Below, piece by piece: positions 1-64,000 of a stretch of DNA of 64,000 nt. The notes under the pieces are model-generated. The model was not told the origin of the DNA. It ran no database searches and saw only the letters and a program-made list of their open reading frames with translations. The stretch spans positions 7,440,001-7,504,000 of the forward strand of contig NC_135262.1 in NCBI RefSeq assembly GCF_964204865.1, given 5' to 3'. A program made the position numbers and the translations under genes. The DNA comes from Styela clava (taxonomy: Eukaryota; Chordata; Ascidiacea; Stolidobranchia; Styelidae). How positions within the stretch are numbered: position 1 is the stretch's first letter; every line of letters starts with the position of its first letter.

Positions 1-721
1 TGCGGATACCAGTTCATGTCGGGTCAGTTAGCCAGTTGTTTTCAGGTACATACAGTTCTAAATTGCGCCAATATGAGACAGCGCTTCCAATGAACGATTA
101 AGCCTTACAATTTGTTTGAAAACAATATCCAACCTAGCAAAGCTGTGAAAGAACAAACAGGCATTAAATGCCAAGTTAGAGCAACTTTCCCGAATTTATG
201 TCCTATATGTTGGCATTTTTTATCCATTGGAATTAAATTCCTGGAGCCTGAAATAAATTCTCATCCCGACCTAAATTAAATAACACTTTTACATTGTTAC
301 GAGACATTTAATTAAGACAAAAGTACTGTTGAATATCCATATATGTATAAATATATATTTGCAGGCTACAATTAATAATACATCAGGTATCTTCAACTTA
401 CATATGCAAAAACTGCAAACGAAAACGTCCTAACGGCGAAGAACAAGCTTGCGGAAAGCGAAAAAAGTAAAGAGCAAATTAGTACGTTTTAAAGTAGGCC
501 AACATTCTTGAGTAGCAAATTCAATAGAATAAAGAACACATCAATTGCACATTATAAGTAAAAATAGCATGCCGACAACAATTGACGTTAACAAAGCGAT
601 CATTTTGAAAATGCCTCTTACATGGGGAAAAACAAAAGAATAAGAATCAAGTCATCGGGATGTGATTAAGACACCAAGCGTTGTAAGAGCAGCATATACA
701 GGAAATGATAATAAAGTGATT

Positions 722-727
722 TTTATT
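722..727 (-). terminator. Candidate poly(A) signal of the HD-PTP gene
   Basis: The minus strand reads AATAAA 28 bases after the HD-PTP stop codon. This would give a very short 3' UTR. Positions 1-721 downstream show no recognisable gene and are AT-rich. Confidence 0.4.
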
Positions 728-754
728 AACAATTTACATTATGAATAATACAAT

Positions 755-3700
755 TTATTTTCTCAGTGTCCACAGTGGGTCCAACCCACTAAGTGGGTCC
801 GCTGGGTCTTTTTCTGACGCTAACCCAGAATTGGTTTTAAAAAAGTCATCTTTTGTCACTTTACGCTTCCGATGGACTTCCTCGTCTTCACTGTTGAGCG
901 TGAATGATTCAGGATTCAAAGACTCGATAAGAGTAACATGCGAAGAGGGATTGTTCTCATCATGAGGGGCTTTCGATATTTCAAAGTCAACTTGACTGTT
1001 GCAGCTTTCAACAATATCAGGTTTCGAAGTTACAGTTTGGATTGGGGCACTATCGGCTTTTACCAAAGGGGGTTCGGGCTGTACCGGAGCTGTCATCGTA
1101 CCCTGGACAAGATCACTTAGACTACCCATGACGTTCTGGCTAGGATTTTGATCTTGGTAACCAAATTCGTTTACTGGTTGAGGTGCCTGATATGGGATGA
1201 AAATTTCCGATGTGTTTGGTCGAACTTGGTTCTCATATTGTACATAACCATCTTGTGAGCTGGGTATGTCACTGCATGATTTGCTGTTGAAATTTGGTGG
1301 AGCAAAATTGTTACCTTCCATCTGTAATAGAAATAATCGTTTGGTAATTATAGGAATATAATCTACTACACTATCTAAGCAAGTATCATACTTGTACTAA
1401 TATTGAAGAATTCTTAAAACATGCAAGGGGTATTACCATCAAAAATAAAAGGCAAACATGGCAAAGTTACGTTATTCTGGCATCATAAATACTCTTTGAA
1501 TCCAGAGTTGTGAGTTGGAGTAGGGTAAAATTCAACTCAACAGCCTGAAACAATATATGACTCATGTGCCAAGCTAATGAAGATATGTGGTGTTTATGCT
1601 ATTCAACTTACCTTTTCTGGGCCTGGTTTTATTGTCATCTTTTCTACTGTGGCTTGAATAGAAGATAGAGCAGACTGATTAGAAAAAATATCAAATTGTC
1701 CTGATGTTTGAGCTGGATTCGCTGGGCGTTGATGAACCTGAATACCAACACAACTTCATTTTTTATGACACAGATTAACGAAATTATGTTTTATGAATTA
1801 CTCGATAATCATAAAAATAAGGAAAGTAACTAAACAAATAGCTGTGACAACTCTGCTTTGAGTTAAACAAGACATTATATATACATATTGCATAGCCATG
1901 TGATTATTATGTTGTTGAATGAAGAAATGATTAATACTGTTCAAATATAGAAAAAAGGTAATGTATGCAACATATGACATAATAAAAGAATGCTCTATGC
2001 ATATCTCAAAACAAATTCAAATCAATTTTTATTGAAATTTGAACCAGGTGATGGTATTAATATTTTGGGATAGGATTTTTATGTTTATTTCGAAAAGGAA
2101 AGCCAATGTGACAGAACAGTCAGATAGAAAACCATGGCGTCTGGTCCGGTCAGAGTTGTGATGGCGATCCTGTACCAAACGCTTAACACAGTGCCCAACT
2201 GTTGAGCTTCCCAAATCACCTAGGAAACTCCACATAGATCAGAATATCCATAAAACTGGATAAATGTATTTGGACAATAGTATCACAACAGCATTATTGC
2301 AAATCAGAAAATGGTTCCTGAATATTTATGTTTATACTGCTCAATTCTTGCTAACAAAATTCAATTGTCACTGTTTAGTTTCAGCCACATCTCAAAACAG
2401 AAAAGACGTCATCATATTAAAGAATTTCCATATTATTATGATAACTATATGTATACATAAGTGGTGTCCTTACCTGCTGTGGTGCTGACACGAGTTTCAC
2501 TTCCTCTCCAAGAAATACCTTTCTTTGTTTCAAAACATCAATAGCATGATACAGAATGACATCATAGACAAACTTCAATTGTGCCTAAAATTTAAATAAA
2601 GTCAAAATTTGGTTACCATTAGAAATAAGGGGTTTCAGGGATGGATATGAAATTTAAAATTCAATATGCAAGGATATTAGATATATATCCAGCTCAAATT
2701 GATAATTAATTAGAATGGTAAAAAAATTCCTTCACAGAATGAATTAAGTTGTTTAGATGTATTTTAAAATTGGAATAAAATAACTCAAATTGAATTTTTT
2801 TTCAAGATCTAAGCTAAGGGCCTCAGATATCTAGTTAATTATTTGAAATATTGTTGGGATAGATGCGGGTCGAAAAGGTGTTTTGTCAGAATTCTGATAA
2901 TACAAAATCACTTTTTTGTGAAAAATGCTTTTTATTATCACAGTGAATCTTAATTTTCAACTGTATGGCAAACAGATGATACTAGTATATTGTGTATAGA
3001 ACTGCAGGTTAGTTGTCTTTTGTTTACTTCCTTATGTGGACATATTCGATTAAACTACATCTTGTTTTGTCTGAAGAAGTTAGACTATGATTCATCAAAA
3101 GCTCCCAAATATACTTGCTATTACCTGGAATAAGATTATGTTATTCTTATTTATGAAGAATACCAAATTATTTCGAATAAAAAAAGATCAACCAGAATTC
3201 TAGTACAACTAACTCATCAGAAGTGAAGACAATTTAATGTGTTATATCCAAATCAAGTCCTCTGAATATTAGTTCAATTACAAACAAATATAATAGTTTG
3301 TTGAACAATAATATTAGAATGAAAATACTAACCTTTTCCTGCACCATGTATTTTCGTTTCTGCCTCATTTTTGTTAAAATATCGACGACATTCACAATTC
3401 CCATTCCAGCGTTTATTTCATTTATTCCAGCAAGGAAAGCACAAAATACCCCTGTGCGGCCGACACCAGATCTGAAAATATATTTCAATAATATTTAGTA
3501 GGCTGACACTTAGACTTAAAACTACCTTCTTGTGATAAACCAAAGTTATGTTAAAAACCAAATGAGGATTTATTTAATAGTAAATAAGATATTTTTGATA
3601 TCTTAATGACTTGCTTTAAATAACTTTGAGTCTTAAATCTAATCTTTTTGGCTTTTAAAATGAACTAATAGCCAAATTTTTTTTATCTGAGAATCAAGAA

Positions 3701-6700
3701 CTGAATACAGTGATACCTTGGAGTCAAACATAATTCGTTTGGAATTGGTTTCCAACTACCGAATTGTTCGAGGACCAAAACTATTTTTGCCATGAGAAAC
3801 AATATGTGTTCGAGCTCCGAATTCCTGTTCCGAGTACCTTAGCATTTTTTTCTCAAATTTTTTGGTCGACTACCGAATTGTTCAAGTGTTGAGTCGTTCG
3901 ACCACCGAGGTATCACTGTATACAATTTAACTAAAAATTGACACCAAACGTCGAGATCCAAATTTTGACACGGCGAAAAGACAAAATACTTGCTACTTAA
4001 ATAGATATTACCAAATCTTAATTAAATTCATGAACTTACTCGCAATGTACAAGTATAGGCCACTGAAGATTTCTCTGTTGGCTATGATAATTTTGCACAA
4101 CTGTCAAAAACGAAAGAAGGTCGCTCGCAGAAGATGGTAATCGACTAGAAAAAATAGTAATAACATGAAAAAAGACGAGGAAAACTTCTATAAATATACA
4201 AAGAAATTTTTTAATATTTTTTGAAAAAGAATGGCATTGGTGACGCCTCTTGTAAATGTGAATAGGAAGCCATTTCAATGAATGTGGTTATTAGAAGGCT
4301 AGGAATGTCTTTGCAAACGGGAATAGATTACACAACTTTTTACAATAGAAGTGAGATTGATTGAATAAACTAACACACTAGCTAAATTTGGTGATTTTTA
4401 ATCGACAATGCGAACATAGTCATCGAGTGATAGTTCAATTGTGATAGAAGAATTCAGAATTTTTTGGAGAATCTCAAAAAGCATTAAGTTGATTAAGACA
4501 TCGTAACAGTCTCTTAAAGGGGACTTGCATACACAAGAGTCTTTGTTATCAACATTTGATTTTCAAAGCTGGTGTTAAAATCAAAATTTCTTCAACCCAG
4601 AGATGAAGCCAATTTTGTATTAAAGCAGAGTCGAGAGTCGAAATTTCCCAGACTGCAGAGTCCATGATGCCAATTAATTACTAGTATTTACAAATGTAAC
4701 AAACAAAATTTTAGTTTACCAAGTCCCATATTAATCTGTACCTTGGTAGTAGAGTCTATCAATAGCTGACATACCTATGTACAATCAAAATTAGACTTAC
4801 TGTTCAGGCCAAGCAATGTATTGTAGTTGTGTGACAGACATTGCTAGACTTAAGTTCTTGTGTTTTACTGTGAATTTTCTCTCTATATATAAATCACCAT
4901 GAGTCTTGCGATTAGTAAAAGACACGGTCAATGGTCCATGCTGCTGTGGAACTGACCGATCCTCTGGCCAGTATATTGGACATTTCTGAAAATAGATTTC
5001 ATTCTATCAATTTCACTTACCGTACTTTTTATTCTGAATTGAAGTTGAAGTACATTGGTAATAGAGAATGCTCTATGTTTGGTGGTCGTTTTACTGCCCA
5101 AGACGAAAGACAATACTAGTTACTATCCATTGTAAAACGTTGATTTGCGTATATGAACAACATATATTTGAATCCAATTGTGCAGAATCACATGTAAATG
5201 TTTGACTGTGATTTCATTGATGCACTGAGGTGGGGTAAATTTTACAGCCAATGCGGAGTTTCAACTTTTGAGCAAATTACTGCGGGAAACTTTACAATCG
5301 ACTCCTGACTATGAGTCGAAAACATTTTTGACTCCTACTCTGGTTTATAATAAAACTCCAGCTCCGAACTTGAAAAGAATCATATTTTGATAAAAAAATT
5401 TTGGCCATATGCAAGCCTTCTAAATAGATAATAATTAGGAATGCTTTTCAAGTTTCAATAGAAAATTTAGATAGTCTTTTATCACCATTAGGAGTCTAAC
5501 ATTCCCACTTAAACTCGGCAGAATTCAGAATTTCATGTCCAAATTCAGAGCAGTTCAGAAACACGACTCTGGATTTGACTCCAGTAAAATGATGCCCAAC
5601 CCCCAAACTCTGGACTTTGACCCAACAGCTCTGCTTGAGCGAACATACGTAAATGTATTAGTTAATAAATTGAGTTTTCTAACCTTAGGAACATCTTTTG
5701 CATTGACCAACATAACAATCAATGTTATTTGTTGTTCGTAAACCATCAACCAAAAATCAGATGCCGTGTTGGCTAAAGGTGACTGTGTAGCTGAAAAATA
5801 TTGAAAAAAATGTCATTGAAAAAATAAAGAAATCGAGAGAACTCTTTCCTAGTCGGACTTTTAAAACTTCAAAGCAAATATATACAATTGCATCGTCATT
5901 TCGTTGTTGTGATTGCGCTCTGCAAGCATGAAACTTCGGGGGTAAACTGACATACTTAATCAATTCTTTTATGATTGCCTCTCTTGATTTGATTTATATT
6001 TTCCAAATTATATTCATCGATTTAAACGTGTTGAAGAAATAGTTTTTGTTATTTAACGTCTACTCAACAAGTATGATGACAGTAACTTAACAGTATAGCG
6101 TTTTGCGACCAAAATTGTGTATGTCTGTTTATAACTGATTTATTTTTTATTCTTTGGATTAATTGTACAATATTTTATGCATGATAAAAATAAATATTTC
6201 AATCTGAGTAATTCCAATATACCAAATTCATTTTGTTTCTATGATATATTATTGCATCATATACAGGATATATGCAGAATTTTGTTTTTATTTTGTTACT
6301 ATTTTTTTGTTACTTAGTTTAGCTTTAGCTTTATCCGCAGCAATGTATTTCTGTGATCGTTATTTTGTGCAAATTACATTGTCAGAAAGAACTTTTTGTC
6401 ATCAATGGTGATGATAATCAACTTAAGTTGATTACACAACTTATCTTTATCTTTAATTGATAATAGCTGATAATGTAGAAAAAAAGAATCACAAACCTAT
6501 ATATCGTGGGCAATATGGCGAAACTCCATCAATAACACTTGCATTAATATAATCATCTTTAGCTTGTTTCAAAATAATTCTTGATTGATCGAATGGTACA
6601 ATGTCTTGAAACCTGTTTTTGTACGACGAACATCGTGCTATAGCAGTGGAAAGCTGACGAGAAAATTTTTCTTGAGCTTCAGAAAGTTGTTTCCATTCTC

Positions 6701-9700
6701 TAAAAAATTTAGAACAATATAAAAAGTTGTGCTACCAACGTGACACATGACTCGTGTCAAATCAAAATCAATTTTAAGTTCGCAGGACACAGGCCACAAA
6801 AATACAATTAAAACGGATTCATGACAAAAGTCAAGTACAGTAATATTTGTCTAAGAAAGGGGTTTCAAACTATGGGAAAATTACCGCTTAGGGGTTTTGA
6901 ACTGGAGGGAAGTTCTTTCTCGGAGGTAAATTTTGAAAGCAAGGATGGCAGCGTCATTCAAGTACGGTACGGTTTAACCTGATTCAGACGCCCAATCGAG
7001 CCCAATTTTGAATACATTTTTATTAATGTCATACGACCCCCAAAATTTACCCAATATACAATAATTATATACCATTGGAAAGGTATTTTAGAGTACTATA
7101 CGCTAGATGTCACTGGAGGACCGTAAACTAAAACACCTCTTTCAAGAGGTCTCTCGTAACGTCAAAAAATAACAAAAATATTTACACTCTCTCATTCTAT
7201 CAGCTGTTGGACGTCTACAGCTATTGTAAAGCTGAAATGTAACTATACAGTTGACTGCACATCGGTTTTCTCTTTCATATGATACTAAACGCTTCTCGTT
7301 AGCGCGTGTCGTTCAATCGTTTTGGAAATTTTCCGTTTGAGAAGTCACCACATCGAATCAGGCCAGGCTAAGCTTGATAGATCGATCGGTTGTTTGTTTG
7401 TGCTTTATCGCGTTGAAAGCTTTTGTGAGTCATAATAAAACATTTATTATGAATCATAAAAGCTTATAATCGTCAGACAAGGAGAATTTGCGAGATAAAA
7501 CGCCTAACTTTTTTTCGGTGAGGCAGCTGCGATCAAACGACTCGATATTTTTATAACTTCCTGACGTTGTGAGATGTCCACTCTCCTATGTTATGTAGCA
7601 TATAAAATGACCTTCAAAATAAGACCTTATCATACTAGCTTTTGTTATTGGTTAGCGCGCAACGCCAAGGTTTATGGAATCATTTTCTTGTTGTGCGACG
7701 TTTTTATATCGCAGCGGGAAGTACACGCGTGATATGTAAGCGAAATTTTATCACTTCTAAATGTCATGTAAGGTTCATTCTCATATCGTTGTGTGGGGAA
7801 TAAGATTTCCTTTCAAGCAAGACCATAACAAACATTCCAGACCTCATGGTATACACACAGCATTGCAAAACGTCTGAAACGTCGCGCATGCGTCAAACCG
7901 TTAGGATTAGGTTAAGTAAGTTGAAAACCCCTAGTCTAAGACTATTCGAGTCAAATGAAATCATTTTATATTTTTTCAGTTGCCTAACCATCGTACACAC
8001 TATAAGGCATATTTACAATAAGAAACTGATCAAATAATAGACTATACCTGTCTAATGCACATAATCCATTGCTTTCAGGCTTGTGTAATAAATTACCAAC
8101 TTTCGATCGAAACTCGACAACTTGACCTTTGAACTTCATCAAGTCAGCATCATCCATGTATGGAAGTCCTTCAACAGGTCGCACGACCATTTTATCGCTT
8201 TCTTCATCGATTTTCGTAGGTACAAGAACAACCTTAAAAAGTATAAATATTCTTACTGTCATGTTCAAACGAATAAAAAGGCTTCTTATTCACAGCAATA
8301 TTCATGAAAAGCAAGGCCAGATCAGCCTATATCAGTTTTGAGAAGCCCTCTTGAGAATGGGTGCACATGCCAGATCTGTGGCTTTTCGCAGACAGTGATA
8401 GCTTGATTATTTTTTCAACTTTTTTACACTTTACTATCGTCTTGCAAATATACTTTTATATATGGGGTGGCCCAAAAGTAGTCAACGAATAGATAATCGA
8501 TTTACTAATTCGGTAATTAATAACTGTTAACATATTTTCTGTATTTTATATAGAAATAGAGTAGGGGTGTACCAGAGGGGTGAGGGTCCCCTTTTTCAGC
8601 ATCGGGCGGGCCCGATTGAATTACCCAACGGGCCCGTTGGGCGTGGGCCCTAGTTTGTCCATGTCAGAGCTACACCATACCTGGTTATTTGCCTTTACAG
8701 GGACACTTCCCTGATCCGGACTGGTGAATAACAATTCATCTGCAGAAGATGAATGAGTCCTCGTTGGTGTCAAAATTAATCCGGCTAAATCTGAACTTGG
8801 CTGGCGAGGCAGAGGTGGAGTCGGCTTTGGTTCATTTACTGGTGTAGGAGCCAAAATTCCCTGAAGTTGAAAAACGTAAATCAGAAAGATTGAAAGTCAA
8901 GATTGGATATGAAAGGTACGCATGAATCATTTGGATAGATTCCTATTCTTGTTGAGAAATAAATGCTTTTCTCTGTATATAATAGACAAATTGATTTGAA
9001 ATCTTGAGTTTGACTTCTGAATCAACAATTAAAAAATGCTCGAGTTTGAATCCCGACTCTGTGGAGTTTGAAAACACAACTCCATCCTGAATTAGGGGAT
9101 ATGGGGGATTTAAATATTTATCCCGGGAGAGACATAAGACGATAAAATGGCTTAATCATATGAGGAACCACGGCCACAGGATTCGAACCTGCAAATCCAT
9201 GCAAGGTAATCAGAAGTTCGATGCTGAGCGTATTCCTAACACATCGCCAATCAAAACGCATCAAAATTCGCATCCACAGCCATGCAAATAACAGAATTTT
9301 TGCGTTTGGAGGTCGGATTTTCATCAATACAGAGACAATGAATTTTTTTCTACCAAATGCTTCTAGTTTTGAACATTCTGAACATTGTTGAAGTTTAATG
9401 GAACACAACTAAGCTAATATACCAAATCGGTACTCCCGAAGTATGTGAACCAAGATGGCGCAACACCAGACCGTGGTATGTGTACCAGGTTAGGGTTAGG
9501 CCATAATTTTATTCCAGTTTTCCATATTTTAGTTCTATCACGAGTTTGGGGACTAGCCAAGTGGCTCCAGTAGTATCTGAAATTATGGCCTAACCCTAAC
9601 TTCGTATACTACGTTCCGGTGTCCGCCGTCTTGGTTCACATACTTCGGGAGTACCACCAAATCTCTGATAAAACCAGCTCAAAAAAATATTATACATTTA

Positions 9701-12700
9701 CCGGTCCAGGATGAGCAGGTTCGTCCACGGAACTTTGCCGGCTACGCTGAGCAGGAACGTGTTTCGGAGAATTTTCATTACTTGGTGTAGAAAAGTACTG
9801 TCCAGCATGCGGATGTGACTTAAAAGTGTAATTTTCTTGTGGATTTGGTACCGGCAGCCCTACAGAATCAGAATTGACTCGCCCTTGTGGAGCGAGATTC
9901 GATTGTTGCGACTGCATATTGCTTTGAGAATAACTTTGTTGACCTTGGATGTATGGTTTTGTATTCTGCTGTGGCATCTGATTTTGGCCTTGTTGTTGTG
10001 ATGTCATGACATTCTGAGAAACCACTCCAGATTGGGATGGTGGCATAATATTTTGTCTTGGCATCTGATTCTGACCTTGTTGCTGAACCATTGTTCCATG
10101 TTGTGGTGGTGTGGCATTTTGTGGAGCCATTCCAGATTGAAATTGTGGCATCTGATTTTGACCTCGTTGCTGTATAGTTGTTACTTGTGACATGGAATTT
10201 TGAGAAACCATTTCAGATTGGGATTGTGGCATCACATTTTGTCGCAGCATCTGATTTTGACCTTGTTGTTGGATCATTTGTCCTTGTGATGGTGTGGCAT
10301 TTTGAGGAACCATTCCAGATGATGATTGTGGCATCAGCTTTTGTTGTGACATCTGATTTTGACTATGTTGTTGGATCCTCGTTCCTTGTTGCGGCGCCGT
10401 CGAATTTTGAGGAATCATTCCAGATGAGAAGTGTGACATCATATTTTGAGGAATCATACCTCCAGATGACGACTGTGGCATCACATTTTGTTGTGGCATC
10501 TGATTTTGGCCTAGCTGCTCTATCATTGTTGCTTGTGGTGGCATGGCATTTGGCGGAACGATTCCGGAGGAGGATCGAGGCATCACATTTTGTTGTGGCA
10601 TCTGATTTTGAGCTTGTTGCATTGCAAACTGTGGCAACTGACCAAATTGTGGTTGTTGTTGTGGTGCCTGTGGTCTTATAGCCTGTTGTTGTTGTGGGAT
10701 GGTGCCACCTGCTTGTGACATCGGGCCATGTAATTGTGGCATACTACTTGAAATATGAGGCTGTACTCTATGAACTTGTGGATCACCCATTTGTTGATGT
10801 GGGGAAATACTCTGCATACTCTGTCCAGAAGGAACAAAACTCTGGCCAGTACTGGTCATTCCCTGACCAGCTGGAACTACACTTTGCCCAATTGACTGAC
10901 TGGTTTGACTAGTAGGTACCATACTTTGATTCCAAGATTGTAAATTTTGGTTGGGTACACCATTCTGGTTTGGTTGTTGGATAGATTGTTGCTGCGACGG
11001 CACTTGCTGGTATGATTGTGATCCATGTGGCTGGACCATCCCACCACCTTGGGCTGGTTGAACCATGCCAGCTTGGTATGGTTGGTTTGATGGTAAACCA
11101 GAGCCAGTTTGTGATATTTGTTGATTAGGCAGCCCATAGTTTTGTTGCTGTTGAAGATTTGAATAACCAGAATGTGGTATGGCCTGGTTTTGTGTTGGTT
11201 GGCTTGGTAACATCTGGCGTGGTCCAGAAAATTGTGATGGTTGATTTGGTAATGGAGATGAAAATATCTGGTTTTGTACATTTGTTGGTTGTGGTTGCAT
11301 CTGTGCCTGCTGTGAAACAGTTGGTGATATGAACCGTTGCTGTTGCATGGTTGAGACCATGGGTAGAACCATATTTTGTGGTAACCTAGAAACTGAGGGT
11401 GGTTGCTGCATGGTGCTTGAAGGCGGCATAAAATTCTGTTGATTATTTAAACCAAGCTGGTTTGACATGTACTGTGTTTGTGGCGCAGGTGACATGGCAC
11501 GTTGTTGTTGTGGTGGCGTGGCACTTGGTAGAGGATGAGGACTGCTGAATTGTTGATCAATAGAATATTGTCTAGTCGTAGAAATAGGAGGAGTGGGAGC
11601 CTGATTAGGATAAATCTGCCCTTGATAAGGTTGTGGTTGTCCTTGCTGGTTTCCAGATACCACAGGAATATTCTGCACTTGTTCCGGTCCTATTCTCTGC
11701 ATTGCTATTACTTGTGGTGTCGTCGGCATTGTGGTACTGCTGGCTATAGAAGGTACCGGACTATTGCCCTGCATTACATAATAAGGTTGTCCCTGCAGTT
11801 GACTTTGAGATGCATCTGGAGGCGGCTGAAGTAATGAAACAATTGGTGGCACAACTACGCTGCCACTCCTTGAAAAAGCAGGTTGACTATTTGCTGATTG
11901 GTGGCATGGAGGCGCCGAGTAAACGATTGCAACCTGTGACACTTGTACAGGTGGTGGCTGTGCTTGTTGAACTGGAGGCTGCTGCTGAGAGGCATAGTAA
12001 TTATTATGAACAACTTGAGGTGCCACTGTTTGTGGCATTGGTGCCATAGACTGAGGAGAATGTACCACCATGCGAGACATTGATTGTGGCATCGCACTCA
12101 TTGATTGCGACATATTCGAAATGCTTTGTGGCGTAGCAACGATGCTCTGTGGTATGGATGCAACATTTTGTGGCATCACGGCATTATAATATGGCATAGT
12201 CATATTCTGTTGTGTCATGGGTTGCAAATTTTGTGGCATCGGAGACATAGGTTGTGACATGGGTGTCACAGAACGAGACAGGTGAGGTGGTACAGGGGAA
12301 CCAGATGCGACAGATTGATATTGCATAGGAAGAGAAGCTGCAGTATTGTGAACTGAGTATGCTGGTGTAGATGACATATAAGGGAGTCCTGATTGCGACA
12401 ACTGGATTTGTTGGGAATGCGGTTGGTATGCCATGGTATGAGCTGGCCCAGGTGATTGTCTTGGGTCTGGTATATTCTGTGGCAAGGATTGAGGTGACTG
12501 CCCATGTGAGGGTCGTGGATAATAAGACTGGGTAGGCGGAGGGGTGTGGTGTGAAGGTGGGCGTGGGGGTAATGCAGCAGGGTGAATACCGGGGTGTAAT
12601 GAGGGACTTGATATCGCAGGATAGCTTGGTTGTTGTTGAATTGGCGCCGGAGGTGGCATTGTATGAGGCCGATTGTGGCCCAGACCAGGCATTGCAGTAT

Positions 12701-15700
12701 AAGATGAAGTTGCTGTCGCTGGTAGAGAAGATGCCAAATCTATGGAACTGAAATCACCTGTGAAAAATGACGAATACATCTGATTTGCAAACTTTTTCAC
12801 ATGAACTAAATGCTGTGTCGCTGTTCTTATTTCACACATATTATTACAGACTGTGTAATTCTGAACTTTTGGAACTTGTCCCTCTGAAAAAGGTTATTAT
12901 CCGTCAAACTCAATTTATCATAAGTTGTCACGCATTGTGTTTACTATATATGGTACATGATAGTAAATGGATGGAAGTTATGGCAAACTGGGTATGATGG
13001 CTGAGATCTTTTGTTGGAAATATGAGTTCCAAAAGTTCAGATGTTACCAAGCATGCAGATTCCAACATATTATGGCCCATAAGCAGTGCTGGGCAGTCCC
13101 TAAATCCTAAGTCATGAGTTACGTTGGGTCACAGGACAAAGGAGACCCAAGTTGAGTCCCTGGAGGCTAGTAGATCATGGGTCCAAGTCATTCCATTCAG
13201 ATGACCCGTCTGTCACTTCGAGTGTTAGATAAGTGGTGACTTGAATCCAACTCAGTCTCCCCAAAACTGCCCATAACCATTACAACAGAATCCTACCCAC
13301 ATAATTTCAATTACCTTGATTCTGTAAAAATTGCAGAAATTCAGGATCATTCAAAAATTCATCTTCATCTTCTGCCATCATTTTTGCGAGAATGTCTGGA
13401 CTCAATGTAATGCCAGGGACAACCGGGGGCATATCAACCCCTGATGTGATTGTGGGTCCAGATATTTGTGGATTCGGAATTGACGTCGGCTTTTTTGAAC
13501 TAAGTTTGGGTTTCGGGGCTGAAGGACGTGGTGGTGGTCGCTTCGCTTTCTCTTTTTCCTCAATTCTACAATGGCAAAAAAAATATTAGAAGTCAAAGTA
13601 AGAAAGATAAAGAAAACAACATTAAAGATGTAAAACTAAATTTTTGAATATCCTCCAATCTTACTTTTTATAAATCTTGCTTCTTTTTTCTTCATTTTCA
13701 CCACAAAACTCTTTTGCCCTTTCATGAAGTTGTTTCGCTTTTGTGAAAACTTCAGCAAAAAATTTTTCACCCTCCTTACATTTATGAAGAACTTCATCGA
13801 ACACTTCACAAGATAGGACTAAGTTGCCGACTTTCTGGTCTACCCTAAAAAGATAGTTAATACATTATTAGCAAGAGAGAAATGTTCAAATATATGGACA
13901 CAAAAATGGAAACCGAATCCTATTATTGGTTACATAAACAATCATAATATATGATGACTTGGAGTCCAGCAATCCCATCCCACACAATTATCATAGAAGA
14001 ATTTAAAACTTCAAACCAGCGCATTGTAATCGAGAGTGCTATAGAAAGAGTAGCAACAATGTATAGCATGGTGTGCCAACAGTTTCAAACGCTGTCAACA
14101 AAAGAGCGCCTAGAAATATCATAATGCAAAACGCAAACCTTTCTTTCTCAGTATCAACAGTTTTTCTGATTTTGGTATATCGTGCATTAGCCTCAGTTAC
14201 TGCATCTAGAATATTATCTTGAGCTGACAGATTCTTGTTAATGGTATCAATATGAGAATCATGCTTCTTCAGTTCTTCTTTAAAAAGATCCTGGGAAACG
14301 ATATAGGATTTTAAATATACCAGTAGCGAAGTACCTGTGGAACTAATAACTTTAAAACAGAAAGGTGTGCAAAGTGGAGACCAGTTATTTATATTGCATA
14401 AAACTCTAATATGTCTATACCAAGGCTTTTAGACAGGGTCATCAGATCCCTAGTATAATTTTGACCATAATGCCATTATTCTCTAACATACATTTGTTGG
14501 CTTTTCATTATTATAATTAGCAAATACGAAGGTATTCCTAGGATATATGTACCAGGTTGGGGTTAGGCCATAATTTCATTCCCATTTTCCCTATTTCAGT
14601 TCTATTACAAGTTCGGAGACTGTCTGTGTTAGCCAAGTGAATATACCGTACCTCCTGCTCATAGGTTGATGTAAAGTAGGCGAACAAAATTATTTAACTC
14701 CATATTGGTACGTGCACTTCTAGAGCGCCAATAAGAGAGCTGATAGAAGGCCGTAAAAAGCAAAATTAGTTATTACTAATGCCACCCTATACATAATACA
14801 AACCTCCTGATCAACACCATGTTTCGTGACCAGTGTTGAGGTGACGTCGTCTGATTCCATTTGTTGTCTCAATTCTTGCAGAAGATTTTTACGTTGCACT
14901 TCCATTTCAACAACTTTGTCACAAAGTTTGCGAATCAGTTCGACAACGTTTTTATCTTCTTCACCTACATTTGGGAAAATATCGAATATATCATGAAAAA
15001 AAAGAATGCTGGTTATCTCTCAATTATCAAAATTAATAAAAAATTTTACTCAGTAAATCAGCTATATTTGTTAAATTCAATTCTCCTTTCAAGGAATCCA
15101 TTCCGCCAGCAATTAACTTCATATTATTAATATGAATCCTACATGCAGTATGTAGATCGTCATTCATTTGCGTAGCCTGAGACATAAAAAAATTAGATTT
15201 GATAAAGGAAAATTAATGCTCCCGTAGGATTTGTACCAAGATGGCGCACAACCTGAACATAGCATAATTATGTACCAGGTTCGGGTTAGCAGGTTGTGCG
15301 CCATCTTAGAACGAAAACTACGGGAATGCCAAAAAAAACAATTCAGGAATTTGAATAGAAGAAAATTTTAAATTCAGAATCCATTGTAGTTTTTTTAATT
15401 TTTCAAAATAAAACCAAAACAAATGCAGATGAGCCACTTTTCATTTGAAATATTTGTCCACGTTTGAGTGTCTGATTGTCAGATATGTATGTCTCTTTGT
15501 CAATACCTTTGTTCGGACCAAATAGCAAATGACTAAAATACCTTATGATGGATTTCTTTGTAAACAGTAAGTTCTTTTTTAATTCCTTCAACATCTTCTG
15601 ATGTAGAAAATGCATCTTTACCGGCAACATCCTACAATAAAAGTAAATGAATACAATAAAAATATCTGTTTCAAAAAAAGACAACGTCTCGCAAAATTTG

Positions 15701-18700
15701 AAATATCAATATGCCAAGCTGGATTGTGCCGAGAAGTACTTGAACCAAACCTGGAATTTTAGATCTTCAGTTTCTTCATTCTCTGCAAGAGCTAGAATAT
15801 CATCCAGTATTGAATCCAAGTCAGAATAAACTTCAGATAGATCTAGAAAAAAAAATAAAAAACCATGTTAATGTGAACAATATGGAAATATGTAATTGCC
15901 ATCAGATATATATAAATTTGAAAATCCATATGAATGTTAACAATCTTGAAAGACAGAATTGTGTACAGTTTTATGAGATAGTTCCAATTTGTACCTATTT
16001 AGACTGTAGAGATATAATACACGTAATCCTTTCCTATTGTAAAAAGTAAATCTTGTATATTTCAGAATGAAATAAAAATAAGTTGCACAAATGAAATTCC
16101 AAGATATCCAGAGAAAATACATAAATTACAATAATGACACTTTTCTACTAACCTTGCATTGCTTGTTGTAACTTTGTGATGGGAGATTGATCTACACTTA
16201 ATTGAGCACATTTTTCAATCAAGGTTTGATCCAACTTGCTTGTTTCCGTGTAATTGATTAATTTGTTAGGATTCAGTTCAATCGATTGTTTGTATTGGCT
16301 GAAAATAATATGTAGAATTGACTAGAATACTTGTAATGAGACTGCCGATTAGTCATTTTAAATATCTTTCATTGACAATTGAATAAGATTATTATTTTTA
16401 TATTAAATTACTGTATTTAGGTTAGATGTTGCCCAGCATGAGTTCATAAAATTGAATTCTATGAGAGATGTTCAAGAGCGAGAATATTGATGGAATTTTT
16501 GCATTTATGAGGTGGTTTTGAGCCAGTCTCAACCAAACATTAAGCTCTGAAAATCAATCGATTCACTGTTTAGTACCCCTTCCTGCATTTCCGAAAAAGA
16601 TTGAATTTATGTTGGCTTCTATTTATTTTTTGTTAAGAATGTATTCAGAATCCTAAATTACTTGGTTTCATCCAGTCAAGAACAATAGGGAGTAATATTT
16701 TGCATAATGATTGAGCTATCTTGTATTTTTCCCTTCTCGCCAATATTAATATACAGAAAAAATCATTCTATTGCTACTTTACATTTGTATATTTAGTTAT
16801 ATAAACTTACTTTAACACTTCATCTTTCTCAACAATTTTTTCAACAACAGATCTCAAAAGCTTCGCTTTTTCTTCACTGTAAATTAAAATATATAAATAC
16901 AGAAAAATTTGAAACCAAAATTGACTTTGTATAAAAACATAATAACAATAAAAATAGCATTATATAAAAGCATACAGTGTATCCCTCCTATTTCATCATT
17001 CAAATCATAGTCAATGCTCAATCAACCATAGAACATATATGATGCCATAAATAATCCATACACAAATATTCATATAAATATTCAAATACTTCACTGAGAT
17101 GATAAGTTCAGAGTTGGATGTGAAAGTCATGTGCTCCATAAATAAATAAACAGTTGTAATTTGAGAACTAACCATAGATTTTTGTGTTATATAACATATT
17201 CATATTTGGAAATATTTTGGTATGCCTACGTCTATTAGTATCGTTACTTTGGTGTTTACTAATAATAAAAATGTGTAAAATGGGTGGTCAAATTTAAATA
17301 TTGAAATCCAATATGGTGAAATAATCGACAAAATCAACGAATCGATTGTGTCACCATGCCGCAATGAATAAATGAACCATTTTTTATGATGCTTTTTCAC
17401 TTTACATTATGTTGCTGAATAACATAATTTTCCAAGGTGTAATATAGTCAAGATATTATGTCATTCTCCTTAGCAAATGGTTCAAGATCAACCAGCAGAA
17501 TCATTATGCCCTTAAAAAGCTATAAATTTGTCTGGCTGTTAGTTTGTTAATTGGTTCTAGTTAATTAATTCTATTTGAATGATTATACAAATGGTCCTAT
17601 TAAACATTAATATGGTAATTTAATAACACAGAATGTGAAAAAAAACTCCAAATGCATTTTTAATTATAATCTGGCCTAATCTAATCAGCATTCACCAACC
17701 TGTATGTTGATGCAGCAAGGTGTGCTTCCATTGGAACAAGTTTAGCGAAGATATCTGGTCCTGTCAAAGATTCATTTGCTGGTTCGAATGGTAGAGCTTT
17801 CACAAGTGAAGCACCTTTCACTTCTGGCAGCACAGACGCATCGGGAACTTTGTCATGATATACAAAATTATTGTCTTTTACGGAACTGTTATACCTGAAA
17901 AGAAAAAGCAAATATTTTAACTAACATTAAAATAATATGTTTGAACGGAAATGTATGTATTATTTATCATCAACAATAAGACACATGAAAAGCTAATGTA
18001 ATTTGTCAGAACAGATGCAAAATATCCACTGGTTGAAGTCTATTTGCAAACAAAACTACCAAATTTTAAAGGACATATAATAATACTTTTCAAAGAGTTT
18101 TTTTTTTGATAGTGCATATTGCCAATCAACGCTCAGAAGCTCAAAGAACAATTAGGAAGTTTTTCATCACGTTTTTACTCATAATATATGCTACAGGGTG
18201 AGATTGGCTATAGTATTTTCATGTCTTATGTTTTTAACCTCATTTAAGGTTGAGGCAGCCTTACTGCTCTGGTCTGGAATATTGTATTTTTGTGCCAAAG
18301 TGGAGTTTGATATAAATTCTCAAAATAATATTTATCTTATTATACTCAGTTTAACAAAATATTCAGAGCCAAATAGTATGATGTTCTAGAATACTTTTTG
18401 CAAATAATTTCAACTGATCTGAACGCATCTATAAATCAAATTTTGTCAAATTAAAATTGGCATACACTCACCAATTATAAAAAAAACAAAAAAAATTTCT
18501 AATATCATTAGTTTAAATTGAATTGTTCAATATCCCCAACTCAAATTTGATTGTTTATATATAATGTCAATAAGTTGTTGAAGAAATTTTATTCTTCGGT
18601 TAGACTTTTCCACATATTTTAATATTTGTTAGTTACCCTACTACATATCAAGACTCTCCCAGTTGAAAAAAAAAATCTAAAATCAGTGCAAACACTAGTG

Positions 18701-21700
18701 AATTATACTGAAATTGAGTATCATAAAACCAAAGACATTAACTCATAAAATACCTCAACATACAGACAACATAGAGCCCAACATTTTAATTTACCCTACC
18801 TCTATATAATGGTTTTATAGCATGAAATCTAGTACATACACTGAGAAAGAATACTGTAATTGAGTTCTATAAAAATGTAGGCAGTAACGTATAAAATCTG
18901 AGTATACTGGCAAGCAACATATGGTCAAATATTTTGAACAGTAAGCATAAAGCGAAATAATTGTGAAGCTATTTCCTATAGCTGTTAATTACTATTCAGC
19001 ATTTACTCAGTAGTTGGATTAATAATCAGATAGGCCTACAGGATACTGCTGTATACTGCTATATACGAATGTACAGTAAAATTTTAAAATGCCACGAATT
19101 AATATGTAAAAAGATGCATATAATTTCAACTATTCAGTATTCAGGTTTTTCAGAAAGGTAATTCATATAATTCAAGTTTCAAAGTGTTTAAGAATAGAAA
19201 CATTTTGAAGTTTCATTTCAAAAATCAACATTTTAAGCAATCGAAGTCTCACAGTGTGAACAAAAAGCCCTTCATTTCTTAAAATTATAGATAATAAAAA
19301 AATATTCAAATCACTGTTAAAATCTTAAGTTTACTGTAATTCTGACTCCCAAATTTATGGAATATAGATCAACATCTATATAATTATGTTCTTCATTAAA
19401 CATCATCTAATTTAGAATAAAACCAAGATTAGTATTTCAGAATTGTATTGGCCATGAATCTGAAACAAATAACTGGCTAACTAAACCCATACCAGTCACG
19501 AACAAATATGTAAATCCTGTCCTAAATCCTTGCTAAAAGTACTTATTACATACGGTAAACAAAGGCACGTTGGACTATTGGTTAAAGCGTTAGACTTAAC
19601 TATGACCGCATGACAGGTTCAACCCATACTCATCATCTCACCCAGAGTATGGGTGAGCAATGTCGAACCGAAGAGTTCCGGTCTTTACAAAATAAAGTAG
19701 TTACTCAAATATCAGTGAAATCTTATATAGAGACTTGTGTAGAGCAAAATAAAACATGGGATAAAAGTATAAATGCCCAATCTTAACTTACTTTCCATTC
19801 AAAACATCAGATGTAAATTTCAAAGCTTCGTCAACTTTCAATCTAGTATCTTTCTGTAGATTCTTAGCGAGTTTGGTCGTTTCATTCAAATGCCCAACCG
19901 AAGCTCCAAAGAATGCAACAGCTTGGCCGTATTTGTCTTGATCTAATGAATTATTTCCCATGTAGTACTAGAAGAAAAGGAGTACAATATTGAGTGCTTG
20001 AATAGTAGGGTAGGGTGGTTCACGTAACCGCTGGTTGGTTACGGCTTCCTCCACCATCGAGTCCATGCTTCCGAAAACAAATACCTGGCTGACTAATCCC
20101 ATACCCGACCTGGACTGGTAATCGGACGAGAGGCCGTGGTTCGCCATATGATTAAGCCGTCTTATCGGCTTTACTCTCCCCGGGATAAATATGTAAATCC
20201 TAGTGTAAGAAAAGTGTGCACTAATGGAAAACAATGAGTTAAAAACAATGGGTTTGGGTCCCATTGGAACATTACAAGGTGTGAATGCCGTAAACCACAT
20301 TTACATGTGTGACATTTCAGACAACCAAAGTTGGTATTTCCCCGTTAAACAAAACAAACTAAAATTTCCACATTCAAATTGGGACACCGCCACTATCCAA
20401 TTGAAACTATAAGAAAACTATTACACGCTATATATACCTTTGTAATAGCTGAATAATATGCAACTTTGAAAGATATGATTCTTTTCCAATGTTGATGAGC
20501 ATGACTTCCGAGCGTATCCTTACAGTCTTTATTTTCAAGACTTTGTAAGCATTGTTTATAATAGTCGACAACTTGTTGACTTATTTTCGACACAATGCTG
20601 TGTTTTCTATTGTCTTGCATTGATTTTTCCAACAAGCATTCTTGGCCCTGAGCCTAGCATACAAATGAAAATTTTGTTTTAGTTCTGAACGATGTTTGAG
20701 TTATTAAGTATCTTTTCTCATAAATAGGCTGTTCACAAAAATATGATCAAACATAGGGAGATACTAAAATTTCAAAATTCTTGGAATGTCCTAGATTCAA
20801 AACATCTTACCTAATTTCTAACACGCTAAGTTAGGTCATTAAACCTTGGCTTGAACCCAAAATGTTATAAGTGCTAGACAAAGGTGTACTATATTTTATT
20901 ATATATTATGTTACACATACTTATTTATTACTTTATCTATTATTTATACACTTTTACCCAGAGTATACTAATGTTGCATCAACACTCTTGCAATGTACTG
21001 AAAAACTGGAAGAAAATGTGATCAGTTCAATCAATAAATCAGGTCAATTCCAGTTTGTAAAAAATTGTAATCAGTTTGTAATAAATTGGGTGGAAAATGT
21101 CATCTCCACGGTCCTTCCAAAAATAATACTTCTTTACATATCTTTAGATATCAGTAGCTGCTTGTATGAAGTCTTATTCAGAGTGAAAGCATACAAAAAG
21201 CGCAAATGTCTGTAAAACGAAACGTTTGAAGAACAAAATTTATCCAATCTTATACTTACAAGCATAACATTGATGAAAAGTTTCAACATGAACTGACTAA
21301 TATCTGGACTTAACGTTGTATCAAAATGATCAGCGATGTATGAAAACAATCCTGCAGCACATTGAAAGTGAACACACGATATTCTGATCCCTTCCTCCGT
21401 TGTTCTGTTATCCATGGCTCCAAGAGAGGAATGAAAAGCTCCTGTTTGGTAAAAATAAACATGACGAGATAATCAGTGCTCTTGTCTTTGACCCACAGGG
21501 TTGAGATTTGAGTTTGAGTATGTCCGTCTGTGTTTTTGAATTGTATCAGGTTGAATTGTGTTGTTTAAATATAGCCTCAGTCGAAAAAACAGAAAACAAA
21601 TTCACTTTTTCACTGATTTTACGAGAATGCAAAAAAATATGAAACATTAAAATGATGGGTTACAATTTAAACTGTTTTTCTACCACAAATATAATAATAA

Positions 21701-24700
21701 TATGAAATTGATAAGTATTGTTACACAATGTTACAAAACAAACAAATTATATTGATTATCAAACAAAGCAAACAATAAAATGATACATTCTTACCTATAT
21801 TGAATAGAATAGCAGTCTGTTCAAAAGTAAAACTTTCATGAACTGTGAGAATTCCAGTGAAAGCATCTTGCCTGAATATAAGAAAATAATAATTGAATTT
21901 CTCAGAAATTCAAACAGCATCTTAAAAGAAGTTCAGCTTTTCACTGTGAGTGCAATATAACATGAAATTAATGAAACATTTGTCTCGTCTCCTAATGTCT
22001 TTGTTTAATAGAGATGCACATAGACAAGGGTTATTCAATCTAAGCCCTCGGCACTCCTAGAAGAGCCACAGAAAGATGCTTTGTAGCCATGATTAAAGAC
22101 GTTCACCAGGTACCATTGCCATGACTATAGTCATTAAAGTAAATTAACTGCGATTTATTCAACTTTTATACTGTAATTCATTTATTCTTTTGCTCTAGTT
22201 TGTTGGCTTTTTATAAAAAAACATGGCACATAAAATAACTGATGGAAAAGAATGATTAGAAGCATAACTATGTATTCTTATAGAAAAGCAGGAGACCGCG
22301 AGTGTTGAGAGTCTTTGGAAGGACGCAATGGAGCACGAAAGTATGAGAACGAATGATATAATATTCAGGTAAAATACCCGCACATGTTCAAAATAGTTTC
22401 AGAGGAGATAGATAACCTACAATAAAATCAATATAAACAGCAAAATTTCCCTTTGTGGGAAATCACATTCATTCATTCAGATAAGAATGTTCCATAACTA
22501 TGTATTTACATAGAACACTAATGAAAATCCTGTGACGACATACCACATGCATAGTCATTCATGGTATTTCAACTCTGTTAATTATTTACCAGTACGTCAG
22601 TATGGTTTATTAACCCTTTCCGTGCGGTGGGCACGTATACGTACCCACGACAAAACTCGCTAGATTGCGGCGGGTACGTTGATGTACTCCACTGTTTTAT
22701 TTAGCAATCGGTCGCAAACTGTTGGTCTAGTTTTTCCGGGTTTTAGTTTATTGATAAGAAGTCTTCTTCGAGATTAACATAAGCGACGGTAAATCTCGCT
22801 TTCGTTTACCATGGGAATTTTATTTGCGGCGGAACGAGGGAGTGTTTTTGATTCGGTGTTTTTTGGGTGGTAATAGAAGACATATTATCCCTTCCATCTA
22901 CCAAAGTATTTTGAGTTAGATAACGAAATTGCTACAGCAATATTATGCTATTGTTTGCCAACCAAGAAGCATTAACAGTAAAGGATTTAGCAAATATTTC
23001 TATTTTTTATCACGGTTTGAAGTTTCAACACCCAAGAAAAAAAAATGCCTTTTTTCTATCCGGTTTGTGACTCAGACCACCCCTTTTAAAAAAAATTTTT
23101 TTTAATCACCAATTGCAAGCTCTTTAAATAAGCTTTCCAACGAGCCGTCAGTGGGCAGCAGTGGATCATTACTTTTTCGTTAGTCGATCGATTAGTTGTG
23201 GGGGTACAAATGCATAAAGTCGGCGTAGCAAATACGATTATTTAATAAAAAATAAAAATCGCATGAAAAGGGTTAAGATATAAATAAATAAAAATTTGAT
23301 TGATATTTTGTTATATTATTCATAGATATGATATTTATTCTAAATGATAACTTGTGTGTCATCACCTTGATTTGAACAAACCATCATAAAAATATCTTCC
23401 AAATTTTCAGATTATAATGAGGCCAAAATGGTTATTGAATATCTGTTCAAGTACAAAATTCAACATCCGATAAACAGTTTTCAAAAGTGGTAAATTGAAA
23501 GATAATGTCAGAGTCTGAGCAATGATGATGAAGAAAGTTGCTTCGTATTGAACTCAATAATGGTGTATTAGTTAAAATTGGGAGATTCTGGTTGAAATAT
23601 ATTTCTCATATTTTGTCATATATGAGATTTGAAGTGAGCTGTGAAGTGTTGAGTTTGACATAATTATATTAATATTACGGCTGGAGTCAGAGTTATATCT
23701 GATTGTTCATTCATAGTAAAAATAGTACAGTCTTCATAAATACTTCAAAAGTCAAAATTTCTGACTTCTAATTGCTGTGATCGAAGTCAAAAATACAACA
23801 AAAACTAAAGAATCAGTAATTTGACTAATCATTCTCAACGAATTAAAAAACGCTAGCAAGCACCAAATTTTTATAGTCAAAATTTGGTTTTCTATGAGTT
23901 GAGAACTACGGTAGTCTTGGAGTTGAAATTGGAGTTGGTGTCATTTTTGAATGGTTTGGAGTGTGGTCTCTGATGTTAATTTTTCACAGCCCGATTATGT
24001 GCTAAATTTTCACAACACTGATCAAAACATATTATCTTTAAACAAAATATTACCATGTAAACGTTGCCTTGATTGCGTCATCACCAGAAAATGGAAATCT
24101 ACTTTGCATATAATGAAGTTGTCCATAATACTTTTTCAGAGTATTACAACCATCAAAATCGATCAATAACAAGGCTTTATATGCAGCAGATTGTAATTCG
24201 ATAAACTTTTCAATTGCGTCATTGTATTTATCAGGATCATCTCCATATTCTTCTTTGATGTGCTGAAAGTATACAAACTTTTTCATGTAAATTGCTCAGA
24301 TAAAAATTATGTTCCGATGGAAAAAATATCTCTATGTTAATAGGTAAAATGATCGAACATAGAGATATTACAATTGAGATAAAAATTACCAATGCTACTT
24401 TTATAGATTTTGATTTCAACATTGGCTTGAAAAAAGATCGATCATGCAGAAGTAATAGAAACTCAAAAATGATTTGATTTATAAATTATCATGATTCAAG
24501 CTAGTTTCAGATTGAATTTGAAAGTGGAATAAGAATTGCAGGAAGTTTCGAAGTTCTCGTAATTTTTTGGTGGCGCAGTCAGGTGGGGGTTAGGATTGAC
24601 ATAGGCAAAAATCTTCAACGGCCACTAGAAGTACTTTACGTACGAAACTACACGAGACCCGAAAGAATTCTATATCTAGCTCAAATATTAGAATACCTTT

Positions 24701-24840
24701 TTAAGTCCTTCTGTGATTTGTTGTTGTGTTGCTTCATGAATATCCTCACTTGGCATTCCAGTCCACTCCAAAGACGAATAATCAAATGAATTTGGTTTAA
24801 GCTCAATTTCGAGCATTGGCATCCGAGGAACACCCTCCAT
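755..24840 (-). CDS. PTPN23: Tyrosine-protein phosphatase non-receptor type 23 (HD-PTP), BRO1-V-PRD-PTP-PEST; 27 coding exons
   Basis: ESCRT-associated BRO1 protein that sorts ubiquitinated receptors at endosomes. I assembled 27 exons with GT-AG ends and consistent phases, 7428 nt, 2475 residues: 24840-24697, 24262-24054, 21871-21795, 21441-21260, 20653-20438, 19967-19792, 17894-17700, 16876-16811, 16298-16153, 15842-15751, 15631-15542, 15176-15050, 14964-14804, 14290-14139, 13844-13665, 13565-13315, 12757-9702, 8860-8681, 8232-8048, 6699-6497, 5790-5684, 4985-4801, 4144-4040, 3471-3333, 2584-2474, 1737-1612, 1321-755. The N-terminus MEGVPRMPM resembles vertebrate HD-PTP. BRO1 spans about residues 1-365 (QLHYMQSRFP; YYMG), the coiled V domain to about 735, and a Pro/Gln/Met-rich region 822-1840 lies in one exon. 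The PTP domain spans about 1901-2245 (KNRFQDIVPFD, DDYINAS, WPE, HCESGVGRTG with Cys2161 and Arg2167). A 230-residue acidic/Ser-rich tail ends in DPLSGLDPLWTLRK. Human HD-PTP has about 1636 residues; the excess is in the Pro-rich region. Confidence 0.95.
3040..4144 (-). other. PTPN23: PTP P-loop exons of HD-PTP (active-site signature split by an intron)
   Basis: Exons 4144-4040 and 3471-3333 encode the WPD-loop end and the P-loop. The catalytic His-Cys ends the first exon, and the codon for the next residue (Glu) spans the intron. The signature reads HCESGVGRTG, so the nucleophile Cys and the Arg are kept. The usual Ala of HCSAGxGRTG is Ser and the WPD loop is WPE (WPEHRLPSS). Vertebrate HD-PTP shows the same Ala-to-Ser and Asp-to-Glu changes, which are linked to very low or absent catalysis. 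Confidence 0.85.
3706..3920. mobile_element. Mariner/Tc1-like MITE with TA target duplication
   Basis: A 211-bp element at 3708-3918 lies in an HD-PTP intron. Its ends are inverted (CAGTGATACCTTGG against CCGAGGTATCACTG) and it is flanked by TA on both sides. The interior repeats ACCGAATTGTTC motifs. It has no coding capacity. The TA duplication and the CAGTG-type ends point to a Tc1/mariner/pogo source. Confidence 0.75.
9108..9262 (-). mobile_element. tRNA-derived SINE-like element
   Basis: The minus strand contains a perfect B box (GGTTCGAATCC) within a plausible 5-bp T-arm (GCAGG/CCTGT), then a tail with CATATGATTAAGCC and CCCGGGATAAATA. The tail recurs on the plus strand at 20133-20197. 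The 5' half is too degenerate for a functional tRNA. It lies in an HD-PTP intron. Confidence 0.5.
9421..9663. mobile_element. Fold-back MITE, 227 bp, with 8-bp target duplication
   Basis: Element 9429-9655 has terminal inverted repeats of about 32 bp with one mismatch (GGTACTCCCGAAGTATGTGA...). Direct repeats accaaatc flank it at 9421-9428 and 9656-9663. The 8-bp duplication is typical of hAT-type integration. Shorter relatives sharing the CCAAGATGGCGCACAACCTG core lie at 15218-15331, 36341-36438 and 37.5-37.8 kb; degenerate ones at 14540-14665 and 38121-38336. Confidence 0.75.
9970..10625 (-). repeat. Tandem repeat encoding GQNQMPQ units in the HD-PTP Pro-rich region
   Basis: Inside the 3056-nt exon the minus strand encodes seven imperfect units starting (G/S)QNQM and continuing with a Met/Pro/Gln/Ser/Val-rich stretch, for example GQNQMPQQNVMPQSSSG. 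Units run about 28-50 residues. Starts recur near 9975, 10062, 10149, 10248, 10350, 10498 and 10598. The reading frame is intact through all of them. Confidence 0.85.
15218..15331. mobile_element. Short fold-back MITE related to the 9.4-kb element
   Basis: Left arm CTCCCGTAG...ACCAAGATGGCGCACAAC and right arm GTTGTGCGCCATCTTAG...CTACGGGA are inverted copies around a short loop. It lies in an HD-PTP intron between exons at 15542 and 15176. I could not see a clear target duplication. Confidence 0.6.
19567..19700 (+). mobile_element. Possible tRNA-derived SINE fragment
   Basis: An A-box-like TTGGACTATTGG and a B-box GGTTCAACCC are spaced as in a tRNA gene, but the arms do not pair well, so a functional tRNA is unlikely. 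A related remnant (ACAAATAACTGGCTAACTAA) lies just upstream at 19.46 kb. In an HD-PTP intron. Confidence 0.3.
20055..20200 (+). mobile_element. SINE-like fragment, same family as 9.1 kb
   Basis: The plus strand carries CCGTGGTTCGCCATATGATT followed by CCCCGGGATAAATATG, matching the tail of the minus-strand copy at 9108-9262. It lies in the intron between HD-PTP exons at 20438 and 19967. Confidence 0.5.
22610..23276. mobile_element. PiggyBac-like non-autonomous element with TTAA duplication
   Basis: TTAA at 22610-22613 and 23273-23276 flanks a 659-bp segment. Its ends are inverted repeats: CCCTTTCCGTGCG on the left, and the complement CCCTTTTCATGCG on the right (2 of 13 differ). TTAA targets and CCCTTT termini are hallmarks of the piggyBac superfamily. 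No transposase ORF is present. It sits in the intron between HD-PTP exons 2 and 3. Confidence 0.8.
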
Positions 24841-25906
24841 GACTAGCTATTTGGGTAACCCCACCTATAACTGTATAACCAAACTAATCTTTTTTCCGAT
24901 CCTAACAGCTTTTATTTTTATGCTTTATTTTTGAGTGCGCTTATTTTTCAAGTACATACATAGAAATGCTGGAAAATATATTTAAAATATAAATAGATAG
25001 ATAGCTTCTATTTCGATTCATTCGCAAAAAATAAAACAATACACAAAAAAAGAGAAAGGCGAAGAATCTGGAAAGTGAGCAAAACCAAAAAAATTTTATA
25101 ACTATTAAACGCGTTCACTCCCGTAAAAGAAAAAAACAAATCACAACAAGCATGAACATGAATACAAACAATTGGTCAATATTCAGGCGTCTAACTTCAT
25201 AATCAAATTACGTGCAATTATTTACAACTAAAATAGTGAACTGAATAGCGGGTGTGTGCGCGATGTGTAAGACGGTATGTAAACAAACAACCGAACAAAT
25301 TGTTTCCAGATGAAAAAGTGTAAACCTATGCGGCTATGCCGGCATTTCGTGCTTAAAACCATAAAAAACAAACTATCGAGTAAATCCTATTCCGGTATCT
25401 TCTTCATCTTTATTTGGTTTCAAAAAAAGTCAAATTAATTTCTAAACACAGAAAAAACAAAATATCAAACCGGCAAACAAAAGTTTCTAAGCTGATTGAT
25501 GGGAGATTGGGATCCCGTGATATTTACGTCAATCAGGAAACCACTCGCGCAAATTATTTTTTTGCCAGTAGATGTCGCTACAGGCCGACTATTTATAAGT
25601 AGTGTTCCCAAATGTAAAATAAGCTTAAAAATATTTATTTTTTGTTGAAAAATTCAATATAAAATATGACAAAAAATATATATATATCTATATTATAAAT
25701 CTATATTTATATCCAATTGAATATTGAACAAAAACATCATCATGCTAATAATTTAGAGTCAAAAAGAACACTACGCCACAAAAGTACCTGTCGCTATGTT
25801 TGCAATCAAACAAATGTAAACATTTGTCCGTCAGTTCGCGAGTTGCCGTCTTGTCGCCGGTTTGTGTCTCGGTTTTTGCAGATTTGCGACGGTTTTCATT
25901 ACAATT
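24841..25906. promoter_or_regulatory. Divergent intergenic region between HD-PTP and CFAP418
   Basis: About 1.07 kb separates the two head-to-head start codons, so both promoters must lie here or overlap. The sequence is AT-rich with an AT microsatellite near 25676-25715. A pyrimidine-rich tract ending in AG lies at about 25866-25881, 25 nt before the CFAP418 ATG, and could be a 3' splice site of a 5' UTR intron or a trans-splice acceptor. No TATA box is convincing. Confidence 0.4.
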
Positions 25907-26488
25907 ATGGATGATATTGACGATTTGTTAGATGAAGTTGAACGTGAATTTGCACTGAATGAGAAATCAGAACGACCACGTAATGTTAAGAAAGTTAATC
26001 AACGCGAAATTCCCAAACGAAATGCAGTTCAAGTCGGAGATGACATGGATAAGCAAATAGATGATATTTTGGGGCAAGATGAAGATATATTTTCCGATTC
26101 GATCATGAAACAAAACAATAAGAAAAGTATGCCGGAGTTGTTGAATAATGCTTCTGAAAACAAAAACACTAAGTGCTTTCCACCTTGTCTGGGAGGAACA
26201 AGTATGAAAAAGGGAATAAGTGTAACAGGACATAAAAGAGCGTGCAATAATCTCCGATGTACATCATGCGATTTTAAAGTATTATGCTTCGATAATCACC
26301 AGTGGAATTCGAGTGTTGATTATTTATTTTTCAGAAACAAAATGCCTGATCGGGTAAAACTGCAATTGAAATTGAAAAAAATGCCAGGTTGTAATGCGTA
26401 TTGCTGCCAATGCTCATGGAAAAGCATAAAAGAGCCCACAGTCATTTCACAATGTAAGGATTTAAAATGGGTTTGTGGGAAGCATTGA
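25907..26488 (+). CDS. CFAP418: Cilia- and flagella-associated protein 418 (C8orf37), RMP domain
   Basis: A 193-residue protein, close to the human 207. The start MDDIDDLLDEVEREF matches the acidic N-terminus of the family, so I chose the ATG at 25907 rather than 15 codons upstream. After a variable Lys/Asn-rich linker, residues about 77-193 form the conserved Cys-rich RMP domain: LGGTSM, ACNNLRC-TSCDF, DYLFFRNKMP, CQCSWKSI and the C-terminal WVCGKH. The family acts at the base of cilia and photoreceptor outer segments; its human gene is linked to retinal dystrophy and Bardet-Biedl syndrome. The frame is uninterrupted by introns here, while the human gene has several, so intron loss is likely. 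It is divergent from HD-PTP. Confidence 0.93.
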   Translation: MDDIDDLLDEVEREFALNEKSERPRNVKKVNQREIPKRNAVQVGDDMDKQIDDILGQDEDIFSDSIMKQNNKKSMPELLNNASENKNTKCFPPCLGGTSMKKGISVTGHKRACNNLRCTSCDFKVLCFDNHQWNSSVDYLFFRNKMPDRVKLQLKLKKMPGCNAYCCQCSWKSIKEPTVISQCKDLKWVCGKH

Positions 26489-28931
26489 TTAATTTCATAT
26501 CTTGTAGTAGTTCAATGTAGGTTTTGATATTTCTGCAATAATTCGATATCCTACATGCCAGCGGCATTGTCATTGTAGAGATTGGTCAGGATTATTTGAC
26601 CTATTTTTCTCTCAATGTTTTCGCATAAAAAAAAACAATTTCCAGTATTAGAGATTGATTTATTTTATTTGTTTTGTGAGTGTTTTTTTATAAATAACAA
26701 GAAAATCTTGGAAATTAACCGTTTTGTCACCGTCCACATTTTTTGAGGCGTTTTTAGCCACCCCCAGTTTGAATGAGGCTCTGGTCAAGTAGCCTGTAAT
26801 ATGCCAAATCAAGATATTCTTAGACTGACTGAATTTTTATTCGTCTAATTTGCCTGCCAAATTTATTATTACCTGGGTGAGATGGTGGTCATTTGGTGTG
26901 AACCGGAGTGATCAAGAATTTGTTTCAATGATCTTCTTTTCTGTTGTGTGATGTATTATTGCTTTTGAACTTCATGTCAAATGATAAAGGCCAAATGGCG
27001 CATGATATGGTACATTAGATCATAATCATATATTTATAATAATAATTTTTTCATGTGCTAATCTTAGATTTAAATATTTTATCTTAATATGTCTTGTTTT
27101 TGGATTATGGCCATATTGAGTATGATATCTTAGTTAGTTTATCATTTTATCCATCTCTAGAATTTTAATAACTACGTAGGTAATAAATGAAGACTATTTA
27201 AATTTTTTACTTATGTAATTTTGCACATCTGGTTTTAGTACTATCTAGTATATAATTGCTTTTATTTACATTCCTCAGCATTTAAAGTTTATTAAATTGC
27301 TTTTAACCAAGTGCGGTATATGGATACTTAAATATTGTTTACCTATGAATCATGATTGGCATACTGCCAACTTTTAACACTACCACACTTTCAACTGCCA
27401 TATTAACGGATTGTTTTCAATAGGTGCTTGTGTTATTTTAACAAGGTTTGGCTTCAATTTAAACCTTTTGTCAACTCAGTAGAGAAAAACAAATAGAACT
27501 GATATTGGATACTCAATACCATGAGATTTGCTTACATTGTCATAAGGGAGAATTGATTCATTTAGTAGGCCTATAAGTAGGGCTTGCTGAGTATATTGCT
27601 CTTGTAAAATTGTGGTTATTTCCAGAATTGCGCGTTTTGAGGGTTCAGTTCTCAAACATATTGGTGTCATATTGTCCAGCAATCTCATTCTATTCTGAGA
27701 CAGCAATGGGTTACCAATGTTGCATGTTTTGCTTATTAGCCCTTTGTGGAAGCTATGTAGCTAACTTATGTGCGTTTTTTATTTGAGATATTGTATTTGA
27801 TTTCATTTAACTGTGTTTATCAAGTATGGAATGAAATGTTTCATTTAAGAACGTTTTATGGAATTAAATGACAATTGTATCAACAGAAACTCGGTTTTGA
27901 CTAAGTTTTCGTTGTTTTGACAGGAGGCAAAAGTGGGAAATAGTTCAGACATGTTTGGTGTAATTGCTGATTTGTAAAAGTAACCAAATCCTTATTATAA
28001 AAACCGATGAATACCGATTTCTGCAGATTTAGCGCCCGCATTAATACTAATCACACTCCACGGGCCAACAAAAGACGCATTTCTGAACGTTTGTACCTGC
28101 TAATGGAAAACATTGCAAGATTATAAGGAGATCAGACGTTTTCTTTCTGATTAATATCGCAATTACGAATTTGTTCATTTATGCGCTAAGTGGAGATAAG
28201 ACCGGTTTATATACGTAATCCCTGACGAGCATCCTGAAAGCAGTTTGACCTCTAGCAACCGGATGAGAATGACCTGTTGGGCAACGCTGCAGGCTTGGAA
28301 TCGTACAAAAGTTCGCGTTAATGAATTAATGCTGTTGAGACTCCTACTTTCTAGTTTGCTTTGACACCAAACCATACACAATCACAATACAACACCATTT
28401 TATTCACAAACAGCACATATACATATAAAGATTTTTCAAAAGGTGAGTATAAATGAATATAGAATTGATAGAGACGTCATATAAAAATGTACTTAGGTAT
28501 AAAGATTAAGCCATAAACAAATCCAAAATGCGAAACTTCGGTGGTCAATGTTTTTTGGCATAAATATGTTATGTTAATAAATTGAAAGATAAAAGGCAAC
28601 ACCAGTTTTTGGAAAAAATATAACACATTTAATGGGTATAAATGATTGACAAATTGTAAGCGGACAAAACACCAACGAACAACAATAATCAAGAAAATTA
28701 TAGTAATGCTAAAGTACGGATATAAGTATGGAATAATTCATCCCGTATTCGACCCGGTTCGTGTTTATCCGCTTCCCATGTTCACCGTCTATTGCAAAAA
28801 GTTCAATGCGAAGTTTCCATACTGATTTGCTCGACTGAAAGATAAATAACAGGTTAATTAGGTTTATAATGATTTCAATGATCGAGCCCAATAAATAATC
28901 GTCAATGGTTTTTAGAAGTAACGCTATCTTT
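26489..28931. other. Intergenic region between CFAP418 and the sushi/vWA gene
   Basis: About 2.4 kb that would hold the CFAP418 3' UTR and the 3' UTR of the converging minus-strand gene. I see no conserved ORF. A possible alternative last exon of the sushi/vWA gene lies at about 28857-28810. Confidence 0.4.
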
Positions 28932-31900
28932 TCAGTAGCAATAGTCTACCAAAATCATTGCATATTGCTGTGCCAACACAATAGCCAGACCAGCGCCTTG
29001 AACTCTAAATACTTATGAAATTATGATAATTTAGGATTTGTTGGTATTCTACTTACTCGCATGGGTTTGTGCAGATTTGCCTGATGAAAACTTTAACGAG
29101 ATCTGGGGTGAGACCGTCGAATCCAGTTGTCAGTAGCACGGTCTTCTCGGGATCATTGGTTATGTCCAAAATATCTTCTTCTTTCAACCCGCCGGCTTTG
29201 TTTGAAATTCCCAATGCAACAACCTGTATGAAACAATATGTTTGGTTAATAAAAAGTTGTGCCGGGTTTCAAAATCGATTCCTGGTACTTCCATATTCGT
29301 AAATTACTTACATTTGTTCCGGTTGCTCTCAACTTCTGCGCGGGAAGTTTGACGTCATCTCTCGAAATACCATCAGTAACTAGCAAAACCATATCTTGCA
29401 CAGTGGGTCTATTACCGGGATGGGTCAACATTCTGTCGACTACGTATTGGAGAGCATTTCCAGTATTGGTACCTAGGTAGAATAAAAAAAATGTATGAAT
29501 TATTCAATGCTACATTACATATCGGGTTTAGAATGAATGGACAGTTGACCAACATTCTTTACCGGGCTGATGATTTGGTTTCTGCGAGACTAACTACTTA
29601 TCCTTATCTATGCTTTTGTGCCGGCGGATCCGTATGCATATAATGCAAGGATGCTGTAGCAAGAGTAAAGATAACTATCCCAAGTGATTCAAAAGTCTTG
29701 CTGCACACTAACACAAATATATTCATATATATACAAATATACGCTTGAATCACTTAGGATTCTTTACCGTATACTAAATTAATAAAAAAGTTCATGAAAT
29801 CAAAACATTACCTTGTCCGTCGTACGGAAGAGACAAAATGGCGTCCACGGTAGATTGTTTAGTTGTGTATTGTCCTACCTTGATTTCGCTTTTAACGTCA
29901 ACAACAGCATTATATCTACCGAAAAGAGAATAAAAAATGAAGTTAGCAATTGAATAGTTTGATTAAAAGAATTCCTTATTTGGTCGACATTTACCTGATG
30001 GCTCCGACGAGAAGATCTTCGGGGGAAATAGCAAAGTCTTTGAGAATGCCGGCAGCAAAGTTAAGTGTTTTATTCCAGTTGTCACGGCCGACAGAACTGC
30101 TTGAATCAAGAACGATGAACAAATCGATCTGAGCGAAAGGTGGGCACCGTTCTAAAAGGTAATATTAATATAAAAGTCAATTAAAATCACGCAATATGTT
30201 AACATTTCTGCAGAAAGACGATGGTGAACATGGCCTATGCTTTTTTAGATTACTTTTCCAAGTCAGGGTATTAGATTTTGTGAGTTCAAATCGCGGCAAT
30301 TCCTGATTGTGGCCTGAATATGTATGGCTTACATAAATCGCTACAATTCCTAATCATAACCCCAAGCCACAATACCAAAATATTAATCCCGATTTATATG
30401 AAGATGATATTTATATCAAATGTTAATATTTATTAACCCTTGCATTTTCAAGTCCGATTAATCTAGTAGTTTTGGTAATTCACTTACTGGCACAACATGG
30501 TGGTTCGATATTATTCCAGGCATATTTGTTGGTGAATGGATCAATTGTACATGTCGTAACTGTCTCTCCTTTTGTCTCCCAATAGTCGCTACCGTCTCCA
30601 CACGAGTACTTGCATTCGGAGAATGACTTGTTACCATTTGTGCAGTCCACACGGCCAAGAGATGGCGGTGAAAGTTCAGGTCCACAAGTATCTGTTCATA
30701 TTAAGGGTTTGTAGTTATGTCGGGCATTCAAATATTTTTCATTTGATGATACCAAGTGATGTTTCATCACAATGGTCACAATCCTGTCTTATTAAACGCT
30801 TTTTAAACGACCGGAGGTATGTTTTCAAAGCGAAGGTTTTGAATTGGTAAATATCGAATATAAAACAACATTTGCTTACAAGCTTTGCAAATTGGCGCTG
30901 AATCTGACCACTCGAAGTTCTCTTGGCATGTCAAAAATTCTGGTCCAATGATAAAGAATCCATCATCACACGTGAATTTGCAAATTGATCCGTATTCATT
31001 TCCTTCGGTGCATTTCACTTTTCCATTTACAACTGAGTCGTGGCTTACAGGGCAAATGACTGAAAATTATTATAAGATCGTGATGAGGAACATTATTGTA
31101 AAGAGGAAAACCAAGCAACCATATTGAAATTTTGACAATTAGCGTGTGTAAACTTAATGCAATAATATTATTACTTCTTTTGCATTCTGGTGTCTTATCA
31201 GTCCAGCTGAAATCTTCCTGGCAGGTGGTAGTTTCTGGTCCATCCATGTAATAACCTTCATCACAGTCAAACGCACAAACTGAGGCATACAGATTGTCAT
31301 CACTGCATACGACATTTCCACGATTGGGCGATCTTGGACGAGGATTGCAAGTGACTGAGATAACAAAGATAAAAAAAATTGAAATGATAAGACAAGAAGT
31401 ATACATATACCCAATCTAATTGTTACATAATTTAACGTTATACACACTTGGCTCGCATGTCGGTTCGGCCGCAGACCACGTAAAATCACTCAAGCATGAA
31501 ATTGTTGCCGCTCCTCTCATGAAAAATCCTTGGTTACAAGAGTAAGAGCAGGTAGATTCGTAGAAGTTTTCATCACTGCAGGATATTTTTCCGTCTTGTA
31601 TCGCATTGGGACGTTCTTCACAGAAAACTTAAAATGAAGAATACGGGGAATTATTTACAAACACTTGTATCCTGCCTTCGGAATAACTCTCAGTCTGGAA
31701 CCAGTGACTTACCACGACTGCATGTTGGTGCTTCAGTAGTCCAAGTGCCATCGAGTTGGCATGCAGTTGTACCAAATCCGGTCATGAAATATCCAGTATT
31801 ACAAGTGAATTGACAGATTGAGTCGTAAAGATTTTGCGAACTACATACGACTGCACCATTAGTGGGTGCATCTTGCTGACTTTGACAACGAACTGTTGAA

Positions 31901-33256
31901 TAAAACATAAATAACGTGTTAAAATTAATTATTAATCTCGGTGCAATATACTAGTGATATTTTCTTCAGCATGTAAATTACGAATACATACTTCTTTCAC
32001 AACGAGGTGGTTGATTTTCCCAATTTCCATTTAGTTGGCATAGCACATCATCAGATCCAATTAAATTGTATCCGAGAGAACACTCAAAAGAACAAGAGGA
32101 ACCAACTCTGGCCCCATTAGTGCATGACATACGACCGTTGACAGGAGCTTGCATGAATCCTCTGCACGATCCAGCTGTAAAATGAAACATTATTATTTCT
32201 GTGACTAAGTGTCCTAAAACGGGTCTCAGATATAGTAAATATAATCTTAGTGTTATCGCTTGTACCAAATTCGAAGAACGATTTAGTGAATAAAAAAGAG
32301 GTCAATATAAAAATATTTCGTACGCTTGCAAACAGGTTGTGCTCCGGTCCACATGATAGCATCGCCCGTATCCACACATTCGATGATTTCCTGCCCTTCG
32401 AGTTCGAAACCCTGGTCGCACGAATATCTGAATATAAAGTATTGTAAGTTGTCCAATAATTGTCCTTCCATTGACAAACCCGAGATAATTTTATGCCAGT
32501 CAAAAAAATGTATTTGCAAACATGTCATAACAACTTACCGGCATGAAGTTCCAAGAAAGTTGTTGTTCGTACACTCGACGTTTCCACCTTCTAAGTCGCC
32601 GCGTGAAGCGCATCTTTCAATATCTGGAAATAAAAAAATAAGTATTGTTCTACAGAATCACATACTTGATTAAAGCGTAGGTTATATCTGATGCATTAAG
32701 ACAAGTGCATAAATTTTTCTTACCGTTGCATGGAAGTTCTTTTTTGTTGCACAAATCATCTCTACAACAGCACCGACAAACACTGTTCTTTTCAAAAAGC
32801 AGATTACATTGTGTGGGATCCCATGCTGGCTTGTCATTTTGATCTTGGTTATTTTTACACGCAAGTGGCTGTTTACAACGTTTTGTTATCAGGTAACCGA
32901 ATCCGTTTGGAGTGTTTATTCGAACTTCATTCTGGCAGGATTGCTGCAAACAAAAACAAGATTTATAGAATAGCGAAAAACTCATATAATGTAGCCTACA
33001 AGAACAGGAAAAATTTGCAAACCACTAACCTCGTTTGGTGCACAAACTTCTATTTTCCCGTTTTCGTTGCACGCCTCATTAGACGGCGCATTCACACAGG
33101 TGAAGCACCGTATTCCTGTTACAAGAAAGGGATTGTTTTAGCTGTCTTTTTAGTCGATGCTAATGAAAAGAATAATAGAACATGCTTACCTGCAAGGGAA
33201 TACTTCATGAAAAAGAATACAATAACAGCGACGATAATTTGATGTTTGAATACCAT
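28932..33256 (-). CDS. Secreted Ly6/uPAR - seven sushi (CCP) - vWA domain protein, 16 exons
   Basis: Assembled as 776 residues, all phases consistent: 33256-33190, 33115-33030, 32943-32724, 32623-32539, 32427-32324, 32174-31992, 31892-31713, 31627-31448, 31354-31175, 31059-30880, 30691-30488, 30151-29995, 29915-29812, 29472-29312, 29223-29057, 29004-28932. A signal peptide (residues 1-22) is followed by a three-finger Ly6/uPAR domain (about 25-124: CFTC at the start, CCRDDLCN at the end). Seven sushi modules follow (about 125-555), each with four Cys and the late Trp or equivalent. The vWA domain (about 559-750) has a complete MIDAS: DSSSS 572-576, GTNTG, and TDG 676-678. No serine protease domain follows, so it is not a factor B/C2. 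The role is unknown; adhesion or innate recognition is inference. The last exon is the least certain part. Confidence 0.85.
30880..32174 (-). repeat. Block of tandem sushi-module exons, phase 1-1
   Basis: Five consecutive exons (32174-31992, 31892-31713, 31627-31448, 31354-31175, 31059-30880) each encode one sushi module, begin and end in phase 1, and measure 183, 180, 180, 180 and 180 nt. Equal length and symmetric phase are the signature of exon duplication. The first sushi module, by contrast, is split over two exons (32623-32539, 32427-32324). Confidence 0.8.
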
Positions 33257-34623
33257 CTTTTCTAAAAAATAGAGTGACGTTAACAAAGGTAATCAAAATT
33301 TAGAGTATATATACGCTAGATTGAAAAGATGCAGCCTATCCTAATGCCGTACCTTGTACTAGATCCGCAAATATTCAGAAACTTCGAAAGTAGCGATAAA
33401 ACGATTCTGTTTGAATTTCTACAATAGCAGGTGTTTCACTGCTCTGTGTGGTAGGTTGCTTGTTGTGTGTTGACCTGGTGTTCTGTCCTGCCTTTTATAC
33501 TGAATTGTTTCTTTTGTGGTGTAAATTGAAACTTCAAACACTAAGTTAATAGGTAATATACAACTCATAAATAAATACGACTTGTATACTTTTGCTACCA
33601 TTCAAGCGAATCGGAGTCCGGTCGTAAATAATTTTCGCGCGATAGGAGTGAAAACGTGGATGCAAAGCGTAAATTTGTTGGTATCTCACCTGTCTGGCTT
33701 TGTAGTTGCCGCCCGTGGCTTGATTACACTGATAATAATAGTTAAGTTATTCTTTTATTTGAAAGTACTTTTATCCCCGTTTTGAAATGCTTTTAACGCC
33801 AACCTCTATGATTAACATTTCTGAAAGCCTCACATGAATCTGTGTCTCAGACGAGCGTAATGAGCACACGAAATAAAGTTGGCGACCTTGGGCGAATATC
33901 AAGCGCTTCAAATATATTACAAAGAACAGTATTAGCTTGTGGCACTCTCACTCACATTTTGTAGTAAACAGGGCGCAGTCATGATGGAATTCGCCCAATA
34001 TTTCTGTAAAATACCTTTTCTGCTATCTAGTTAAGTTATTGCAGAAGTTCAGAACAAGGCACTGTGGCAGGCCCAAAGCACGTCTCAAAGTTTATATTAC
34101 GAAATGATAAATATAATCGAACATTATCCACATTGTGCTTTTTGTCTTCACGAGGGAAAGCTACGTGCGTATTTCACTAATCAAAATATTGTTGCGAACA
34201 CTAGTCTTTAAAATTTCGAACTGAAAATGATGATGAAGGCATACCAGGTACCCAAACAAGGTATTATCTTCCCAAGTCCACTTTAAAACTTTAGGCTTGA
34301 AACACATAAAACTTTAGTAAAACTATTTTAATTTTGACATTCAGAAAGTACGCGCACCATTCGCCATCTAAACTAAAAATTACCAGTCAGGGCTCAATCA
34401 TGACTTTCAGAGGCCAAGAGGCCCACTGCCAAAGCAGTCAACCAGTCAGAACCCAACAGTCGCATTTCGTACTTTATTACCACGAAGAGCCACATTATGA
34501 ACAAAAACACACATGAATATCAGATATGCTATTATTCAGCTCTGTTAGAATGCTAGTTTATTGTAAATGTTGCTAGCCAACATGATCATGACAAAAATTA
34601 CAAGCCATTTATTGTTATGCAAG
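33257..34623. other. Upstream region of the sushi/vWA gene
   Basis: A pyrimidine-rich tract ending in AG (minus strand, AG at 33263-33262) lies 5 nt before the ATG, so the 5' UTR is probably spliced, in cis or by a leader RNA. A TATATATA-type stretch is near 33305-33315. The rest shows no gene I can support. Confidence 0.35.
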
Positions 34624-34835
34624 TTATTTAGTGGGACTTCTGGCATTTCCTGGATTGAACAATGCTCTTTAAGTTTGGCTTGTATGTCGCTGTGGCCAAT
34701 CGAAGCAGTTCTTTTCCATACTTCAATGGTTCCTTCCCTCTAAGCGCATTTTAGTTGGTCTTCATCATGAAGATCTAACATCTTCAACTAAGTTGCAGCC
34801 TCATCTGAGACTAGAGGAAATTTCAAACAATCCAT
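34624..34835 (-). pseudogene. Decayed ORF fragment of unknown origin
   Basis: The minus strand reads as protein-like sequence from ATG 34835 (MDCLKFPLVSDEAAT) to NN near 34624, with a Lys/Glu-rich middle (REGTIEVWKRTASIGHSDIQ). It is broken by two in-frame stop codons. I recognise no family. It may be a gene relic or part of an old transposon. Confidence 0.3.
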
Positions 34836-36340
34836 CTCAGAGTTAAATGAGTCGTCGACGACGTAATCTGTGACGTTTTATTTGCACTTCAAGTACTTCA
34901 CCCCACCCAAATGGTAAACTGCGCGTTTGCCGACGGACTTCGTATTCGATACCCTTACGACAGCCCTTGTAGTGCAATAAACGCAATTTCAAGGTAAGTT
35001 GAATGGAGGCGTTCGTGTATCTTCGACGTAAAACAACAATGCACGATCAATAATAAAATGTTTAATCGAAACAAGATGAATCGTAACCGGCGCAAGAGCC
35101 GCGGGTTGGCCACGCCTTCCATACGCTTTCAAGATTTTGGTGCCATGCGTATAAAAATAATAAGAATGAAACTGGCGTTTTAGGCTATCTGAAATTGAAT
35201 AGTAAGTTTCACTATGTATTGCTAGTTGAGGGCCAAGTTACGATAAATTTGCATGATATTTTTCGTTATTGATATATACTTTTACCTTATACTTACAAAC
35301 ATTGATAGGGGGGTTTAAGATGATACTTGATAACTTTCAACCGGGTCAATATTGAGGTCTATGTCGTCTGACCAACCCGAATTATTTCATTGAACACTTA
35401 GGAACCATTGAAAATCGTCTATGAAAATTTGACCCCTTTTCCTTGGTGCCCTAAGCACGTGCCTATTTTGCTGGATATGATATGTTCTGCTCGAACGTAT
35501 AGCTGGGCATTTCAGGTAACAAATGATTTCGAATTTTTAAAGCTTGAATGGGCAGTAATGACGATCATAAATGAGTCTTTATAGGTAAAAATGGCTATAG
35601 GATAATAATTATTTGGCCGGAACGCAACATTCATCACATTCCTATAAAATAGGAAAACTCTATAAAAGAACTTTTACCCACATAATTTGTTACCTATTAG
35701 TATTATTTGATGGTCACGCCTCCTGAACGACATCAGTTCCTATATATTTTCCACCGGTACTGAGTGCTGGGTGGATTAACCATTATTAATCGTCTATAAC
35801 AGGGGTTCTCAACCTTTTTTTAGTTAAGTACCCCCCAAGTCACGAAACAATCAACGCGAACTCCCAATAATCAGACACCAAACAAATTTGTGATATATTG
35901 ACTGACAATTTGCTGCAACGACAATTTATTGACCAACTACTGTAACTAAATTAAATATTCGTGTTGATGTTATTGCCCTTGTCTCCCACCCAACTAATGA
36001 ATTCTCGAAACCTCTCTCAAGTTTCGATGAGAACATCACTTTCTGCAATGCTCGCAGCACATTGTCTTTGAGATTCCCAGTTTGACTGAAAAGTCGTGCA
36101 TTTCACATCGTTGCGTCACAATCACAACAACGCCAGATCAGTGAAAATTTACGCCGAGTTTCAATTGGCATTTATTTTCATCTGGTAGTTATAGTCCGGC
36201 AGAATCGGGCCTTAATTAACATTGTTTTGGGACATAAAGTTTTTTTTATTGTTTAGATATAATGTATATGACATATATAATGATACCCAGGTGGGTGTGG
36301 AGTATATAATGTTGAGCATTTTTTTTTTAAGTGGATTTAA
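34836..36340. other. Non-coding stretch with a hAT-like repeat end
   Basis: CAGGGGTTCTCAACCTTTTT starts at 35800, a typical hAT-type terminus, but I could not place the opposite end or a duplication. Otherwise nothing recognisable. Confidence 0.35.
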
Positions 36341-36438
36341 AGTATTCGGTCCAAGATGACGCACATCCTGAACCCTAACTTGGTGAACATACAATGATCA
36401 GGTTGTGCGCCATCTTGGTACGAATACTTCAGGAGCGC
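36341..36438. mobile_element. Short fold-back MITE, CCAAGATGGCGCAC family
   Basis: Left arm GTATTCGGTCCAAGATGACG and right arm CGCCATCTTGGTACGAATAC are inverted copies enclosing a loop of about 40 bp. It belongs to the same family as the 9.4-kb and 15.2-kb elements. Confidence 0.6.
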
Positions 36439-36598
36439 CTTTTCGTTAAAAACAATTATTTCATAACTACATGGTTTAGTTTTGCATACATAGTAACATT
36501 GAATCTCCTTTCAATGTCAGAAATTCAATTTTAGTAGAATAAATGGTATTTTATTTCATTAATATATATAAGCCAAGATCCATCGACAGCATCTAGCC

Positions 36599-37452
36599 CA
36601 GTGTTTCCCAATCCGAGTCCGCGGTCTCAAATGAGTTCAGGTTTTGGTAAACCTGTTATCTATCGTAAATACAACACATTTGACAATGTTGTAATGTGAC
36701 TTTTTTGGCCTCACATTTTTGATATTTGTAGTTGGAGCTCTTGGGGCTCTGTCAAACAAAGTTACATACAAAATATTGGTTGTAAATTGCAAAACATGGT
36801 CATGTTGTTGGAATACCTTGGCATTTTACCACCCGTATATCATTCATTTTTGGGAATATTAATAAAATCATAAAATTTAAAAATCCGTTTTCGTGAAATT
36901 TTTGTTGTAGCTAAATCCCAGGGACAGCATGAGAACAGGCAAGAGAAGCACGGTCGCCCCTTTTAGTTTGTGACAGGGTTTCCTAAAAGGGGACCCCGTC
37001 CTCCTTGGAGGCCGCTGATCGGTTATCTGGGAGCACGAACAAACAGATGGAAATGCGAATATATAATAACAATGTATTTTTATAGAAGAGAAGAAGCAAA
37101 AGTGTTGAGAGTCTTTGGTAGTTTGAAAAGCATTGGCATGGAACATAAGAATGAACTACATTCTTTCCCAGGGATATACTATAAAATGTAGCAATTTTCT
37201 CATTCTTGTTCTCGTGATATCATTATCTTTCACTGCGTCGTCGTGATCATCCCGCTGCATAACAATTCTCGCTAACAAATAATTGACTGTTCTCCACCGG
37301 GTGTATATCCACTTGAACCACTGGCGACTGCATTAGCAGGCTTGTATTGTTAATTGCAACAAAAACGGGTATTTTGAAATAGTACTCTTTATTTTACGCG
37401 TATGTTTCGACAGTATTTCCACATACTGTATATGGGTCGCGACCCAACGCTG
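36599..37452. mobile_element. Probable hAT-like non-autonomous element
   Basis: The segment starts CAGTGTTTCCCAATCC and ends GGGTCGCGACCCAACGCTG, resembling the two ends of hAT elements (CAGnGTTTCCCAAcc). The flanking 8-mers do not match, so either the boundaries are wrong or the copy is rearranged. Confidence 0.4.
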
Positions 37453-37461
37453 GGCTCAACA

Positions 37462-37799
37462 AATACCTAAAAGTTATTGATTTTATTTCCTAATAAATTT
37501 GGTGCATGCGTAGTTTGTGCACCAAGATTGCGCACAACCTGAAAATAGTATTGTAACAGGTTATGGTTCAGGTTGTGCGTCATTATGATGCACATGTTTG
37601 ACGAAAAACACTAATACAAATATCTCAATAAATACCTAAAAGTTATTGATTTAATTTCCTAGTAAATTTGGTGCTTGCGTAGTTTGTGCACCAAGATTGC
37701 GCACAACCTGAACATAGTATTGTAACAGGTTATGGTTCAGGTTGTGCGTCATTGTGATGCACAGGTTTGACGAAAAAACTAATACAAATACCGAGCCGT
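37462..37799. repeat. Tandem duplication, about 169-bp unit, each with a hairpin
   Basis: Two adjacent, nearly identical copies start AATACCTAAAAGTTATTGAT at 37462 and 37631. Each contains a fold-back of the CAAGATTGCGCACAACCTGA type with its inverted partner TCAGGTTGTGCGTCATT. The duplication therefore copied a MITE together with flanking DNA. Confidence 0.75.
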
Positions 37800-38847
37800 G
37801 AAAAAAATTGCTCATGGCTGCAAACCACACACCCATGTAGAAATGATATGCAATGACCCCAAGATGAATAATCACAAATAAAAAAAACTTTGTTTGAAAT
37901 CAAACTTGGGCCAAAAAGGTCCCCTTATCTGCCGGACTATTACTTAGTTTTCCTTTGGTAAAGAATATTGAAACAAAAAAAAACTCGACTGCCATCCAAG
38001 TACCCCTGAAAATCTTCTCGCGAACCCCTGGTCTAAAATGTCCCATGGCTTTGTTCCGAAAAGTGGATGGCGTGAGAGAAAAACAGAACGGCCTTGCCGA
38101 TTCGCGAAAATTTTTTGGCGCTCCAGAAGTGTATGTACCAACATGGAGGAAACTAATTTTGATCGCCTACATTACATCATGTTGTGTATAGGGACTGAAG
38201 TAACCTACGAGCAGGGGGTATATCCACTTGGCCAACACAGGCAGTGTATAACTAAAATGGGGGAAATCGGAATAAAATACTGTAATAGCCTAACTCTAAC
38301 CTGGTACACATACTACAAGAGTACGAGTACTACAAGTGCGATTCAGCAGAAATCTGAGTGGATGATTGACGAATTTGCGTAACGGTTATGGTGATTTGGA
38401 ACATATTAGGAGAACTAATAATTTTTGCGTTAAGAGTACTGCATTACCGTTTTCGAGTAAAATCATGCGCAAACAGAAGTTGAAGCGTAAACAATATTTA
38501 AATTTTCTTCATTTTTGGGGAAGTTATTAAAAAATTTATGTTCAGTTTTTTTTTGGGTCACCCTGTATTCAGCGGACATAAGAAACATTCCCGCAGGAAG
38601 CATTCGGTACATCCTAACATCAGCTACAGCCTTCCCATTAATTTCCACGCGCCTAGCCCGATGACCAGGCCAGGACGAAAATGACATCAAGCCAAAAAGA
38701 TGCAACAAAATTTGGGTGCCGCTAAAATTGCGATTAAATAATTTTATTTACAAAACTAGTTCAATAGGAATAAGTTATTATACAATAAAGAAAAGAGTAT
38801 TAGAAAAAAACTGGTCGTAGCATATTACACCCCAAATACAGTTTTTT

Positions 38848-39919
38848 TTATTCAATTAGTCCTTTGGTTCTGTAAACTTCAATCAAAAGTTCCTTCATGT
38901 ATTCAATTTCTCTGGTAATCAGGGTTACTTTGTCATTCAGGGATTTGTTCTTTTCCTCTAACCCTGTTTGGTCACGGTAAATTACGTCCGCTTCTGCCCG
39001 TTTCTTTTCTCTGTACCGAGTGGCGGCATTCTTGTTTTGGGCTCGCTTGCGTTCCTTCTTTTCTTGGGTGGACAATGATTTTGTGGGCTTTGCCTTTCCA
39101 GTGCTCTTTTTCATGGGAGAAATTGGAGCTTCAACTGGTTGTATCAATAGGGCAGTTGGTTCAAGTACAACTTCTGTCAAAGTGGGTTCAGGGTGGATTG
39201 GAGATAATGCTGCGGAGGAGTCTGCGATTAGTGCTTGCTGTTCGGCTGTTTGCCAGAGCGATTCAATGAATGATAGATCTTCTTGAGAAACCTCTGGGAA
39301 AGACAAGAGATCAGAAACTGGCTCAGGACTGGGGGACACTTGCTCAGACAACACACTTCCAGGAGAGGGGACAGAGCCTTGAGAACCGATCCCCGAATCT
39401 GGGGAACTTGGAAACTGGTCGTCCTTCAGGAGTGCAGAACGGACAGTATCAAGAGGAAAATAAGACTCCTGTTTCAATTCGTTGAAAGAGCTTTCTATGT
39501 CTTTGTGCGAGTTCTGCTGACCACATAGTAGTGCCTCAAGATCGACACTGTCCTCGGAAAGGGGCAGATCTTCAAATAAAGAAAGGTCCCCCAAAGACCA
39601 TCCACTTGCATTCCCAGTGGGAACATCTGAAAACAAAGTATAAGATAAAAATAAGCAATATCAATTACACACCATTGTCACATAGAACATAAAGAGAATA
39701 CAAACCTGGTTGTGTGGTGATGAAGTCTTCTGAAAAAGCGCTGGGGGCGGTAGCGGTATATACATTGGCGGATAATTTTTCCGCCTTTTTTGTGACGTCA
39801 CTGCCAACGTCATGTTCCCAGTGCATACTGCACTGGTCCAACAAGAACCCCTCCAGGGGGTTCTGACCGTCGTAACTTTCGAAACTTAAATCCATAATGC
39901 TCGATTGTTGAGAAGCCAT
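38848..39919 (-). CDS. ATF4: ATF4-like basic leucine zipper transcription factor
   Basis: Two coding exons, 39919-39706 and 39626-38848, give 330 residues with a matched phase; the start has a strong context (AAGATGG). The C-terminus is a bZIP of ATF4/ATF5 type: basic region from residue 260, NKNAATRYREKKRAE from 269, then a zipper to the end with the family-like REIEYMKELL. The middle is acidic and Ser/Pro-rich and carries DSGIGS at 148-153, a canonical beta-TrCP phosphodegron; vertebrate ATF4 is degraded through DSGxxxS. In animals ATF4 is the effector of the integrated stress response. The leader contains uORFs arranged as in vertebrate ATF4 (separate entries). ATF5 is the main alternative; in invertebrates one gene usually stands for both. 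Confidence 0.88.
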
Positions 39920-40086
39920 CTTGGCTGGTTGAATGCAAAGTTAAGTGGAAGATGCCATTTTGAAGACTGAAATAAAAGTGAACAATGATTTAGGAAATTT
40001 ATGGAATAACTATGAATGAATATTTTATTAGATTTGATTACCTTAATGAAAACCATCGTGTCAGAATCTGGACACTTCGAAAACAT
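39886..40086 (-). promoter_or_regulatory. Overlapping uORF in the ATF4-like leader
   Basis: ATG at 40086 (a second in-frame ATG at 40056 has A at -3 and G at +4) reads through a predicted splice (40042 to 39966) and ends at TAA 39888-39886. It has 41 codons and overlaps the main ORF by 34 nt in another frame. It mirrors vertebrate ATF4 uORF2, which blocks the main start unless eIF2 activity is low. Confidence 0.6.
39941..39958 (-). promoter_or_regulatory. Five-codon uORF just before the ATF4-like start
   Basis: ATG GCA TCT TCC ACT TAA at 39958-39941, in a strong context (AAAATGG), ends 21 nt before the main ATG. It lies in the same leader exon. Confidence 0.5.
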
Positions 40087-40225
40087 AGAAGCTAAGTACT
40101 GAATTAGGGTAGTAACTACTGTCAAACAGTTAACTCAAGTTCGAATTTTTAGGATACGAAATCAATTTACTTATATAAAAATGTACTTACTACATAGTGC
40201 AGCACGTTTGTGATGCAGGCGCCAT
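40061..40225 (-). promoter_or_regulatory. Thirty-codon spliced uORF in the ATF4-like leader
   Basis: ATG at 40225 (AGAAATGG) runs through a predicted intron (exon end 40191, next exon 40118) to TGA at 40063-40061. Both splice sites fit GT-AG. The exact leader structure is inferred. Confidence 0.45.
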
Positions 40226-40238
40226 TTCTGATGCCTTT

Positions 40239-40250
40239 TTAAGCAGCCAT
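40239..40250 (-). promoter_or_regulatory. Three-codon uORF in the ATF4-like leader
   Basis: ATGGCTGCTTAA at 40250-40239 encodes Met-Ala-Ala. Mammalian ATF4 uORF1 is also three codons long and is the positive element that lets ribosomes resume scanning. It is about 330 nt upstream of the main ATG in genomic distance. Confidence 0.55.
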
Positions 40251-40289
40251 CCTGGACTGAATCGCAGATAAAAATTTCGTAGCAACTGT

Positions 40290-42124
40290 CAGAAAACACA
40301 AAAAGGAATGAAGTCCGTTAGTGATATTGCCAGCCCGCTCAATTACAAAACACACCCCCTCGAGCTATTTACGCCTCTTGTATTCATCCGCGTATCCGGG
40401 TGCATTGACAACCAAGCGCTATTGACATACTTGAGTGATTAACTCTTTGACTTCAACTCTAAAATTATTTCACACTAATACCATCATGATTTTGAACAAT
40501 ACGGTTAAAAAATGGGTTGAATAAGGGAACGATATTCGGTTAATATAGCCTGTGGAACTATTTACTCGTTGCGTAGGAAAATATTTCTTATTGACTTCAG
40601 TTCCGTCTGATGCAACACAGCCAGACAATCACGCGCTCGGGGCGTGATCAACTCGTGGTTAAACATTTCCGGGAAAGTGACGCATAGCGATATTTTGATT
40701 CTAAAATAACAGTGACGTTCATGCCTTGAATAAGTAAGAAAACCTCGTATTGTTTCGATATAAACTGAGAATAAAGCGACACTGAAAAGTTTTATTATAT
40801 AATAGCCGAGTCATTCAAAAATTACAGGATGAAGAATTTTTCAAAAAGCGATTTTATAAAAATTGTTACGAATATAAATGATCATAACTCCCCCCCCCCA
40901 AATACTGTAACTATTAACTTCAATAACACATATGTCAATGGAAATAGTGTTCTAATAATAAAACTTGTAGTCAAATTCTAATATTGGCGCTTTCGTGCGG
41001 TGATCCTTTGAGTTGTAAAACAGCCGAAGGCTTTTCGTGACAAGCGAAAACCATAAGAAAGCGATTCGTTCATTTCCCGTGGAAATTATTTGGAGAAAGC
41101 AGTTTATATACAAATTTTCCCTCAGCCCGAATTCGCTGAAACCTATAAAGCACGTGAATCACGAATCAGAAAGTACTGATTTAATTCTTAATAACTTGTT
41201 GTTTTTGCCTTTAAGAGCGTTCAGCAGGCTATTTCGAGTAGTTACGCAGTCTATTGAATCTATTTTTATTAATTCAAACTTGCCTTATGATGAATATAGC
41301 TGTTTAGACTGCCAACCTGAGTAACTCAGGCGTTTGTGATGAAAATAAGATATTCCGATCATCGCTTCGTCTTGATAGTCCTCTATGCTGATTATACGCT
41401 GGAATAATATACCAAACATTGTTATTTGCTTTCTTTCGAGCCAATCTATAACTTGAAACTGATAACATTTTAAGTATATCAATCTCATTTACTTCCTTAC
41501 TTGTTAGGCTGCAGTCGAACGAATGTGAGTATTTACAACACCAGCGATTTAAAATATGATTTGTTGCGCCATTATTGCTAAGAAGGAAATACGGGCTGGG
41601 CTGTATATATGCGTTCTTGTTGCATCATACCTACCATCATCGTGTCTTCTGAGTACGTTTTCTCTTATCGTGTGGGTTTTTCAATGCGTAGTGATTTAAT
41701 GAGTAGTGGCTGGTCTTATTATTAAGTAATAATAATGAATATAAATTGCATATTGTTGTTTTGGTTCAACTGTGGCAATGGTTTATAAAATAGCCGTGCA
41801 ATTTTAGTTTATTTTCAAAGCTTCTAATAGAAGATTTTTATTGTGTCCAATATTCTACATCTGTACGTTTTAAGTAGCCTACATACACCGGGTAAATAAG
41901 TTGCCTAAGGGGCAAGATAAAAGGAACCCGAAAAAGATAATTAAATACCGCCTGCTAATACAGTAACGGCGAACATGCCTAACAATAACATGATATTGAA
42001 AACGTCCACCAATATGACCACGTGTCGTTCATTTACATTAAACAATTGAGCGCTATAAAGTATAAACTGACCCAACCAATATAAAAACGTTCATTTTTGA
42101 CGTATCTAGAGATGTATCGGTATC
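40290..42124. other. Intergenic region upstream of the ATF4-like gene
   Basis: About 1.8 kb. The proximal part should hold the promoter of the ATF4-like gene; a pyrimidine tract ending TTTTCTGACAG (minus) near 40287 may be another 3' splice site. No further gene is visible. At about 42107 a TATCGGTATCGGCC stretch begins, whose inverted counterpart (ACCGATACC) appears at 43.43-43.46 kb, suggesting an older element that encloses the hAT copy. Confidence 0.35.
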
Positions 42125-42129
42125 GGCCA

Positions 42130-43385
42130 CTTTTTCGGTATCGACCAACTGCCCAATCTCCCGCAGGCTTCCCATTCCGACCGACTGCCTATTCACCCTT
42201 CACCTTCTATCACAGGGGTGTCAAACTTGCGGCCCCAGAGAACTTCCAATGCGGCTCTCGAACGCCTAATAATAATTGCAATATTTTGTGAGTTTTTTTA
42301 TTCAAGTGTAGGCAAATACATGTTTCAATCTTTTAAAGTGAAATTTATTATTCACACAGCAAAGGACAATTTAGTTCTAGAAAATTGAATTTTTTTTTAT
42401 TTGACCCAATTATTGATATACACACCTCAAGCTAGCAAATGAATACTTGAAAAATAAAACACTTCAGCGATAAATGAAACGCAAAGTAAATGAAGAAGGT
42501 TACATTTTCGAAGAAGAATGGGTGTTGGCAATAGAATGGCAATATTTCAACATTTCATATTTCAAGCACATTGTTCAATTTGTCACATTTCCATCAGTAC
42601 AATAAAAAAAAATATAAAAATAAGTAGACAATATCAGAATAAGCTCAGCAGCCAATACGACAAATTTAAAGATCAACTTCGAACAGAAATTTTTTATGTG
42701 TTTGTATATTCTTATAAGTATACAACTACCTAGTTACTAAAAATCAATATCAATCAAAATTCAAGCGGTCGCATGCCACGTAATTGTAGGAAATGTCTCT
42801 TTAATTAGAGTTGGTACTGTAAAATCATCTCAGCCTGCTAAGCTGGTCACAAAAGAGATGCCAAACGTCAGGACATAAGTAATAAAAAGCATTGAGTTTA
42901 TTCTGTAGTTTTTTTTGTAAATTTCATTGTCCATATATCCAGATTAAGTCATTTTTAGTGTATGTAATATTCTTTACTTATCAGAACATTGTTCAAAAAT
43001 ATTTTGGATAGTTGTACATAAAAATCTATGATTTTTTTGTAATAAATCACAATAATAGTGAAATGCAAAAATTAATATGTAAATGGCATTTAAAGTTTAA
43101 CAAAACTTCATTTGGCTGTTTAATTGCATCACAACATATGTCACAATCTACACCTATCTAAAAATATGCATCAAGTATACATTATCAAAATATAGCAGAA
43201 AACGGTTTGTTGCCCTTTGCACAATTCCCAAAATGCAATGCGGCCCTCGAAAACCCACGGGTTTGACACCCCTGTTCTATCATACACCTGCTGCTCTATC
43301 TCCCTGAGCCTTCCTATATTTGACCGACTTCCCTATCTCCCTCGGCTTTTCTACCCTCGACCCACTGACCTGACAGTAGAAGATA
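42130..43385 (+). repeat. CT-rich minisatellite, about 36-bp unit, split by a hAT element
   Basis: Units such as CGACCAACTGCCCAATCTCC with GCAGGCTTCCCATTC recur at 42137-42212 and, after the inserted element, at 43283-43385 (CTCCCTCGGCTTTTCTACCC, TCGACCCACTG). The same repeat is found in the reverse orientation at 49725-50110. Confidence 0.65.
42205..43282. mobile_element. hAT-type non-autonomous element, 1062 bp, with 8-bp duplication
   Basis: Element 42213-43274 begins CAGGGGTGTCAAACTTGCGG and ends GGGTTTGACACCCCTG, inverted termini of hAT type. The 8-bp target duplication ttctatca is exact at 42205-42212 and 43275-43282. There is no transposase ORF. It was inserted into the CT-rich minisatellite. 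Confidence 0.9.
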
Positions 43386-43519
43386 TTTTTCATATTTCAC
43401 CTAGCATAAAAAAAAAATTGAAATACCGATACCAACACACGACAATACTAACCGATACCAAATACCGATAACAACAACACTTATTCTAATCTAAAGTTAG
43501 GGTGTCACTTTTCTCGCCT

Positions 43520-43522
43520 CTT

Positions 43523-43532
<10 letters not shown>
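43520..43532. repeat. Target-site duplication, 3' side of the LINE
   Basis: cttaagggatttt here and at 49257-49269. The last four T could belong to the poly(T), so the duplication is 9-13 bp. Removing the element rebuilds a continuous site. Confidence 0.85.

Positions 43533-43569
<37 letters not shown>
43529..43569 (-). other. Poly(A) tail of the LINE (poly-T on the plus strand)
   Basis: Forty-one uninterrupted T on the plus strand, directly after the target duplication (the first few are shared with it). Such a long pure tract marks a recent insertion. Confidence 0.85.
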
Positions 43570-43724
43570 CTTTTTGCGGATCAGAAATTTTTTCAAACTC
43601 GGATCAGTGTCTTAGAGACACGTCATATCCGAGCCATAAAGGTATATCGCCTCGTAAGCATATTACTGCATGCAGTAATCATCTACTTCTGGAGGCTTCG
43701 GTATGTGCCAAGCACCAAAAGAGC

Positions 43725-43890
43725 ACAGACTTTCGCCCCGGGGTTTTTGTATATGCTATGTGTAGCACAGCATAACTTTCACCCAAGGCTTCCGCCTATG
43801 CCATACGGGGCACAGCACAACTTCCACCACCCGGCTTCCGTACATACCGCGTACAGGACGCAGCGTGACTTCCACCGCGAGGCTCCCGAT
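43725..43890 (-). repeat. Tandem repeats in the LINE 3' UTR, about 45-48-bp unit
   Basis: Three to four diverged units on the plus strand run CTTTCGCCCCGG, CTTTCACCCAAGGC, CTTCCACCACCCGGC, CTTCCACCGCGAGGC, each followed by a GTATATGC/CTATGCC/ACATACC and GGCACAGC-type stretch. They lie 3' of ORF2. Confidence 0.6.
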
Positions 43891-44008
43891 TCATCACATC
43901 CGCTTATATTGGATGGTATTAACAAGGCTAAAAAATAGGCGGTTTTGACATTGTGTTCGGTCTACCATTTGTGGTGGCTGGAGAAACTCCATCATTCTTT
44001 TTAAAATG

Positions 44009-47000
44009 TTACGTCGAGGAATACCCGTTTAGTATTTCTTTCCAATTTGTCCTGAGTCCGAGAAATTGTATATCTTGGAATTTGTATTCCATTATAAAAA
44101 GGAATTCTGCAATTTTTAGTGTTATCGCTGTTACTATATTTTTATCAGTGGGGGCCAAATACCTGTTTCCTATGTCTAGCTGGACCTTCAGTTTCATTAC
44201 AATGTTTTTTAGGATGACGAAACATTTTGTAACCAGTATTCTGTGCAAACCATTGTAGCTGTTATAGTATATGTGCTCCTTTGACACCGTGATGGGATTG
44301 CTAAGAAGGCTGTTTAGGATCTCGGTAATTTCTGCAATATATGCCGTTATTATACTACATTGGAAAAATAGATGGTTGGTGCTATCAGACGCAATTTTAC
44401 AGAACTTGCAGTTCATAATTTTTAAGATTCCAGTTGGTCCAAATCTAAGAGTTGTTCCTTTTAATCTATCCCCAAAAAAATAGCCTTCCCGTGCAATTCG
44501 ATAGGAGCAGACTCGTTCCGCGTTTGTATAATAGGAACGATCATCTCTTTGTAAAAGATGAATCTCCTCCCAATTGATGGTATCTTGTCGCTGGTCTAAA
44601 CAGTTTTCTTTAAGTTTTAGATAAATGTCTCTGTGTTTGACTATTTCCCATTCATCGTGCGAAAAGTTCACCGATCGAAAAATTTCTAGTATGTATGTCC
44701 AATATGCAGGTACTGAGATATCGTGAGGCATCGAATTACTGTACAACTCCTTATTTACGATCTTTATTTTTGAGCCCAAAGAATACAGGGCTTCGAAATG
44801 CCAAAATTGGTCAAGATTACTACCGCTCACGAGTGTCTTCAATTTTTCTACAAGACAGGCTTCTACTTTTGCTTTCATGTTAGTCATGTTAATTCCACCC
44901 TGATTCCAAGGTAATTGCATCTTCTTCCTATTGATTGATTCTATTTTTTCCGGGAACCACAAAAATTTGAAAATTAATTTTTGAAATGTTTTTATATTTC
45001 CCATTGGCATTGTTTTCACCTTCGCGTGGAATAGTATTACCGACATGATTAAAGAATTAATAACCACCGATTTTCCATACCACGTCATCCGCCGAGATTT
45101 TATATAGTTTAGTGTCCGAGATAATTTACGTTCGAGTTCGTCCCACATTTTGGCCGGTCGCTTTTGTCCAAAGTTTACTCCCAATATTTTGACGTCATCT
45201 TTAATATATTGTCCATATGAAGAGTTGCACATTAAAATTTGAGAAGGTTTCGTTATACATAGGAACTCGGTTTTCTGTTTGTTAATTTTTTGACCGGATG
45301 CGAGCTGAAAATTGCGTAGTTCCTGGAAAATTTCATTTATTGATATATGGTTTGCTACTGTAAAAGTTAAATCGTCAGCGTATTGGTCTAATTTGTGTTC
45401 GCACTTACCCAGTTTGATACCGTGGATGTTTGTATTCATCTGCACAGATCTTGCCAGGGGCTCGACGCTTATTGCATAGAGCAACATACTCAAGGGACAT
45501 CCCTGTCTTATGCCCCGCTTTATGGTGATTGCATTTGTCATCTTACCGTTTACATCGATGCAGGATTTAATATCAAGATACATATTTTGAATGACATTAC
45601 GAAACTTGCTTCCGAGCCCAATTTGTTTCAGAATGCTAAATAAAAAGTCATGGTCGACGTTATCAAACGCTTTTAAATTGTCAATTAGGACTATTGTACC
45701 GGGGATGTTTTTCTTTTTACAGTACCGTATGATAGCGTCGGTATTATAATGTACGTCGGACATACTTCTGTGGGTAAGCGAACATTTTTGGGATGAACTG
45801 ATTATTTTAGACATGATTGGTTCCAGACGTTTAACTATAATTTTCGAAATAATTTTATAATCCATATTTAAAGTTGTAATGGGTCGCCAGTTCTTTAGAT
45901 CGGTTTCGTCGTCTTTTTTATATAGGAGCTTGACTTTAGATAATGTTGAGGATTGTGGAAATGGGCCAAACGAGAAGACATTGTTAACAAGTTGTGTAAA
46001 CTGCGTTTTGATTATATTCCAAAAAGTTACGTAAAATTCTTTGCTGAATCCATCAATCCCAGGAGACTTGTTATTTTGAAGTGATTTAATTGCATTATAG
46101 ATCTCGTCGCTGGTGATAGGGTGTTCCAAAATAGCGTTTTCCTCTTCCGATATTTGAGTGGAGCTCATCAGGGATAAGTAATGTTGTTGGTGTTGTTCGA
46201 TGACTTCATGTTTTTCTCCCCATAGATTGCGATAGAAGCCTTCCACTAGTGACATAATTTCATCTTGATTGCTGACAATATCATTGTTTTGTGTTTTTAG
46301 CCTTTCAATTGTGGTCTTTTTAGCTCGTTGTTTAATTCTTGCGTAGAAGGTTTTTGTAGGCTTCTCGCCGTGCTCAAAATCATTAATGTTTGCCATTAAT
46401 ACATCTAGTTTAATTCGCTCATTCTGTAGATGTTTTAGTTGTAGTCTCAAGTTTTCGATTCTTAATGTATTTACCTTTTTTCCTTCATTAATGAGTTTGT
46501 CCAAAATGTTACGTAGTTGAGTTTTTTTGTTGTTTTTAACTTTTGCGACGGATATGGAGTACGCTACTGTATCTTTTTTAATTCTACGCTTAACGTTATC
46601 CCACCAGTCTTGGATTTTGTCGAAACCTTCCAACTCGGTAAGGGCAGATTCGTAGGAATTCTTTATAATGTTGATGTACGTATTATCATCATATATTGAT
46701 AAATTGTTCCTCCAAGTCCCTTTTCCCCAACGGACTTTTTTAGTTTGCTCCAATTTAATGGACGGACAGAGCACATGGTCGGAAACAGTGTTTATTGCGT
46801 AGCCTATATTCGAGATTATGTGTTCCATGTTTGGCGAATTATAAATATTGTCAATTCTGCGTCCTTGTAATCCGGCAATATACGTGAAGGTTTGTTTTTT
46901 GGGGTATTTCTTCCGGAAAGTGTCAGATATATTATTAGTTTGAATAAAGTTTCGAAAAATTTTACTGGGGGGCCGAAGTTTGAAATTTCTTGTAATCCTA

Positions 47001-47482
47001 CAGTCTATTGGGTCTAAGATAAGATTGAAATCTCCTACTATTAGGAAGTCATGAAAAACGCAGTAGTGAGTCAAAATATTCACCAGCTGTTTATAAAATT
47101 CTGTTTTCACAGGTCCATCTTGGGCAGGGCTATATACATTAAATATTTTTATTATCTGATTGTCTACCAGAATTTCAGTACTATCACACCGGTGTTGTAT
47201 GTGTATAGTATATGCTGGGGAGGGTATTGTATTTTCAGTTCTGACTAGTATTGTCGTTCCTTGTCTAAATTGTGTATCATGTTTTTCCAGTTTGTCCAGG
47301 GTGTTAAAAAAAATATTATACCCTAAGTCATTCGCCCAACGTTCTACAAGTAATTTGTCTAATCTGTGCGCTTCTTGTAGACACAAGACATTAGGTTTTT
47401 CATTTTCAATGAAAATTTTGAGACTGTTCAGATGGTGTTGGACGCCATTCGCGTTTAGTGAGATTAGGCTTATCTCATCCAT
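44009..47482 (-). CDS. LINE ORF2: APE endonuclease - reverse transcriptase
   Basis: 1157 residues, intact. The N-terminal apurinic endonuclease has its key motifs: LNANG (Asn10), LQEAH (Glu37), VGDFN, and SDH near residue 235. The reverse transcriptase spans about 480-760: motif A LIDNLKAFDNVDHDF, RQGCPLS, and YADD near residue 701. A C-terminal zinc knuckle CKFC-x8-H-x4-C lies near 1030. These are the parts needed for nicking the target and copying RNA by target-primed reverse transcription. ORF2 starts 101 nt after the ORF1 stop, so it is probably translated by re-initiation or a similar route. Confidence 0.95.
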   Translation of the reverse strand: MDEISLISLNANGVQHHLNSLKIFIENEKPNVLCLQEAHRLDKLLVERWANDLGYNIFFNTLDKLEKHDTQFRQGTTILVRTENTIPSPAYTIHIQHRCDSTEILVDNQIIKIFNVYSPAQDGPVKTEFYKQLVNILTHYCVFHDFLIVGDFNLILDPIDCRITRNFKLRPPSKIFRNFIQTNNISDTFRKKYPKKQTFTYIAGLQGRRIDNIYNSPNMEHIISNIGYAINTVSDHVLCPSIKLEQTKKVRWGKGTWRNNLSIYDDNTYINIIKNSYESALTELEGFDKIQDWWDNVKRRIKKDTVAYSISVAKVKNNKKTQLRNILDKLINEGKKVNTLRIENLRLQLKHLQNERIKLDVLMANINDFEHGEKPTKTFYARIKQRAKKTTIERLKTQNNDIVSNQDEIMSLVEGFYRNLWGEKHEVIEQHQQHYLSLMSSTQISEEENAILEHPITSDEIYNAIKSLQNNKSPGIDGFSKEFYVTFWNIIKTQFTQLVNNVFSFGPFPQSSTLSKVKLLYKKDDETDLKNWRPITTLNMDYKIISKIIVKRLEPIMSKIISSSQKCSLTHRSMSDVHYNTDAIIRYCKKKNIPGTIVLIDNLKAFDNVDHDFLFSILKQIGLGSKFRNVIQNMYLDIKSCIDVNGKMTNAITIKRGIRQGCPLSMLLYAISVEPLARSVQMNTNIHGIKLGKCEHKLDQYADDLTFTVANHISINEIFQELRNFQLASGQKINKQKTEFLCITKPSQILMCNSSYGQYIKDDVKILGVNFGQKRPAKMWDELERKLSRTLNYIKSRRMTWYGKSVVINSLIMSVILFHAKVKTMPMGNIKTFQKLIFKFLWFPEKIESINRKKMQLPWNQGGINMTNMKAKVEACLVEKLKTLVSGSNLDQFWHFEALYSLGSKIKIVNKELYSNSMPHDISVPAYWTYILEIFRSVNFSHDEWEIVKHRDIYLKLKENCLDQRQDTINWEEIHLLQRDDRSYYTNAERVCSYRIAREGYFFGDRLKGTTLRFGPTGILKIMNCKFCKIASDSTNHLFFQCSIITAYIAEITEILNSLLSNPITVSKEHIYYNSYNGLHRILVTKCFVILKNIVMKLKVQLDIGNRYLAPTDKNIVTAITLKIAEFLFIMEYKFQDIQFLGLRTNWKEILNGYSST

Positions 47483-47583
47483 GACTTATAGAATTGGGTA
47501 TATAAACAGATATATTTTAGGCTAATACTTGTGGTGAACAGGTAAATACTCATAGAAACTTGCAGAAAAAAAGTCAACTCACA

Positions 47584-49059
47584 TCATTTTTTCTTTTTTC
47601 CAGCTCCAGTAGTTCCCTTGTCCCAAGAAGACTCTGAGGATGTTGTATCCTTTCTATATCTTTTATTATTATAATCCTTCTTTTCCATAATTGACTCATT
47701 TAAGTCCATCTTTGGTATGTGAGGTAGGGGTCTGTTTCCTTCTAAATTTGCTGGGGCTGACCACACTTCTTGTGGGGAGGCAGAGAACAAGGACGATGTT
47801 GTGTCATGTCGTTCTATGTTGTTGATCATCACCTTCACATACGCCCCGCCCTTTGATGGTGGATTATAGGGCGTATTGCCGATTGTTGATGTTTCCTTCA
47901 ATCGTGGGGTAGGTCTGGTGTTAATTGATTTCGACGGTGTCTTGCTAATTGGGCTTAATATATTGTCACATTCTGACCAATTCGATGTTTCTCCTAATTG
48001 GTTTGGTGATGAGTCTACTGCCGAGGATGAGAATTCCGAAGTGTCTAATTGTGTGGGCTCTTGATTTTCTTCCAATTGTGTCATACTTTTTTTTTGTTTT
48101 GGTTCTACGTTTTGTTTTTGGTCATCTGTATTTTCCGGTTCAATGATTTGTCGTTCGTTTACCCGATGGTTGTTCGGTAACTCGTAATCTATATGAGAGG
48201 TTTCCACGTTTGTGTCTATTTCGGGCGACTGTGTGTTTAGAGTCGCGTCTTGTATAGGACCATTGCCTTGTGTAGGTTGTTGGTTAGTTCTTGGTATGTT
48301 TTGAACAGTAGGGGGTTGTTCTCTCCTTCTGGGGGCGGACCATGCATTACTAGGGTTGCGCTGGAGTGTAGGATATTCTATTTTTCGCTGATCGCAATTC
48401 CTCTGAATGTGGCCAGGTTTTTTGCAGTGTCTGCAAACGGGCTCATTCTCACATTCAGTGAAAATGTGACCCGTTTCCAGACATCTGCCACACGTTGGTG
48501 TGTACATCTCCCTTGGGAGGAAGGTTTTACAAATTCTACCGTCGATGGTGACAAAAGCTGGCAATCTTTCCTTTTTAAAATCATCCATCAGGAAGGATGT
48601 ATATCCATTGTAAATTGCACTGCCCCTGTAGTAGTTTCTGACGGCACTTCGGATTTTACCACACCCAAGATTGTTTACGATTGCTGCGGCCTTAGAGAAG
48701 GTCGTTTCGTAGAAGATTCCTCTGATGGAAATACGCACTGGTGGCTTGTTAGGCAACGTAACTTCTATTGATGTTCCCTCTGATTTAATCGATCCACCGG
48801 TAGCCTCAAGGAAATCGTCCCGGCAGCTTTTCCCAGCTTTTTCGGCAAAAGAGAGTAGCCAAGTTCCTCTTCGGCTTTCAAATAACCCTCTAATTTGGTC
48901 GCAATAGTTTTGAGTTACTTCATTTTCCTTTAGTATGTCCATCAAAGAAGAGAATTCCAGGTCCTGATTAGTCTTCAAATAAACTGTAAGCGGTTGCGTA
49001 TTTGCTTGTGAGTTTGTTAATTCCGATGGCTGTGCTGCTGCGGCGGCGGAGTAGTCCAT
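47584..49059 (-). CDS. LINE ORF1: CCHC zinc-knuckle RNA-binding protein
   Basis: 491 residues from the ATG at 49059 (AAAATGG, strong context); the frame is open about 22 codons further upstream without an ATG. An Ala-rich N-terminus is followed by a folded part (about residues 28-185) and two adjacent CCHC knuckles at 190-203 and 209-222, CGRC-x4-H-x4-C and CRHC-x4-H-x4-C. The C-terminal half is polar, low-complexity and ends KGTTGAGKKKK. ORF1 proteins of the Tx1/L1 branch coat the element RNA; the twin knuckles are characteristic of Tx1-like ORF1. Confidence 0.88.
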   Translation of the reverse strand: MDYSAAAAAQPSELTNSQANTQPLTVYLKTNQDLEFSSLMDILKENEVTQNYCDQIRGLFESRRGTWLLSFAEKAGKSCRDDFLEATGGSIKSEGTSIEVTLPNKPPVRISIRGIFYETTFSKAAAIVNNLGCGKIRSAVRNYYRGSAIYNGYTSFLMDDFKKERLPAFVTIDGRICKTFLPREMYTPTCGRCLETGHIFTECENEPVCRHCKKPGHIQRNCDQRKIEYPTLQRNPSNAWSAPRRREQPPTVQNIPRTNQQPTQGNGPIQDATLNTQSPEIDTNVETSHIDYELPNNHRVNERQIIEPENTDDQKQNVEPKQKKSMTQLEENQEPTQLDTSEFSSSAVDSSPNQLGETSNWSECDNILSPISKTPSKSINTRPTPRLKETSTIGNTPYNPPSKGGAYVKVMINNIERHDTTSSLFSASPQEVWSAPANLEGNRPLPHIPKMDLNESIMEKKDYNNKRYRKDTTSSESSWDKGTTGAGKKKK

Positions 49060-49223
49060 TTTGGAGTATATTCCAGGTAGTTTAGTATCCGAAGTGTTTC
49101 GCTGACTTACTAATCTCGATAGCACTCGGCTTTCCTCAATAAAGCTGATGGTGAGGCCCCTAAATAAAAAACACGACGGGAAGGGCCTTTCCCAAATCTA
49201 GACCTAATTAAACAGCGAACAAT
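49060..49223 (-). other. 5' UTR of the LINE downstream of the U2 head
   Basis: After the U2 match the sense strand continues ATTGTTCGCTGTTTAATTAG, which only loosely resembles downstream U2 (TGTTC, GTTTAAT). It contains a potential hairpin GGGAAAGGCCCTTCCC. It leads into ORF1. Confidence 0.6.
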
Positions 49224-49256
49224 CACTTGATCTTAGCCAAAAGGCCGAGAAGCGAT
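49224..49256 (-). other. U2 snRNA nucleotides 1-33 fused to the LINE 5' end
   Basis: The minus strand from 49256 reads ATCGCTTCTCGGCCTTTTGG then CTAAGATCAAGTG, identical over 33 nt to the 5' end of U2 snRNA, starting at its first transcribed base. The match stops just where the branch-site recognition sequence GUAGUA would begin. It is not a U2 gene: there is no Sm site or 3' stem-loops. The base at 49256 could also belong to the duplicated target. Confidence 0.93.
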
Positions 49257-49269
49257 CTTAAGGGATTTT
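49257..49269. repeat. Target-site duplication, 5' side of the LINE
   Basis: cttaagggatttt abuts the first U2 base, with no extra nucleotides between. Its partner is at 43520-43532. Confidence 0.85.
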
Positions 49270-49724
49270 CTCCCCAGGACACCGTGGCTACATACGCAAG
49301 GGAGGTACGCGTATAGTAACATGGCAAAGTAGGACAAGTAGAATTGGATAAAAGTAGCCCATTTCTAAGCTAACAATTATGGTAATCTATTACCATCTGA
49401 GATTCCAGGCATTAGGCCTTCTTTAAATGGTTTGACCAATGACATGTATATATGCTCATTGGTTTGAAACATGATGTAAATAAGTCGCCATATTTCAAAC
49501 AGTTCCGTCATCACTTACACTCACTGGAGCTATAAATTTGTTTCATATTCAGACCCATAACAACGTCTTACAAATGCTGTCAACGTGTTCTCGACGTACG
49601 CTTCAATAATATCATTGACATACTTGATCTGTATAAAGCCTGGAGGTTCGCTTAACCGCAAACAAAGAGGGTTGGATATGACGATCAGGATGTGCGTGAG
49701 ATTCAAGTGAGTCGGGTGCGGACA

Positions 49725-50110
49725 GATATGGGAGGGCAGCGGGTCGAGTAACCGGGAAGGAGATGGGTTAGTGGGTCGAGGATAAGAAGGCTGAAGGAGA
49801 TGGGTTAGTGGGTCGAGGATAAGAAGGCTGAAGGTCGAGGATAGGAAACGGGGAGGGAGATCTAGGGTAGTAGTTAGGGGATAAGGGGCTGAGAGAGGTG
49901 GTGCAGTGGGTCGAGGATAGGAAGGCTGAGAAAATAGGGCAGTGGGACGAGGGTGGGGAACAGTCAGGAAGATGAATCGAGGATAGGACGGCTGAGGAAG
50001 ATGGGGCAGCGGGCCGAGTGTAGGGAACCAGGAGTGAGATTGAGAGAGATGGGTCGAGGGTAGGAAGGCTGAGGGATGTAGGGCAGCGGGTTGAGAATAG
50101 GAAAATTGGG
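49725..50110 (-). repeat. Minisatellite, about 37-bp unit, inverted relative to 42-43 kb
   Basis: Repeats of GGGTCGAGGATAGGAAGGCT followed by GAGGGAGAT and GGGGCAGC, about ten diverged units. The reverse complement is the CT-rich minisatellite at 42130-43385. Long open frames on the minus strand here are repeat artefacts. Confidence 0.75.
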
Positions 50111-52429
50111 TAAGACCAAATTTCAAGCATGGTTACGAGCGCCTAATACGATGCTACTGATACTGCAAGAGCTACTGATACTATAATAATGAATTAATTA
50201 TAGTGTAAAATTGTGCGTTAATAATTTGATACCCAATGCCGATCCGGGAACATTTCGGTCCTTACAAGGACACAGGCTCTTTGCATATCGTTAGATATCT
50301 ATGGGTACTTGTACATGGTCTTGTTAGGTGCAAAAGGCATGCATTAGCGTCGTATAAAAAAGGAAAATTGGACATGAATAGAACAATTTTTCGATCTGCT
50401 CATTGCTAAATGATATTTTTTCGCTTCCATTACAGTCAGTAGGCCTACAAAGAAAACATTTTTGTATGATCCATCCACGACAAATGTTGCCGTTTCTGAA
50501 ATATAATCGTCTCTGTAGGTGACGCTAATGTATTTAAACATGAACTAATAGCGAACAATTTTCATTTTGGGGAACCAATACTGTCTTTCAAAACGGCATC
50601 CTTGTATTTGGTGCAGATGTTGTCGGAGATTGCCATGTATTTGAAATTTAAACAAATCTGGTTAGTGCTTATAATAGTTTAGCCTTCTGCGTAACTAAAT
50701 GCAAGTAGGTCTACTAACTAACCGTGCCCAACGCTGCTCAAATCCCGAGATCAGACGAGATTGAGTGTTTTCAACATGGTATGTGTTGCATCAAAAACCA
50801 AATACACTTAAAGTCGTAAGGAAGTTCCGTTTTTTACTAACGTAGCGCCTCGGTACCGCGCTCTAACTTTAAAGTGGTGAAAATTATATTTTCATATATA
50901 TATATATCGAATTAGAAAATTTACATTCTAAAGTATATTTACGGACAATAAGGCGATACTTTTATATTTGTTGTATTTCATTCGAAGAAAACGTAAACGG
51001 GGATGTTACAAAACAATAGCACCGGATTTGGATGTAGGCAATGAAGCACTACCTGATTATTACATTACGCGCACCGGATTATAAGGCGCACCATCGATTT
51101 GAGATGAGAAGGATTTAAAGTGCGTCTTATGGTTTATAAAATGCGGTTGTTTGGTAGATTTTACTGGGGTCAAAGGTCGGAAAAACATTCATTACATTTG
51201 TAATTAAAAATTTCCACCCGCTTAATATTCATTTGCTACTTCAGTTTTTGACTCGTTTATGTGATGAATTGTATTGTATTTTCGTTGACGACAGCCGAAC
51301 CTTTAACCTTTGTATGCATATGCATTTATTTTGTATGCATATATTTCTGGGAATCCAACACAGAGGCGATAGAGATCAACAAATTTTCCAGACGCAGCCA
51401 AGCGACGCGATTAAAAATTACTATAGTGACATTCCACAAATTAAAATGCAATAACTGCTGGGTAATTTCATCCCTGGATTATATGGAATATTATATCGGA
51501 TGGAATTATCTAGATATTACTGATATATATGTTTGTTCACTTGGTACACAATATATCTTCATTTATATTTAATTTCTTTATTATTTACTTATTGAATAAT
51601 CCACATTGTGGATCCATTTAAAATGTAGTGTAAAATGTAATGTATTTATATGTTATATGTAGTAATGTTATATGTTTTTTTACTTTTTGTACACAATATG
51701 CAGATACCGGTAGACTATGTCTTTATTTATAATTATTTTTTACTCATTGAATAATCCACATTGCGGAACCATTAAAAAAAAATAAAAGGTAATTTTAGCA
51801 AAATGGTAGGGAATTCTTCATAGGCTCATTAAATTCATTTCATTATAAATAGAAAATATCCTAATTTTGTTAAGGGATTGGAGATACTCAAGAAATTGTG
51901 TTTTATTAATGTTATGTTGTAATGGAATATGGGAATAAACTTTTTTATTAGTTCACGATAATTGGTAAATTTAATAGGAAAAGAAATAGGTTTAAATAAT
52001 CTCTTTATCTTTCATTTATATATTATGCTTGCTCATGATAAAAAAAATATCAATCTACAAAAAAGACACAATCTTGATTTGGTCGATCAAAATTCAATTC
52101 AATCCTGTATACATCGGATTTTCTCAAATAAAAAAATGCTATCCCTCTGTCCAAATGCAGAGTTATTGGTGATGTTTATATACAAAAAAAACAATATATT
52201 GCCGCTTTATCTGTTGAATTAGTCGATCCGAATTAATGTCTTTAAACTTTTTCCCGTATTTTTTTATTTTGTTATTCAAGTTAAGAAATAATTACATTTA
52301 TACTGATCAGTATAATCAGTTATATTCAATCTTCCAATATATTAAACAGAATATGCAAATTAAATTAACAGATTAGATTTCTTTATTTATCTTTTCCAAG
52401 TATACCCAAATCGGTTGAAGGTCAATAAT
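50111..52429. other. Intergenic region upstream of UBE3B
   Basis: AT-rich, no conserved ORF. CGCACCGGATTATAAGGCGC at about 51068 looks like a transposon end. A segment TTGAATAATCCACATTG occurs twice (51593 and 51748). A tract ending CTTTTCCAAG (AG at 52399-52400) precedes the UBE3B start by 29 nt. Confidence 0.35.
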
Positions 52430-55400
52430 ATGTTTCCAAGCACGGGTCAAGGCCCAAAAAATGTTGTTCAAAATGCAAGACAAGCAAGAGAAGAACGAGC
52501 ATTACAGAAAAAACAAGAAGTTGCCATCTTGAAGATTCAAGCACTTGTGAGAGGATTTCTCTCAAGAAGAAAATTTTGTCGATCTTGGATGGATGATATT
52601 GACATTATCATTGGATACAAAGAAGAAAAACCGTATAATGTGTCAAAAACTAAGCATAATTCATCTAACACAAACATTGTATCAACTTCAAAACTTGCTG
52701 TTGATAATAAAATGACACAAGAATGGCAATTTAAATCATTTTCTTCATCAACTCTCACAGGGACCTACGGCAATTTATCCCTTAATCAAACCAAGAATAT
52801 CCAGGATGCTAATCCGAATAAAAATGAGACGAGCGCTGATCAAGCTACCTCCGATAAAATCAACTCCGCACAGACAAGCTCTGTGAAAACAGAAAATTCT
52901 GAAAATATATCTATAGAATTGGCTATAACACCAAAAGTCTTGAATGGCACTGAAATATTCAATGTTACAAAACAATTGCTATTTATATTCAAACTTGAAC
53001 GTGACAAATGGAGATTTGAAAAATTATGCAAAATAATTTTGGACAATTCAAATTCAGATAAAAATATAAAGTCATCGTATTGCAGTCTTTGTGTAAGTAA
53101 ACAATTTGCATTGCCATGGATACAGCAAGTTAAAAATCTATTGAAGATATGTTGCCAGTATTTGGTTGTATTAAATCCACAAGAGCATCATAGCTCACGA
53201 TTGATCAACATTTGTCTAAATATGATGCTTTTATTTACTGATGCATCCGAATGGAAAATAAGTAAAAAACAGCCAGCACTGAAGGTAATATTATCTCAGA
53301 TAAGTAATAATATTTCCCTTGATCTATTAAATCACTCCTCAATGCAAATTCTCGGATCATTGCTTAATAAAAAAGTGGCATCCATGCAGACTCAACATAA
53401 TGAACCTATGTTACTGGCCGCCTTCACCATGGCAACGAGACCGCTTATCACCAGTGGTGTAAAAGATGACAATCTAGTCATTTTTGTTAAATATATTTTA
53501 TCAGTTCCAGCGCTTATCAGCAATAAAACTATACCTCATGGAGTATCTGTCTTAATCAAAAATCAGATATTACATCGAATTTTATCATTACTACATGGTG
53601 AAGGACAGTGCATAGCTTACAAAATGTTTGAGAAGAGACACAATTCATCAAACACAGCCATAGATGTTCTATGCACTGTCGCGAATCTTGGACAACTTGC
53701 TGTATTAGATAAGAATGCTTTGGAAGGGAATTACATGCAGTTTGTGTCACTCATAAATCAGTTACTTGATTATTTAGTTCAATGCAGTTGCCAACAGAAT
53801 GCATCCTCTTCTACAACTTGGCACCCAGTTCTTGGGTTTTTCAAATCTTCAGAAAACGCACAAAATCAGTCAATGAGGTTTGTTAAAATACAGCTTGAAA
53901 GTTACTGGAACCCTGCCTTGTTAAGAGCAGTCTTTCGCGACGTTCTAACACTTGAATCCTTACATTCTGATGATGTCACTCCCACTCAAGCTGAACAACT
54001 CGCTACAAAAGTAGTTCAAAAAGCGAAGTTGTCTGATAGAGTTTCATCTTATTTGAAGAAGTTTTCTATGTCGAAATCTAGAGTTGCTTACAAACCAACA
54101 GGGGGGCGAAAACTCGAATATGCAGAAGTAAAAAACACAATGTCAACCTGTTTAATGCTAAGAAAGCTGTTGAGTGTCATTACCAAACAGTTGCAACTTG
54201 AAATGTTAACTGGACTCACTTTCATGGATGAAGTTTTATGTAGATTATGGAGATTTATTTGTGAATTGGGATCTTCTGGTGGACTAAAGTTATTCCTTTC
54301 TGCATTGACTCTACCACCTGATGTAGCGGAGCCATATTTTGCTGTTTTTACTCTTTTTTGCGACATGACAGCGCATATTTTATCAATTCTTGATGATATT
54401 GAATTTTACGAGGAACAGATACCCTTTCATTTAGAAGAACTTGTCACAATATCAGAATCTTTAAAAACCTTTGTATTTCGAATCATTTGGGAACATAAGC
54501 TATCTAATCCAGATCACCAAATGTATGGTGTTTTTGAATCAGCGTTAACATTACTACTGATGCTTTATGATAGAGATGCTAGAAGACCATTTACTCCTAT
54601 AGGACATTGGATATGTAGGGATGTTAAAATGAGTACAATTTGGTCTGAAATTGAGAAATCTTCTACAAGAGGCTTAACTGTGATTGATAAAATTCCATTT
54701 GTGATTCCTCATAAAGATCGAGTTGTATTGTTCAGATCATTTGTGGCAACAGAAAAAAATGCATATTATGATGAAATTCCGTCACATATTACTGTTCATC
54801 GAAGTCGGCTTTTAGAAGATGGTTTTGAACAACTTAGCGCGATGCAGAATATAATGTTAAAAGGAACAATTCGAGTGAAGTTTATCAATGATCTTGGACT
54901 GGATGAAGCGGGAATTGATCAAGATGGTGTTTTCAAGGAATTTTTAGAAGAAATTATTAAAAAAGTTTTCAATCCTGACATGAATTTGTTTCGAATTACT
55001 ACGGAAGAGGATGGAAAGCTTTATCCATCACCATCTTCATATCTCCAAGATGATCACCTTCGACTGTTCAATTTTGTTGGACGAATGCTTGGAAAGGCTG
55101 TATACGAAGGTATCGTAGTCGATGTACCGTTTGCAACATTCTTTTTAAGACATTTGCAACAGCAACATAGTTTATTGTACAGTCCACTTGACGAATTGCC
55201 TTCTCTTGACGCAGAATTTTATAAGAATTTAACATGGATTAAAAGATATGAGGGTGACATTTCTGATCTCGATTTGACATTCACTTATGAAGAAGACGTG
55301 ATGGGACGACTTGAAACTCGAGAATTGGAACCTGGTGGTGCAGCCATTCCTGTTACTAATCAAAATAGAATAACCTATATTCATAAATTAGCACATTATC

Positions 55401-55957
55401 GTCTACACACTCAAATAAAAGAGCAAACTAGAGCATTTATCGCAGGCTTTAGATCAATTGTTAACAAACAATGGACATCAATGTTTTCTGCACCTGAATT
55501 ACAAAGATTAATTTCAGGTGACAATGTTGACTTAGATTTATCAGATTTGAAGAAAAATGTAACTTATTATGGTGGATTTCACTCATCTCATCGGGTTGTA
55601 AAATGGTTGTGGGATATTTTAGAAAAAGATTATACTCCGCAACAACGATCCGCTTTTCTCAAATTCGTTACTTCTTGTTCGAGACCACCTATTCTCGGCT
55701 TTACACATTTGCAACCAACATTTTCTATCAGATGCGTTGAGGTCTCGGACGACGATGACACAGGGGATTCTGTTGGCACTGTATTGAGAGGATTTTTTAG
55801 AATATCTACCAAGAAACAAAGCGGACAAAAGCACAGACTTCCTACAGCTTCAACGTGTTTTAATTTGTTGAAACTTCCTAATTATCCATCGAAAGACATT
55901 TTAAGAGATAAGCTCAAACAAGCGATAGCCAATAATACTGGATTTGAATTGTCATAA
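52430..55957 (+). CDS. UBE3B: HECT-type E3 ubiquitin-protein ligase UBE3B
   Basis: 1175 residues in one exon (human 1068). The N-terminus has QNARQAREERALQKKQE and an IQ motif (IQALVRGFLSRR, 36-47), which in vertebrate UBE3B binds calmodulin. A helical middle follows; the first 170 residues after the IQ motif are Ser/Asn-rich and longer than in human. The C-terminal HECT domain (about 800-1175) is strongly conserved: VKFINDLGLDEAGIDQDGVF, GRMLGKAVYEG, SFLK-like KFVTSCSRPP, and catalytic Cys1143 in STCFNLLKLPNY; it ends in GFELS. It transfers ubiquitin from E2 through that Cys. I chose the ATG at 52430 because MFPSTGQG corresponds to the human MF start; upstream in-frame codons lack ATG. Introns are absent, unlike human. 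Confidence 0.96.
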   Translation: MFPSTGQGPKNVVQNARQAREERALQKKQEVAILKIQALVRGFLSRRKFCRSWMDDIDIIIGYKEEKPYNVSKTKHNSSNTNIVSTSKLAVDNKMTQEWQFKSFSSSTLTGTYGNLSLNQTKNIQDANPNKNETSADQATSDKINSAQTSSVKTENSENISIELAITPKVLNGTEIFNVTKQLLFIFKLERDKWRFEKLCKIILDNSNSDKNIKSSYCSLCVSKQFALPWIQQVKNLLKICCQYLVVLNPQEHHSSRLINICLNMMLLFTDASEWKISKKQPALKVILSQISNNISLDLLNHSSMQILGSLLNKKVASMQTQHNEPMLLAAFTMATRPLITSGVKDDNLVIFVKYILSVPALISNKTIPHGVSVLIKNQILHRILSLLHGEGQCIAYKMFEKRHNSSNTAIDVLCTVANLGQLAVLDKNALEGNYMQFVSLINQLLDYLVQCSCQQNASSSTTWHPVLGFFKSSENAQNQSMRFVKIQLESYWNPALLRAVFRDVLTLESLHSDDVTPTQAEQLATKVVQKAKLSDRVSSYLKKFSMSKSRVAYKPTGGRKLEYAEVKNTMSTCLMLRKLLSVITKQLQLEMLTGLTFMDEVLCRLWRFICELGSSGGLKLFLSALTLPPDVAEPYFAVFTLFCDMTAHILSILDDIEFYEEQIPFHLEELVTISESLKTFVFRIIWEHKLSNPDHQMYGVFESALTLLLMLYDRDARRPFTPIGHWICRDVKMSTIWSEIEKSSTRGLTVIDKIPFVIPHKDRVVLFRSFVATEKNAYYDEIPSHITVHRSRLLEDGFEQLSAMQNIMLKGTIRVKFINDLGLDEAGIDQDGVFKEFLEEIIKKVFNPDMNLFRITTEEDGKLYPSPSSYLQDDHLRLFNFVGRMLGKAVYEGIVVDVPFATFFLRHLQQQHSLLYSPLDELPSLDAEFYKNLTWIKRYEGDISDLDLTFTYEEDVMGRLETRELEPGGAAIPVTNQNRITYIHKLAHYRLHTQIKEQTRAFIAGFRSIVNKQWTSMFSAPELQRLISGDNVDLDLSDLKKNVTYYGGFHSSHRVVKWLWDILEKDYTPQQRSAFLKFVTSCSRPPILGFTHLQPTFSIRCVEVSDDDDTGDSVGTVLRGFFRISTKKQSGQKHRLPTASTCFNLLKLPNYPSKDILRDKLKQAIANNTGFELS

Positions 55958-57362
55958 GCAGTTTTGGGAATATACAAGATCTTCCAGCATTATCTGTTGT
56001 TTGTCATTGTTTTGTGTTAATTTTTTTTCGTAATCTTGCCCTAAAATTCTTATCAATCATATTAACTGACAACTGCTTGTTGAGGATTATATTTGTCCTC
56101 ATTTAGTGTAGTGTAGGTTTTCATATTCACCCCGCGGTTGAGAAGAAAGTCAGCGTGATGACTTGTTCAGATGGCCCCTCGTCAGGTTACCAGTCAATGT
56201 GGGAAATAGTTAAAACAATTACTAGTTCCAGATGCATGGATTTGATGGTGGACGAAGCCGTGAACAACCAGTGATTACATCAACCTCCCTTCGGTGATGA
56301 GGAGTCCAGCAATCCTGTCACATATTTATCCCCATTGCGAGCGCGTTTTCAACTTGGTATGATGCACCAACTGCTTGCTGTGTTTCACAAATTGGACAGA
56401 TAGAAGCTTCATATTAGAAGAAGCTTTTCTTATGACTACCGGTATTTATTATTTTCAATATTACTTCTTGATTAAGAAAATAGCTTGTTATATGTGCTAG
56501 ATTTGCTTGAATCAATGTTCAGGTAATCAATGATTTTAGTTTGACCTTATTCTATTTTTCATATTATTATCTGATCTTTCTCGTGCTCATGGTTACTATA
56601 TGCTTGTAACAGCTTATCATCACTCAGCAGCGTTTAAGGTGGTGTAGAAAATTTGCCTGATTTTAGTCTTTTGTGACAAATTTTGTAAACATACCGGTAT
56701 TAAATGAAATAAATAATGAAAAACTTTCATTTTTTTTGTGGTGGCTTGCGCATTGTTTAGACAGTAATTATGCCCAAACTAAAAGATACTGTTCATTCTA
56801 TAAAAATTGTAACCTTAAATGCATTCCATTGGTGGCTTTTGTAGATACGTGTTTGGCCGTAGAAGTAAGCGTTGAGCATCTATGAGTAAGTTCATTATAG
56901 ATGTTATGTACTGTGAAAATTTACCTTTCAAAATTTATTGTATAAAGGAAGAAATTTATATGCGATCTTGCTTGTTATGAATCTGATCTGTATTATTAGA
57001 TTATGATTTTGTTCTTTATTATTATATATGGATAGTTGTCGTAATTAAAACTTGTTTGTATCAGTTTTGTTTGGATTATTAATGTTTAAAATTGGATATT
57101 AATTCGTCCATTGTACAGCGAAATTATAATACGTTATAATTTGTGAGAAAAAGATTTTTGAAATGTATCTTTCAATAAAAGTATCGAAACTTCTGATTTT
57201 TCAAATTTCTACTTTTTTCAAGTTAATCTTTTGAAATTTCCAAAAGTTGTTCAAAAAACATCACATTATATTTCTTTTTTTTCCCTTATCATGCACTTGA
57301 TGTTAAATTTTGTTTTCTATTTCAGAAAGATATATGCTGGTGCTAAATGATAAAATTAAAAT
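55958..57362. other. Spacer between UBE3B and WDR35
   Basis: 1.4 kb, AT-rich, holding the UBE3B 3' end. A repeat-like segment around 56245-56345 shares GAGTCCAGCAATCC with an HD-PTP intron at 13.96 kb. TTTTCTATTTCAG (AG at 57324-57325) lies 37 nt before the WDR35 ATG. Two ATGs (57334, 57347) in the short leader start out-of-frame uORFs overlapping the main start. Confidence 0.45.
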
Positions 57363-60300
57363 ATGTTTGTTTATCTGAGTAAAAAAATCGCAATTCCTAA
57401 TGATACAACATTAAAATGTGTCTCATGGAACAAACAATTTGGCTTTATTGCTTGCGGAGGCGGGGACGGATTATTAAAAGTTCTTAAGCTGGAAACACAA
57501 GTATCTGATGATTCTAAAGTCAAAGGATTGGCAGCTCCTAGTAACTTGAGCATGAATCAATCCTTAGAAGGACATAACGGCGAAATCAGAGTTGCGACGT
57601 GGAATGAACAATTTCAAAAACTGACAACGAGTGATCAAAATGGTTTGATTATCGTGTGGATGATGTATAAAGGGAATTGGTACGAAGAGATGATTAATAA
57701 TCGAAATAAATCAGTGGTCAGATCAATGTGTTGGAACGCGGAAGGACAAAAAATATGCATCGCGTATGAAGATGGGGCCGTCATTGTAGGCTCTGTCGAT
57801 GGTAATCGTATTTGGGGAAAAGAATTCAAAAACATGCAACTTACTCATGTCACTTGGTCTCCTGATGGAAAATTATTACTCTTTGGAACAACAAATGGCG
57901 AAGTCAATATTTTTGACAATTTTGGAAATTATATCAATAAGATGGAATTACAATGTTTGATTAATGCAACTGGTGCAGTCAGCCTAAGCGGATTGACATG
58001 GTATAACGGAATACTTGGTTATGTCGAACCGAATTGCCCATGTCTTGCAATCTGTTTTGACAATGGAAGGTGTCAAATTATGAGAGATGAAGTGGACGAT
58101 AATCCAATATTGATTGATACAAAAATGCATGCGGTTGATATACAATGGAATGATTGTGGTTCAACGTTAGCTATTGCAGGCTCACAGACATCAGTACAGA
58201 ATGATAAAACCATCAACGTAGTGCAATTTTTCAGTGCATTTGGAGAACCTTTATACACTTTAAAAGTACCGGGTAAAAGTATCTGTGGGGTTGGATGGGA
58301 AGGGGGAAGTTTGAGAATATCTATAGGTGTGGATTCGTTTCTCTACTTTGCAAATATTCGTCCTGATTACAAATGGGGTTATATGTCCAATACTGTTGTC
58401 TATGCCCATCAAAAACCTGATCGACCTGACTATTGTCTCATATTTTGGGAGGCTTCTCGAAATGTCAAAAACGTTAAATATGTGAAAAATTTGAGTGGAT
58501 TATGTGCAGGAGGCGACCATTGTTGCCTAGTGACACAATCAGAGGATGATGGTGGACAAAATGTGCTTGTTCTTTGTAACGCTATCGGCACACCTATGGA
58601 TTCAAAATTCATAGATATCGAACCACATTTTGTGTGCATGACGGCAACTCATATCATTACTGCATCTTACAATGCCATACACGTTTGGCAGTACACATCT
58701 GTTAGTTCAGTTGTTTCACTTGATTACGCTCATGTCATGCCTCAGCTTGGTGTACACAAAGAGAAAAAGGAAAAGTTGTTTCACATTGATGATGAGAATC
58801 CAGAACGCAGTAAAGTTGATGAAATTAATCCAAGTGTTGTGAACGCAAACACGCAAGATCCAATTTGTAGTATTTGTGCTTCTGATAAAGTTGTTATTGT
58901 CGCTAGGGAGTCTGGTACCATCCATAGATATGCTTTTCCAAATTTGGAGCTTAGCAACCGTTATGCAGTTGCATATGAACCAAAAAGAATGTCCTTGAAT
59001 TGTAACTCTTCTCGTCTTGGTATTATAAACACCGGTGGAATGTTGACTATTTTTGATTTGAATGCCAGAGTTACAGATGAAAATGGGCAAGAAATAATTG
59101 GTGAACAGTTACATTTTGAACGCAAGGATGTATGGGATATCAAATGGGCTGATGATAATCCTGAATTATTCGCAATGATGGAGAAAACTAGAATGTACAT
59201 TTTCAGAAATCTGGATCCAGAAGAACCAATCCAATGCTCTGGTTATTTATGTAAATTCAGTGATTTGGAAGTGACTGCTGTTCTTTTGGATGAAATCTTG
59301 GCAGATCCTGACAATCCAACAAAAGATAATTTGATTGAACTTGAAATCAAGTCTTTGAGAGACACCCGTGCACTTGTGAAGACTGTAGGAATGAAAGATG
59401 CCGCACAATTTGTGGATGACAACCCCCATCCACGATTATGGAGATTATTGGCAGAAGCCGCTCTTGATCGACTTGAGTTATCCGTCGCTGAACATGCATT
59501 TGTAAGATGCAAAGACTATCAAGGTATTCGATTAGTAAAACGATTAGCCCAACTACAAAACGAACAAATGAAATCTGCGGAAATTGCTGCTTATTTTCAC
59601 CGATTCGAAGAAGCAGAGAAAATTTATCTTGATATGGATAGACGTGATCTTGCTATCGAAATGCGAATGAAACTTGGAGATTGGTTTCGTGTCGTGCAAT
59701 TATTACAATCTGGCAGTGGAGGCGCAGATGACAAAAAACTGATGCAAGCCTGGGACGCGATAGGAAATTATTTCACAGACAGACAAAAATGGGCACATGC
59801 TGTGACTTACTTCACACAAAGCAACAATCAAGAACAACTACTGGAATGCTACTACATGCTCGAAGACTATGATTCCATGGCCGCTTTAGCAGGGTCTTTG
59901 CCAGAAAATCATAAATTACTCCCTCGAATTGCTAAGATCTTCAAAATGGTGGGAATGTGTGAGCAAGCGGTTCTTGCTTTCACAAAATGTGGTTTGATTA
60001 AACAAGCAGTTGACACGTGTGTGTATCTCAATCAATGGAACCAAGCAGTGGAATTAGCAAATACCCATAAAGTGAAAGAAATTGATGATCTTCTTGCAAA
60101 ATATGCAGCTCATCTTCTGCAAAAAGACAACCTCTTGCAAGCAATTGAATTGTATAGGAAAGCGAATCACTACATTTCTGCAGCAAAACTTGTCATGGAT
60201 ATAGCAAAAAGAGAAGCAGAAGCAAATGCCAGTCCCTTGCAGTTGAAAAAGATTTATGTTCTTGCTGGTCTTTTAGTAGAGAGTTACCATGACAGCATGA

Positions 60301-60848
60301 AAACGAAGTCAATTTCTGGATCTCGCATGATTGGTTTAACTGGAGAAGGAGGCGTGGCAGATGAAGACACAATTTTCAAAGCATGGCGGGGTGCAGAGGC
60401 ATACCATTTCTACTTATTAGCACAAAGACAAATGTATGAAGGATATGTTGATGCTGCAATGCGTACAGCTCAAGTTCTTAGTGATTATGAAGACACGTTA
60501 GATCCTGTGAAAATTTATAGTCTCCTAGCATTAGCTTCTGCTGTAAATCATGCTTTTTCAGTATGTTCATGGGCTTTAATGCGGTTGGAATCTCTGGATA
60601 CATTAACTGAAGATCAGAGGAAATCATACCAGGGCTTAGCGATGATTATTTTTTCAAGACATGCACCAAAGGATGAAAAGTCAAGGAATTTCCCTGAACC
60701 AGGAAAAGATAAAGTACCAATATGTGTGGTTACTGGTAGATACATCACAGAACCACAACACTGGTCATGTTCAAAATGCAAACATTCTGCATACAATACC
60801 GAAATAATGAAAAAACAAAACTGTCCATTATGCCATGCCAAGATTTGA
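57363..60848 (+). CDS. WDR35: WD repeat-containing protein 35 (IFT121), IFT-A subunit
   Basis: 1161 residues in a single exon, near the human 1181. The start [20 protein letters not shown] and [20 protein letters not shown] are almost those of vertebrate WDR35. The N-terminal part (about 1-630) makes two WD40 propellers, and the rest (about 640-1090) an alpha-solenoid of TPR-like helices ([20 protein letters not shown]). The C-terminus is a zinc-binding module with CSKC and CPLC pairs, ending CHAKI. WDR35 is a peripheral subunit of the IFT-A complex for retrograde transport and membrane-protein entry in cilia. Intronless here, which contrasts with human. It follows UBE3B on the same strand at 1.4 kb, too far for a typical operon. 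Confidence 0.97.
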
Positions 60849-62520
60849 ATAAGATTTATGGTATAAAGTGACAGCAGGGGTGATAATGCAAGATTTTTAT
60901 AGGCAGTTTGATATATGACATTTGCACGCGCTGTTAATTCAACTCAATAGTGAAAAGCGTCTATATGAGTAATTGTTTAACTCGAATTAATTGAATGTAT
61001 ATGCTTTGTTGCTTGTATCAAAAAAGAACAGTATAATTTTAACTATTAAATGTTGGTATATAGATATTTCTGTATAGTTGGTATATTTTTGTAGCATTCT
61101 GTATCATAATGAATTCACGATCACAAGTTGATGATGTAATGCCGATTTGATTTTTCTAAATTAATATCTTTTTGTGTTGGGTATACTCAAGATTTATCAA
61201 TTCTCTGTATTACGAATTAAAACTGGCGCTTCATAATATGTCTCGAGCTGTAGTGACATGTGCCTAACTCTATTACCATTATATTTGTTGTTCAATGCTA
61301 GAGAATATTTATTGCAATCTGTGTATCTGTTTATTTCTGTCAATTTTATTTTGTACACTGTAGATGTTATATTTTTGTTATTAAATGCTATTTTAGCTGC
61401 TTTTTTGTGTATGGATTGGATAATAATGGAGTTTATAAACCAGCATTTAGTATCAATTCCAGAAGAGGTGCTGTCGTGCAAAGAAAATTCTATCCTGCTT
61501 GAGACGAAAATAAAGAAACCAGTCATGGGCTAAGCACAATTAGTTATGTTCATAAATGTTACCTTGTAATTTCGTAGCAAATTCTCTTACATTTGCGCAT
61601 GAGTAAAATTAAAAAAATATATCTCAATGAAGTGGCAAGGAAATTAAGACAGGAATCACAGGATAGTTGGTGGTATATCCACATCATTCTTTTGATAAAA
61701 CTCTGCAATGGCACATGCCGATGTTATTTTAAAATCCCCGTTTCATAATTCACACCAATGAAGGATAGGATTTTCACATTTATAGTTAACCAGTAGTCTG
61801 AAATGTACGCCCGAAAAATAGGGAAGGCACAAGACTTGAATGTAGCACTATGTCGATCGTAGTCGTTGTAGACTTTCTCGGTTATGAGCTCAGACATAAA
61901 TATTTTAAAATTAACGCAGAAAATAACGTTCAAATTAAGGCAGACTGCGACCGATTGAACCAATGTGCAAAAAGCCGGCTGCACTTACTGTGCTATTAAA
62001 TCGACGACTGGTGATCGTACGTGAGGACGTGATTGGCGATATGATGAAGCCACCTCTTCCTTGGGGAGAATTTGATAACCCCATCATTTAGTAACTAATG
62101 CATGTATGATGTGGAACAGGAAGAGAGAGGTTTATTGTTTCGTCAACTAGAAAACAAAAAAGTTAAGTCGGTTTAGACTTTAGGGAGCGTTGCAACCACA
62201 CGGTAACCGCGGGGGGTGGCGCGACCCTTCTTCAACTGCCAATGTTTTCCGTTTTATATTTATTTTATTGATATTTATGTGTATCATCTCTCATATTGAT
62301 TCTTGCATGAAAGAAATGAAACATCTTATGTCCGTCCGTTCATAAGGTAAGGTGAGCTTCGGAGTATGGAGATACCGGTATACCTTTCACTAATCACGCG
62401 ATGGCGTGAATGATTTTCTTATTTTGTTTTGGTAGATTTTGGCGGACAACACTAAAAGGCTGGAGGAAGAAACGGATGAAGTGGAGGGAAAACGGAAGTT
62501 GAAGTGTTCCCAAAGGTGAA
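60849..62520. other. Downstream region of WDR35
   Basis: Presumed 3' UTR and intergenic DNA. A 91-codon hydrophobic frame at 61258-61533 has no recognisable homology. AATAAA occurs near 61510. Nothing else is supported. Confidence 0.35.
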
Positions 62521-62524
62521 AAAT

Positions 62525-62976
62525 TAAAAAACACTAAAAGGCTGAACACTAAAAGGAAGAAGTGGATGAAATTTCTTCCGACGGGTAGTTAGTTAGGTGG
62601 CTGAAGTCACTAAAAAGCTGAACACTAAAAGGAAGAGGTGGATGAAATATTTTCCGACGAATAATGAGGTGGTTGAAGTCACTAAAAAGCTGAACACTAA
62701 AAAGAAGAAGTGGATGAAATTTCTTCCGACGAATAATGAGGTGGTTGAAGTCACTAAAAAGCTGAACACTAAAAGGAAGAAGTGGATGAAATTTCTTCCG
62801 ACGAATAATGAGGTGGTTGAAGTCACTAAAAAGCTGAACACTAAAAGGAAGAAGTGGATGAAATTTTTTCCGACGAATAATAAGGTGATTGACGTCACTA
62901 AAAAGCTGAACACTAAAAGGAAGAAGTGGATGAAATTTTTTCCGACGAATATTGAGGTGGTCGAAGTCACTGCGTG
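62525..62976 (+). repeat. Minisatellite of 72-bp units
   Basis: Five full units start at GTCACTAAAA 62606, 62678, 62750, 62822 and 62894, with a partial unit at 62966 and a degenerate one upstream. The period is exactly 24 codons, so the plus strand reads as a Lys-rich repeat (VTKKLNTKRKKWMKF...) and the minus strand is open too. No gene family is recognised. Confidence 0.85.
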
Positions 62977-63835
62977 AATTCACGATTGCGTGAATAAAGA
63001 ATGTTGATTTAAAATCTGAAATAAAGGCATTTCTACGTTGTCGTTTGGCAGCACTCTTGAACGATATTTTACATACGCGACCTGATACCAAAAAAATTGT
63101 AAACAATTTTGTGTCCAAGTGCTTTTCGTACCTAGTAGAAGGGAAGACGCTAATTATAATTAATCACCTCAAGTCACCATTTATTTTACAACAAATCAAT
63201 ACCCCGACCAATATCATAGCTAATATCGTTACCGGGAAATTCATAATTTTATTTACGGAATTTGCAAATTCAACACTCCAAAAAAAACGTCTTTGTAACT
63301 CTTAATTTCCGAAAATGATTTTCTATTCGGGTCATGCATGCGGAGGCTAATAACATCTTTAAAATCTGGTAACTTTATTTTAGATATCTTATTTGGGTTG
63401 ACGTTTCTACATTTACGGACTAGTGTCGGCACGCTTTTTGCATAATAACAGTGGAAGCCGAGGGTGAATTCTCGCGTAATCCAAGCGATCGATTTACCGG
63501 CGTGAATTCCGTGCCCAAGCAAAGCGGTACAGATTATGTGGTATTGTACATACGAATAGTAAAATGGCATTCGAATATTTTAATATTGTATTCGCTATTC
63601 GAATATTTTGCACAGCCCTAGACCGGCCATGCTTAAAAACTCATTTCGCAAAGATAGGTAGTGGAAAATGATAGCAAGATTGGAAGCGGTTGTGAACCGC
63701 GCTTTGTGAAATTTATATAAATCCATCGGACGGTTAAATATCAGTTATGACGTCATAATACTGCAAAAAAGCAATTCTCTGCGGAACACCCGGAGGTCTC
63801 TCGCGGAACACCGGTTGAAAATCAATGATCTATAG
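62977..63835. other. Non-coding end region
   Basis: No conserved ORF. TATTCGAATATTTTGCACAG followed by CCCT at about 63596-63619 resembles the end of a hAT-like repeat. Confidence 0.3.
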
Positions 63836-64000
63836 CAGTGGCCGGCAACCTTTTTTCAGTAACGGACCGGTAAAGCCTGACCAAAATTTTGGCGGACCAC
63901 CTTTATACAAACGAACTAATCTAATGTAATAAATAATATGCGTTAGAAAATGTATGTTGACAATACATTCAAAAACGAAGGTGATACTATTCACGTAACG
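63836..64000. mobile_element. hAT-like repeat running off the window
   Basis: CAGTGGCCGGCAACCTTTTT at 63836 is a typical hAT-type terminus, followed by GGACCGGTAAAGCC and GGCGGACCACC. Only one end is in the window. Confidence 0.45.

Follow-up and report, generated by a model that had tools for sequence, protein, structure and literature searches.

R2 elements form co-transcripts with upstream 28S sequence, carry a ribozyme and have one rRNA target, and SINEUs are SINEs without proteins that have snRNA-derived heads. A link to U2 genes is described for Keno, whose endonuclease is apurinic-like and whose insertions have the same U2 sequence on their 3' side as those of Utopia, and for Utopia itself, which is U2-specific although some of its families have weak specificity; the Phytophthora copies in the same account have intact U2 genes upstream, not U2 5' pieces (PMC4640811). 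LINEs that begin with small-RNA sequence, mostly in the sense orientation, are documented for L1 with U1-U6 (PMC13174262) and for R2 with U12 and tRNA (PMC3414825); according to the former, U6/L1 chimeras usually fail to propagate. The L1-type TRE elements of Dictyostelium target Pol III genes, with insertions either upstream or downstream of a tRNA gene (PMC5911963). Among open-licence papers, a literature search turned up neither a LINE in U4 genes nor stacked snRNA heads.

An APE-type LINE with a U2 head

The minus strand of the window, i.e. the whole stretch of 64,000 nucleotides analysed, contains an intact two-ORF LINE with a poly(A) tail and a 13-bp target-site duplication (TSD), the 5' end of which is nt 1-33 of U2 snRNA. 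This head (49224-49256, read from 49256 down to 49224) matches the genome's own U2 genes (C3 and C10) at 33/33 positions; its base A1 is ambiguous because that base also extends the TSD. The base directly after U2 nt 33 is the first of the LINE 5' UTR (49060-49223, delimited by eye), so that the original prediction of a U2 head joined straight to the LINE was correct. The first bases of this 5' UTR (TTGTTCGCTGTTTAATTAGG) are, by eye, similar to those with which several sister families begin (TTATTCGCTATTTGATTAAGG). The prediction had also described a 41-nt poly(A) and a 9-13-bp duplication at an anonymous site, and we find the tail at 43529-43569 (poly(T) on the plus strand) and identical TSD copies of sequence CTTAAGGGATTTT at the element's 3' end (43520-43532) and at the U2-head side (49257-49269), with the head inside them. 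The length is given as 9-13 bp because the last four T of the TSD merge with the tail.

Both reading frames are open. ORF1 (47584-49059, minus strand, 491 aa) encodes a CCHC zinc-knuckle protein, with a Pfam zf-CCHC match (E 6e-4, 20.2 bits) slightly below the curated cut-off of 20.8, and can be aligned with the ORF1 of four sister families. ORF2 (44009-47482, minus strand, 1157 aa) has an apurinic-type endonuclease (PF03372, Exo_endo_phos, residues 8-236) followed by a reverse transcriptase (PF00078, RVT_1, residues 523-771), and its nearest solved structure is human LINE-1 ORF2p (E 7e-68). The 3' UTR (43570-44008, minus strand, delimited on the sequence) is about 70-77% like the LINE 3' ends at the B13 locus. 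The element is thus an APE-type non-LTR retrotransposon (L1/Tx1-like), and its poly(A) tail and TSD are of the TPRT type. No match and no ribozyme were returned by an Rfam search of the window at the gathering score; the silence on the U2 head is presumably due to 33 nt being too short. The RNA fold of the element's 5' end is no more unusual than that of shuffles (z 0.14). U2 stem-loop I forms in this fold.

The element resembles Keno, a member of the Tx1 clade, as an APE-type LINE linked with U2 genes. Keno, compared here by its description, inserts in U2 genes with a 3' flank from U2 nt 39, whereas the window copy lies at an anonymous site, searches for copies in U2 genes gave none, and by analogy with the U4 and tRNA insertions described below a nick at about nt 22-28 would be expected. 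With Utopia it shares the link to U2, but Utopia has a restriction-like endonuclease and, in its Phytophthora copies, intact upstream U2 genes, whereas the endonuclease domain of ORF2 is APE-type, with no other endonuclease family matched in Pfam, and the upstream sequence here is a U2 5' piece. A snRNA head on a retroposon is also the mark of SINEU, which differs in lacking proteins; the window element has two intact ORFs. R2 differs in its single target, whereas this clade is associated with various small-RNA genes transcribed by Pol II or Pol III, and the window element has poly(A), an APE endonuclease and no ribozyme in Rfam.

Recurrence and stacking of U2 heads

A 27-nt word from the U2 5' end has 13 exact copies in the 377-Mb genome, nine at LINE 5' ends from four families and four in U2 genes. 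Allowing up to three mismatches, this word (nt 5-31) has 17 matches in the 377 Mb, i.e. the nine LINE heads and eight U2 genes, and the reversed control word has none; no solo U2 5' fragment is among the 17 places. Eight further LINE copies have a U2 head, which supports the prediction in general terms, and the head in the window does not reflect a single event. All nine heads start between nt 1 and nt 5 of U2, with ends at nt 33, 35, 36, 38, 40 or about 50. A single TSD encloses head, LINE and tail in the window, in L020 and L014, in L009 (8-10 bp) and also in B21, where it is only 6-7 bp. Five off-target sites have no residual likeness to U2, the best score being equalled by 22% of random windows. 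The U2 array on C6 was considered as the source of the heads and rejected, the U2 units read there being different from all nine. A search gave 581 candidate copies of the clade, and 56 5' ends were read.

Some LINEs have stacked heads, the combinations being U2 with U1, U5-like with U2, and a fresh U2 with a decayed one. L020 begins with U2 to nt 36 and continues with nt 1-39 of U1, which match a host U1 gene exactly. In family B an inner, decayed second U2 head matches at 25/33 positions, a value reached in 0/20,000 shuffles. The U5-like part of L014 scores 35.4 bits in Rfam, below the cut-off of 40, and is a putative U5 sequence.

LINEs inside U4 and tRNA genes

Sister families of the same clade occur inside small-RNA genes, on the same strand as the gene. 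At L114, U4 nt 1-41 stand in front of the LINE with an snRNA-type promoter motif at -58, and at L120 the remainder of U4 follows the poly(A); together the two are both sides of one LINE inside a U4 gene. A cluster on C10 has three LINEs in a U4 gene, seen on its 5' side, two of which stand in tandem after L113, each behind poly(A) and a U4 duplication (ACCAATGAGGTTTATC). L115/L121 is an off-target copy with U4 nt 2-41 within the TSD (A)GATTAATTAGGGTT. Two further LINEs, with both sides seen, are inside a tRNA-Lys gene (L085) and a tRNA-Ile gene (L102), and their flanks, once joined, read as whole tRNAs. At first we viewed the heads as template jumps, but gave this up once the sequence 3' of L085 and L102 turned out to be the remaining parts of the tRNA genes. 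The use of Pol III genes as targets recalls TRE elements, from which these LINEs differ by inserting inside the gene and on its strand.

The promoter motif is absent from all nine U2-headed copies (best 9/12, off position). It is also weak in some host snRNA genes, at 9/12 in the U1 genes on C5 and 8/12 in the U2 array on C6, and therefore marks only some snRNA genes.

A source copy at U2 nt 33/34 had been predicted, yet no LINE was found in any U2 gene of this assembly: the 377-Mb genome gave no LINE-interrupted U2 gene in a 5'-side search, none appeared among the matches listed (100 of 239) in a 3'-side search, and exact words for a poly(A)-U2 joint with 3' flanks starting at nt 16-40 are absent from the whole genome. 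A LINE inserted at the predicted place in U1 was likewise not found, the four matches being U1 genes. If U2 insertions follow the pattern in U4 and tRNA genes, one would expect the nick at about nt 22-28, with nt 33 marking the far end of a TSD and not the insertion point.

Origin of the heads

We consider that the window element probably arose as an off-target copy from a parent APE-type LINE inside a U2 gene, the head being the co-transcribed 5' piece of that gene. In such a cycle, the LINE would insert about 25 nt (a little over 20) inside a small-RNA gene, where transcription would start at the host gene's +1, and the LINE RNA would therefore begin there and have the gene's first 30-50 nt as a head. 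On return to the same type of gene the head would be homologous to the target and, absorbed by annealing, leave no trace; at an unrelated site it would be copied in as foreign sequence; and insertion into another kind of small-RNA gene would stack a second head in front. We observe directly the U2, U1, U4 and tRNA heads, the TSDs around head and LINE, the gene-inserted LINEs (U4 and tRNA) and the off-target U4-headed copy. The cycle put forward in the original prediction thus holds up in sister families, with LINEs in U4 genes behind an snRNA-type promoter and a stray with its U4 head in the TSD; its U2-inserted source was not found in this assembly, and the U2-headed copies would have arisen likewise from a parent now lost or missing from it. 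The head probably records where the parent copy lived.

The main rival is template jumping onto U2 RNA, with some chimeras becoming founders and family B thereby inheriting its head, which we judge less likely. The process is known for L1 with U1-U6 (PMC13174262) and for R2 with U12 and tRNA, in one instance founding a possible new subfamily (PMC3414825), and the window element shares with such chimeras an snRNA head in sense inside the TSD. It would also suit the failure to find a U2-inserted source, the different heads of L014 and L067 on near-identical ORF1 (99%), and the different joints of the window and L009, although the latter, an indel precisely at the U2/LINE joint, could equally reflect a fresh capture or a further on-target insertion. 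A one-off template switch had been named as the better explanation in the event that U2-inserted copies were missing and other copies had no U2 head; the searches gave none of the former, but eight other copies are U2-headed. Template jumping gives no reason for ends to be alike at 30-41 nt in tRNA (30 and 33 nt), U4 (41 nt), U1 (39 nt) and most U2 heads (33-40 nt in 8/9), and in sister families heads of similar length are the 5' parts of the very genes that house the LINE. Moreover, one joint is common to four of the five U2-headed copies in family B, and U6/L1 chimeras usually have full-length U6 (PMC13174262). Such chimeras usually do not propagate either, whereas in this genome four families have heads, stacked in some cases, and there are sister copies inserted in genes.

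It is much less probable again that RNA ligation or aberrant trans-splicing attached an snRNA piece to the LINE RNA before reverse transcription: of the two mechanisms considered for U6/L1 chimeras, one is ligation (PMC13174262), but the joints fall at varied U2 positions (nt 33, 35, 36, 38, 40 and about 50) with no common splice-site sequence by eye, and the U4 and tRNA cases are explained without it. That the LINE merely adjoins a U2 fragment or pseudogene already present is refuted here by the position of the head inside the TSDs, the lack of solo U2 fragments among the 17 places and the same layout at nine unrelated loci.

A parent inside a U2 gene, our preferred reading, could belong to a wider scheme that we offer tentatively and regard as possible rather than probable when taken as a whole. 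The clade may lack its own promoter and insert about 22-28 nt past the +1 of small-RNA genes transcribed by any polymerase (Pol II for U4 and probably U1, U2 and U5; Pol III for tRNA), aimed by distance together with sequence; the carried piece may guide the next on-target 5' joint, and stacked heads on strays may be a log of target changes. Because it is based on U4 and two tRNA genes, the three cases observed, the fixed distance from the RNA start is a lead rather than a result. The reading connects site-specific LINEs, snRNA/LINE chimeras and promoter use, which are usually treated separately. If it is true, the heads of stray copies reveal genes that housed parent copies, carried target sequence would have a use outside rDNA, and one genome would allow gene-inserted and stray copies of apparently one family (same 5' UTR) to be compared, as well as providing a natural test of targeting by distance from the transcription start.

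Heads from other sources were also encountered. That of L067 is tRNA-Lys-like; a TSD was looked for at this copy and none was found. The head of L082 may be histone H1, and a search of solved structures with 29 residues of it gave no match. A motif common to L010 and L014 was considered as a spliced leader, which was rejected when it was traced to one host locus; this locus, which Rfam does not match, has a TATA-like box some 30 nt upstream and therefore resembles the 5' end of another transcript.

U2-headed LINEs in the genome

The window lies at C17:7440001-7504000 in the 376.6-Mb genome (C numbers denote contigs), and on its minus strand a LINE begins with nt 1-33 of U2 (49256-49224), which lead directly into a 164-nt LINE 5' UTR, ORF1 (491 aa), ORF2 (1157 aa, encoding endonuclease and reverse transcriptase domains), a 3' UTR and a poly(A) of 41 nt, a target duplication of 13 bp standing at both ends of the whole unit, U2 head included. 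The original prediction of a full LINE headed by U2 was right in all particulars checked. The element is an APE-type LINE, and its best solved relative is L1.

The whole genome was searched with a 27-nt word (U2 nt 5-31, allowing as many as 3 mismatches), which was found at 17 places, and with the reversed word as control, which was found at none. The 13 exact matches are nine LINE 5' ends, eight of them beyond the window, and four U2 genes; the four inexact matches are likewise U2 genes, and three of these belong to a C6 tandem array with a different U2 variant. Five U2 genes lie outside this array, two of which (locus L018) were checked by Rfam and the others judged from sequence. The U2-headed LINEs comprise two family A copies, the window element and L009, which are 98.5% identical; five family B copies (B13, B15, B16, B17 and B21; 98.5-99.7% identity); and the single loci L020 and L014. 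All nine heads start somewhere in U2 nt 1-5 and end at nt 33 in the window element, nt 35 in L009, nt 36 in L020, nt 40 in four family B copies, nt 38 in the fifth (B17) and about nt 50 in L014. Head, LINE and tail together are surrounded by a target duplication in the window element, L009, L020 and L014, and by one of just 6-7 bp in B21; B13 is flanked by longer repeats of the 3' end of another LINE, and in B15, B16 and B17 we recognised no duplication. B17 (L017/L062, C13:12.83 Mb) shows the inverted arrangement typical of twin priming, with the inverted pieces joining ~3 bases from U2 nt 1. None of five off-target insertion sites tested resembles U2, and the promoter motif of dispersed snRNA genes is absent from all nine U2-headed copies.

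The C6 array (17.53-17.77 Mb, L037-L039) repeats its variant U2 gene in units of 1169 nt and accounts for most of the 231 plus-strand matches to the U2 3' half; those of its U2 5' ends that were read are unlike both the dispersed U2 genes and the LINE heads. Two further U2 copies on C16 (L116 and L117, at 20.337 and 20.361 Mb) start only at about nt 16, face opposite directions 24 kb apart and are identical across the 171 nt read, with no LINE end upstream of either.

Insertions in U4 and tRNA genes

At L114, a LINE is preceded by U4 nt 1-41, and the promoter motif CACCAYAANNNTTAG lies at -58. This motif, derived from U1 and U2 genes on C2, C3 and C10, is matched at 11/12 positions, a score reached by none of 5000 random windows; it is weaker in two C5 U1 genes scored (9/12) and in the C6 U2 array (8/12). 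The remainder of U4 follows the poly(A) of the same LINE (L120; Rfam U4, 73.2 bits), and the part of U4 repeated by the insertion is (ACC)AATGAGGTTTATC. The same promoter is present at L113 on C10, where the interval 7.3996-7.4103 Mb (L112, L113, L122) holds at least three LINEs in tandem in one U4 gene, seen from the 5' side, each of the two later LINEs being preceded by poly(A) and the same U4 duplication. Genome-wide, the U4 word occurs at 92 places including LINE heads, many of them in C4 and C10 arrays. L115 begins with the target duplication (A)GATTAATTAGGGTT and, after three additional bases, continues with U4 nt 2-41, the LINE and poly(A), beyond which come another A-run and an approximate copy of the duplication; it lacks the promoter motif. 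It is the mirror of the window element, a stray copy with a U4 head. L104 likewise has a U4 head without the promoter, and its target duplication was not found.

LINEs also lie inside a tRNA-Lys gene (L085) and a tRNA-Ile gene (L102), with the gene remainder after each poly(A); once joined, the flanks are called as complete tRNAs, tRNA-Lys(ctt) and tRNA-Ile(aat). Relatives elsewhere retain parts of tRNA heads: a tRNA-Ile piece in L099, L100 and L105, and several consecutive tRNA pieces in L088-L091; tRNA names other than Lys, Ile and Glu are tentative. L092, seen from its 5' side, was placed within a tRNA-Glu gene by a flank common to the tRNA-Glu gene of L089.

Variety of LINE 5' ends

Searching with ORF1 of L014 gave at least 128 genome matches (98 of 581 candidates scored). 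We read 56 LINE 5' ends, picked for spread and need and non-randomly, and identified heads by eye and with short exact words. In 26 of them snRNA or tRNA sequence adjoins the LINE (U2 in 9, U4 in 6, two of which show just the U4 duplication, and tRNA in 11). Four have other 5' sequence: a decayed U2 head alone in L068, a sixth family B copy truncated within that older head; a leader from C3 in L010; coding-like sequence in L082; and tRNA-like sequence farther upstream in L096. No head was recognised in the remaining 26, one of which (L080) seemingly falls short of the LINE 5' end. The L082 head (C8:7882600-7883200) has a start codon and reads MSTAAKKTVQKRAPAAHPSYKEM, which is reminiscent of a histone H1 start, a candidate identity for which a search of solved structures with 29 residues gave no match. 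The piece at L096 (C8:1403370-1403870), upstream of a family D LINE, lies within a ~85-nt repeat of flanking sequence and is presumably tRNA-Asp-like.

Some heads are stacked. In L020, U2 up to nt 36 is followed directly by U1 nt 1-39, which match a host U1 gene exactly. L014 has, within one duplication, a U5-like piece (Rfam 35.4 bits, under the cut-off of 40), U2, ~35 nt matching a C3 locus and then the LINE. That single host locus (L125, C3:12145850-12146240) is the source of ~20-35 nt at the 5' ends of L010 and L014; it has a TATA-like box upstream of the matching segment and no Rfam match. Family B carries an older U2 head behind the fresh one, 25/33 identical and in register from nt 1, a score reached by none of 20,000 shuffles. 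U2 heads have probably been acquired repeatedly, because the four U2-headed families are 36-50% alike in ORF2 and the nearest relative of family A among five compared, L010 (60% in ORF2), has no U2 head.

Origin of the heads

The bottom-strand nick lies 22-28 nt from the RNA start in U4 and in both tRNA genes (the poly(A) leaves a few bases ambiguous), and the heads measure 41 nt (U4) and 30 and 33 nt (tRNA). Lengths of 33-40 nt, seen in the U1 head and in eight of the nine U2 heads, fit a like insertion that duplicates 9-16 nt. The preferred reading of the window element's U2 head is therefore that it is the 5' part of a U2 gene in which the parent LINE once lay. Of the named U2 families, Keno is nearest in target; its site is at U2 nt 39 (PMC4640811), and no LINE copy was found in U2 genes here. 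After a comparison by description, we do not assign the window LINE to Keno.

The source copy that the original prediction placed in a U2 gene did not emerge from the assembly: no LINE-interrupted U2 gene was found by searching the whole genome with the U2 5' end, nor among the listed matches to the U2 3' half (100 of 239), and the four listed 3'-half places outside the known genes and the main array lack a LINE joint. Exact words likewise gave no poly(A)-to-U2 joint genome-wide for flanks starting at nt 16-40, and no LINE-interrupted U1 gene was found at the predicted place. L067 (C13:2247380-2247980), whose ORF1 is 99% like that of L014, has a tRNA-Lys-like 5' half in place of U5 and U2, with no target duplication found, and one of just six indels between the window element and L009 falls exactly at the U2/LINE joint. 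Because of these missing insertions and differing heads and joints, and because passages of PMC13174262 and PMC3414825 document template jumps onto snRNA for L1 and onto snRNA and tRNA for R2, we retain a jump onto U2 RNA as the main rival source of the head, unlikely but not negligible.

On the favoured reading of a parent LINE once inside a U2 gene, the window copy carries that gene's 5' part. The carried head may anneal to the target during on-target insertion, so that no extra copy remains, and stray or target-switched insertions would retain it. In the on-target U4 copies read, the head occurs a single time, yet the RNA that gave rise to L115 bore one, a pattern consistent with the carried sequence annealing to its target, which PMC3774820 postulates for R2.
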